A stretch of 64,000 bases of DNA from Haliclystus octoradiatus (taxonomy: Eukaryota > Cnidaria > Staurozoa > Stauromedusae > Haliclystidae): contig OU744447.1 of the NCBI GenBank assembly GCA_916610825.1, forward strand, positions 35,519,024 to 35,583,023, given 5' to 3'. The stretch's first letter is position 1. Each line of letters begins with the position of its first letter. Position numbers and translations under genes: made by a program. Positions 1-64,000 of the stretch are shown in pieces. The notes under the pieces were generated by a model. It had not been told where the DNA came from, did no database searches, and worked only from the letters and a program-made list of their open reading frames with translations.

Positions 1-1498
1 AAACAGAAACGTGCTTACTATTATTGCCATTAGATTTATAACACTTAACAGCTACTCTATATAGCTCCTTGTAATTTTTTTCAAATTTCTTCATCTTAGC
101 CTTGTAGGCATCATTTTACGTTAGCACCGCGTAGTATACAGCCCATCTAATGTAGGCCTAAGCCCAAAGTATTGATTTTTAACATTGAAAATTGATTTAA
201 AATCAGAAAGTTCATTGTTTAGCGATCAGCGCTGTCTCGCTTAGTATGTAGCATATAGGTCCAATTAGCTAGCTAGGCATATTAAGCAGCATCTATCTAA
301 ATCTATACTCTAGTAGGATGTGCATCATTTAATATAACGTAGCCTAGCATATCGATAGGAAATTAGAATAAGTAATTCAAGGGGTAAGAGATCTAAGACA
401 ACTCGTACAAACTGAAGCTAAAACATTCAACATACTGCATAAAATAAATCAAAGCTGTATTTTCTTACCTTATTTCCAGGAATATGCATCGTGAGAGGAT
501 AGAGATGATGATAGCCTAGGCCAAGGTCACTCCATTTTCACAGCGGATGAAAAGTTGGAAACTTCGCATAAAACAAGTCAATAATAGTAAATGCCATAAC
601 AACTACGCACATAAAAGTTCAACATGATCATTACTCGGTTTTCCAACTCAAATAAGCATAATCATTCTCCTACCAAACAGGAGTGCTGCCTAATCAAATC
701 AAGAAGCTATACATAATAAAGTCTATAAAGAAACTGCTAAGGTTGTTGAAATACAAGCATGGCCGCCAATAATAACGCGAATGATTTGAAAGCAGCAACA
801 CGCAGCCAAAGTATCGACGACGCGCGATCCATAATGGCTGCATGGACGTAACTACACTGTTTCTGCCAAATCGCGCCCCGGTCAGAAGCACGGCCTGATG
901 ACATTCAAATGATTTACTATTTGTTCTATAGTACTCGCCTCTTCAGGCTCGTTTATTCATTACACTTCACTCGTGTCTTCCAACATCACTCGTGCAAGAA
1001 TTTTGCGGTGAAGCATGGCAACCCGTGCATGAACCCTTTATTCTTGTTTTCTATTCACAATCATATTAACTAGGTGTTGAAATCTTGTTTGGCATTTCAT
1101 AGAAACAAAACTTCATAGTACAAAACATATGTGGATAAAATCCACACTAAAGCTATTTCCATGAAACAATCTCTTCAATAATCTATATTTTCTCCCACAT
1201 TCAAGGTATAAATCTTATTATCAAGGATAAAATAAGTATTTTTGAACATTATACAAGTAAAGCTTTCATTTATTTTTACAAGTTTGAAATGTTATATCTC
1301 CTTGAACCTTTTAAACGACATGAGGAAGATTAAAGCGTCTTATTGGAATCGAAACGTCACTGAGAATAATACTGTGTGTGTTTTTTATTTGAATTCGTTA
1401 TCAAAATGAGCATTTACAGCTCGTTTTACATTATTGATACGAATATAAAATAAGAATAATAACAATAAGTAATAATATTTATAATATTTGTGATTTTT
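1..1498. other. Left flank, no recognised gene
   Basis: AT-rich DNA downstream of Amt A. The only outlier is a CpG-richer patch at about 755-890, where a plus-strand ATG opens a 30-codon frame (MAANNNANDLKAATRSQSID...). Not called a gene. Confidence 0.5.
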
Positions 1499-1504
1499 TT
1501 TATT
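1499..1504 (-). promoter_or_regulatory. Candidate polyadenylation signal of Amt copy A
   Basis: An AATAAA hexamer on the minus strand lies about 24 bases after the copy A stop codon. In this AT-rich DNA such hexamers are common by chance. Confidence 0.35.
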
Positions 1505-1527
1505 TAAAAAGGTATTCCAATATATAT

Positions 1528-1878
1528 TCAGAATCCCAAATGGTAATTACTTTTATCATATTCTTTAACAGATTCATTCGCTTCACCTTTTATTTCAACA
1601 ACATGATCAAATGAGATTGGTTTTTGCACTCCTTTGAATGCACTATGTCTAAATATAACATTGTCATTAGTAAATGATAACCCACTATCTCTATGGTGAC
1701 GATGATTATATTCAATCTTATCAGACGGATCGTAATCCTCTTTTAACATATTTCGTATATTTGGAAAAAATGCTTCTAATGTTGAATCTTTGCATATCCC
1801 ATGTTCGCATATATCAGCACCTATTAATTCATCTTCCAGAGATACCCTCATTCCAATTGTTAATTGAATCAACATTAA
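1528..1878 (-). CDS. AMT: Amt copy A exon 5 (cytosolic C-terminus)
   Basis: 351 bp including the stop. Acceptor ctcattatag|TT. Opens with the end of the last helix and TIGMRVSLEDELIGADICEH, the Amt C-terminal regulatory motif, followed by a lineage-specific tail of about 90 residues. The acceptor was placed by matching the 26 nt before the IG codons in copies B and C. Confidence 0.9.
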   Translation of the reverse strand, partial: LMLIQLTIGMRVSLEDELIGADICEHGICKDSTLEAFFPNIRNMLKEDYDPSDKIEYNHRHHRDSGLSFTNDNVIFRHSAFKGVQKPISFDHVVEIKGEANESVKEYDKSNYHLGF

Positions 1879-4800
1879 CTATAATGAGAGAAACACATAT
1901 AATCTGATGTTAATAATCACTTGAAAAAAACGCAGTTCGGGATTGGCGGATTTGTACAACCTGTCTTGCACTTATGTCAAGAAAATCCACGACATTTTCC
2001 ATAGTAACCACTAATTTATATGGGCTTTTCGTGCTATGTCTGGTATAGAGATTGCAGGCGTAGGTCTATAACCGCACATTTGCCGTTAAGCCCTGGCCAA
2101 ATGACTTATTTATTTCTCCAACATTCATCGGATTTTGTTGAGTTCATTTTCGTCAACAGCGGATGATATTTTGAGGCTTGGAAGCTAGTCAATCGAGCCC
2201 ACCAATCCTGAGACAGGCTACGTCATTTTTGACCAATCAGAGGAAGGCTCTTATTTTCAACAAAGCTCAACAATGTTGAGGAAATAAAAAGTCATTTGGC
2301 CACTTCGCCAACATTGGTAGAGAACAATAGAACTCAACAAAATCTGATGAATGTTGAGGAAATTTTTGAATGTATTCAAAATCGAAATTCAACATCAGCC
2401 AACAAAATCCGAAAAGTTGAGGGTGGCCAAATGACTTTTTATTTTCTCAACATTCATCGGATTTTGTTGAGTTCAACAATGTTGGCGAAATAAAAAGTCA
2501 TTTGGCCGGGGCTTTATAGACCTATAACTACACGGTTTTCAACCAAACAGCTAGAACACAAGTTTTGAAAATGGCGACAAGCTGCGACAGATTGAATATT
2601 TTTTCATAAAATCAACGGAGTGGATAAATCTACGGCAGGAAGTTCTTTGTTCCTCTGTTTTGAAAGTTCATCACAAAAATGGATTCTATTTTCAAGTCAA
2701 ACTCCAGATAATAATAATACCAAGTTATAATATAATCATACCAAAACTGTTGTGACAATTGTTTTTATATATACTAATAATTAGAATCAATGTGTGTATC
2801 CATGTTCAAAACATTCTCTTCTCAAAAACTTCGAAAGAGATTGTATATAGTCAATCAATTAATGATAATAGAATTAATTTGATGAAGGGTCAATTTCAAT
2901 CAAGTGCGCATGCTCGGTAAACTTCCGTAGCTTTATCCAAACCGCTAAAGCTACGGCAACCGTAGCTTTATCCTTGTCCTAAAATCAAATGTATACTCTG
3001 TAATTGAAAAATCAACTTGAGAAGTTCAAATAAAGTAACAGATTGAGATTTGCTATATTCAAATGTAAATTTTACTATATTTTTAATATTGCAAACATTT
3101 TGAAATAACAACTATGTTGAATTTTTCGCGTTATATTTTGATATGATATTCGTAGGAATGTCATTCAAATTGTATTTATTGAAAATTCAATGGATCGTTA
3201 AATTAGAAAGAAAGCAATCGTTGTCGTGAAATTGATGAGAGATAGTTGATGTTCCAGACAAAGGCTATGTTACATGATTAATAAAATGATTACATCACTC
3301 TTGTTCGTGGGCCATCGAAATTTAGACCCACTCGTTCTCTAATAACAAACTCGTGGGTCTAAATTCCGATAACCCACTCACAAGAGTGATGTAATTCTTT
3401 ATTAATGTATAATGTAAACATGTAAGATGGGACAACTACGATAAAAACACAGCACGGAAAACAGCAAACACATTTGACATGAAAGTCAAAGAGGAATCAA
3501 TAAAGCAAGTTGATAGTTTTAAATATCTGGTGATTTTCATTGATAAATGTTTAATTTTCAGCCAACATGTGAGTCGTCCATCTCTATATGCAGCAAAGCT
3601 AACATGCGTTAATACTTGCAAGTAAATTATTTCCATTTAAGTGTCGACGCATGCTATACGACGCGCTTCCCATGAAGTAATCTCTATATACATTTATACA
3701 TACACATGAATTCATAGTGGTGGACGATTGTAGCATGACTTGACTTGACTTTTATCGAAAACACAGTGAACTTCAAGTAGAAAGAGCGCTCAAACACGCA
3801 TGTTTTCAGTGAATATACAGTCATATCCTGGCCTCCCTATGATGACTACAGTACTCTCATGAAGTCACAGATTAATGCTTACCAAGAGAGAAGTTGTAAC
3901 CGCTGTCCATGCTATCACTATAGTAGCCACCAATGCTTGAACACCCAATAATCTTACTGATCCACCTTTTAACACACCATAGGTGTCATTGAGTTGTTCA
4001 AGGTTATCCTTCTCTGCAAACAATGATACTGCCATGACGCTCCACACACCAGCAAAGAAATGAGTGGATATACAACTGACTGGATCGTCCACACCAAGCC
4101 ACGCAAGAAACTCATCACCTTTCATAGAAGAGAAAGAAGGATGCCCTCAATCATCAAGCAAAATAATCAATAGGAATAGCTGACAGGGGGTAACTCCAAG
4201 TGCCGCATGCAGGGGGGGTGCCACTTTGGTAAAATGTGAAGTACCCGAAAAGTCCCCAAAATCCTTTCAAAGCTCGCCAAATAGATTTAAAAACTTGAAA
4301 ATGCTACCCAAAAAATCCAGGGAGGGTACTTCCATATAAGTTCTATGAGGGAATGTTCCTTTTTATGGCAAAAATTCAAATCCAGTTTTCAGTTTTCAGC
4401 ATTCAAATTCAGTTTTTTCCCAAATTCTCTAGAAAATCGAAATGCGACCCAAAACGTTTAATATTCTAAAATTTCCTACCCAAAAAGTATATTTTTCAGC
4501 CGGAATATGGATCCAAAGAAAGTGGCACTTCCCCGTATAGCAGCAGTATGGGAGTTACCACCCCCCGGGAATAGCTGTGATTCTGATAACAAAAAGTCTA
4601 TAGAAAAAAAACATGTGGAAGGAGTGAACCTCATCCAGTATACCATATTCCTCTACTAATTGTTAGAGCCAGACTTTTGAGCTCCATTTATTTGGATTAT
4701 AAATTTCATAAACTAGATTTTGAGTTGCATGCAAATGCATGCTTATATTGAGTTGTGAATCATCTGGCTCGACTGGTTCAAATAAATGCATGAAGAAATC

Positions 4801-7800
4801 TATGAAGAAAAGATGATTGAAGCCGAAATTTAATTCAGAAATTATCCTATTTTATTTTTTGCTGTTCAAAGAAGCAAAAAGTTGAGAAGTGAAAAGTGAA
4901 AGTTAAGTAGCCATACACCCCCCCCCCAAAAAAAAATCAAACAAACATTTCTAACCCGAGTGTCATAAAGCTGCAGGGTAACAATTTTTGGGGGTTTGTT
5001 TAAATTTTATTATGTTCCACCTAACAACACTGGCACATCCCGAAAAAAATTGATTGATTATTTTTTATTCATAACGTGGTTATTCAACATTTGATTCAAG
5101 TGACTTCTGAAAAAGTATAGAATGAGAAACTATTTATCATCTTTACATCTTATTTTATTAATTACTGTCAATGTACATTCTTTTATTATATTTTAATTTA
5201 TTTGTTGTCACTGATGAAGTGGAAGTTGGTATTGCAATTGTTTCTATATTTTAATTAAATTTCATCGCAATACTGTACAATTTAACACTGGCTGTGATAA
5301 TCAGGAAATATTTTTATTTTATATCTTTGTAATTTAATTTCCATAACGCGGGTTTGTTTACAAATTTCATAACCTTATATTCAAGTCATTTTCAAATAAT
5401 AATTTATGATCAATCATTAAATAATTTCCAACTGAAGATAAGATGATGACACATCTTATTTGTTTCACTTTCATATAAATATATGTGTTGTTTTGTTCGT
5501 TTACGTTTGAATTTCATTCTGATAATTACTGCGATGAAAATACACAAATTATCTGTCACGTCGCAACAAAGGATTGTGCTGTTTTGTATTTGCGAGACAA
5601 TAGAAATTCATTCAAGTGCGAAACTGCTTAGTTAGCGCTTCAGTCTGAGAAAGCATTGTTGTTGAAAAAGGAAACAGTTTTCATTAGCTTTCATCAACTT
5701 CGATGTATTTATTTAAGAAATGAAGCCGGCCATGTACGCCTCTGGTTAATAACGAATCCATTGATATGTGTTTCAAGTCAATTGCATCAAAAATGGCATC
5801 GTGAATCCCCGCCTTACATACGGACATACAAATGGAAATAGCGTAAATTTAAAAGTAGATGCGTTCTAGGAAACATCCAATCGGTTGCTCACTAGCATTC
5901 GAGCAATAGTGACACACAGCATTTTCGTGAAATATGTGGTGTCGTTGTGAAGACCAAATTCACCAAATAGGCAAACTTTTATTATCGTCAGAAGAAGAAT
6001 AGGAAGCCATATCGTATTAGTAATATTTTCAGCAACATTTCACAAGTTATTTCAAAGGAGCAAAATTCATATCTTCTATCTATAGATGTAATTGTATGTT
6101 GATGTTCAAAACTTCAGAATTAAAATTGAACTATTGAGATTTTTAGCTTCCATTGAAGGTGTGAAAATGTCGCAAATGTGAAAGTTTATTTTTATATGAC
6201 GAGAACAATACTATATCTTAATATTATTATCAAACTTGGAAAACAGGAACAACTAACCAACTAAGAAAAAATATACTTTTCTATTTCCTAGGAGCAAATC
6301 TTTATATCTGCTATAAAAAAAAGTAATGTGGACGGTGTCGCCCTACCGAAGGCACCCGTACCACTCCTCTATTTCTAGAAGAGTGGCTCTTTTCGCTAAG
6401 AGCAATGATGTTAAACGCTCCTTAGATCTCAGCCGCGACACTGCAGATCAATTTCAACAGATTTCATGGCAGATAGGGCTTGATTGTCAATGCGCAACGA
6501 TGCGCCGCAGCTACTCACAATGCAATTCCTTCTGAACCATTCCATCCGCCATCCCTAAATGGTACTCATTTGAAGTCAAGGCTGAGTTGACCTGAGGGGG
6601 ATTTGAACCACAGTCGATGAGATATGATACGATCTGAAGTTCGGTTGCTCTGCCAACTGAGCTAATCACCCCATATCTGCTATGGAAGAACTCGAAACGA
6701 GCTAGTTACTATTATTGACTCTAGTAGTAGTTGCACTAGTACAAACATACGGAAGTTTGGTTTTCATTGGTATAGAGGGAGAATAACACCAATTGAGTAA
6801 AAACAACACGGTGGATTGATGCAGAACTGATATGGCGAGAATAATACTTATTATGCAAAAAGATCCCGATGGATTGATGCAAAAATAATGAATCTCAACT
6901 AAACTTAAGGCAAATTTCAGCTTGAAATAAAAATTATCACGTTAAAATTATTATTACTTAACATTTTCCTGCGTACAAATTCCTGAAATTCCTCAACCTA
7001 TGCAATTTTCGATTATTCCCATGGTGATATTGAGTGATCATTTATTGAATATTTTTGACAAATCTAATTTCAGACAGAAAGATGTTTGATGTCCACAACG
7101 AAACTTTATCATGAGGATATTTTGAAAATTCATGATTCCCAGAAATTGTGTAATATATGTTTCACTTAATATTTTATTCCATTGTATAGAACATTTCTAA
7201 TACGATAAATCAATCCCTCTTCGTTCTTGTATTTTCCGATTTAATCTCATATCCTCTGAATATTTTGCATGGATCCCGCATGGATAAGCTGTCCAAAGGT
7301 GTTTTCAACACTTCATTCATGTCTTCCTGCTCCAAAGCAAGTTTATAATAGATGACAATGCCTTTAATATAGGATAATATAGGATAACTTACCAGTTACA
7401 GCCAATGAGCCCCCAACAAACCCTATCAGAAGAGCTTCCCATGGTCTGCAAAGAGCACATATTGCAGTTACACCAACCAAACCACCGAGTATCCCTGTTA
7501 CAAAAACAGGAATATGAAGACGACCTTTGAACTTTCTACGAGTGTATGAGTAGATAATAGCAAAGATTGCACCGCCAATTGATCCATTGATTGTTACCAC
7601 AGCAGCACGAGAAGCTAATTGCCATTTATCTAAGCGGATAAAGAGAACTAGATTATTTTATAGAACGCAAGCTGGGAAATGCTTACTTCTTGCTATGACC
7701 TCTGTGCAGATTTTTGACTGGAATAACATTTATGTCACATCATCTAAAGGCAACTATAAAATCAAAATCAGCTGAATGAAAGGAGTGACGATAACATGAT

Positions 7801-10800
7801 TGAGTGTAAATATTATTGTTGTGGATGATATTGGTTCGTTATGAACGGAGAAGAGAAGAGGGTGCATAGCTAAGGTTGAGCTTGATTAGATAAATTTATG
7901 TGCCCAGGACCCAAGCTGACTAAGTATATTTGAGACACGGGTTCTGTAATGACACGGAGGCACTCTACTCATCCCTTTGTTCTGGAGTATTTGGAGGTCT
8001 CAAGATGTTGTTGTTTACTATTCCCCCAGACTGCAGCACAGTAATCAAAATGGTGCAAGACAGGGGCAATATATAAAAGTATTCTAGTTTTCATAGGTAA
8101 AAGTTTACTGTTGTATTTAAATTCCCCTAATTCCCTGTTGATCTTATAGAATATTGTTTGGACATGATCTTCAAACCTTTAGCAATTGTCTGGTTTCATA
8201 ATAATCGATAATCGGGATAATCGATAAGGGATAATCGAGCACTTTAGCTTAATTGATAGGGGAATTGTTACAATTGATATTAAGGGATTGATTGCTGTTT
8301 TATTTGTTGCTAAAGTTCCAGTTAGGATACATTGAGTTTTATTTACATCGAAGCTTAGCTTATTGGCAACTAACCATGTGTAAATGTCTTCAGTTTCTAG
8401 ACTGAGGATAACATTTACGTTATTAACATTATTACTTGAAAAATATAATATATAGTATCATCTTCATACACGTTTATCTTGTTTATGGTATATGTTAGTA
8501 GAGATTACGATATCATTTATATAAATTAAAAACAAAGATAGACCAAGAATTGAACCCTTGCAGAAGAATACCGCACTGGGTGTTTCCAACTGTTGATCCT
8601 TACTTATTCAATAGATATGATTCAAACCTGCTTAGATTTTACTCCTACCCGTACTGCCTTAATGTTGTACTTTTCTAGCAGAATAGTTGAAGATATCACA
8701 CAACGCTGGTGCAAGGGCCAGAGTTACTCATTTGATTAACCTTGTTTCTATATGTTGTTATCATGACCAAAAGCCTATCTATTTCTATTTTCGGTTTGTC
8801 ATGAGGATATTTTGAAAATTCATAATTCCCAGAAATTGTGTAATATATGTTTCACTTAATATTTTATTCCATTGTATTAGAACATTTCTATTACGATAAA
8901 TTTGTGTAGATCATTTTGGAAAGTAAATTCAATCCCTGTTCGTTCTTTTATTTTCTGATTTAATCTCATATCCTCTGAATATTTTGCATGGATAAGCTGT
9001 CCAAAGGTGTTTTTCAACACTTCATTCATGTCTTATAGGATAATATAGGAAAGATACACTAGTTCACTTCTCTTCACTTTCTGTTTCTAACGTTTTTATT
9101 GATTTAAAATTTCAATGGGGATGCTGTTTACAGATCGTATGATTGATGATAGTTTACGTGCTACTGCAATAAAATATTAATTAATTTCATCTATTATTTG
9201 ATTTGTTTCGTTCTAACTTTACCATCAGTTTTCTGACTCCTCTCTCGTTACATCTATCCAAATTTCGACTTAATTCTTCACTTTTTTACTGACATTATCT
9301 TTGGTGATTTTTGCCATTGTTTTCGACTTATCAAAATGGAGCATCGTTTCGTCCTATCGTTGACATGATGCATTTTAATATGATTTCATCCAAAGCTCAA
9401 TCAGTTGAACAGCTATATTCTAATTGGGCGGTTAGAAAATCAAACGATTATCATTGGCTAATGAAGACAAATGAGAAGTTGATTGATAGCTTGTTGTCAA
9501 TAGTGTTAGCTAGCTGCTAATTAGACAAGCAAAATAATCTAGCTCATCAGCAAGCGTTTTTATATAACTTCGTTAATATGCAAAGTTTGTTCATTTCTTT
9601 CTTATACAAATCTGCTTAATGTTTCTTATTGGGAAATAAAATCAATAATTATGTCGTGTTTATTTCCAAACCTGTCTCGAATCTACATATTTTCTACATA
9701 TTGATTGAAAAATTCGGACATTGAAGTTTTGAAAGGACATTGGTCAAAGGTCACTGATACATTTATGATTTGTTGAAATAATAATATATAGATATTAATT
9801 CCATACTGCAGATGATTATTGCAAGGTCAATGTTTTGAGATTTTATATATTTGTATCATTTATTCATCTATATTATTATCTATCATCTCATAATTTTTAA
9901 TAATTCAATCATTAGAATTATCATGTTTATCAAGACAATCTTGCCTCGTGGCTCCAGGACAAACAACCTTTAATCGGACTCTAATCAGCCCATTTGATAG
10001 TTGAATCTTCCAATATCATTTAAATAGTATATATATTTTATCAAAAAACTTATAGATTTGTGCTTACGTCCACTTATACCAAATGTGCTTCCACAATTGA
10101 ATCCAAGCCAACCCCACCAAAGCATAAATGTTCCCAAAATAACAGTGGGAGGTGATGCCATATATCGTCTTTGTGTGGTTGCATCAAATCTACGATGCCT
10201 TGGTTTGAGAAAAACAGTAGCAACAAGGGCGCTAACACCCCCTACAATATGGACAGGGGCACCACCAGCAATATCAACGGCCCCCATTTGTGCCAGAAAC
10301 CCTTTTTCATTCCATATCCAATGTGCTGGAAAACAATACGTAAATGTATTTAAAAATGAATAAACCATATAAGAACGTAAACGTGTTCTTTCAGCCATTG
10401 CGCCACTAACAATTGTTGTTGCTGTTGTTGAAAATGATAATTGAAATATATAATTTGAATATGTTTTCCCCATGGTTTCCTCATCTGCATCTGTTAAAAA
10501 TTTACCAAATCCAACAAAAGAATTCCCGCCTTCACCAAAACTCAATCCATAACCAAATAACCAATATGCAAAGCCACCGAACACAACATCAACTGCATTT
10601 TTAACCATGATATTGGCTTCGTTTTTTGAGCTCACCATACCTAGGAAAAGTTAAATTTAAACGTAACAAGCAAGATGATAAGCCAGTCTGGAGCTATTCG
10701 GCAGTATTGTTCTATCGAATTCCTGATAGATCTGTAGAGGAGTGATAAATCTGTAAATTTTCTCAAAGAAAATGAATGTTGTTGACATTAGTAGTAGTAG

Positions 10801-13219
10801 TATAGACGGTCACATTATAGGAATGTGCCATTCCTCTTACGTCTTACATATTTGCTACACAAAGAACGCCACAAATCACGGTCAGACATAGCTGACAAAG
10901 AAACTTGTAAATAACACAATTCACGATACAAAACACTATGAAAAGATATAATTCTCCCATAGCCCCGTCGAAACATCTCCTTCGGTTACCAGTGAAGGAT
11001 GTCATGCAGCGGTTGAGGGGCATTGTTGACATTAAACATTCTTAAATGCTGCGATCGGTCATTTGATGATTTTCAAACAGAAAAACAATCAAGTCTACAA
11101 AGTGAACTATGCAAAAAATCCGATTTATGGTTATACAGGTCGAAAGTAACATTACTTGGCATAAAGATCCTATCTTAGTTAATCAGATCTGAACACTCTG
11201 GAAAGATTTTTAAACTTGATAAAATTTCAATAAACCACAACAAACTGGACCATTCATAACTTTTAAATGTAGTCACTAGCAATATTGGCCATGTGTTCAT
11301 ATATCAATTGATAGGTTGGTGTATTCAATAAAGACTAAAGCCTCGTACTAATGTATATTAACCAACCGCTGCATGACATCCTTCATTGGCAACCGAAGGA
11401 GATGCTTCGACGGGGCTATGGTAGAGTAGTATCTTTTCATAATGTTTTGTATCGTGAATTGTGTTATTTAAATGTTTCTTTGTCAGCTATGTCTGACCGT
11501 GTTTTGTGGCGAGGGACGGCACATTCCTATAATGTGACTGTCTATACTACTACTACTATATTAACCAAGATATTCAATTTTGATAACTACGTTTTAGAAA
11601 GGCCATCAAAATCATACGCAATATTATTATTATTTTTTGTGCTTCTGTCCAAATGGTCCAACTTGTTATTATTGTTGTTCTACATTTTCTTTAGTCTTGA
11701 ACAAATTTGTAGAGATGGTTTTGCATCCTCACCGACAGTAAAATATGAAGCTATCCGCCAATAGATTCACTTTGCGATTACTCTCAAAGAAGAATATAAC
11801 GTGTCATTTATGGACAACAGATAGTATATAACTTATGCCTAATATTGAGGAACGCGACTAAAGCTACAAAATGAACCGCCAGCATTTTGCTAGCATCGAT
11901 CGAACGTTTCTCCAGTATGTTGCCTTCATTTGGCTACCACGCCATTCATTTTGCTAGTTCTTGTGGTAAGTTTGGCCAGTATCGGCAATCGAGGAATTTA
12001 AAGTGCTTGCTAAATGAATTTGGAAAGGTGGAAAAGTTAATCTAGATTTTTTTATCTCGTTTCACGACATCGATCACTGTTGCTGGACAAATTCTGGCGA
12101 AATTTTCAATTTAATACTAAGTTTACATAATGTTGAGCTGTACTTCACATTTCCATTCCTGTAAAACATTATCAATAACTGAAAGATTTTATTTATTGAT
12201 TATTAAAGACTGTCAATTGTTAGACAAAGTTATAATTTTCATAATTCTCACAGGTCATAGTTTTTACAGAAATATAGCATATGGCTTTATCGGTTTTCAA
12301 GCCGTGTTTTACCCTACGATTTCATGCACGCTCTTTCACCCAATTAAATCATATTTCTAGAAATATGATTTCTAGAAATTAAATTAATATAAATATAATT
12401 TATATACTAATAGGTGTTTCTAAACATTTTGTACATGTTGATCGTCCAGCCGGATTACCTTACTTAAAAATAGTGATAAAAATGAATAGCTAATTCGTGA
12501 CCATGGATTTGGTCAAAAATATATCAAATTGCGTAATATTTGTCGAATATAACAACCTATAATCATATCCTGAAAAGTTTCATTCGATTTCTAATTTTGG
12601 TTACTCGAATGTTTTGATCACCCGTATTACAGCGTTTCTGAGTTTATGAAAAATCAGCGTTCAAATCCACGTAATTTAACAGTAATATATTTTATAACTA
12701 CTTGATGTAATAGGAAATATTAGGATTTATTAAGAACAACGAAAAGAATTAATACGAAAACCTGAATTCAGGATTTCAGGATTCATAATTTCAGAATTCA
12801 GGATTTTTGAATATCAAATGTTATTTAATTAAATGATGCAAAATCGTTATGCATCAAAACATATCCACTATATGCTATATAGAATGGTGTAGTATAGCGT
12901 AAAACACATATATATGGAAATGCTTAATATTTGTTAAAACAGAGCATAATATAAAATTGAGACAAAGATGAGGCAAAGCCTTTCCGTAACTCCAAGTTTC
13001 ACGTGTTTATAAAGTTTTAATACCTCATCTTTGTCTCAATTTTATAATTTCATATGCTATATAGATGTATAATTTCTACTAAATGTATTTGTAAATACCT
13101 GCTTCTAGCAATCCAAAACCACTTTGCATAGTAAATATAATAAAGGCACTTGTTAATATCCATGTTGCATCATCTGAATCGTTAGCTTGTTTAATGTATG
13201 TTGCATTTACAAAAACCAT
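1528..13219 (-). CDS. AMT: Ammonium transporter, copy A (five exons, complete)
   Basis: Integral membrane ammonium transporter of the Amt family. The spliced CDS is the complement of exons 13099-13219, 10068-10640, 7393-7629, 3883-4118 and 1528-1878 (1518 nt, 505 residues). All introns are GT-AG, phases 1,1,1,0. Visible features: first membrane segment ending FGLLEAG (about 35-41); AYWLFGYGLSFG; TATTIVSGAMAER; HWIW (Trp150, matching AmtB W148); VDIAGG with Asp163 (AmtB D160); His171 and His330 (the AmtB H168/H318 pair); WGWLGFNCGS with Phe221 and Ser225 (AmtB F215/S219); and the C-terminal TIGMRVSLEDE...EHG signature. The N-terminus has NAT and NDS sequons, consistent with an extracellular start. 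The start is the ATG giving MVFVNATY; an upstream untranslated exon cannot be excluded. Head to head with copy B. Residue matching is by eye. Confidence 0.93.
2089..2513. mobile_element. PIF/Harbinger-like MITE, copy 1 (dimeric foldback)
   Basis: 425 bp in intron 4 of Amt copy A. Ends AGCCCTGGCCAAATGACTTa and its near complement, flanked by TTA at 2086-2088 and 2514-2516; a TWA duplication is typical of PIF/Harbinger. Internal copies of the terminus at about 2279-2301 (inverted) and 2421-2450 (direct) suggest two fused palindromic halves. No coding capacity. Confidence 0.8.
3272..3404. mobile_element. Hairpin MITE in Amt A intron 4
   Basis: 133 bp. Arms of about 58 bp contain ATTACATCACTCTTG and its complement, and TTTAGACCCACTCG and its near complement. 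No coding. Confidence 0.6.
3883..4118 (-). CDS. AMT: Amt copy A exon 4 (second pore histidine)
   Basis: 236 bp, phase 1 to phase 0. Encodes GDEFLAWLGVDDPVSCISTH (the final His is the second pore histidine), then the last membrane helix. Acceptor ctatgaaag|GT, donor CTCTTG|gtaagc. Confidence 0.9.
4183..4569. mobile_element. G-rich-ended hAT-like MITE, copy 1
   Basis: 387 bp, starting ACAGGGGGTAACTCC and ending GGGAGTTACCACCCCCCGGG, so the ends are inverted repeats. A perfect 8-bp duplication AATAGCTG lies at 4175-4182 and 4570-4577. It sits 64 bases upstream of the exon 4 acceptor of copy A. No ORF. Confidence 0.8.
6315..6672 (-). mobile_element. tRNA-derived SINE (family 1), copy 1
   Basis: Minus strand, in intron 3 of copy A. 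The 5' head has an A box (TTAGCTCAGTTGGCAGAGC) and a B box (GGTTCAAATCC). Then about 280 bp of family body ends in GTCCACATTACTTTTTT. An 11-bp duplication ATATCTGCTAT lies at 6304-6314 and 6673-6683. Confidence 0.8.
7111..7326. repeat. Local duplication, copy 1 (Amt A intron 3)
   Basis: TCATGAGGATATTTTGAAAA ... AACACTTCATTCATGTCTT, nearly identical to 8800-9034 in the same orientation. It lies next to exon 3 of copy A. Confidence 0.75.
7393..7629 (-). CDS. AMT: Amt copy A exon 3 (TM7-TM9)
   Basis: 237 bp, phase 1 to phase 1. Acceptor ccgcttag|AT, donor ACTG|gtaagt. Encodes KWQLASRAAVVTINGSIGG, then GILGGLVGVTAICALCRPWE and the following helix. Confidence 0.92.
7890..8710 (-). pseudogene. Decayed non-LTR retrotransposon (LINE) reverse transcriptase fragment
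   Basis: The minus strand, read across frameshifts and stops, gives RT landmarks in the right order: GSILGLSLFLIYINDI (about 8570-8520), the catalytic box as YEDDT (about 8480; usually YADD), LVANKLSFDVNKTQ, then FKYNSKLLPMKTRILLY and APVLHHFDYCAAVWG (about 8060-8015). The order and motifs fit Jockey/CR1-like LINEs. It lies in intron 2 of copy A and is not functional. Confidence 0.75.
8800..9034. repeat. Local duplication, copy 2 (Amt A intron 2)
   Basis: Second copy of 7111-7326, with a 25-base insertion and lacking about 45 bases near its right end. A shared ATAGGATAATATAGGA follows in both copies (about 7371-7386 and 9036-9051). Confidence 0.75.
10068..10640 (-). CDS. AMT: Amt copy A exon 2 (TM2 to TM6, pore core)
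   Basis: 573 bp, phase 1 to phase 1. Acceptor ttttcctag|GT, donor GGAC|gtaagc. Starts MVSSKNEANIMVKNAVD and ends FNCGSTFGISG. Contains the TATTIVSGAMAER, HWIW, VDIAGG and VHIVGG motifs that line the conduction pathway in the family. Confidence 0.93.
10791..11036 (-). repeat. Unclassified repeat family, copy 1 (left arm of a large inverted repeat)
   Basis: The complement matches 11361-11567 (CCGCTGCATGACATCCTTCA...ATAATGTGAC). The two form a palindrome with a 320-base spacer in intron 1 of copy A. One frame reads SLSAMSDRDLWRSLCSKY. Confidence 0.6.
11361..11567 (+). repeat. Unclassified repeat family, copy 2 (right arm)
   Basis: Reads LHDILHWQPKEMLRRGYGR, then SLSAMSDRVLWR in one frame. It lacks about 35 bases present in copy 1 near the YVRRKR codons. 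Confidence 0.6.
12950..13046. repeat. Hairpin MITE (AGACAAAGATGAGG family), copy 1
   Basis: Perfect 24-bp arms (12950-12973, 13023-13046) containing GAGACAAAGATGAGG, 52 bases before copy A exon 1's donor side. Confidence 0.6.
13099..13219 (-). CDS. AMT: Amt copy A exon 1 (N-terminus, TM1)
   Basis: Encodes 40 codons plus one base: MVFVNATY, then DDATWILTSAFIIFTMQSG and FGLLEAG, the first Amt membrane segment. The donor reads G|gtattt. It has the same length (121 bp) and phase as copy B exon 1. Confidence 0.88.
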
Positions 13220-13657
13220 AATAATAATTCAAAATAAGAGATATAAATATAATTTTTATGTGAATAGTTATTGTCTTAAACTACTATTTACAATTGTTCA
13301 TCGTAGTTAGTTATTTTATTTGCAAAGAATTAATGACTAAGTTGTTTTGCATGTTGTTAACATTTGTTAGACATCTTTTAACGGACATTTCTTCTCGTTA
13401 TTTACTTTTAGTTAATATATATGTAACAAAATTAACAATGCTAAAACACTTAACTGATACTGTTTTTAATTTATCTCTGGTAAAATCATCCGTTGTGCCA
13501 CATGGCTTCCAGCTGCAGACGTAATTCATGCTAATTAAACAAATTTTAAATTATTCGTGTGAAATTGACGCACAAAAGCCAAAAGATAAAATTTAAAATA
13601 GCATGTTTATTTTGAAAATTTCTTTTTTAAGAAAGTTTGGAGAAATGTGAATAATAA

Positions 13658-14323
<666 letters not shown>

Positions 14324-14699
14324 GCTACTGATAGTTAGCTTTATAATCTCCTTCTAGACAAAGCCCAATTTCTCGGATCAAAGTTCAGAGAAACGACTGT
14401 TTGCTATACTTTTCAATCCGGATTAGTCGATTCATTTCGTTAAATCACGAAACAGCTGTTGTGTAAAATGTAATTCCGATGGGGAACCTCCAATTTCGAA
14501 TCCTAAATTAACAATCGTCATTACAACATCTGATGGACTGCAATAGCAAAATCAAATCCTATGATCCTCAATTGCAACATGTGACGTCATGAAAATGAAT
14601 AATTTTTAACATGGCGTATACTCGTTTACTTTGAACCAGTTAGAACAATCTGTAAGATCTAAATCGTTGAAATAGCAAAATCTATGCCAGCTGCTAAAC

Positions 14700-14783
14700 A
14701 CATTATGTAATAGTCATTATGTAATAACCATTATGTAATAATCATTATGTAATAATCATTATGTAATAATCATTATGTAATAA
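14700..14783. repeat. 14-bp minisatellite, six copies
   Basis: Six tandem copies of CATTATGTAATAAT; the first two carry GT and AC at the end. Confidence 0.85.
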
Positions 14784-15321
14784 TAGGCCCGGATAAAACG
14801 AAGGTTTGATGACGTGTGTACAGCTCAGTCGTAAATAGAAGCCAACCACAAAAAATAAAAGAAAAAACCAAAGCTAACAAAATTTGACTTCATAGACTTA
14901 TATCTCTTTTGCTGTTCCTCAAATCTAGATCAAATATATCTCTATATCTTCAACTGAACGTTGAGTCGATCATTCTGAAAACAGATTTTCATTTGGTTCA
15001 GCGGGTTTTTTTTAAGAGAAAGAAACTTGAAATTCTCAATGTTTATTCCGGTATAAACCCTCTTGTGGAATTTTAACGGATTCCTGGTGGCGAAACAAGA
15101 GTGAGACACAAATTATTCAAAAAGGGCCATTTTGACTGCATTTTTGTAGGGGTAATGATCGCGCACTAAGCAAAAACACAAGAACAAGATGTACTGTAGT
15201 GTCACGTGATTAGTCACATGTTTAATGTGTATTGTTTAAGACCCAACATAAAGTTACCTCAGTCGATGTGTGGCTGAACTATGACAACGAGATGGGATTG
15301 GTTTTCTTATATCATCAATGA

Positions 15322-15659
15322 GATCGAGCTGTTAATTTTTGTAAGGAATGGGGTTTTTCTTATGAGAGAGCCAAAGACGAGCTTATAGGACGACTCGGAT
15401 TAGGGCTCATTGCTGCTGGCATAGAACCTGTCCTATATGATTTTCAATCAAGATCATCACTGGTATCTCAAAGTGCTTTTAATCATCAAAAGAATCATTT
15501 TTCGCTTTTACCGGATATACAAGCTGAACAGAAGTTTGGGATATATTCCTTTTGCAAACGTTACTAGTCGTTGAGGGAAATGGTTGCGATGTTTCGAAGT
15601 TTATCTTAGCTGCATTGGGAATGAAATCGAACGAAAATTCATGCCTGTATTGTAAGTAG
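15322..15659 (+). pseudogene. Unassigned coding-like stretch, possible pseudogene
   Basis: I do not recognise the family. Frame 1 is open 15322-15567 without an ATG and reads protein-like: CKEWGFSYERAKDELIGRLG, then LIAAGIEPVLYDFQSR. A second frame (15531-15659) continues EVWDIFLLQTLLVVEGNGCD and FILAALGMKSNENSCLYC, with a strong donor (ATT|gtaagt) at 15652. The overlap suggests one coding region broken by a frameshift. No neighbouring exons found. Confidence 0.35.
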
Positions 15660-15686
15660 TGAAAATCACTTCATTTGTTGTTATCT

Positions 15687-15762
15687 TGGTATGGTCTAGT
15701 GGTGAAGCGTTCGCATTAGGCGCGCGGGGTCTGGGGTTCAATCCCATCGGTCTGCCTAACGC
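15687..15762 (+). repeat. tRNA-like sequence (SINE head or tRNA pseudogene)
   Basis: TGGTCTAGTGG and GGGTTCAATCCC are good A and B boxes, and the spacing resembles tRNA-Pro. The acceptor stem does not pair, so it is not called a functional tRNA. AT-rich low-complexity sequence follows. Confidence 0.4.
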
Positions 15763-16154
15763 TTTTTTTCTTTTTACTTGGATTTATCATTTGGATATAT
15801 TTTTCTTTATATTATTATATTATTTGGATATTGTTATAATTTATTTTATTTGATTGAAGTTGATTTTTTTATTTGATCTGATTTTTATATCATTCGATTG
15901 GATTGATTTACTTTTTTGAATTTGATTTGATTTGATTTTTCTTTGCATGATGATTTGATTGATTTGATATTCTATTGAATTTGATTGCCATTGGTTTATT
16001 TTGATTATTAAATTATTCACCATGAGTCCGAGCGTAGCGGAGCTATTTTTTTCTTGCTTGGAAAAGAATGAAAACAAATATACCAGCCTATATTAAATTA
16101 CTGTTATAATGCTATTAGACCGGGATTGCACACTCAATATAAACCGATGTTGTC

Positions 16155-16445
16155 ATAATCTATACTATTCGTTAGTGGGACTTCAGGCACGATGCTTGAC
16201 GAACTATGACATCGGAAAGCTCTCTCATGAGTCCCTTTGGTAGGGATGAAACACATATCAGACAAGCCTCATCGATTGATCAATCAATCGCGTCGTTAGT
16301 CAACCATGACTGCGCATGTGATAGGCGCAGAGGTTGTCACAAATTATACTATTCGCTAGCGGAACCTCATGCGCGATGTCTGACGAGCTACAACATCATG
16401 ACAGTTTACATTATGAGTGCCTTGACAGGGAAGAAACTCAAACAA
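16155..16445. repeat. Diverged tandem duplication
   Basis: About 110 bp at 16155 (CTATACTATTCGTTAGTGGG) recurs at 16337 (TATACTATTCGCTAGCGGAA), about 180 bases on, followed by a similar GACGAACTATGACATC/GACGAGCTACAACATC stretch. Confidence 0.5.
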
Positions 16446-16579
16446 GTGAGAGACCATCCTCATTAATATTTAATATATTACTAAAAATAAACTCTCTACG
16501 GGAACTTGCAGTTCGAAGGCTGGGAGAAATCCACTGCAAAGCCTACTAATGTGATGTTTTTGAGCTGACAGATTTTTAA

Positions 16580-16885
16580 AACGGTGTTTAGTGTTCTGAT
16601 ACTAATACGCTGGATGAGTAATGAGACAAGAAAAGGTTTTAAAACTACGTGCCACAAAATGAGTGATTTTGGACTTCTGAATGTCTCAAAGCACCCAAGA
16701 GTTTCTGTATCAGGGTTCTTAACAATGAAGGATAACAGATTTCATTTCGATTTACAAAATAGATATACTGATTATTACAACGTCAAAACGCTCAGAATAA
16801 AGATCGCATGTAAATTACCTCCTAAGATGACCTCATCGTAGAGACTATAACCGAGCGCGGATTTTTGATAGAAACATGGCAACAC
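16580..16885. repeat. Hairpin repeat, diverged copy 2
   Basis: Matches 26090-26395 in the same orientation (GATACTAATACGCTGG...GAGCGCGGATTTTTGATAG). The internal palindrome is weaker here. Confidence 0.5.
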
Positions 16886-17387
16886 GCTGCGGAAAATATT
16901 TGAGAAAAAATACAATAAGTGATACAAATGGAAGAAAATAGCCTGAAAACAACCGCAAAGAGGCTACATAGACTAGGATTTGAAGAAAAATTTATAATGT
17001 GCCGTTAAGCAATTATCAACAGAACAAACTACTGTAAAACAGTAAATTACAGACAAAAAATTGAGTTTTCAAGAACATTTGATTTTGGGTAAACAATATT
17101 TGCATTCTTTGTCGCTAATTTGAATTTGAAGCGTAATGTAAGCCTTTTCAAATGTATATATAGTATTTTGGGAAACAACGGATTTAGGTAGAGCTTTATT
17201 TCGCTCCATACTTGTCTTCAACATTGACCTTGAACATGTTATTTTTGAAATTCTCGTGTCCCACTTTTCGAAACCAAAAAAGGCAAGAGAAAAATATTAT
17301 ATACACCAGTTACATTTAAATATATACATCAAATTGAAACTGCAATGAAACTTGTGATACATCGAGGCTGCATGCCGATAACATGAT

Positions 17388-17452
17388 CTGATGAGGAATC
17401 GAACCCTCGTCAATGTAATGCGAATACTCTACCATTGAGCTATCAATCCACA
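17388..17452 (-). repeat. tRNA-like sequence (SINE head or tRNA pseudogene)
   Basis: Minus strand: ATAGCTCAATGGTAGAG and GGTTCGATTCC, good internal promoter boxes. The anticodon and acceptor stems are broken. Confidence 0.4.
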
Positions 17453-19030
17453 ATGTAAAAATGCACTAATCATAAAAAGCACAAGTTTTGTTAGTCGAAA
17501 TTTGCATTCTTATGTTTTAGCGCGAAAGAGACTTTATGCTCGATGGATGTCTCTTACATGATATCATCTTGCTATATCATATAACTTTATATCGCATAAC
17601 TTTCTGTTTAAAGTACCGTGCATACGTGTATACACGTAAAGCGTTGGCGTTTTCAGCGTGGTGTACGCCTCTGTATAGCTGTGGTTAGAATGTCGTCGTC
17701 ACTTATTTCAGTACAAGGTGGAAAACATCCACTCGCCAGCGTTCATGCGTGGTTGATCGCCCTCTTGATTCGAAATTACGCAATCTAACAATGTGGGCAA
17801 ATTGAATAACATTAGAGCTTCTATCATTATAATAGGCTGATGGATTTCTAGCTATATAGATATAACTGTTAATGAAAACAGTAAGCATGATATTTATATA
17901 CAGTTTGCAGAAAGTAAGAGAAACATCATTTCTTATTCGAAAAAATCACATTTTCTGATCATCATTAGATATTTCAATATAGATTAATGTATAAAGATAT
18001 ATATGTCGTATTGGAACAGGTAGTTTAATGCTCAGATGCAAGTAATTAGCAGTGCAGTGCAGCAACATCAATCAGTCAAAGATTACATATTTTGTATTTT
18101 AAACTAAAAAAAACAACACTTATGCGACATTCTTATTCCATAATTCATGATATCACAAAAGCGTCGAAAATTTCAATTATCTATTTTAAGTTATTAGATA
18201 ACTTCTTATAATAAAATGATTATGTTTTTTTTTCATCTTATATAGTGTTCTAGGTCAATATTTGACGACAACGAAATATTTTATAAACTTACACCATTAA
18301 ATGTTAAAAACAAATGCTATTCCTGAGTCAATTTTTCACATTTTTCAAAATTATTTTACACCAAGAGTACTTTTGTATCTCTAACAAATTTGTAATTCAT
18401 AGCTGTATAGATAATGTTTTAATTAATTAAATGTGTAGGATGGTCACATTATTTAGCTATTCGGAAAACTTTGTATGATTGCATTTTTTGTTTATTTTAA
18501 GAAATACGATCTTGTTTTAAGCACGAAGATACTAAATCGCGTATAATTATAGTCTGACAAGTAAAAAGCAAATTTTACATAGTACCAACATAGATTGGAA
18601 CAAATAAAAACAACTTTGATAATTACATTGTAAGCACACTAGCAGATGTTTGAAATCTGTTCTAGATTAACGATAAGAATATATCATATATTTAAAAGCT
18701 GGGAAAGCTAACTTATGTTATTTTGAAACTGTTAAAAACCCATATATTCGATGGAATTTACAATATATTTACTTATCAATTGGAAATAATTCATACAATA
18801 TTCAAATTACGCTTTAATAAAAACATTTATTTTACCTGGCTAGAATTTCTTAAAGAAAATTAATGTGTGGGCCATATATGCTACAATATTCTTACTTCAG
18901 AAGCGAAGAAATAATGTATTACATGTCTTCAATGGAGAAACTGTATAACAAGTTCTAGCCCTATACAGAGTCTTGCATGATTCAAAAATCTTTGAATAAC
19001 TGGGTTTAAAAATAGAAACAATTGCGCATT

Positions 19031-19151
19031 ATGGAGCAGAATGAGTCTTGTATATTTCATACCGAAACTAAATCTGACGATGCAACATGGATTTTGACAA
19101 GTGCCTTTATAGTATTTACGATGCAGAGTGGTTTTGGATTGCTAGAAGCAG
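19031..19151 (+). CDS. AMT: Amt copy B exon 1 (N-terminus, TM1)
   Basis: 121 bp; ends GAAGCAG|gtatta in phase 1. Encodes MEQNESCIFHTETKS and TM1 ending FGLLEAG. Start chosen as the only ATG giving the same length as copy A exon 1. Confidence 0.9.
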
Positions 19152-22100
19152 GTATTATCTAACCTATTCATTAATATAATTCACTATTTCAATGCAATGT
19201 GCACATTTTTTGTAGTTGCTTTGTGATGAAAATGACCATTTTCAGCTCCTTATGCATTATTGGTATGCGGCTTTTTAAATTGCGGCATATTCACTGTATT
19301 ATTAATAATTATAAAATAATAACACTCGCGACATTTCAGTACAAAATAACAACACAGCCTACTTGGCTTTCATATAGCGTTTTTGCTAATTAACTTCAGC
19401 CATCTCAAGTGAATGACTTATCATAATAAAGAAGATAGATAGATATACAGTATATATATACAAATACTTCAGTCATCTCAAATGAAATAAATCATGAAAA
19501 AAGTAACCATTATACCAGTGGAGATCGAAAACTGAAGTATACTAGAAAACTAACGTAAATACTGGAAATGAAACAAAAACTAACATTTCTAATCCTTAGG
19601 GTAAATACATTGCTGCTTCGGGAAATGTATGTAATTTGCTAATTACGTCATTTAAAAACTCTGCATGGAATTGATAGATTCTCCTTGGAAGTTCAAGAAG
19701 CTAAATTTAATTTTTACAATATTTACCCATTTTCAAATGTTTTTCAAAGTTATCATCTCTGTGATGCCATGCTCTTTATGGATATGTGTACAGAGGCTAC
19801 TATTGCGGTGTTCATCAATGCGCTCATATATGTCCTAATAAAGAAAAAAATAGTAAAGAAATGATAATAAATTAAAACTCTAAACATCTTTGCATTTTAA
19901 AAAATATAGTAATAGTTGCATCCGAATATCGCAACTCCCAGGCTGATGCTTTTTATTTTTCAGGTTGAGTATTTTTATTTGCAGAGTACATTTGATTTGA
20001 AATTCAGAAAAGTAATTAAATTTGTTGCTGCTCTTCGCCCTTCTCAAAACACTTGCTCTAGCTTCTAGCTGTTAGGTTAAAACCGTGCAGGTATAGCCAG
20101 TGCGGGTATAGGCCTAAACCTGCACAGTCAATACCCAACATATCACGAAAGCCCATATACTTTAGTGACTCTTATGTAACGTCAAGCGTTGTCTTGACAT
20201 AACTGTAAATCACGTGGTACAAATCCGGCAATCATAACTTGCGTATTTTATTAGTGAATTTTAAAGTAAAATATACAGCAAAGCGTGTAGGGTAACAAGA
20301 TGGGCATTCAATTGCTGCAACCAAAAACTTAAACAAAATGAAAAAAGAATAAACTCGAGAAATACTATATACATTAGTATATAACAAACTCAGAATAAAA
20401 AACTTAAAATACATTAATAAGTGAAAGTGTGCTAAGCTGTTCGATTGATGCAGCAACAGTTCAAGTTGGCAGTACTCGTGGCAAAGATGTCAGGATTATC
20501 ACAACTTGATTTTGCGATAGAGTAATTGAGGACAGTAAAGTAACAATTGGATCATAAGCTTCGCAGATCTATTTATTTGGTATTGCACTAAAATATGACG
20601 TCGTAATTCAATGTTATCCTGCAACTTTATTGGTTGGTCCATGTGTTTGGAAATTCAAGGATAATTATTTCGAAGTTCCAATTTGATCAACAGACATTTA
20701 TTAAGTAAAAACATTGAAATTAAGTTGGATTTTAATTCATTAATTCAAGATTCGAGCGACCTTCCGCAATATAAACAAACTTGGTAATGAAATTTGTTTC
20801 ATTTTAGAAAGGACTACCAGTACAGTACTTGTGAATAATCCTCAAACATTTTGGCTATTTGGCTACGGTTATTGCATTCCAGGAAAGCCGAGAGAAATCA
20901 TTTGCACTAGAAATCAGAATATGTAGCATATATATCTCACTAAGAAACATTTTTATTATGCTGAAGGGACAATTACTAAAGGCATTTGAACCAGATCTAA
21001 TCAAGTTACATGATTTTAATAGAAAAAGCCCTTTTATTTATAGTGTTTGTTTGTTTGTTTGGAGTTTATTAAAGACATATATACAATGATTTGTTATGAT
21101 ATATATAGTGGTTACAGATTTGTTTTTTACATTAATTTAAGCGGCTGATTCTTGATGTCTGTATTTTTACTGTTATTATTTATTTATGACTCGTAATTTA
21201 CTAGCTATTGCATTTTTGAAGGTTAGTCCATTTAGATCTTAAAAATTTGAGTATGAGATGTTGAGGAGGGCTGCTCCTCGAAACGCAAATGACCGTTTTC
21301 CTCGTCCACTTGTAACTTTTGGCAGGATGTATGGCTGAGTTTTTGTTGTATACTCCGATGTTGATTTGGAGAACATTTCTTTGAGATTGGGTTCATTACT
21401 CCTCGATACATTGGGGCCGTTACATTAGTGGAATAGGGTTTCCTAACCCATGGAATTCAAACATGTAAATTCCATATTTAGACGCTCGTCTTACTTGATC
21501 GTTCTTCGGAAATGAATTTCTCCAGACATTTTCATCTATACTGTATTTTCAGGAATGGTGAGTTCTAAGAATGAAGCAAATATCATGGTTAAAAATGCAG
21601 TTGACGTTGTGTTTGGTGGTTTAGCCTATTGGTTATTTGGTTATGGATTAAGTTTTGGTAGAGATGGGAACTCGTTTATTGGTTTTGGATCATTCTTAGC
21701 TGATACCGATGAAAAAAACATGGGGACGAAATTTTCAAAATATATTTTTCAAATGTCATTTTCAACAACAGCAACGACCATTGTTAGTGGTGCAATGGCG
21801 GAAAGAACACGTTTACGTTCTTATATGGTTTATTCATTTTTAAATAGTTTAACATACAGTTTACCATGTCATTGGATTTGGAGTGAGGATGGATTTCTTG
21901 CTCAAATGGGAGCTGTTGATATCGCTGGTGGTGCAGCTGTCCATATTGTTGGTGGCGTTAGTTCTCTTGTGGCTACTTTGATTATCAAACCAAGACATCG
22001 AAGATTTGATCCAACAGCACAACGGACATTAGCATCTGCTCCAAGTGTTGTACTAGGGACATTTATGTTGTGGTGGGGTTGGCTAGGCTTCAATTGTGGC

Positions 22101-25100
22101 AGTACATTTGGAATAAGTGGCAGTAAGTATACAAGCTTTTGATATAGATGATGTAACCACTGTTACTAATTATTATTACTTCAAGCAGCGTGTAAGAAAC
22201 GATGACATCCATTTATCAACTATTCATTGGGGTTGCTTATGTAATGAAAATGTAAATTATAGTGGCAACAAGCAAAGAATACACATGAGAGTTAAGTTAA
22301 TTAGCTCTATTCATCACTTGGTGGAAGCTAACTGAAATTGAGACTAACGAATTATTGTTTTACGTAGGTTATATATCTAATTAAGGTGTTACAATATTAC
22401 GAAATGATAATAATTACGGGAACATTAAACAATTATTACAAGGTAAATAATAAAGGCATTCTTACATAACTCATATTTCACACTTCTTTACAAATGACAT
22501 AATATCACACAACGATAATTAAAAGATATTTACAAGCAATAATCACAACTGAAAGGCTGACTTCCATTACACTTGGAACATTTTTCGATGGAGAGGGATG
22601 TTGAACATTTTAAGATGATCACATATTTTCATTTTTCAGTAGTAGAAAGTAGATATAGCAAAATACAGACCACATAAATGAAAAGTGGAAATAGAAATTA
22701 AAAAAAAAAGTAAGAAATTGACCAAAATCAAGAGGTAAATACTTCTAAAATGTTTTCAGAACTTAGAAAAAGGTTCCCTTTTATATCTTAGCGATACCAA
22801 AAGTATGATGAATCTGTTTCCAGATAAACGTGTCTCCTTTGAGCTATATTATAACCATGATTCAGGTCACAATAATTATGAACAAATCCGTGAACATCTC
22901 AAACTTATTGATCGATAAAAGCTAAATTTAGAATGATGAGAATGTGGAAGCTAATTGGACATGCATTAGCTCCAAGGTAATGGACTCTAAGCTGCTGGAT
23001 GTTAGCTCACTGGCTCAAAACAAATACTATGATCACATGCTAAAAAGAAAGGCTCTGTAACTATATTTTCTAACAATGTGGTTGTTAACATAGCAAAATA
23101 TCATGTAAATTATCTCCACTTGTTGATTCAGTAATAAGTTTTAGTAACCCAAACAATGATATAACGCTGTAAGGGTAAAATACCAAACTGCAAACTCTTG
23201 CAAACTTACCAACCAAGCCCAAAGTGACGAAATGGTTTTCTTGTCTAGACCATTGGCTATTCAATCTGTAAGAGTTCTGACCCCCGTCTCAATGATGCTG
23301 CTAGCTCACAATTTTTGATGAATTTCACTTTGTTGGAAATCATGCCAATAAAATGCGACTTGTACCGTATCAAAATCGTGTTCACGTTTTTGGAACTTTA
23401 ATTGGTGTGTAGTTATAGAAAGTACCTACGAAAGAAAATGTTGGAGTCATCATTTTCGTTTCATCACATCTAAAAAGAAATCTTCACCATATTAATCCAA
23501 CACAGTGAGATTCATCAAAAATAAAAACACTGTGAGCAAGCAGCATCATTGAGACGGGGGTCGGAGACTTTCAGATTCGCCCAGACAAGAAGACAATTTC
23601 GTCATTTTGGGCTTGGTTGGTAAGTTTGCAAGAGTTTGCAGTTTGGTATTTTACCCTTACCGGATATAATGAGTTATGCGATGACTGAAGTTTAACTTTA
23701 ACCCAAAATACTATAGCAATCAGATAAGAAAATCCTTGCAAGAAACTCAGCAATGAGAAATAATCGTGTAGATTCAAATTAAATATATGCCATAGTCTCA
23801 CATAGCACGAACAATAATTTTTCGGACAAGTCGTATTTTGTATAGAAATGAACATGTTCTTAATAATCCCGGGGGTAACTCCACGTTCCGCATTGACAGG
23901 GGGGTGCCACTTTGGAAAAATGTGAAGTACCCGTCAAGTCCCAAAAATCCTTTAAAAGCTACCCAAATAGATTTTAAAACTTGAAAAGCTTACCCAAAAA
24001 GTCCAGGGATAGTACTTCCAAATAGGCTCTATGCGGGGTTGTTCCATTTTTATGGGTAAAAATTCAAATCCACTTTTCAGTTTTCAGCATTCAAATTTAG
24101 TTTTTTCCCAAAAACTCTAGAAAATCGAAATGGAACTCAAAACGTTTAAAATGTTCTAAAATTTCCTACCCAAAAAGTATATTTCTCAGCTGGAATATGG
24201 ACCCCAAAAAAGTGGCACATCTCCGTATAGCAGCAGTATGGGATTCACCCCCTGCCCCGGGTCAATAATCCGTGACTTGACAGTGAGTAGATCTATAAAC
24301 AGTGAGTGTCGCATGAATCATAAACAATCAAAGATATTTATAAATTTTTATTTTATTTAACTTTTTCTGTAGCAAAATGGAAATATGCAACCCGAGCTGC
24401 AGTTGTAACTATCAATGGTTCAATTGGTGGTGCTATATTTGGTATAGTGTATTCATATTCAAGAAGTAAATATAATGGTCGTCTTCATGTCCCTGTATTT
24501 ACAACAGGAATTCTTGGTGGTTTGGTTGGCGTTACTGCAATATGTACATTATGTCGGCCATGGGAAGCATTGTTAATTGGTGCAGTTGGTGGAGCATTAG
24601 CAGTTGGTGGTATGTGTCCTAAATATTAGTTATTTTCAAAAATTGAAACAAGTAGGAGTATAGAAGTATATTGTTAGACACTTCAATGCAATTAATCCAA
24701 TCATGCAAGTGTTATAGGAGGATTAGCTCAGATGTCAGAGCAAAAGAACTTCAGATCGTATCATATCTGATCGCCTGTGGTTCAAATCCCCTGGAGGTCA
24801 ACTCAGCCTTGACTTTATCTGAAACATCAAATGAGTACCATCTGAAGATGGTGGATAGAATGGTTCAGAGGGATTGCATTGTGAGTAGCTGCGGTGCATC
24901 GTTGGGCATTGAAAATGGAAAAACCGAGACCTGTCTGCCATGAAATCTGTTGAAATTGATCTGCAGTGTCGCGGCTGAGATCAACAAAGAGCGTTTAAAA
25001 TCATTGCTCTCAGCGAAAAAGCCACTCATACAGAAACGGAGGAGTGGTACGGGTGCCTTCGGTAGGGCGACACTGTCTACATTACTTTTTACTTTATGCA

Positions 25101-27433
25101 AGTGTTAGATATCGTGTGTATACATGTCAACACGCAGCAATAAATCAACCTTAAGCTGAGAAGTACAATGAGTGGCTATTTTATGTGTTGTCTCATTTTT
25201 GTATAGATGCATATCGTTGTAAGTTACACAAGCTGGCGACAAAATGGACATTGTGTTATTGTTATCATCTATACGTAAAGAACAAGCAGGAATAGTAGTA
25301 TTAACAGTCTAGGAAGAACTTTGGCATTGTGATGTGTTCAAAGTAATTTTCACTTAAATAAACTTCAAGATTCATTTTACTCCAAGTCAATATTATTTAT
25401 CAATCCTTAATTAACTTCTACAGGAGATGAAATGCTCACATACTTAAAAGTTGACGACCCAGTTGGTTGTATATCAACCCACTTTTTCTCTGGAGCATGG
25501 AGTGTTCTATCAGTGGGATTTTTTGCTGAAAAGGGGTCATACGATGGAAGCTCTATTTACAATGGAATTTTCAAAGGAGGACCATGGAAATTCATTGGAA
25601 TACAAGCTATTACTATAGTATCAATCAGCGTATGGACAGCTGTGGCAAGTGCAATCATTGTGAGTATTAAATTGTTAAAAATTGTTATACCGTATATTGC
25701 CGTGTATAAGTCGATAGAACGTATAAGTCGACCCCCAATTTTTGAAGCAAAATTCTAGTATTAGGTGACATATTTTCTTATCAAACGACTAGATTCCATG
25801 TATAAGTCGAGGCAGGCTTTTGGAGCCATGTTTTAAGTTTTAAGAGGTCGACTTATACACGGCAATATACGGGTAGTTGTCTAGAAATTCCAAAATAGAG
25901 ACCCAAAAAGTTTTCCAGAACCTGCAATTTCCGACCCCAAAAATTTTTCTCTGGAATTTGGACTGCAGAAAAGTTCTGGCGGAGTGATGACGATATAGTA
26001 TGAGCACAGTATAATTCGCGAATGTGTAACTCATATGATACAGCAATGCCTCGCGATGATGTATTGCCTATTATATATTTAACTAATAGAAAACGGTACT
26101 GAGTTTTATGTACTCTGATACGAACACGCTGGGTGCGTTATGAGACATGAAAGAGGCTTAAAAGTTCGCGAGCCGATAGTCGAGTGATTTTGGCTTCGTG
26201 AGTGTCTCATAGCACCCAAAGTGTTCGTATCAGAGTACTTAACACGGGTAACCGTTTTCTATTTTGTTTTATAAAATAGATAACCTGTTTATCTTGACAT
26301 TAAATTGCTCAAAATGATGATCATATCTAAATTCTCTTAGAATGATGTCATTGTAGAGACTAGAACGAGCGCGGATTTTCAATAGAAACATGCTGTGCAT
26401 TTAGACAAAAGCTACGACAAGTTGTATAAAAAGGAGCAAAATAAATTGAAAATAAACGCAAAGAGCATTGGTTAAGTCTGAATACATTATTAATATAGAA
26501 GATTTAAAGTATTAATCAGCTACTCATATACAGGATCCTATGTGTTTATGCTTTTAGAGCAGTTCAAAAACGCTGAAATTTATCGTATCGTAATATGCCG
26601 CTTTTACATACATTGAACTAGAGAATTTATAGATTAATGTTTAATTCATGATTTTGTTTCAAAGTTATTTTGTTTTGTGTTATTAATTTTAATTTGAAGG
26701 GTATTTTTAAGCGCTCTTTCAATGAAAACTTTTCTTCATAGGAACGCTATTTTGTTTCTGTTGCTAACTTGTTTCACATATTTTGGGGCTTTTAAACAAT
26801 AACCGTAATTTTACGATTTTACGCAGCCTGACACAAACATCAATAAAAACCAATCAGCGATCAGTATCACATTCTATGATTATATAAATAATGATATTAC
26901 ATTTTACAGTCAATGGATGACCCCGATAAACACAAGTGCTTGTTTACTGGGGGACATTACATGTGCGCCCCGACAAGGAATCGAACCCCGGCCTCCCACA
27001 CGGAACGCGGACACTCTGCCATTGAGCTAGCAGTGCATAAAATTTATCTTGATTACTATTTATTGCCTATTTTTGTCGATTATAGCTATTAAGCATTGAC
27101 TATACAATTGGGTTGCGTATGCCGCTACACGAGGAATTAATAGGGGCTGATATCACAGAACATGATATTCATAAAATCAACATATCTGAGCTACTGGAAA
27201 ATGAAACAATGTATTCTCAATCAACAGAAGATAAAAAATTTAATCGGATTAAATTTGAATCTAATCCATTCCATCATTATGGATATGATAATCAGCATTT
27301 TATTGATGTGGATATAAAAGAGCATACAACTGATGAAGATAGACAAATTGCTGCCCGTAATATCGCTTTAATGTGGAAAAATAACGGCCAAGAATCACCA
27401 TCAAAACAAAAACAAGAAACTGTCCATTTCTAA
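19031..27433 (+). CDS. AMT: Ammonium transporter, copy B (five exons, complete)
   Basis: Amt-family ammonium transporter. The spliced CDS joins 19031-19151, 21553-22122, 24373-24609, 25424-25659 and 27086-27433 (1512 nt, 503 residues) with no internal stop. The start ATG gives MEQNESCIFHTE with an NES sequon, then TM1 DDATWILTSAF. It keeps HWIW, VDIAGG (Asp163), VHI (His171), WGWLGFNCGS and CISTHFFSG (His329). In the C-terminus it departs from A and C: the usual LRVSLEDE reads LRMPLHEE, and EHG reads EHD. Opposite strand to both neighbours: head to head with A, tail to tail with C. Confidence 0.94.
19152..21552. other. Intron 1 of Amt copy B
   Basis: AT-rich, no coding. A short motif around 20190-20232 (TCACGTGGTACAAATCC) recurs at 42418-42434 in Amt C intron 2. 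Confidence 0.8.
21553..22122 (+). CDS. AMT: Amt copy B exon 2 (TM2 to TM6, pore core)
   Basis: 570 bp, acceptor gtattttcag|GA, donor GGCA|gtaagt. Begins MVSSKNEANIMVKNAVDVVF and ends GSTFGISG. The pore motifs match copies A and C, with one residue fewer than A in the loop after KPRHRRFD. Confidence 0.94.
23165..23662. mobile_element. Long foldback transposon in Amt B intron 2
   Basis: 498 bp. Inverted arms of about 150 bp start TAAGGGTAAAATACCAAACT and are nearly identical, around a 180-bp centre. GATATAA lies at 23158-23164 and 23663-23669, a 7-bp target duplication. Confidence 0.75.
23868..24261. mobile_element. G-rich-ended hAT-like MITE, copy 2
   Basis: 394 bp, closely similar along its length to 4183-4569. 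Ends CCCGGGGGTAACTCC and CCCCTGCCCCGGG. Flanks TTAATAAT and TCAATAAT agree at 7 of 8 positions. It lies 111 bases upstream of copy B exon 3. Confidence 0.77.
24373..24609 (+). CDS. AMT: Amt copy B exon 3 (TM7-TM9)
   Basis: 237 bp, acceptor tttctgtag|CA, donor GGTG|gtatgt. Encodes KWKYATRAAVVTINGSIGG through GGALAVGG. Confidence 0.93.
24715..25095 (+). mobile_element. tRNA-derived SINE (family 1), copy 2
   Basis: 381 bp in intron 3 of copy B, with pol III A and B boxes at the start. A perfect 12-bp duplication ATGCAAGTGTTA lies at 24703-24714 and 25096-25107, as expected for target-primed reverse transcription. The 3' end is T-rich. Confidence 0.83.
25424..25659 (+). CDS. AMT: Amt copy B exon 4 (second pore histidine)
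   Basis: 236 bp, acceptor ttctacag|GA, donor ATCATT|gtgagt. Encodes GDEMLTYLKVDDPVGCISTH and the last helices. Confidence 0.92.
25690..25873. mobile_element. Mariner-like MITE in Amt B intron 4
   Basis: 184 bp. TIRs of about 25 bp begin CCGTATATTGCCGTGTATAA and are flanked by TA on both sides (25688-25689, 25874-25875), which suggests a Tc1/mariner-type element. Confidence 0.55.
26110..26238. repeat. Hairpin repeat, copy 1 of a two-copy family
   Basis: Inverted arms of about 37 bp starting GTACTCTGATACGAACAC. Homology to 16580-16880 continues downstream to about 26390 (GAGCGCGGATTTT...AGAAACATG), so the full repeat is about 300 bp. Confidence 0.55.
26966..27036 (-). repeat. tRNA-like sequence, degenerate Gly(TCC)-type
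   Basis: Minus strand, in intron 4 of copy B, 49 bases before exon 5. D-arm GCTCAATGGCAGAGT; anticodon arm TCCGC-GTTCCGT-GTGGG pairs; T-arm CGGGG-TTCGATT-CCTTG pairs with wobbles. The acceptor stem has at least two mismatches. Decayed tRNA or SINE head. Confidence 0.45.
27086..27433 (+). CDS. AMT: Amt copy B exon 5 (divergent C-terminus)
   Basis: 348 bp including TAA; acceptor cgattatag|CT. Encodes LLSIDYTIGLRMPLHEELIG, ADITEHDIHK, then a polar tail of about 80 residues. The tail is not obviously alike in the three paralogues. Confidence 0.92.
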   Translation, partial: LLSIDYTIGLRMPLHEELIGADITEHDIHKINISELLENETMYSQSTEDKKFNRIKFESNPFHHYGYDNQHFIDVDIKEHTTDEDRQIAARNIALMWKNNGQESPSKQKQETVHF

Positions 27434-27647
27434 CGTCTTGCATATCATATATATATATTCTTCAATTAAAATTGGATTAAAGTATAACTTATCAGAATCT
27501 TCTTGGTGATAAGTTTGGTAAAAAATAACAACACAACTAAGTTTGCACAACGTTTTGACTGATTAACTTCAGCCATTCTCAATTGAATGTTTTTTATTAA
27601 TAATTAAGATATATATATATATATATATACATAAAATTGTTTGCCTT

Positions 27648-27653
27648 AATAAA
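27648..27653 (+). promoter_or_regulatory. Candidate polyadenylation signal of Amt copy B
   Basis: This is the first AATAAA I see after the copy B stop, 215 bases downstream, just after an (AT)n run. Position and orientation fit; no direct evidence. Confidence 0.3.
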
Positions 27654-28105
27654 GTATAACTGTATCACTATTTGGACGTGAAACTCTCTAATCAAACATT
27701 ATATAGCCTGGTATCGTATTTACTTTAAAATTTGATTATAGGATATCTCCTTCGTAATTTGTATAAGCACTCCCAAATATTTGTTTCTCTGAATTGGTAA
27801 TAATTGAATAGAGATTAATAAAAATTATTATGATTATGAATATATTGTTGTGATCTTTATACAATTAATTAATAATTATATCAATATTCACTCACTCAAT
27901 CTTCTTCAAACCTATTTAAATGTATTCCAAGCCTCCACCAGCAAATAACACGTTACTTGCAAAATCTTGCAACTCTTCTTATAAAATGAATAATTGCAAA
28001 ATATACACGTTTGGGAGAGGCATACTGTGACCCTGGAATCAGCCAAAGTCATAAATATTAGAATTGGTTCTACTTTTTATAATCGTATATCTAAGTAAGT
28101 AAGTA

Positions 28106-28326
28106 TATATATATATTTTTTTTATTTATCATTTTTCCACGAACCGGGTAAGCTTACAGCTTTTTATCACCGGGGTGGTTGGTAAATTTGTTAGTATTTT
28201 GAAGCTTGTGTGCGTTTAATAGCCGGATGCCCTTCCTCCCTGCCCAACCTGTAGTGCTTCGGACAGGGATTGAACCCGAGACCCTGCGGGCCGTGGTTCA
28301 ACACCCTAGCCACTACACCAAGGCCG
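28106..28326 (-). mobile_element. tRNA-derived SINE (family 2), with GGAAGGGCATCCGGC body
   Basis: Minus strand. The tRNA-like head has TGGTGTAGTGGCTAGGGT and B box GGGTTCAATCC, then the widespread SINE motif GGAAGGGCATCCGGC, ending in an AT repeat. A possible 15-bp duplication CTAAGTAAGTAAGTA lies at 28091-28105 and 28327-28341, but the flank is itself a GTAA microsatellite. Confidence 0.7.
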
Positions 28327-28410
28327 CTAAGTAAGTAAGTAAGTAATTAAGTAAGTAAGTAAGTAATTTAGACGGTAGCACCTTAGCGAAGGCACCGGCG
28401 CAGATTTTTA

Positions 28411-28790
28411 TTAACAAACCCATGAAGCGCATCCCTGGCCATCAAGCGCATCCCTGTCTCGTTTGCATTTGGTCTATTTGGGTGAACATGAGGCGTGATC
28501 CACCCGATCACGTGATCCACCCGTTTAGGGTTAGGGTTAGGGTCAAGTCACGTGATAACCACTCGGTCGAGTATAAATTCATTTCTGTTTCATGCGTTGT
28601 CGTCGGTTGGCGTAGCTCATTCGGATTGAGTCGAGACGAAGTTGCAGGGTATGGGTAGAGAGTGCAGGGTATGCTGGTTCGAGTCCTGGTCGAGACGAAG
28701 TTTTAATTTTTCCCGAAATGTTTGTAAGTTACTGTTCGTTCATTATACGCATGCGTTGATGGCCAGGGATGCGCTTCATGGGTTTGTTAA
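28411..28790. mobile_element. Foldback element with 35-bp perfect TIRs, a tRNA-like core and TTAGGG repeats
   Basis: Perfect 35-bp inverted repeats at 28411-28445 and 28756-28790, beginning TTAACAAACCCATGAAGCGC. Inside are three TTAGGG-type units (28527-28546) and tRNA-like boxes (GGCGTAGCTCATTCGG near 28610, GGTTCGAGTCC near 28677). The outer flanks also partly mirror each other. Confidence 0.65.
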
Positions 28791-29241
28791 AAAAAATTTG
28801 CGGCACCGGCAAATTTTATTTGAATTCGCTATTCAACATGAGCAATCGCTCGTTTACATTGTTGCGAATATATACCTTAATGGTATAGGGCAAAGAATAA
28901 TAATAAAGATATATTTAACATATACAGATTAATTGTCTCTATATATAAATATATAATATGTAACTGTTATAAATGTTTTTATAAATGCTTTTTTTTTTTG
29001 TTTTTTTTGAGTGAAACTTACTATTGTTTATTAATTTATTATTTAATGTAATGTAATGTAATGTTTGGAACGATTTGCCTGATAGCAGCATTGCGACATC
29101 TAAACACCATATCATTTTCAGCAGTAAATCATCGCAGCTTGATTTATCGCTATATTGCAAGAAATTTTATTTTAGTTCAATATTCAATTGTAAATCGATC
29201 TATGTAACGTCTTATTTATAACTTAATCATGCAATGCATAA

Positions 29242-29741
29242 AGCACTGGCCAAATGACTTTTTTTATTTCGCCAACATTCATCGGATTTTGTTGAGTTCA
29301 TTTTCGTCAACATCTTGAGGGTGGCCAAATGACTTTTTATTTTCGCCAACATTCATCGGATTTTATTGAGTTCATTTTCGTCAACAGCGGATTGTATTTT
29401 GAGGCTTGGAAGCTAGTCAATCGAGCGCACCAATCCTGAGACAGGCTACGTCATTGTTGACCAATCAGAGCAAGGTTCATATTTTCAACAAAACTCAACA
29501 ATGTTGAGGAAATAAAAAGTCATTTGGCCACTTCGCCAACATCGGTAGAGAACAATAGAACTCAACAAAATCCGATGAATGTTGAGGAAATTTTTGAATG
29601 TATTCAAAATCGAAATTCAACATCAGCCAACAAAATCCGAAAAAGTGAGGGTGGCCAAATGACTTTTTATTTTCTCAACATTTATCGGATTTTGTTGAAT
29701 TCAACAATGTTGGCGAAATAAAAAGTCATTTGGCCGGGGCT
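29242..29741. mobile_element. PIF/Harbinger-like MITE, copy 2
   Basis: 500 bp between copies B and C, closely similar to the element at 2089-2513. Flanked by TAA at 29239-29241 and 29742-29744. It has an additional tandem copy of about 70 bp of its left end (29260-29390), which accounts for the greater length. Confidence 0.8.
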
Positions 29742-30488
29742 TAAAGCATCTTTACGCTCTATTAATTAATTCGAAGCTGTATATAGGGTTTTATGTTTAA
29801 CAAATATATCTATCGATATCTATAAGTTACGCAATCCTCTTTGTATTATCAGGAAAATAATTCGATTTATTTTATTGGTTAAGAGTTTGACGCCAAATCA
29901 CCATTGGAAAACTAAGTAAAACGAATACACAATTGATCTTACAATTCGAGCTTGATATCACAGATGAGAATTTCCAATTTGATCAGGAGTTTTCATAAAC
30001 ATTTTATGAGAAAGAAAGTCATGTAGATGCTTGTAAAAGCTGTGCTAGTTATAATACAATGCAATTGGTGCACAGTTTCTGGCACTGTGCGTCAATTGCT
30101 TAATATTAAAGTATTACAGGAAGTATTTGGCAGAACACTTCTTTTGGGTAGGACGCTAAGTTTTGCTTGATATTGTAAAAATCATCTTACCCGCATCATC
30201 TTTATGCCTTTCAAATTGATTTGCCGACAAAATGAACAGAGCAAACACTAGAGTATACATAGCAGGAATAAATTTGTTGGTCTTCCAAAATTTCTATTTA
30301 CAGCTTTGATCCATTCACTTCTTAGATTAGATTCTTGATTCTATGTTGAAAAGGAAACAAACGGAAAGGAGCAACGCAATCACATTCGCTATGGATAGTA
30401 CCTTGTTTGGAACATTGTGCATTTCCCCAAATATTTAGTCTGTATAATACTGTTACGTTACTGCCATTGCACATATATGCATACGCAT

Positions 30489-30881
30489 AGGGCGGATTAG
30501 CTCAGAATAGGTCGGATTAACTCAGATGGCAGAGCAATTGAACTTCAGATCGGATCATATCTGATCGACCGTGGTTCAAATCTCCCTCAGGTCAACTCAG
30601 CCTTGACTTTATCTAAAACATTAAATGAGTACCATCGGAGGATGGAGGATGGAATGGTCCAGAGGTAATTGCATTGTGAGTAGCTGCGGCGCATCGTTGC
30701 GCAATGACAATCGAGACCTATTGCCATGAAATCTGTTGAAATTGATCTGCAGTGTCATTGCTGAGATCAACAAAGGGCGTTTAAAATCATTGCTCTCAGC
30801 GAAAAAGCCACTCATCTAGAAATAGAGGAGTGGTACGGGTGCCTTCGGTAGGGTGACACCGTCTACATCCTTACTTTATAT
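30489..30881 (+). mobile_element. tRNA-derived SINE (family 1), copy 3
   Basis: 393 bp between copies B and C, with a short duplication ATACGCAT at 30481-30488 and 30882-30889. The A-box end is doubled (GGATTAGCTCAG, then GGATTAACTCAG). Confidence 0.75.
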
Positions 30882-31203
30882 ATACGCATGCTTAACTACT
30901 TAGCTGTAATATGTAAATGCCAAAACTGAATAATGCAATTTCAAATAACTATAAAGCGACAGAAACAAAAACAATGTGTGGCTATTTACGGCCTTTGACT
31001 GGATGTTTTGCATTTGGCGGGAAATTTTATACCTGGCTCATCTCAATACTTCTCCGCGGAATTGGGACCGTGAATTGGCTCATTATAGTGTTTCATCGAT
31101 CGCATCGCTCTTATGAATATTTAATATATCGCAATGTTTTCCCCACAGCTATCGAGAATTTTTCCATAACAACAACATGATTTTCGAAATAGCAAGTTAT
31201 TAA

Positions 31204-31503
31204 TAGCCTGCGTGCAGACAAACTTTTCCTTCGTATAGTCCGTCTGCGTATTGGCGCCGAGTATCGCTTACTAAGTGTTTGTACTGAGTTCATATTAAAT
31301 CAATTATTTACCTAGTGCGGTTTCCTGTTATTACTCAATTTCCTTTATTTTAAAATACTGGCCGATTGTTCATATATTTTATTAGCCAATCACATTTTAC
31401 TGCTAAAAAAGTTACAGCAGTGGAAAGAACAATCAGTACGCTAAATTTGGTGCCAATGCGCAGACGGGCTATACAAAGAAAAAGTTTGTCTGCACGCGGG
31501 CTA
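31204..31503. mobile_element. TAGCCTGCG-family MITE, copy 1
   Basis: 300-bp foldback with arms of about 60-70 bp starting TAGCCTGCGTGCAGACAAAC and pairing with the right end. Flanks GTTATTAA and CTTATCAA match at 6 of 8 positions, suggesting an old 8-bp duplication. Confidence 0.65.
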
Positions 31504-32101
31504 CTTATCAATTGATAAACATAGATTAACATTAAAGTTTGCAAATTGGAACTAGTGCCAGGCTCTCAAAATAGTTTGGGTCATCATGAAAAGTTCAGAT
31601 TTAAAATTGTTTAAACTTAGCCCGTACTTTACTGTAGTCCAATAAATAGTCATGTTTTAGAAACGTTCAGTACTACAGCCTTGATTTCTTATAAAACTGC
31701 TTGTCGCATGGAAACATGGAATTATAAATTCTCCATAACCTAAAATAGTTAATGAGGAATAGAAATTTCATTTAGAAAGCTGAACACAACATAATATTAT
31801 CCTCCTTGAATTTTATACCTTTAATTATCCAACAAACCGATTTTATTCTATTCTTAAGTGCCCTATTTATATGACTGTGCAAAAATAATGTATTAATTCA
31901 TACTATATATATTTACATTGATATCTACGTATTGTACTCTTACAAAATAATCATTTCATCTGAAATAATTCATGCTTTACTGAAATTCAGAATTATATAC
32001 CCGGAAGCGACACAATGTTTAATATCGGATATTATCTACTTATACATTGTTCAATAACATGTTATTTTCATATTATTCTTATTATAAATACTGTATGTAG
32101 A

Positions 32102-32236
32102 ACTAGAGACAAAGATGAGGCAAAAGACTTTTCCCGTTACTCAGACCTTTACTCGTTTAGTAGTGATCTTCATATGGTAACTGCGTAATACGCTGATTAA
32201 CGGAAAAAGGCTTTTGTCTCATCTTTGCCTCTTATT
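32102..32236. repeat. Hairpin MITE (AGACAAAGATGAGG family), copy 2
   Basis: GAGACAAAGATGAGGCAAAAG on the left, and its near complement (CTTTTGTCTCATCTTTGCCT) on the right, with TTCCCGTTA/TAACGGAAAA next to them. Confidence 0.55.
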
Positions 32237-33226
32237 CTACAATGCACTGTTGAGCACTTTCACACAAATATATATATACACTCAATATAATTATTTTGTT
32301 AGTTTATTATTATAACAAATACTCTATACATAAAGACATATAAGCATAATCTCCACGAAGCAATTTGCATGCACCCCTATGGGCGTCACTACTTGTATCA
32401 TTTGTTTGTGCCACAGAAACAGGAATAAATCAATTTTCTTCTACTATTTCTTCGATTGCAGCGATTGTATAAGGATAATCCATGCATGACTAATGACATC
32501 CACAGTCAAAACAATAGATGAAAAGTGACTAATGTATGCGGCTGTGAACCATGTAAATTTTGCAGACTAACCTGCTATATGGAAGCCATCCTATATCTAT
32601 ATTATATGCTGCAGGTATAATATAGTTGGAAGGGGATAATAGAAATGTTTGATTTACTAATAAAATAAGATTGATTATTAAATTTATTCCTGACTAGATT
32701 TGCATAATTTACTGTTTGTAAACTATACTGGTGATGGGTTTCTTTTAACTCTTTCAATTAATTCATATGATCAATTCATATATTCATAAATAACAGCTGA
32801 TAACAATAGGATTTATAAACATGTACTTGCTCAAAAGTTGAGGAATACAAATTAGCAGCTGAAAGTAATTCCAAAGTAGCTAAATTGGAGCCAGGACAAC
32901 CGATTTTCTGTACTAATTGGTCGTAATATTACCATGCAAATTTGCTATAAATATAGACGTTACTTCTTATAAATTATGCAGAACCAAGGTAATTTGTGGC
33001 GTTGTGGCAGTATGCTTTTCCCCAGAATTTTAGCTGTGTTCTGTTAGCTTTCTTTTTAAATGAATGTTCTTTCTTTAATATCGGGACATTTTCATTATCA
33101 TTTGCTGCAATCTAAGAATCCCGATACTATATTGCAATGTTTCCCTCTAATTGTAATCGTCATATATATTGTAAATTCATTTTATCTTACATTAAGATGA
33201 AAAAAGAAAATAATTTCCAAATGAGT

Positions 33227-33613
33227 TTATTTTTCTCGAAGTAACTCTGGTGGATGTTTTTGACTTGTATTTGAAGCTTTCCTATCTCTAAAATTTAGAG
33301 TTGATAATGAGCTTTGTGCTGTCTTGGAATCCACACCACGTGACATACTTGTTTCGTCATCAATATCAATCACGTGATCAAAAGCATTTTCAAGCCTTGA
33401 TGTACGACGAACGACACAATGTTTAAATGATACATTGCAATTATACATCACACTGTTCTTTTTAACATGGTCTGAATCTGTAAATTTGATCAACTGTTCT
33501 TGAATAATATCTTCCGCCATATGCTTATATAAGCCATGCTCATGAATATCTGCACCTAATATTTCATCTTCAAGGCTTACACGTAATCCAATTGTGTAAT
33601 CGATCGATAGGAG
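33227..33613 (-). CDS. AMT: Amt copy C exon 5 (C-terminus)
   Basis: 387 bp including the stop; acceptor ctcatttcag|CT. Encodes LLSIDYTIGLRVSLEDEIL, ADIHEHG and the longest tail of the three copies. The hAT element ends only 48 bases upstream of this exon, so the acceptor, pyrimidine tract and probable branch point must all fit in that gap. Confidence 0.91.
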   Translation of the reverse strand, partial: LLSIDYTIGLRVSLEDEILGADIHEHGLYKHMAEDIIQEQLIKFTDSDHVKKNSVMYNCNVSFKHCVVRRTSRLENAFDHVIDIDDETSMSRGVDSKTAQSSLSTLNFRDRKASNTSQKHPPELLREK

Positions 33614-36600
33614 CTGAAATGAGATGAAAGGCATTATTAGGCTCTGATACTCTACACTACCCACGGCCGTAACTTCCCTGTTTCTATTGGGGGGGTGTAG
33701 CGAAATTTGCCCGACAAAAATGGGCGTGTCTAGCAATCACATAAAATATGGTGTATGTTAAAATTTTCCTTATATTTGTATGCTAAAGCAAATTTTATAT
33801 ATTTTTAACAAGAGATTCATTTTCAGAAAAGATTTGATTATAATGTATAATATCATGTATAATGATGTATCATATCATAATACTTTAAGAAATTGAAAAT
33901 AAAACAACTCAATTGAGATTTTTAATAAGAAATTATAATGCACACCCAGGAATGTACACATTCGTTTCAAAAGAAATAGATAAAAGTTTTATAAACTAGC
34001 TGCTCAATTAAATATTAAACTACTAGGAAACTGTCCATGCTTCTGGTATTATACTAGCAAATAACTTCAACAAATCTTCAGTTTTCGGTTCTTCAGAGTA
34101 CTCCATATTGAGACTATATCTTCTAACTTGATGCTTTCAATCAAATCTCGCTCAGCAGACAAAATAATTAAACTATTTAGCCGTTTATCAGATGTAGAAG
34201 ATCGCAGGTAATTTTTTATTATTTTCATTTTGCCAAATGTTCTTTCATTCTTAGCGACTGTGACAGGGGCTGTGAACAGAAGCTTGTATGCTTCATAGAT
34301 GCTAGGAAACAGACGTTTAAGATTAAACGCGATCTCACAATATTCTTTGATGTTAGTTGGAGGATTGGCTAGATTTAAAACATGGATTCTAAATATTTCC
34401 ATTTCAGCGTTGAAACAATCAAGATCAAACGAACGGTTTTGCGGGAATAGATTGAGAATTTGTTGTTTCATTTGATCACTCAATCCATTATTACATAGGG
34501 GAGGCTCTAACACAGTTACCAGGGGATTTATCTTTTCCAAGCAATTAACAACATTTTCGGAATATTCACGTATTAACGAGTCCAATACCTCAATCATCGA
34601 TTTCCGATAATATTCCACGAATCTGATTTCCGCTGTTGATTCTGGATTCCCATCCTTTGTACGTGATGGCCTTCTCTGTCGATGTCGTCTGGAGAACTGT
34701 TCCATAGAATCTATGTCCAGTTTTTGAGAAAACGAAACAGAAGCCTCTATTTGCGCATTCATATCGGCTTCTCTGCTTCTCATTTCTTTCAAAGATTGAA
34801 CAGTATGTTTAAGTGTAGTCAATGCATCAAGTATGTTCAATGTTTCTTTCTGCATTGCAAGGGTTAATAACTTTGTTTTTCTCATAACTATACGCATAAA
34901 CATGATGGAAAAAATAAAATCGAAAGATAAAATGTTTTCTTGGATTGACAATGCCCTGCTCTTAGTTTTCTGGTCCATTTTTTCTGATCCAATGGTATCA
35001 ACTAAGGAATCACAGACAGCTTCAAATGACCTCCACATAGCTTCAATCGATTCGCTTCTGTACACCCATCTTGTTTTGGACAAATTTCGTAGTTTGAGGG
35101 CGTCATCGATACGATCAATATGCGATTTCAATATTGTGTTTCTGTAGCAACTTGAACTGAAAAATACATATAAATCTTGAAGTACAATATACATGGAAGA
35201 AATGAGCTCTGTTTTCGAGCAATGTTCAATGAAGGTATTGGACCTGTGACCCTGACACGGGATATAAGGTACAGATCTACGCAAATCGTTTTGTAGACAA
35301 CGCTGAGCGCCATTGAACTCACCAGACATGGATGCTGTGTAGTCATACGACTGGAACACCAGCTGATCTATATCCAATCCGTTATCTTTAAGGCTCTTAA
35401 TTATATCCTCCGCTTGTCCTTTTCCAGTTTTGTCATGAGTTTCTTTCATTTCAATAACTCTTTCTCTTGGTTGATTATTATTGTCAATATATCGAACAGC
35501 AACTACTAATCGATCAGTATTACTTGTATCTGGAGAAGTGTCGGCCATAACTGAATACATCCCTGCTTCTTCAACTTCATCGCAGATAATTTTTCGTATA
35601 ATATTTGCTAATATTGTAATAAATTCGTTTTGAGAAGCTGGAGATGTATACTTGATAGAGTAGGGTTTCATTCTTCTATCTTCCAGCCATGCCCGCATAC
35701 TACTATTATGACGAGCAACGAGATCCACTATTTGCATGAAATTGCTGTTCATTTCGGTGTCCGATCCACGAAAAGCTAGCTCTTGCGTACTTAAATATCG
35801 GGTTATATCAAACAAAATTTTGATAACTTCTTTGTTTTTTTTAAGATCTCTCTCTGCTTGAACTTTCGCTGACTGTATCTGTGAGCTTAACATTACGTCT
35901 ACATGACGCTCTTTCTCGGCAGCGAAGTGCACCAAGTCGGCTAAAGCTGCCTTGTGAGAATTGCTTGCGAAATGAGTAGCTAGTTTGCCTTTTTTATTTT
36001 GCCCAACACTTTTCATTTTATCCCAACCCCTCACTCCCTTGACCCATGCAATTTCTGCTTTCTCACGTCCTAGGCCAGACGGAAATAATCCGCACACAAA
36101 ACAAGTAGCACAATCATTCTTAATGCTGTATTCGACATGGGGGTAGTCTTTGAACCAATTACTAGAAAATCTACATTGCTTTTTGGAAGATATATCTGCA
36201 TTCATAGGATACACTTTCAACTTGGGCTGACAAGGACCTCGTTTTAGCAATTCTTCTCTTTGTAGGTCATTGAGGATTTCCGGTCTGTCTGCAGGATCGT
36301 AAATTGAACTGAAGTCTTCATCACATTGAGGGGTGCCAGCTAAGAGTTCTTTATCGTTAATCTTACCAAGTGCCGTTGTTGCATATACTTCAACCTCGCA
36401 ACTGAGTTTCTTTATTGTCTGGATATGAACAAGAATATCACAAAAAACTTGCTGCGGGTAAAAAATGTCAGTGCTTATACCCTCGGAAATCATTTTATCA
36501 CACATAGATCCAATGGCTATCAGCTCTTTAACGTTTGCTATACATTTGATCATAGGGTCTGGCTCTTCATTTAGCAAATAATCGGTTTCATCTAGAGAAC

Positions 36601-39600
36601 CAGTGATATCTTTATCAGAAAATCCCTGAGAAATATCCAATGAAGGCCTGTCATCAATAACATTATGGCTGGTGCATTCTTCATCCTCGTTATCATCAAA
36701 TCGATCAAAATCCGTATTCTCGTCACCAGAATGAGCTGATAACTCTTCTAAATCTACCGATGTTGGTATATTGACATTGAGTAAACTTGCTGATTCAGTG
36801 GAATTCTACGAAACACAAGTGATATCACAAAATTAAAATATGATTAAAATGTATATGGAAGCACTTCACTATAGGTGAATACGTTGTAGATACGTTGACG
36901 TCTTGACGTCAAATATTATGTAAGAATTTTTTACATGCGTATAATACTGTCATGAGGAGATGTTTCAATCGTCCATGTGCATTATTCAAGTTCCGAACAT
37001 GGTGAAATTGCACTGAAATTCCTGCATAACAACACTATTCTGTTTTGATTGGTGTAGCCGTGCAGGGGCATTAGAATTTGGGAAGATCTACCAAACTGCA
37101 CTGAGATGATGCTCTCAGATGCTGTGATGGCAAATTAAGAATACGTGAGTTATCATAATTTTACACAATTAATGTAGTGTTACTCTATCGTTGAGCTAAC
37201 AAATACCCTTTATGGTTAATATGAAAGTCACATCAAATCGATGAAAGAACAAAAAATATTAGTAAAATCTTGGAGCAATTAATAATGTATGTAAAAAGCT
37301 TACGCATTGTGCATATAATGTTTCCTCGTCCCCTTCTGCTGGAGCAGTTGATGTATCCCCTTTTTCAGGCGTCACCCCAGAATCAGTCAATGAAGCTTCT
37401 TTAGTAGGACAAATGGCTACTGCTTTCTTCTAAAATTATATAAAATTAGTGAAAGGATGTTGATGATGATGGTGAATGTATTTCACTTTGCATATAAATT
37501 ACTGTCATAAATACATACACGAAGAAAATTACTCGATTATGAATTTATGATTGGTTATAAGAGACATGTTAATTTTCCCAAATTTTCTCAGGAACGATGC
37601 AAACGTGGTTTTGAAACAAGGATTAAACCATTCAAAAATGTACAATGTTTTATATAGGTGGTGTTTGGAAAATGGTACATGAGAAAATGCTGTTGAGTTG
37701 CATATTTAACGATTTTATCATTACTTGAAGACAGTTAAACTGTTGAATAACAAAGCCTGGAACTAATAAAGGTATATAAAGTTCATCTTAAGAGATCTTT
37801 TTCAATGAATTGATCACAACAGTATTTAGTATAAAGAGTTTTGTGGATCACCAATTCATTATAAAAATTATGCAAACTAATCCCAGATTAAAATATACCT
37901 ATAAAAGATTAAAAATATAATATTGTTATAAAACATGAATATTTTAGTGCACTGCACACATCATTAAAACACAATTCACTATCGGGTCATTTATTACCTT
38001 GAAGAACTTTAAAGTGGTTTGACCAACATCCACGTGATTTTTTGATTGCGCCAATCCTGAATGTTTGATGGTATTGTGTCTTTGAAAATAATCATTATCC
38101 ATTGTTGCATTACACGTTTTGCATTCTACCTTCTGGCGGTAGTTTCGTTTACGGTTATTGTTACTCATTTTGGAACAAACTTGACAATAATTTTGTTCTA
38201 AACAAGGAACACGCTTGAATAGCGCCTGAATAGAACTGATTATAATTGCATCATAGTTCACAAGGTCATCTCATACGTTTTAACCCGGGTTGTAACATGG
38301 TTTCTCATTTCACTCACAATAACCACATCATGTTGATGCTACGTCACCAAGTGCATATCAACTTGCTTACAAGAATATATTTTCCCGATAAAGGCAGATC
38401 AAAATACGTATAATGTAGAAAGTCGATTTAAAATCAATAGTCATTAAGTATAATTGAAATGAAATAATTACTAATAAAAACGTTTGATAAAATTTGAAAA
38501 ATGAATAAAAATATCAGTTTTTGCCCGACAAAGTATACTGTTTCGTCTTCAAAAGTGCCCGAATTTTTTCCGAAAAAATGGATTGGGGGGGTGTGACACC
38601 CCCCCACACCCCCCCGGAAGTTACGGCCGTGACACTACCAACAAAACCATGAAAATGTCAGGGTGTCGTGAAACACCATGAAAATGTCAGGGTGTCGTGA
38701 AACACCATGAAAATGTAAAAAAGTGAAAACCACAAACTTTTCAAGCCATAAAAAAGTTTGAAAATCATGAAAACATCCATATTCACAATATTAAAATGTG
38801 AAAATGCAATGAAAACACAATTAAATTTCACGATTTTTTCATGGTTTTGTTGTCATATAGTGTCATATGTTATGATATGATATGATATGATATGATATGA
38901 TATGATATGATATGATATGATATGATATGATATGATATGATATGATATGATATGATATGATATGATATGATATGATATGATATGATATGATATGATATGA
39001 TATGATATGATATGATATGATATGATATGATATGATATGATATGATATGATATGATATGATATGATATGATATGATATGATATGATATGATATGATATGA
39101 TATGATATGATATGATATGATATGATATGATATGATATGATATGATATGATATGATATGATATGATATGATACATTTTGTCACTGTGACAGGCAAATGAA
39201 GAACAAATCACTCTGTATGAAGTGAAGTGTCATTTACAATAAAGTTATAACAGAATTAATAATAGTTCACTAACAATATATTAGTAATAAAATGTTTATG
39301 ATTTTATTTTATTTTATACTTTTACTTGATATTTGGAAGTTTTTACAAAATTGTAATAATTCGAATACATTTATTTTCTCCTTAAATTGAAATAGGGTAC
39401 ACGACGTTTTCAAAGTATTGTATCTTATCTTATCTGAACCGATCTTACTGAAAATCTACTGAGAATTCACTGAATCACATTACCGAATTGGGTGGGACTA
39501 TACTTGAGGTTCTTTTCAGTTGTTTTACAGTAGTCAATGAGAAGAATGTAGGCAAAGTATCGGTATTATCTCAGTATGAATCTTGGATATACTGAATCGC

Positions 39601-42600
39601 TATTGACAACTTATTGAAAACATACTGGAATACTATTGTGTATTGAAACCGTACTGAAATTCATCAGACAGTCAAATCTAGATTTTGCTCATTCTACTGA
39701 AAACTACTGAAACGCAACTTAGAATTCGAAAGCCACTGAAATGAGCCAGATTCAGTAGCCTATTCAGTTCCACTACCATCACGGTAGGTTTTTCAGTAGC
39801 GATTCAGATATCCAAAATTTATAGTGTAATGACTTACCAAGACTGCAGTTGTAAGGGAGGCCCACGAAGCTGTTACTACAATCATGAGCAATTGGACATA
39901 AAGGATACGAATCGATCCACCCTTAAGTATACCATATTGTGAACTAAATCCTTCCAATCCATCTTTTTCAGCAAATAATGCCACTGCAAGTACACCCCAG
40001 ATTCCAGCTAGAAAATGAGTTGATATACAACTCACAGGATCGTCTATCTTCAATTTTACAAGAATTTCATCTCCTAGAAATTGATAATAATAAATTTCAA
40101 AACAATCTATACCTATAAATGCGAATGTCTTTGTGTAGGAGTGTTTGTGGTAGCCTGCGCACAGACCGAAATATTTTTTAAATGCTTATAGTAGGGCCTG
40201 CGTAATATTGACAGAAAGGTTGCACTGGACTGAATTAGTGGAGTGGCTAAACGTGAGAAATCTATTGTTCGTCTTTTGTTCATCAGTCAATCGCTAGCAA
40301 ATTCTGCAAAACTAGAACCAGATCATGATTAGCTGATGAACAATAGACGAACAATAGAATTCACACATTTAGCCACTACCACTAACTCCGTCCTGCGCAA
40401 GCTGTTTGTATTACGCAGACCCTACTAATCGTAAGAAAAGAGTTGGGTATGCGCGCAGGCTATGTTTGCGATGGCTGTTTGAGATTTTTCGGCCATTTCA
40501 AAGCCAAGTGAATCAAATCGCATACCATTTCATCGATGACTTATTTAGTTACAGTGCAAGAATCAAACTTGTAGCACAGTGTTGCTATGTTTCCAATTTG
40601 TAGCACAGATGAACAAAGATCCAGACTCTCCAGATGTCATAAACACGCTGGACACAATTCTCGGTCACAGTTGCTTCAACTTAACTAAGATCGGATTGTG
40701 ATCCTCAATATAGAACCAAGTACTCACAGACTTACTTACGGGCCCATCACCATCATATAATTTCATTCATCATACCAAATCATCTATCAAAAGTGTTAAA
40801 GTGTCACTCTCAAAGGGTACGAGTACAAGCATAGACTTTGAACAAATATCTAAAACTATAAAGTACAATGATTTATTGAATATTCACCCACCTATTATAG
40901 CAATAATTGCACCAATGAAACCGATGATTAAGGCCTCCCAAGGCTTACAAATAGCACAAATAGCTGTGACACTAACAAGACCACCCAATATACCAGCTAC
41001 AAAAACACCAATATCCAAACACCCTTTATACTTATTTACTCGTGAGTAAGAATAACCAACAGCAAACACTCCGCCTCCAATCGAGCCATTGATTGTTACT
41101 ACTGCAGCTCGTGAAGCTAACTTCCATTTATCTAAACAATAAATACAGTTTAATGTGACTAGCCTTATCTGTGTTTTAACCCTGCCAAGGGATACATCAC
41201 AGACCTTCCTGATGCAGACCCATGATAACGAATCATAACAGACACGGATGTTTTTTTCAGCAGCAACGAAATACATCAACGAAATAGATCAATGAAGTCT
41301 ACGTACAAAGCAAGCAAGGAACGCTTTATACGTTTCGAACAAAGCAAGGTTTTCCTACGGATAATTCTTGCAATCTGATTGTTTAACGCCTATAAAGCTA
41401 TCTCACGATACCAAAGCTTTGTAAACAAACCAGGGCAAAAACCGCCTGTGAAAACATATTTTCAAAATGGCTGATCACACCTTTGAAAATTGAAATTCAA
41501 TGTGCCAAGCAACTCTTGCCATAGCTTTCTTCTGGTAACGTCATAAATATAGGAGAATTACATTGTTGATCACGGTTTCTAAGATCAAAAATGCTCTTAA
41601 GAGCGTACCAAATAGCCACAAATCAAGATGGTCAAAATTTAGTGCAACATTCTAATTGTTATCGGCCCTGTCGAGCTGATGTTGCGTGGATGGCAATATG
41701 AAGCCAACACGTGCTCTTTACAAGTTCTCCACCAAACTCAACAATGTTGAGCAAATTTTGAGAAAATGTTGCGTAAATTTTGAAATTTTTGATCTTAATA
41801 TTTTTGGTAAAAAATTATTTAGAATTGCTCAGTATGATAATTTATTATACTGTACAACCATCAGTGTTTTAGTAGGGTGTCTACCTCTCATAAAAGCCGT
41901 ATTCCATAAAGTTGATATTTCACAGATTTGAAACACACACGTAGCAATATGAAATTTTCACACGTAAAAATAAAACTTTCATCAATTCACAGAGCGGCTT
42001 GTATTTGCGTTACCAAGGAAACTCTCCATTTGGAAACTAACTGAAACGCCATGCTGTAAGGCATTGAATCTCTTCAAATAAAACTGACTTCAAACAAATC
42101 AAACAAATTATTATGTTTTGAAATTTGTGTAATAACAATGTCAATAATGGATGACAGGTTTTTATCTGTAAGTGACACGGATGGTAACTGTTTTGTTGAC
42201 GAAGAGATTATAACATGATTACAAATACTGTGCATCGTCTGCTGTTGTTGTTTCAAACGAAATAATAACAAACCATAGCGCACGTAAGACTCACGTACAG
42301 AAACTTCACGATAATAACATTATATAGCTGTACATGCTCTCAAGTTAATTTTTTGTATAATAAGCCAATAGAATTTTAGCTGTTTCCATGGAATGGGTTG
42401 TCTTGACAAACTACAACTCACGTGGTACAAATCCACCAAAAAGGATCGCTTTTTTTCAAGTTATCATTAAAAAAGATTTTACATGAAAAAATTAACGTTT
42501 GATATAGATCATATCATACTTTTTGATTTTATCAATTTGCGCACGTGACTAGAAATCACAAGATTATTTTTGCACATGCGTCGTACTGTCTATGATGTCT

Positions 42601-45600
42601 CACCAATCAAATTAGACAGAATGAACGTAACATAGGTGCAGCTTAAATTCCAATACCTCCTTGCATTTCAATGCTCACAATAAACTGGGAAAATTTCCAA
42701 AAATTTTGAAAGTGGCTAAGCGCTATATTAAATAAATATATATAGTAATATTATCAAAAATATCATATCTCATTATTGGCAATTGAATAGTGCTCAATGC
42801 TAGTGAATAGTAGAACGTAAATCTCAATAACTAGAAGGTCAAGAAAGACTTGACGGTTTAATTATCTTTCAATGATTTCTCTGTTAAATAGATTGATATG
42901 GAAAATTGAGAAGAGAAAAAAAACATCTAAATACGTACGTCCACTTATACCAAATGTACTTCCACAGTTAAACCCAAGCCAGCCCCACCAAAGCATGAAT
43001 GTACCTAAAATAACACTAGGTGGTGATGCCATATACCTTTTTGATGACTTGTCAAATCTACCATGTCTTGGTTTTAATATAATGGTAGCAACAAGAGCAC
43101 TTACTCCACCAATAACATGGACAGGAGCACAACCAGCAACATCAATTGCCCCCATTTTATATAAAAATCCTTGTTCATCCCAAACCCAATGTGCTGGAAA
43201 ACAATATGATAAAGTATTTATAAACGAATAGATAATATATGATTTTAGTTTTGTTCTTTCAGCCATTGCGCCACTAACAATTGTTGTTGCTGTTGTTGCA
43301 AATGATAATTGAAATATATATTTTGAAAATGTATGTCCCATGCTTTTTTCATCTGCGTCCGTTAGAAATAATCCAAATCCAGCAAAGCCATTTCCATTTG
43401 GTCCAAAACTAAATGCGTAACCAAATAACCAATATGCTAATCCACCAAATATAACATCTATTGCATTTTTTACCATAATGTTTGCTTCATTTTTCGAACT
43501 AACCATTCCTGAAATTTAGAAATCTTTCGTTATTCTAGGATATTTAGGAGGTTTAGATTTGGTACAGATACAACTACGAGTACATCTTTCTCATTGCGCA
43601 TTACTTCTGCACATTGGGGGAAGCCCCTTTTGCTCTTAAACCTGTACTGATCTCCTCGTTTCGGAACACCTTTCGGCGCGAAACATGAACCACGGGTACA
43701 TGTTTCGAATTCATTGTTTTGGCTTATCTTGGTTTTACTTTTGTATCTTTTGAATACATTATATTGTCCGTATAAAATTTCTACATAAAATCATAATGGA
43801 TCTTGTAAAAATGTATGAATATTCTAGAAATTGAGATTTATTGAATTGCATCTAAACATCATGTTTTGACAGAACAACTATCCACTAAACATGAACGTGA
43901 ACCGGTCCCGGTACTAAATATAAACCGCAAACACGCAAAATAGTTACATAATATCTCGAATGAGGCTTTTGAAATAATGATTGCCATATGGTACCTGGCC
44001 TGTTAAAGGGTAAAAATATATGTGCAAGAAAATGCTATAATCCAAAATAAGAAATGGTTACCACTCAAATTGTTGTGGCTGCACTAATTTATATTGGAGA
44101 ATTGTCGAATGACACAAATTGACATGTCATGGCACCATATCAAAAACATCCGATTGGAATGTTTATTATAGTTGTCTAAAGCTGTTTTGATGTCATAGAA
44201 AAAATAGTTTAAATAGAACTTTCAAGCCAACGAAACAAGATATACTCGTAAGAGCACACCAATTTTCAAACAATAATTCAAAACCACTCCGAATGACAAG
44301 GAAATATAAAAATTCAAAAAAAATTACTAGTTTTTTTCAAAAACGATTTAAAAACGGATTATTTAGCGTGTGGATAATACAACTTCAGATTGGGAGTCAT
44401 AAATAAAACTTTTTTTAAAGAAAAACGTTTTTCTTTTAGCAATAAAAGCTGCTTAACGTGGCTTGAAATTTCACAGTTTTCAAGCGGTTCTTTTGCTCAA
44501 TTTGAGTCTATGTCTATTGATTCACACTACCATTTCCTAACATCCAATTCCTAATCTAACACAATACAGTAATGGTAAGGTGATTGAAGTGTATGACGTT
44601 AATGATCCCTGCAGCTGCCAGCTGGTTACAGTATAGTGTCTCTCTTTTCATTTGCAGAAAAGGTACACGAGGCTCAGGTCAATCTGGCTAGGAAATGGAA
44701 AATTGCAATTCTTGGTGACCTAATGACGTCATCTAGCAGCTTTATCGAACAACTCGGTTTTCTAAATGATGCAATTCGATCACATGATTTAAGCTCCTTA
44801 CGCTGACTTTTAGGTTGATTCATATCAACTATTTTAAATTAAAAATGCAATTAAGATATAGATGAGGGTGATAAAAACATAATTGTTGATCAGCTCTTTT
44901 AAATAATCGACCGTGATTTTATCGCTGTCGAATATTACACGTCAATAATACTTAATATTGTATTCAATTTAATCGGGTATTTCATCAAAATAATACGACC
45001 TACATCATACGAAACAAAATTAATGAAACATACGAATCAAGATTGATTTCCTAAGCAAATATCATTCTTACGATGTTGTTATTATTCTGAATTGCTGTTT
45101 TAGGGTAATTTTGATAAATTAACTGATTCATTGACATGTTTCGTCAATTTAAAACACATTCTACTTCGATTGGTATTTTTGTCGATAATAAAAACGTTTA
45201 ATCAATCACCAAATTAATTCACAGAAATAATGCAAACAATTAATTGAATTGATTAAAAAATGTTTTTCTTGTTCCAAGCAAAAACTTTATTGTATATGTC
45301 AACCTGTGGGAGGTTTCTGTTTTGCAACCAAGGCACATGAAAGCATAATTAACTTCCTAGAACTATAAAAAATGTTACTGTACTCAAAAAACGCTAAAAT
45401 GAAACAGAGATTATAGAAAATAATATTAACAAAATTCTGTCAATTTTTTTGATATATGAATGTTTTTCAGTATTGGTTGAAATTATATTAAAAGTATACA
45501 AACATTACATGGCTCGAAGTATTCATCTGTCGTTGCACCTCCCAACATGAATCCATAAATTACAGCTATTTTGTGGGTTTCACGGCTAAAGTTTTATTAC

Positions 45601-48600
45601 TGTAAAGAAGATTATGATTAAATTGTATGTTGTGACTATTTGACCAGCAGTCGTAGCCACTATGAATATCAACGCGTGAGTATTATGAATAATTAGAACA
45701 TATCAAGGATCTGCTACGATTCATTCTTGCAATTTGATTGGTTAACGCCAATAACGCCATTTCACCATAGCCGAACTTGACCCCATCGATTTCAAGAAAT
45801 ATATGAAAATACCAAACAGCCAATAATTATTTAAATATGGCATAATAAACAGCAAGTAATTAAAGGTAAAAAGCAAATACAGCGTATATGTGTAGAGTCA
45901 TATACAATTTCATTTTCTAAGTTGTTCAAAATAAATCAAATGGCTTACAGGAGAAATATCTGAGCCAGTAAACAAACATGTTTAAAGTATATAGAATTAT
46001 TTTGCACAAATTAACAATTCAAAAACAATTTGCATAACTTTTACTTTATTGAAAATTTTGAAAACATAACATAACATAACTTCATTTCATTAATGCATCC
46101 CCTTATATTTTAATGGCCAATTTTTGCAAGTTCCTAGATAGAAGTAAAAACTAAATTGCTAGCATAGAAAAGAAAGCTTTCGATAAACTACCGAAACCAA
46201 AACATATAGGCTAAACAGAATCAACTGCTGAAATTTCAAATATTAAACCATTTCTCAAAATGAAAGTTAGCAGCATTCTATAAAGAATTATCATCAATTC
46301 AATAATCTGCTCTTTTAAATAGGCAATTAGCAAACATTTAGTCAATAAATCTTTCGATGTTTCATTTCTTTCTTCGCGTCACGGCTTTTTACGAAATTCT
46401 TCAAATTATAGGTAAGAAACATTTTCTTTTCTTTTCAAGTTTTCCAAGTCAGTTTTCCATAATGAATAACACACATAAAAGAATAGAAAATATTGTTTAA
46501 AGATACGAATCCATGACGATGTAAGAAAACGATGTTAAGCATCGATTCTTTTAATTTCAAGAGGAGGAATATAAATTTCTCGATATCAATATTTCCTCGC
46601 AGCTTTAACTGATTTCAAAAAAGCAAGTGTACAGCTCTCGACTCAGCTTTCTTCCTGCAACGTCACGAAAATAGGAGAATTACATACTTGATCATGGATT
46701 GTACGATCAGAAAATGCTCTGAAAAAAAGTACCCAACATTCACAAATCGGAGTTGGCAAAACAAAATAGTTCATACTTTCCGTGAAATATGCTCTGATAG
46801 CACCACTCGAGTCACTCGAGAACTCGAAAGCGAAAAGTACTCGCCGAGGCGGCTCGTAATTTTCTGATGCCTTCTCGTTTTCTCCGTACGTGCCTTTCGT
46901 GGTGCTATCAGAGCATAGTTCACGGAAAGTATGAACTATTTGTTTAATAGTAAACATTTTGGAACATAAATAACGAAAATAAATTAAAAACTTGTTTGAC
47001 GACAAAAGTTGATGAAAAAGAAACGAATTTGCAGGTGGTTATCACGTGACCAGACCCTAAACCTAGTCACTTCGTAAATTTTATGTTAGCTTAGTGTATA
47101 GTGCTGCCACAAATTTCCCTTCATATGAAACCTTCAAGTCTGAAAGTCAGTTATATATCAAAGACAGGTAAATTTGAAATAAAAATATAATATAGCATAG
47201 AAAATCAGATAACATCAATACATAACATAACCCAATTGTATCAAATTAAGTTCTTTTTGAGAATCGAACATATTAGGCAGGAAGTCAATATTCAGGAAGA
47301 AGTCAATACTCGGAAAGAAGACAACGTTAGCATCAAAGTTGAAATAATTCTGGAGAATAGGGTGAGTTTGTCTTTCTTGTCTTCCAAAACGCTTTTTAGA
47401 ATGATAACGAAGACAAAACAGTTGAAGAACTGTTTACAAAATGGTAGCTGAATGTGTTACCTGTAAAGCCTTTGCCGTAACTGGTAGGTTCATGTTTCCC
47501 TGCATGAAGTTTTGGGAGCTTTGATGAAAGAAATGGAAGATAAACCACCAGCCAGTGTTTCCTGATCTTTTCTTGAAAATGTTGATTTAAATTCATGTAA
47601 TTGTTTTGTAATTTTGTTTTGTTTACAAGTTGAAGGACATTATGGTAGATCCTCCTTTCCGTTGGAAATTGATACCGCAAACCACAAAAATCGGGTTACA
47701 TTAATTGCGGAAGTAAAAAATTCATTCGTTTACAGCCTGCGTCCAGACTAAAACGTTTCTGAAGGAAAGTGTAAAGTCTGCGTAGCCGACCAAACAAAGC
47801 CGTTTTGCTGACACTGCACTAGACTAGCAAAAGCAGTGACTCAATCCTATTGCTATTGGTTAACTTTGCTCACGTCGTTTTATTTCGATGTCAGCCAATC
47901 AGATTGTGGGTATTAGGCATGTGATAAGCAAAAGTGGGGCCACACGTAGGAAGACTTCGGATTTGGAAGACAATCTCATTTGATGGAAATATACAACGTA
48001 TTTGTGAGTGAGTTAAATTTATTTTAAAATCCAGTGACAGATAGTTCAATGAAGAAAAATTCAAAGAAACTATTGACAAATAATTATTTTCACATGAATT
48101 TGTTTCAATCCTTTTCACACGTACGGAGCACTTGGAACATTTGGTGAGCGAGTGGGAATGTCACTTTAGAAAGTCAACAAAAAATTTACAAATACAGGAA
48201 TTATAACATTGGTATTTTATAACATCGGTTTTTAAGTCCTGCTTCGGTTAGACAATATGCTATGCACGTTCAATATGCTATACACAATTTCCACTAAAAT
48301 TCACTGGAATGATTGTCATAAACTATGTTTGTTTTCAATGCTTTATTCCCAAGCTTGAGGGTTTTTTAATGTTTAACATGTAATCGTGATTTTCACTCAC
48401 ACAACTGAGAGCGGAAAGTAAGGTTTTTATAAGGCAGCACCAGTCTAGTACTGTGTCAGGAAACAGCTCATTGTTCTGTCGGCTACGCAGACTTTACACT
48501 TTCTTTCGGAAAAGTTTCAGTGTGGACGCAGGCTATTCGTTTAGGCCTATACAAATATTTCAAAAAACTTAGTCGTGACCGAAGCCGTCAAGTTTTGTTG

Positions 48601-51325
48601 GGGAATACCCTGGACAGGCCAACAGGGACGGTTTGACTCCGATTTTGACTTCTTTCCTAATCTCAACCTCCCTATTTTATTCGTTCTCAAGTAAATGCTA
48701 AAAATGCAATTTCATAAATGTATAACTTAGCTGTTTATTAGCAATGAATGCATGGTTTATTTTATCAAATCGCATTATTTATCATTGGAAATATCATATT
48801 TTGAAGTTACCTTCTGGACGTTTATTTACTTTATACCCGATTGTTGTTTTGTTGACTTGCTGCCTCGAATCCATGCCTAGTAAAAATGGCAAAACCAACG
48901 AATGGCACTTCTTATAGCTCATTAAATATGGAATGCAATGCAAAAAATGTGACGGTTGCTTGTGTATACGTAAAAATCGTATGTGCTTAGCTGTGGGCAA
49001 ATTTGTTTTTATATGGAACTACAAACCTATTCCTGGATGCAAGGATGATGATGGTTGGTGAAGTGCTTGGTATATACAAAATGTTCAAATAGCAAAGCGA
49101 AATCATACGACTACACCTGTACAACACCTGCTTTGAAAAATTTAATATATGAAAGAAATGCTAATTGAATACTGGCTTTGCATAATATCATGGAATGAAT
49201 GATTGATGATTTTCTGATTTGAAACTGAATTCGAAATACACATAAGTTGTAACATAGCCCCCCACATCAGTAAGAGGTAGCTAGAGTTGTACATAGATAA
49301 CACGTATTCGCTCTATTCGGCACTTGACAACGATAAATAATTTAGTAAATTAATAATTAACAATAAATTAATTAATACCTTAATAATTTGATCAATATAA
49401 CACAATTAGTTATCCTATACTTCTTCGAGATATGGGATAAATAAGAGTAGCACTGCTTTATACGATTCTGCTTGGAATTGGGCATAGTTATATTACGAAA
49501 TTCGTCATTCCCACGTACAAACACAGCATGCGCAAGGATTATCAAGTTTGTTTTTCATGAGACTTTATCAACATCGTATTAATGATTTAAAGATGTCCAC
49601 CTGGTCGACTTCAAAATGCTGAACCAGAAATCGAAATTGATATCAAACTTTTGATAACACCCTGATTATTGCTGACCTGATTATTTCGATGCCACGTCAG
49701 TGAACACATGTTGTTTGTATTTGTCTGTAAATGTGTTTCTATTCATTCAATAATCAAGAATCTGTGCTCACGGGGTGACTATCAGTTATCAATACTGATC
49801 AAAATATATATCACCCTTACGAAATCTGTTATTAATTACCAAAGTGATGATAGATGTAGCCTTCAGTTGATGTTTATGTTGTCTTATTTTAATCATATCT
49901 AAAAATCAATTGTTCACTGGCTAAATTTCACAGAAATGGGTTCAATAAAGAGTTCAAGCATGGATTGCCGTTGCCCTTCGCGACTTTTCACGAGCGATGT
50001 TAAGAGACACAAGTGAAGGGTATAATGAATATTCTAGCATCGTCTCATAACATTCCGAATGCAGGTAAATCGCTATGAAGCACAGCAATCCGCAGATGAA
50101 TCCTTTTCTAAAGGACATAAGTAAAAATATAAGTCATTTATTTTCTGATTTGCTTTATTTTCTCAACCAAACAATAAACAAAGGCATCGAAATGTTTTGG
50201 TCTAAACGCCATTATGCTTGTTAACCACGTGATTCTCGGTAAACAAGTCTGCATGGTCATGTTAAAGGGAATAACAAAATGAAAAGATGTCGCGCCATAA
50301 GAATTACAATAGGGCATATATTTTTAAGTGCATACTATGCGTTAAGTAAACGTGATTCTAGTGGCAAGCCAAGCAAATGTGACAATTCAAAAACATTAAT
50401 TTTTATTTCAATCATATTTCAATGCTAAATGACTGACGGCGTTCACTTCTTACAGAAGTGTCTTTCTGAGAGACGTGCTATTTCGAATCGTAACGGGTAC
50501 GAATTACAATTGATAATTATTATCAAACACCGCTCTCAAGCATGTGATACAGGCCATTACATTACGTGAAAACGTTTTGGATAAAACTTTCATTATGAAG
50601 GGTTCTGAATGTCAAGAAAATATAAATCTTAAAAAATTGGAGTGAGACACAAGCAAAAATTTAGGAGCATTGTGGACACAGCTTGAAAACCCTTAATTGA
50701 TTGAGAAAATTTCTGAATGATTATAGCTAACCAAAATGTAAATGGAACGTAGTTTAAAGCTACAATTTTAAACACAGTTTGAAATGCTATATATTAAGCA
50801 TATAGAAGTAAAATTTCGCAAGACGGGAACTTCTAAAAATCGCTAATTAATGCGTGAAACTCTGAGTTACAGAAAAGGCTTTGAATCTTTCTTTCATACC
50901 CTTTCTAATTTAATACATATAATGTGCAAATAGATCACTTAGCATACATAATGGTTAATGCAGGTTTCTTTGATTGTGACGACAATCAGGGCCTTGTATA
51001 CATACATCATCATCATCATCATCATCATCATCATTTATTCAGAACCTTTAAGTTATACAAGCTTTTTTGCAAAGGACTGAACTGTATCTGAACTGAATTG
51101 TATGAAAATAGATAGAATAAAATGCTTCATAGTAAATTTCTAGTATACTTATAAAACATAACATATAATTTTCATAATCTATATACCTGCTTCAAGTAAT
51201 CCAAATCCACTTTGCATTGTGAAGATAATAAAAGCACTTGTTAATATCCATGTGGCATCGCCAGGCTCATCAATGTGAATACATGGAACAGTCGTTGTAG
51301 GTAATTGCGTTGTAGAAGAATTCAT
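33227..51325 (-). CDS. AMT: Ammonium transporter, copy C (five exons, complete)
   Basis: Amt-family ammonium transporter. The spliced CDS is the complement of 51187-51325, 42939-43508, 40892-41131, 39838-40073 and 33227-33613 (1572 nt, 523 residues), open throughout. It starts MNSSTTQLPTTTVPC, a Ser/Thr-rich leader with an NSS sequon, about six residues longer than in A and B. It keeps HWVW, IDVAG (Asp169), VHV (His177), WGWLGFNCGS, CISTHFLAG (His336) and TIGLRVSLEDE...EHG. The exon 3 donor is ATAATAG|gtgggt, chosen because it keeps phase 1 and the same length as A; reading on gives a stop. The gene spans 18 kb because intron 1 is 7.7 kb and intron 4 holds a 5-kb hAT transposon. Confidence 0.92.
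34067..36805 (-). CDS. hAT transposase exon 3 (catalytic)
   Basis: 2739 bp, acceptor gtttcgtag|AA. In frame from the acceptor through an acidic segment (NTDFDRFDDNEDEE) to the stop. Contains the TTF finger, catalytic core and dimerisation region. Confidence 0.9.
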   Translation of the reverse strand, partial: NSTESASLLNVNIPTSVDLEELSAHSGDENTDFDRFDDNEDEECTSHNVIDDRPSLDISQGFSDKDITGSLDETDYLLNEEPDPMIKCIANVKELIAIGSMCDKMISEGISTDIFYPQQVFCDILVHIQTIKKLSCEVEVYATTALGKINDKELLAGTPQCDEDFSSIYDPADRPEILNDLQREELLKRGPCQPKLKVYPMNADISSKKQCRFSSNWFKDYPHVEYSIKNDCATCFVCGLFPSGLGREKAEIAWVKGVRGWDKMKSVGQNKKGKLATHFASNSHKAALADLVHFAAEKERHVDVMLSSQIQSAKVQAERDLKKNKEVIKILFDITRYLSTQELAFRGSDTEMNSNFMQIVDLVARHNSSMRAWLEDRRMKPYSIKYTSPASQNEFITILANIIRKIICDEVEEAGMYSVMADTSPDTSNTDRLVVAVRYIDNNNQPRERVIEMKETHDKTGKGQAEDIIKSLKDNGLDIDQLVFQSYDYTASMSGEFNGAQRCLQNDLRRSVPYIPCQGHRSNTFIEHCSKTELISSMYIVLQDLYVFFSSSCYRNTILKSHIDRIDDALKLRNLSKTRWVYRSESIEAMWRSFEAVCDSLVDTIGSEKMDQKTKSRALSIQENILSFDFIFSIMFMRIVMRKTKLLTLAMQKETLNILDALTTLKHTVQSLKEMRSREADMNAQIEASVSFSQKLDIDSMEQFSRRHRQRRPSRTKDGNPESTAEIRFVEYYRKSMIEVLDSLIREYSENVVNCLEKINPLVTVLEPPLCNNGLSDQMKQQILNLFPQNRSFDLDCFNAEMEIFRIHVLNLANPPTNIKEYCEIAFNLKRLFPSIYEAYKLLFTAPVTVAKNERTFGKMKIIKNYLRSSTSDKRLNSLIILSAERDLIESIKLEDIVSIWSTLKNRKLKIC
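34067..38168 (-). CDS. hAT transposase (three exons, DUF4371/TTF-zinc-finger type)
   Basis: Cuts and re-inserts its own transposon. The spliced CDS is the complement of 37998-38168, 37304-37429 and 34067-36805 (3036 nt, 1011 residues), GT-AG, all phase 0, no stops. Residues 16-36: a C-x2-C-x11-H-x4-H finger (CKTC...H...H). About 290-390: a TTF-type zinc finger with CATCFVCGLFPSG. About 515-620: the catalytic region, with MADTSPDTS (first Asp, about 521), QSYDYTASMSG (second Asp, about 587) and CQGHRS, the counterpart of the usual C-x2-H box. About 930-1000: the C-terminal dimerisation region with TAPVTVAKNERTFGKMK. The start is the ATG of MSNNNRKRNYRQK; an in-frame codon further up (to 38261) would add a further C-x2-C. 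Zinc-finger-MYM and ZBED host proteins share this ancestry, but the flanking TIRs make a transposase the better call. Confidence 0.9.
37304..37429 (-). CDS. hAT transposase exon 2
   Basis: 42 codons, acceptor aattttag|AA, donor CAATGC|gtaagc. An acidic, low-complexity linker with no domain. Confidence 0.75.
37998..38168 (-). CDS. hAT transposase exon 1
   Basis: 57 codons, ATG to donor TTCAAG|gtaata. Holds the N-terminal C2H2-like finger. Confidence 0.75.
38639..38852. mobile_element. MITE with CAACAAAACCATGAAAA ends, copy 1
   Basis: Inverted ends CAACAAAACCATGAAAA and TTTTCATGGTTTTGTTG. It includes a tandem 38-bp duplication (ACACCATGAAAATG). The hAT element's right target duplication abuts or overlaps its left edge. 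Confidence 0.55.
38869..39171. repeat. (TATGA)n pentanucleotide microsatellite, about 300 bp
   Basis: About 60 uninterrupted copies of TATGA in intron 4 of Amt C, beside the 38639-38852 MITE. A period of 5 leaves the minus strand open in several frames (IISYH repeats); these are not genes. Confidence 0.95.
39838..40073 (-). CDS. AMT: Amt copy C exon 4 (second pore histidine)
   Basis: 236 bp, acceptor atttctag|GA, donor GTCTTG|gtaagt. Encodes GDEILVKLKIDDPVSCISTH and the following helices. Confidence 0.91.
40151..40462. mobile_element. TAGCCTGCG-family MITE, copy 2
   Basis: About 312 bp in intron 3 of copy C. Ends TAGCCTGCGCACAGAC and GCGCGCAGGCTA. Flanks TGTTTGTG and TGTTTGCG match at 7 of 8 positions if the left boundary is moved one base. 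Confidence 0.6.
40892..41131 (-). CDS. AMT: Amt copy C exon 3 (TM7-TM9)
   Basis: 240 bp, one codon longer than in A and B (the YSYSRVNKYKG loop). Acceptor attgtttag|AT. Donor gtgggt was chosen over a later GT because it preserves phase 1 and matches copy A residue for residue. Confidence 0.88.
41132..42938. other. Intron 2 of Amt copy C
   Basis: No gene. 41515-41635 is a diverged copy of 46634-46760 (AGGAGAATTACAT...GATCA). The remainder is AT-rich. Confidence 0.8.
42939..43508 (-). CDS. AMT: Amt copy C exon 2 (TM2 to TM6, pore core)
   Basis: 570 bp, acceptor aaatttcag|GA, donor GGAC|gtacgt. Starts MVSSKNEANIMVKNAIDVIF. The signature reads IDVAGCAPVH, where A and B have GG; Cys is tolerated at this place in the family signature. 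Confidence 0.93.
46758..46946. mobile_element. Foldback element in Amt C intron 1
   Basis: 189 bp. Arms of about 55 bp contain TAGTTCATACTTTCCGTGAA and GCTCTGATAGCACCAC with their complements, around a G+C-richer loop. Confidence 0.6.
47733..48535. mobile_element. TAGCCTGCG-family element, long copy with perfect 8-bp TSD
   Basis: 803 bp in intron 1 of copy C. Inverted ends start CAGCCTGCGTCCAGAC and end GTGGACGCAGGCTA, with arms of about 65 bp. A perfect 8-bp duplication TTCGTTTA lies at 47725-47732 and 48536-48543, which suggests hAT-type transposition. No credible ORF. Confidence 0.75.
51004..51037. repeat. (CAT)n microsatellite
   Basis: About ten CAT units in intron 1 of Amt C, 150 bases past exon 1. 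Confidence 0.85.
51187..51325 (-). CDS. AMT: Amt copy C exon 1 (N-terminus, TM1)
   Basis: 139 bp (46 codons plus one base). Encodes a Ser/Thr/Pro-rich leader, then GDATWILTSAFIIFTMQSG and FGLLEAG. Donor GCAG|gtatat. Confidence 0.88.
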
Positions 51326-53166
51326 CTTTGTAGAATAAATATATATATTTTCTGTTCAATTTATATAAAAAAAAACTGATAAATGTATAAAGAATTCGTT
51401 GTAAAATGCTTTGAATTTTTACAGTTATATGTCTCGTTCTTACGATGATTTTTAAATATACTCTGTAACTGTTGCCTATTGAATTTCGATTGAATTATTT
51501 TGACAGATTTGTTGACGTCCTTCACACTTTGAATTTATTATGTATAATGAATTCTTTTTACAATGAAATCTTTCGGTGGCTTTATCTCCTAAGGCAAAAA
51601 GATGATAAGAAAAATAGAGTAGTTATCTTTGTGGTGATCTATTTTTAATCATATTATCAATGGAATATTTATTTAGTAGAAACTAATAGAGGTATGTAGG
51701 ATTATTTTAGCTATATATTCGAGAATTAAAGTGTAAATGGAATGAAGTAAAACATTGTGTATATTGACACTAATTAAATGCATGGATAAAAAATATTAGT
51801 GAGAATTTCAGGTTAAATGTTTATATTTGAAAAATTGTATACTTTCGATCTATGCTGAGAAACAAAAATTTAAATTCCATTTTCGTCATCATAATTATTA
51901 TCGTCATCGTCATCTTTCGATAAAAGACTAATTAGGAACCTATTTCAAGAATTTATAATGTAATTTACAAGTTTCTTTACAAAATATTATAAAGAAAATG
52001 ATAATTCGTACAAGATCATAATTCATATAAATTGATAGAAAACGTATCATTTTAGTCAAAAATTCTCCCAAATTAAGAAATTCTGAACTTGAAAAATGAT
52101 TTGGATGGCGATGTGAATAAGTTTGTACGTTAATTTTTTTTTTTGAAGTAAATAATTTCTTATTTTTAGAAAATTTGTTTAGCAACTAATCGATCAGCTC
52201 AGAGTTGATATCTGTATATACTATCATCTGTATTAGAACCTTTTTATATAGAACTGATAGAACTCTAAACAAATACTCTAAACTATGTAACAAATAAGGC
52301 AATTAGGGAATATTCTATCAATATATTTTAGAGACATGCAATTTCTATGTTGCAATATCATTGCAGTTTTCACTTCAAACCGGAACAGATAGAACTCTAC
52401 ATCGATCTACTATAGCAGATTTATAAACAGAAAATGTTCCATCAACTATACAGAGGAATCTTAAAAATAATAAAATATATTTAAGCAAAGAAGGAAGGAA
52501 AGATATTAATTATTGAATCTGATATTAAATAATTCATGATAGGGCTGAACTTGCATAAGATAGTGCTAGATAATTGATTATATTAACCAACTTGTATATA
52601 TACAAACTGTATATTTGTATATGTAGTTTTTTTATATCAATACCTTTTTGTAATAACACATATATATATATGATAATAACATATATGATTAAAACCATGA
52701 CAAAAATCCAAAACTTTTGTCTGTAGTCCCCGGATAAAGTCTAAGGCACTTTTCATAAATCTTTTATGACGTCGAATAATTAATTCGAAACTTTTGTTAT
52801 ACATTTCTGTTGTTATTCTTAATAAATTTATTTGAATGTATTCCGCGGGAATTGTTTGTGCTTAAAACAACAACAGAATATTTTCGTAAATAGATAACGT
52901 GTTTGCTTGAAACAAGAATATAGATTTGTCCGAACATTAGCAAGAAAATGTCTTCTCAAGCTCTTATTATCTACGAATGTGTGACCATGGATTCTTGTGC
53001 ACAAACAAACAGAATATAATATGGTTCACCTTTAATCAGGAAATAAAGAGAATTGACATCTTTAAATGTCATAATTTATTCAATTTCTTTTCTTATGCAT
53101 TTGACATTATCCACAAACTGGTTAAGCTAGTAGCTTTTTCAGCTGGGTTATATTTAAGCGTGTGTG

Positions 53167-53510
53167 ACCCGGGGGGGGGTAACTTCCGTACTTTGGGTAT
53201 ACGTGACGTTCAAACATTAAAGGGTACCTTTCTCGACATCCATAAAAATATTTTGGGGTAAGCTTAGTCATGATTTTTTTTGAGGTATCCTTTTGACGCC
53301 TTGCAAGTTTTTCATGGTGCAAAAGAAATGTTTGCATATGAAATGTTTTTCTTTAATCTTATTGGTTGAATCTGCCATTCATGATGAAAATATATTTGGG
53401 GTATCTTTTCCATCATGTGGAAAATTTTTATGGTCATTATGCCAAAATTCCATTTGAACGACCCTAACGAAGCGCAATGGAAGTTACCTCCCCCGGGTGG
53501 GGTGAGAAGA
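53167..53510. mobile_element. G-rich-ended MITE, related ends
   Basis: Starts CCCGGGGGGGGGTAACTTCC and ends GGAAGTTACCTCCCCCGGG, an inverted repeat of about 19 bp. The interior is unlike the 390-bp copies. Flanks give no clear target duplication. Confidence 0.6.
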
Positions 53511-53524
53511 CTTGGAAGATGTCT

Positions 53525-53600
53525 TAAAGTGCCTGGGATTGAACCCAAAACCCTGCGGGCCGCCGAGGTCCAAAGCCCTAACTACAACACTAAAGCCTCT
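53525..53600 (-). mobile_element. tRNA-like head of a family 2 SINE (fragment)
   Basis: Minus strand: GGCCCGCAGGGTTTTGGG followed by TTCAATCCC, the same head as at 28256-28326. No body is visible downstream. It abuts the G-rich MITE ending at 53510. Confidence 0.5.
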
Positions 53601-54837
53601 ATTGAGTAATTTCCAAAGGACTTCCAAAATGGAGTTGAAGAAAGACGTCATAGAAGTCTGTATCATACGAAGAATTCCATATCAAGCATGATGATCTATG
53701 TATCACTCTATATCTCATTTCAAATTCTAAACTGATCTATCCCAACATCTGGTGAAGTCAAAGAAACGAGATATTTGTAAAGCATATTATTTTCTCCTAT
53801 TATCGTCATGATTATATAAAGAAGTACCCTGTTCAAAATGAGGAAATAATATTGATATTACAACCTGAGTAACCCACCTATCCGATTCGAATAAATTAAA
53901 GTCAATCTAGGCATGCGCGTTGAAATCGAACGATTTGTCCAACCCAGCAGGCATTTTCATAACATTGAGCGAAATTTTTATCAAATCCTAGCAAATTGTG
54001 GGCTTCATTTGGCCAAAAGAACAAAAGATGTCTGTAACAGAAACGTTCGAAATATAGAAAATTCAAGCTACCATTTTTAATTTTAACTCGCCTACCTGAG
54101 TTACTCGTCTATCTGCGTTTACAAGACAAAAATTTGTATCGGGTGATAGGGTAGCCCGGTCTGCTGTGGAGAGTAACTTGGATAGGCGAGATACTCGTGG
54201 GGGGAGGCGAGACAACTTTCTCACTTTGCTTGTAAACAAAACGCGCATAAACAATAGACCCTGGTAAATCCTAGTCCACCCTCCTTGCAAACAGGGCATA
54301 ACGCGTAGCTCAATCGATAACTAGCTCAGTAATGTATAATGAAATGTAATTGTTTGGCATGAATTAGAATACTTACAAGTAGAACGTATATAAAATTCAT
54401 CTCAACTTTAATTTTAGCCGAAATGACTAGGCGGAACATTGTTTCCACCTCGCTATGATGAATATAATGGTAAATATATGGCTATAATATGTAAGCATAT
54501 GGATAAATGAAACTTTCATACTTACTGAAACTAGTTATTTTTATTTTTTTAATTTATAATTTTTTCTATTTTTACTTTTCTTATTTTTTTGTCATCTTTG
54601 AACAAATTAAATGTTTATTCAAAGTCATGGAGATAAGGATAACATATTATAATATTTCATCTGATGTACCTCTGATTTCATCTGAACGGTGGTCAACATT
54701 AATACTCCTGATCAGTACAAATTACATTTTCTTCTCGTAATTTCAATATTCTACTAGAAAATATATCACAACTAAATAATCTATTCTGGTGTATATCAAC
54801 TTAAAAAGTAGACCAGTAAACATTTGAACCCGATCTG

Positions 54838-55035
54838 AAAAGAAATGACGGAGATATCGATGTTTTAATGCACGTATCCTGACGCGATTTTATTTTCGTG
54901 ACGTCAACATCCAAAATTTTCTCTAATTAATTTACAAGGATATTGAATATTCACAAAGATATGCATATAGATATAACAAAAATACACGCTCAGAATAGAC
55001 GCATTAAAAGGTCGATATCTCCGTCATTTCTTCGG
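54838..55035. mobile_element. Foldback element
   Basis: About 198 bp. Arms of about 45 bp with AGAAATGACGGAGATATCGA and its complement. No target duplication identified. Confidence 0.5.
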
Positions 55036-55215
55036 AATTTTTTCAGTTGATAACATCAAAATAAATCCTCTATTTTCGTAAAAGTTATTAAATTCCCCAG
55101 ATTTTAAAAATAGTCATTGAAATTTCAATATGAAATGAGACTGCTCTTCAGTCCTTTGCATCCACACAAACGAACCTAGAATAGCTCAAGCGGTTATACA
55201 GACATGTAACGCAAG

Positions 55216-55580
55216 AAGGGAGGATTAACTGAGATGGTAGAGCAACCGAACTTCAGATCGGGTCATATCTGATCGACTGTGGCTCAAATCCCCCTGAGGT
55301 CAACTCCAGCCTTGACTTTATCTAAAAAATCAAATGAGTACCATTTAAGGAAGGCGATTGGAATGGTCCAGAGGGATTTTCACTATGAGCAGCTGCGGTG
55401 CATCGTTGCCCATTGACAATCGAGACCTAACGGCCATGAAATCTGCCGAAATTGATCTGCAGTGTTGCGGCTGAGATCAGTAAAGTGCGTTTAAAATCAT
55501 TGCTCTTAGTGAAAAGAGCCACTCCTCTACAAATAAAGGAGTGGAACGGTGCCTCCCGTTGGGCGACACCGTCTACATTA
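55216..55580 (+). mobile_element. tRNA-derived SINE (family 1), copy 4
   Basis: Full-length copy with A box, B box (GGCTCAAATCC) and the family body ending GTCTACATTACT. I see no convincing target duplication. Confidence 0.7.
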
Positions 55581-55894
55581 CTCACTATTAACGTACGATT
55601 TAAAACAAAAATCCAAAACTTGTACACGTACACCCTGAGTAGCAGGGGGCCTACAGCTCAGGGGTAGAGCCTCTGAGGCCGTGAAATTAGGACAGTTTAG
55701 CATAGCAACAACATATGTTGTACAGCATTGTAAAACATATATAGCACTGGATTCGAAAAAAGAAGCTTAGGAAAGTTATTGATACTTCTGGATACGGCTA
55801 GTCGTCTAATAAGAAAGTTAGGAAACTTTCCTCTTCTGTCTCTGCTATTGCTCACCAACATCAGATGCCTTTTTAGGCTACATCGAGAGATCAA

Positions 55895-56150
55895 GAACGT
55901 ATGCCCCTCAACCGCTGCATGACATCCTTCATTGGCACCCGAAGGAGATGCTTCGACGGGGTTATAGGTAAATAGTATATTTTTATAATGTTTTGTATCG
56001 TGAATTGTCTTATTTACAAGTTTCTTTGTCAGCTATGTCTGACTGTGATTTGTGGTGTTCTTTGTGTAGCAAATATGCTAGGCGTAAGAGATTCATAGTA
56101 CAGGAACAACGAGTGAATGCAGCTATTTCACCATTTGGTAAATAGGATTG
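55895..56150 (+). repeat. Unclassified repeat family, copy 3
   Basis: Same sequence as 10791-11036 (complement), extended downstream: SMSDCDLWCSLC-type frame followed by SKYARRKRFIVQEQRVNAA. No second arm. Confidence 0.55.
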
Positions 56151-56749
56151 TGAATAGGAGGCATGATTTATGTCACATTTTATTGGGGTGTTCGTATGAG
56201 AAAAATCTGTCCAGCAAACCACCCTAGTATTGCCGGGCTGGCCTTCTTGGCTCTCTTATCGAACTCTTATAAAGCCTAAAAGTTGTCATATAAAAAACGA
56301 ACCACACCGGCTAACAGATATCTCACTTTTTAACCAAGATCTCTGCAGGACAGAGTGATTTTTTCCCATATGACAGCTCCAGCATCACAACTGGGCTTAA
56401 AAGCTACCTATACTGTGAAAACTCGTGAAAAAACTGATATTTCAAAACTTCGCTGGTAATGAATAGTATAGAAGTAAGCTGGGAGCTGATAGCAATGATG
56501 AAAGAGTTGCAGGTATACGCTTTGATGTTTGGTTCAATCAAATTATGTCTGAATGACAAAAACGTTGTTAACCTTCCGCATTTTAGGTTCAATTTTGTAG
56601 AAATTTATGATTTTTTTATTTGAATCTTTTGAATTACTTAGTGATCAAGGTAATTCTTTGTACTGCTGAAAAGTGGATGAGCCGTTTTTTCTTGACGTTG
56701 TTGACCTTTTCGGAGTAGTGAGAGAGCTAACGAAGCTGTTGTATGTGTA

Positions 56750-56942
56750 AAAATAAGTAATGTAGACGGTGTCACCCTACCGAAGGCATCACTACCTCTC
56801 CTCTACCACTCCTCTAATTTCTATATGAAAGGCTTTTTCGCTGAGAGCAATGATTTTTAACGCTCTTTACTGATCTCAGCCGCGACACTGCAGATCAATT
56901 TCAACAGATTTCATGGCAGACAGGTCTCGATTGTCAATGCAT
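56750..56942 (-). mobile_element. tRNA-derived SINE (family 1), 5'-truncated copy
   Basis: Minus strand, 3' half only, from the T-rich tail (rc of AAGTAATGTAGACGG) to the middle of the body; the tRNA head is missing. Confidence 0.65.
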
Positions 56943-57426
56943 AAATCATATGTGGATAATTCATTTGTGTATTATATTGTTTGTCATACCCTAATATAGC
57001 ATGCACACACCACAATATAACAAACCAGGGAAGTTCTACTTCTTACAACTCCGTAGCAAAAGCAAAACTTGACCTATTAACCCAACTTATTCCAGCTGCA
57101 TGAAATAAATTTGAACAACAATAAATAAGTTATGAAGTCATGAAGGTCAATTTCTAACATTGTTTTCTAATTTGAAATCCTCTATATGTTCGATTTCTGA
57201 CACCGTTTTCTAATTTCAAATCCTGCGGGAATTTAATGAGATTATTATGAATGATTTTATTAAAATAATTTTTTGATGTGATATAAAGGTTACATAAGAA
57301 GATTAATATTAATTTCTAAAAGCTGTTTTTCTAAATCAATATATCCTTGGGGCGTTTCTACATAGCTGTGAAAACAACCGCAGGAGACGACATAGTTATA
57401 GCTTCCTTCAATACCAAGTCTACCTA

Positions 57427-57607
57427 CACCAAAACCATGAAAATGCCATGAAGGTGTTGTGAAAACACCATGAAAATGTAAAAATATGAAAACCCAAAGT
57501 TTGAAAACCATGAAACCACCCATGTTCATAATAATAAAATGTGAAAATGCCTTGAAAAAATCATGAAAATGCAATGAAATTTCATGATTTTTTTCATGGT
57601 TTTGGTG
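57427..57607. mobile_element. MITE with CACCAAAACCATGAAAA ends, copy 2
   Basis: 181 bp, same family as 38639-38852. TIR CACCAAAACCATGAAAA and its complement. An apparent reading frame on the minus strand is a by-product of this repeat. Confidence 0.55.
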
Positions 57608-59319
57608 TCAGCTAGTGGTTGAATATCAAAACTTATTGAATTCTTTCTCTTGAATCAACCTTTAAAATTAACCTGGAATGTATCTGATGTATCTGAATGT
57701 ATGTATCTATATCGGAAGGCGTTTTTCTGAAGTCAAGTTAATTCTTTAAAGCTATCATTGCATTTTTGATTTGTACGCCTTTCTTTCAGGAAAATAGACA
57801 AAATTGCAGCTATACAGCCGTCAAATAAGTACCTGAGGGAGATTCAATGATTAATGGATGTGGTATACCAACTTCAGGAAAACGAGGATACCTCTAAAGT
57901 ATCAGATAATTAAAAATAACACACATTATCATCGCTACAAGTACATTTACAATTAAGTAGGCTAAGTTTACCTGATAAATATATTTACTTGTTACACCTT
58001 ACTGGCTGATGTGTTTAACCTTTTCAAGTCTTTTTCAAAGAGAAATATTTTATAGACCTTTCGACCAGTTCTAACTTTTATTTCCATGGGGTAGGTGTTA
58101 TCAACAAAACTCTTGTTCTTTCTGTCTAATATCAAAAAATATTTTCTATTATTTATTTGCCATGATCTTATTCGTTTGTTTTTAAGTTAGCCAATCACTT
58201 CCTACGTAAGATACGATTAAAGTATACGTCCAATCACAATTCACCTTTAATCAAGGAAATAAATATGTCGCCAAAGGGTCTCATTATTATGATAATTAGT
58301 CCCTTTGGACACAATTGACTTGAAATGAAATTACTTTCTTAGTAATAATAACAATAATTTATAGAGCGCTAAAATTACAAAAGTACTCTAAATCGCTATA
58401 TAGCTTCAAATGATATACAGAAAGCATGCATGTATGCATGTATATCAATTTGAATTGATAATAAAAACAACGTGTGAAATGGTTAAAATGTTTAAAAAGA
58501 TTGAAATAATGGACAAAGGTATTAAATATTTACGTAAAATAAAAAAGATGGGTTTTTAAAAGAGTTTTGAATTAGCATAACAGTAAATATTAATCAATAT
58601 CGGATTTGTATATCCGTAATGATTAGTGTATTGTTCTGTGTTTGATATATAGTCGTATATATATGAGGTGCCCCAAACTTCAATGGATTATGTAACTTCT
58701 ATTTAAACTATAAAAGCCTATAAATGCAAGTGCATCTGTTCGCTCTCTCTCTTTTTCATCTGCCTGCGCGATGATTTGTAAGAATAATTCGAAATTGGTG
58801 TATATTAACTTGGGTGTTTTATTTGGTACTAATCGGTATACTGAAATCGAATTGAAGGACATATCATGCAAAGGCTATTTCAAATTATTATTTTATATTT
58901 TATCTTGTTTTCTAACTTTCTATTGTTTTAGTACATTTTGCATGAATTTACTGTACCTTTTTATTTTTTTCTCACATTTAGCTTTTTATTTGCTTTCTTT
59001 TTAGGGTAACATATACATGTATAAATAATAATAATTTCAATCCAAAATCAGATATTTTTTGCGTTGAGTTATCATTATAAATAGCTCTGCATGTATTTAT
59101 GGCATCGACCACTATTGAAATGGCAAAAACAGCAGTTTAACTTTATATAATACGATATACAGGGTAACTTCATATATATGGTATTAATAGGTACTGAAAT
59201 AGAACTGAAATTCACCTGAAACTTTAATCTATAATTTCCTAACTGAAATACTATACTGAAAGACACGTTAAAATAGTGTGGCCGAGTCAGTGAGCTATAT
59301 ATATTCAGAATCTAATGAA

Positions 59320-59387
59320 TAATAAAAGTCAGAGAATCAGACAGTAATGTTTGCTGGACAGACTGACTGATTCTCTGACTTTTATTA
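59320..59387. repeat. Perfect 21-bp inverted repeat hairpin
   Basis: Arms at 59320-59340 and 59367-59387, containing AAAAGTCAGAGAATCAG and its complement, with a 26-base loop. Confidence 0.55.
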
Positions 59388-60705
59388 TATAAACTCTGCT
59401 ATATTTTGCATTGAGCCCTATGTTCATTTAGTAAGACAACGTTTTACAAATATTCAGAATCTATATACAGTTATATCTATTTTCAGTAGGATTTCATGTT
59501 TTCACAAATTAGTAATGAAATTTTGGGTACATTGTCTATAAGATTAATTAGATATGATTTCATGTCCACTGGGAATTGTTCTGTACTGACCAGTATATCA
59601 ACAGATGGAATACAGCGGTTTCTATGTTTGATAGCAATCTGTCAGATAATAATGATTGCATGAAGATCAGAATTGTTTTCAAAATTAAAAAAAGTTTAAA
59701 ACCAGGTTTTGTGAAAATAAATTCAGGTTTTGAGAGTGACGTGAAATAAGGGATATTTGTCAACTGTGTATTTTGTGGGAGTGAAGTAGATTTTTGAAAA
59801 ATTGAATTGACTGTTTTCTTTATACATCAACTGTTTTGCGCCTACTTGTTCTAGTAATTTAGAAGAACAAAATGTAAAAGCCAACCTAATTTATTCAGTT
59901 TTGTATTAACCTCTTTCAAACTGTGTTAAACTCGCGTGGTGTCAGAAAGACGGTTGTCAACACTGAAGAGGAGAAAGGTTAAGTTGATAATAAGTACATT
60001 GAATTTTGCTATGTGATCACCTTTACAACAGTTGATGAATAGCTTTACTGACCTACATAATTATAATTGCATAATTTATTCGTTAATAAGGAACAATTTT
60101 ATAAAATTCACAATAAACAACAAGCATATTGACTTTATATATATATATATACTTGCTATATTTATTATTATGATATATCATGCTATAATCCTCATAATAT
60201 ATTGATTTATCATCTTTTGATATTTAAAATATCTACGGGTTGGAAGATAATTAAAACTCTTATAATTTGGAGAAATCACTTTTTCGATATCATAACATGT
60301 TTCACACGAGCTTTATATATTACGTAAAATGAATTAGAGTTTGAAAATGTGATATTTAGTAAATTGTCTTCCATAATTACTTACAAATTGTCAATGAATC
60401 AATTTCCAAAATAACCATTCCAGAAGTAAAATCTTTTGCAAGGATATATAGTACACTTTTATAGAGTTTAAAAAAATTCACAAAGCTAGAAAATGTATTT
60501 GAAATTTAAATGACTCTTACAAAATGAAAACAGATGTCATTTGACGGTCACTAAATGACACCTGAAATTTAACTATTTCATAATACATTCTCATTGTTAA
60601 ATATATGCCACAGTTTTAAGCAGATGTCTATGGAAACAAGATTATTAATTACGTAGTTGGACACGAAAAATGATGTTTTTAAGATATGATAGCCATTGGT
60701 CGATC

Positions 60706-60905
60706 TTAAAATACTATATAGGGAAATACAGGGGCATTATTGATGTTAACGAAGTAAAGAAAAAGTCTATTTATAGCACATGTTGGCGTGGCAACACTTC
60801 CAAATTTCTGGTGCTGAACATTTATGCAGTATAAATGTACTGTTAGAGTACATTTTTTGCAACGCAACAAATAATCTGGGCGCAAATCAGGGGCAAACAA
60901 CCACT
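60706..60905 (-). pseudogene. Possible PHD/zinc-finger-like exon fragment
   Basis: The minus strand reads DYLLRCKKCTLTVHLYC, a C-x2-C-x5-H-x2-C pattern like the second half of a PHD finger (for instance in KDM4-type histone demethylases). The flanks have an in-frame stop upstream and no strong splice acceptor in frame, and no companion exons were found. It may be a decayed exon or coincidence. Confidence 0.22.
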
Positions 60906-61800
60906 CTTCCGTGAAAATAAAATTATGAAGGTCTCAAATCTGTTCCTAATATTAACAAAAAAAAATCAACACAATGAAAATTTTTGGTTCGAATGAAATT
61001 AAATTAATTTATTGAACAAATGAAATTATTCCAAACCTTCTTAATTGATTCGTTTTTTAAGATTTTTGAACTGTTATAAATCTGATGAAGGATGTCACAA
61101 TGATATTTAAATAGAATTAAAGAGTCTTAAATTAACTTCTTATGTTAAAAAGGTCGTATGCCTATGTGATGATAAGCTACTTTACAAGAAGGCGGAACAG
61201 GGCATTAGTAAATCAATGATCCATATTGTTGGAGGTCAGCTTCACGGTGGTTCCACTATTTAGGGTAAAACGACTCATAAAATGCCTATTGTAATCGATT
61301 TTTATATAATGAGACTCATTATAGCATGCACAAGTTCATAAGCCATCCAAAATAAACAATTATACTATATAAAATAATTATATTTTCTTCACATGAGAAA
61401 CCATTTTGTCAAAATGATAAGATGTTATGAAAAGTATCAATTTCAACTATATGATATTAATAAATTAAAAAATTAAATATAGTGAGTGCAAACTCAGATA
61501 CGCATTTATTATAATAAAACCACCATTATTTCTTGAGACTCAAACTCTTTCTCAGCGGCGCACTTTCCAAACCTCTAATTCAATTCTGAGGTATCTATAT
61601 GCCTTCAGCTAGACAGCGTTTTAATTTATACAGCTTAAAATGCAGTATATTGCGATCAAAAAAAAAGCACGTCATTTCGAAGTGAAAATAGACTGTGTTG
61701 CCTTCATGTTCTCTCAATTCTTTTGTGTTAAGTGGCTGGCAAATAAAAATACGAAAAAGTCCCAAATCGACAAACTTTAACTTATCAACCATTTTATAAT

Positions 61801-62256
61801 ACTGTTGGAATTCGACGTTAACAGCCATATTCAGTAAGATTGAGTTCTATATTTATTGCTCCTGCTTTTTATTTTATTTAAATCTTTATATTATCATTGA
61901 AAAAAGCGATTTTAAGTGGACAACATTTGGAAACAGTTCACTGCCTTTTCTGAGGCGGATCTCGAAATCAGTGAAACTGGAACATTTTAACAAACAAAGG
62001 AACTGCTCCTAGCACCTGAAAATAGCCGGACATTAACGATATAAGTGCATTCAATGGACCGCAAAAAAATTCAAAAATAATGTTTAAAGTTTCGATGTGT
62101 CTAACTTTATCTTGTCAAAATTGAATCCTCTTCTTTTCCTGTCGGAATTCGATTAAAATAACTAAATCCAGTAAGGTTGATTTCTCTTTCACTTCTTTTG
62201 CGTTTTATTTCATTTAAATCTTTATATTATCATCGCAACGGACGATTTTAAAATGA
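61801..62256. repeat. Local direct duplication
   Basis: About 118 bp at 61801-61918 recurs at 62138-62256. Both contain AAATCTTTATATTATCAT followed by CGATTTTAA. Confidence 0.5.
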
Positions 62257-62671
62257 CACCATTGGGAGATATAAGCATATAAGAATTAAGAAATAAGGAT
62301 ATACTTTGAAATTACAATGCTTTCATCTGTTGGAGTGGCGTAATGGTTTAATTATTTAAATGTTGTTAATATTACTCTTCATTTTTATATATTTAATCTG
62401 GTGGAACTATTGTGATACTTTTTCAATTTCTAAACTTGCAAAGTTTTACTACGATTTTAATGCATCAGGGTACCTAACTTTCAGGCTTTTTGTAGAATGT
62501 GCAATTATTTACTGTGAACCCATTAACCGATTTTGCTAACCGATTGCGAAACAATCCGGGGATGAATCTTATCGGAGCGAAGCTACAAGGCCCCGGGCGC
62601 AGGCCGCACGCCGAACGCTTCTATAATGTAAAAGTTCTCGATGTTGGTTAAAAAAGAGCATTATACAATAA

Positions 62672-62760
62672 CAGACAAAGATGAGGCAAAGCCTTTTTCC
62701 GTTTAATAATGGAAAAAGGCCGATTTGCTTTATCCTTTCCTCTTGCAATTATATTGGAAT
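62672..62760. repeat. Hairpin MITE (AGACAAAGATGAGG family), copy 3
   Basis: AGACAAAGATGAGGCAAAGC and CTTTTTCCGTTTAATAATGG followed by the complementary AAAAAGGC. The outer right arm has decayed. Confidence 0.45.
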
Positions 62761-63537
62761 TGTGATTGTTTCAAGCAAAAATATTTCAATTATACTAATG
62801 TATTTTCTTGTTTTAGAACCACAAGGGATTTATGTGTCAACTGTCTACCCACATTTCACTAGCATGTGGCGCTTTCGTACGAATAATAACTATTGATTAA
62901 CTCACAAAGCTATGGATTAAATGCTCTGTTAACTCCCCGCAAACACCGGGACGAGAAGGCTCTCTATAGCAAAATACCAGATGTTTATTGAAATTGGAGA
63001 TTATATTTTGAAACGAGATAGCATGATGAACACAAACCATATAATATGAATTATTAAATAGTAATCTTCTATCTTTAATTGAGGTTTAAAAATTAAACTA
63101 TATTAATCTCAGAACATGTTGTTGCATTGCATATAAATTACATCACAACGAAAATCGACTTTTGTAAATCAGAAGAGTAATTTGTTAAACTTTGAAATGT
63201 CTGTGAAGTTAGACGCATATTCGTCTGGACGAATATTCAAATAGACATATATTGGAGCGCGTTAAATAACGCTTCGCACAAATGATGTGAGCACAACAGA
63301 CTTATTAATGGAAGATTTACGAAGTTAAGGAACAATATAAACTGCAAAAAGTATATAATAAAGTCGATAAAGGCAATATGAATTATTTTAAAGAAAATAA
63401 ATTATCAAAACATACAAAATTGCACCAAAAAATTGAATTATTCATTTGAACGCAGATAAACGCATGACTGATCGAATTAATCACGGATGTTTAGACAAAG
63501 ACATGGATTAACATTGTTTAGTATTGGAAATCAAACA

Positions 63538-64000
63538 GACGAATATTCAAATTATCACGGGTTTGATCTAAACTTTGGACGAATATTCAAATTAACAGTG
63601 TTTCGTATGGAGTATAAAAATAGACGCATATTCAATTTATCACGGGTTTGATCTAAACTTTGGACGAATATTCAAATTATCACGTATGTGATCTAAACTT
63701 TGGACGAATATTCAAATTAACAGTGTTTCGTATGGAATATAAAAACAGACGCATATTCAAATTATCACGGGTTTGATCTAAACTTTGGACGAATATTCAA
63801 ATTAACAGTGTTTCGTATGGAATATAAAAGCAGACGCATATTCAAATTACTACGGGTGTGATCTAAACTTTGGACGAATATTCAAATTAATAGGGTGTCG
63901 TATGGAATAAAATAACAGACGCATATTCAAATTATCACGGGTTTGATCTAAAACTTTGGACGAATATTCAAATTAATAGGGTTTCGTATGGAATAGAAAA
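63538..64000. repeat. Two-subunit satellite, cut by the window end
   Basis: Eleven subunits in tandem. Alpha (about 40 bp): GACGMATATTCAAATTATCA ... CTAAACTTTG. Beta (about 45 bp): GACGAATATTCAAATTAACA ... GGAATATAAAA. They alternate alpha-beta, once alpha-alpha-beta, so the real unit is about 85 bp. Confidence 0.88.

Follow-up and report, generated by a model that had tools for sequence, protein, structure and literature searches.

What is the transposon that interrupts an Amt gene in this window (the whole 64-kb stretch of DNA analysed), how recently did it arrive, can it still move, and does it disturb its host gene? We conclude that it is almost certainly a full-length, autonomous-type cut-and-paste hAT of the DUF4371 (Tip-like) branch, recently inserted in a conserved intron of an Amt gene that belongs to a cluster of three. 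The evidence comes from the element's ends, its predicted transposase, its copies elsewhere in the genome and the exons on either side of it.

Ends and predicted transposase of the element

Defined by its terminal inverted repeats (TIRs), its target-site duplication (TSD) and its genome copies, the element is 4970 bp long (33662-38631; minus strand, taken as that of the transposase), and the flanking TSDs extend the span to 33654-38639. The two copies of the TSD, ACACTACC, match exactly (33654-33661 on the left, 38632-38639 on the right). The left 16-bp TIR, CACGGCCGTAACTTCC (33662-33677, plus strand), is perfectly matched by its reverse complement at the right end (38616-38631, minus strand). 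Beyond both ends the 64-kb window contained no TIR match with 0-3 mismatches, and two places matched with 4 mismatches. A motif search placed the subterminal motif TTTGCCCGACAAA once near either end (33706-33718 and 38520-38532, both plus strand), while a further subterminal motif, GGGGGGGTGT, occurs at 33689 and, in either orientation, at 38585, 38596 and 38606. The first-pass annotation had described perfect 16-bp TIRs, a perfect 8-bp TSD and matching subterminal motifs; all are present, the TTTGCCCGACAAA pair being direct and not inverted.

Repeats were seen in and beside the element. Adjoining the right TSD, 38640-39230 holds a short tandem repeat, AAACACCATGAAAATGTCAGGGTGTCGTG in about two copies, followed by or next to a long run of TGATA pentamers. 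The segment 38195-38263, which precedes the transposase start codon, has counterparts of about 80% identity at 12 other genomic sites; two of these were fetched, and they have 171 bp in common at 92%. The element may therefore contain another repeat piece around this position.

The predicted transposase has three exons on the minus strand, placed from sequence only, and its 1011 codons contain no internal stop, in agreement with the fully open three-exon frame proposed at first pass. Each of its two introns has GT-AG borders and lies in phase 0. By ORF prediction, exon 1 (37998-38168) supplies 57 codons with a zinc-finger-like C-x2-C-x11-H-x4-H pattern seen by eye, exon 2 (37304-37429) supplies 42 codons in phase 0, and exon 3 (34067-36805) encodes residues 100-1011 and the stop. 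Pfam profiles identified DUF4371 at residues 395-598 (55.0 bits, cut-off 32.1) and the hAT dimerisation domain (Dimer_Tnp_hAT, PF05699) at residues 929-987 (27.2 bits, cut-off 21.4), both in exon 3. No Pfam profile matched the Cys/His patterns over its cut-off, and exon 1 returned only DUF7565 (E 0.05, 14.4 bits, cut-off 27.1). Exon 3 also holds the putative catalytic residues D521, D587 and E953 and a KTRW motif, all placed by motifs of hAT transposases. The sole NCBIfam hit was weak and unrelated (12.4 bits, cut-off 1250), and pattern matches in viral contigs (12) and in bacterial and archaeal genome contigs (17) included none confirmed as a relative. An AlphaFold2 model of residues 280-1011, built from an alignment of 19 rows in which the window protein was joined by 18 fragments of broken relatives (two of these, at 19 and 13% identity, were probably misplaced), was poor (mean pLDDT 57.9, pTM 0.31) and was set aside; none of 280 Foldseek matches to this model reached E <= 0.001.

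On TSD, TIR and domain, membership of the hAT superfamily is secure. The 16-bp TIRs fall within the 10-25 bp given for hAT elements in the excerpted text of PMC3942097. We provisionally call the element Tip-like because DUF4371 is present. It resembles the BuT2/Tip group, as excerpted from the same paper, in its 8-bp TSDs, short TIRs, multi-exon transposase, combination of DUF4371 with a hAT dimerisation domain, and internal-deletion MITEs. It differs from BuT2 itself (2775 bp, 643 aa, 12-bp TIRs in that excerpt of PMC3942097) in being 4970 bp long with a 1011-aa product and 16-bp TIRs, and in the long N-terminal region of its transposase. An RNase H-like DUF4371 followed by a C-terminal Dimer_Tnp_hAT is likewise the arrangement of DUF4371-type hAT transposases in the available portion of PMC3985635, where N-terminal zinc fingers are usual; candidate TTF or other zinc fingers of the present protein were seen by eye and not by profile. 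With Hermes (PMC10368747) the element shares the hAT superfamily and integration across 8 bp, and it may also share the binding of subterminal repeats by an N-terminal zinc-finger domain. The Hermes transpososome has been solved (PMC10368747), whereas the exon-3 protein matched no PDB chain in sequence at E values up to 1. Among the open-licence literature matches listed, no title named the element, and the first 12 letters of its TIR were not found in open-licence papers.

The host Amt gene and its intron

The window contains a cluster of three Amt paralogues, recognized by Pfam and exon comparison and alike in their exon series; two share a strand and the third is on the opposite one (10641-1789, minus; 21549-27175, plus; 43515-33227, minus). 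Four exons of the element-bearing gene were matched in each of the two paralogues. Its exons, placed from sequence only, cover positions 22-220, 220-291 and 295-369 of the Ammonium_transp profile, and the exon starting at 33613 matched positions 371-396 weakly (E 0.068, 12.3 bits, under the cut-off of 23.2) but is supported because two paralogous exons in the window match it. Scanning by motif for the first exon of Amt gave no match. The element is flanked upstream by coding sequence at 39838-40080 (minus strand; profile 295-369, Pfam and paralogues), with the donor TTG/GTAAGT at 39838/39837, and downstream by the C-terminal exon at 33227-33613 (minus strand; weak Pfam match and paralogues). 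Donor and acceptor exon are both phase 0. The intron between them is 6224 bp long, or 1246 bp once the element and one TSD are subtracted by hand, and is common to the two paralogues in the window, where it measures 2004 and 1426 bp (by hand, assuming like boundaries). These exon matches bear out the earlier proposal that the element lies inside an Amt intron, on the Amt strand and 48 bp from the acceptor.

The 48 nt between the edge of the element (TSD included) and the Amt exon keep CCTAATA and a tract rich in pyrimidines that ends in CATTTCAG, with the AG intact. Normal Amt splicing is therefore expected; the gene probably splices across the element, which is probably a neutral intron insertion. 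Alternatively, in line with the first-pass suggestion of altered splicing or chimeric transcripts, the Amt exon could be spliced to transposase exon 2 or 3 in a transcript ending within the element, yielding a truncated Amt or a fusion. Amt and transposase share a strand, and since the Amt and transposase introns are all phase 0, the Amt donor agrees with every transposase acceptor and a chimera would be in frame. It could possibly end at an ATTAAA found on the sense strand at 33926, past the transposase stop at 34067. However, the host acceptor with its pyrimidine tract and AG has been left intact and agreement in phase often arises by chance, and we regard such chimeras as quite unlikely.

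Sister copies, deletion derivatives and recent transposition

The first-pass annotation had called the element complete and young and had proposed a genome-wide search for its TIR and transposase. We searched the 261.9 Mb (33 contigs) of the genome holding the window for the TIR and for the whole element. The TIR was found in 41 places with at most one mismatch (21 exact), compared with one for a control using the backwards pattern. Twelve of these places bound six full copies, ten bound five MITEs and 19 were others; among nine of the latter that were fetched (L020-L028), one (L025) matched the element (blastn, E <= 1e-5). A search with the whole element gave 67 matches, and 40 of 59 candidates were scored, so that all copy counts are lower bounds. 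There are at least six full-length copies (three on contig C2, one on C5, two on C7), which differ in any pair at 1-25 substituted positions and 0-12 gap columns over roughly 4970 bp and form two groups, the window copy (L014) with L009 and L010, and L011 with L012 and L013. The 1011-aa frame is open in all six. An exact 8-bp TSD flanks four of the six, the window copy included, and the other two have none.

The MITEs, of which there are at least five, are nearly identical (280-282 bp), and every one of the five has an exact 8-bp TSD. Alignment of all five showed the left end of the element joined to its right end; in L018, for example, 104 bp of left end and 180 bp of right end meet with 4 bp in common at the junction. 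By this structure they are internal-deletion derivatives of the hAT element. The exact TSDs of the four full copies and five MITEs (9/11 elements) all differ from each other and, by eye, show no clear consensus that would indicate a target preference. hAT MITEs have been reported at inversion breakpoints in cod (PMC12368964). Another locus, L024, contains at 4773-5001 a 229-bp MITE-like element with TIRs CACGGCCGTAACTACA and CACGGCCGTAAATTCC and cgttattg on both flanks; judged from these ends, it is a related family.

Six near-identical copies with intact frames, five near-identical MITEs and exact TSDs on 9/11 elements point to recent transposition and uphold the description of the element as complete and young. 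Codons with an amino-acid change outnumbered silent ones in 13 of 15 pairs of full copies and equalled them in two, so constraint among the young copies is not visible.

On these data the element is probably still able to move, and the first-pass suggestion that it may still be active is plausible. In such a cycle the transposase would bind the TIRs and subterminal motifs, cut the element out with its DDE RNase H-like domain and insert it at target sites across an 8-bp stagger, and the same transposase would have mobilised the 280-bp deletion derivatives. The element could instead be young but now dead, its burst ended by host silencing or by subtle changes in the transposase. Copies are few for the size of the genome (at least six full, and MITEs with exact ends numbering at least five). 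Compared with the window copy, each of the five sister copies has 3-10 amino-acid differences, and two of the five carry G957D, four residues past the putative catalytic E. We give this reading an appreciable chance, tempered by the frames open in 6/6 full copies, by MITEs that differ only in the lengths of their G-runs and by the proportion of elements with exact TSDs.

The two full copies without a TSD, L009 (C2:6034145-6039114) and L010 (C2:6052433-6057402), are direct copies separated by 13,318 bp; a single substitution distinguishes them, and they have a left-TIR change in common. Alternative transposition, in which the ends of two elements are used at once, has been studied in maize Ac/Ds. 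The right flank of L009, GTTGCAGT, agrees at 7/8 positions with the reverse complement of the right flank of L010, TTTGCAGT, as if both right ends had joined one target; random 8-mers reach this agreement in any of six pairings at a frequency of 0.0045, in a test chosen post hoc. Tandem duplication was rejected as the 1 kb flanking one copy does not repeat the 1 kb flanking the other. A reversed-ends duplication, as in PMC3744419, predicts a common TSD on one side, which was not seen. Had the two copies exchanged directly with others by homologous recombination, swapped TSDs would be expected, and none matches exactly by eye. Alternative transposition is known for Ac/Ds (PMC3744419), and complexes of two right ends have been described for Hermes (PMC10368747). 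We think it unlikely that the pair arose in this way, misassembly of the region being at least as likely; if true, it would be an example, from outside plants, of the maize Ac/Ds process occurring naturally.

The left flank of L009 also holds an interspersed repeat of about 370 bp, copies of which, 84-90% identical to it, occur in the window at 6313-6667 (plus), 24719-25091, 30514-30866 and 55221-55576 (all minus) and in part at 56762-56940 (plus). In four aligned window copies the reverse complement begins tRNA-like (GGATTAGCTCAG..TGG), and GGTTCAAATCC is present in some copies. Taking these as A and B boxes, the repeat is probably a tRNA-derived SINE.

Broken relatives and the history of the family

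The same genome contains older relatives of the element, five of which were examined, with dN/dS measured against the window copy. Their aligned DNA pieces are 94-96% (L031), 83-93% (L032), 89-97% (L025), 75% (L033) and 72% (L034) identical to it, and the aligned coding sequence of each carries 2-6 stops and 6-14 frameshifting indels. The values of dN/dS were 0.76 for L031 (dS 0.029), 0.34 for L032 (dS 0.13), 0.36 for L025 (dS 0.081), 0.17 for L033 (dS 0.84) and 0.20 for L034 (dS 0.98), and are read as lying on the upper side because neutral change accrues by decay after inactivation. In the pieces of these five relatives the D587 motif is retained in 4/4 where aligned. Of the four that align at D521, two keep it and two have another residue, whereas E953 persists in four and has changed in the fifth.

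Since dN/dS is 0.17-0.36 in four of the five relatives, the transposase probably stayed functional over a long time. This suggests long purifying selection on the transposase and a family that is a long-term resident of the lineage, in which it would have persisted through repeated births and deaths of copies; related elements may also have arrived repeatedly. Recent horizontal transfer of a family with no earlier history in the lineage would account for six near-identical copies. Such a transfer is very unlikely given that this genome also holds broken relatives grading from 72 to 97% identity in their aligned pieces, and given the low dN/dS in four of the five examined.

Long residence with recent transposition remains our preferred reading. 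The element is well preserved, yet ordinary for a common cut-and-paste type, and its general interest is modest. Tip100 has been used for transgenesis in medaka (PMC12511174). With a coding-intact family, its own MITEs and older relatives together in one genome, the present element would be a fair candidate for an activity test of a long-transposase DUF4371 hAT.
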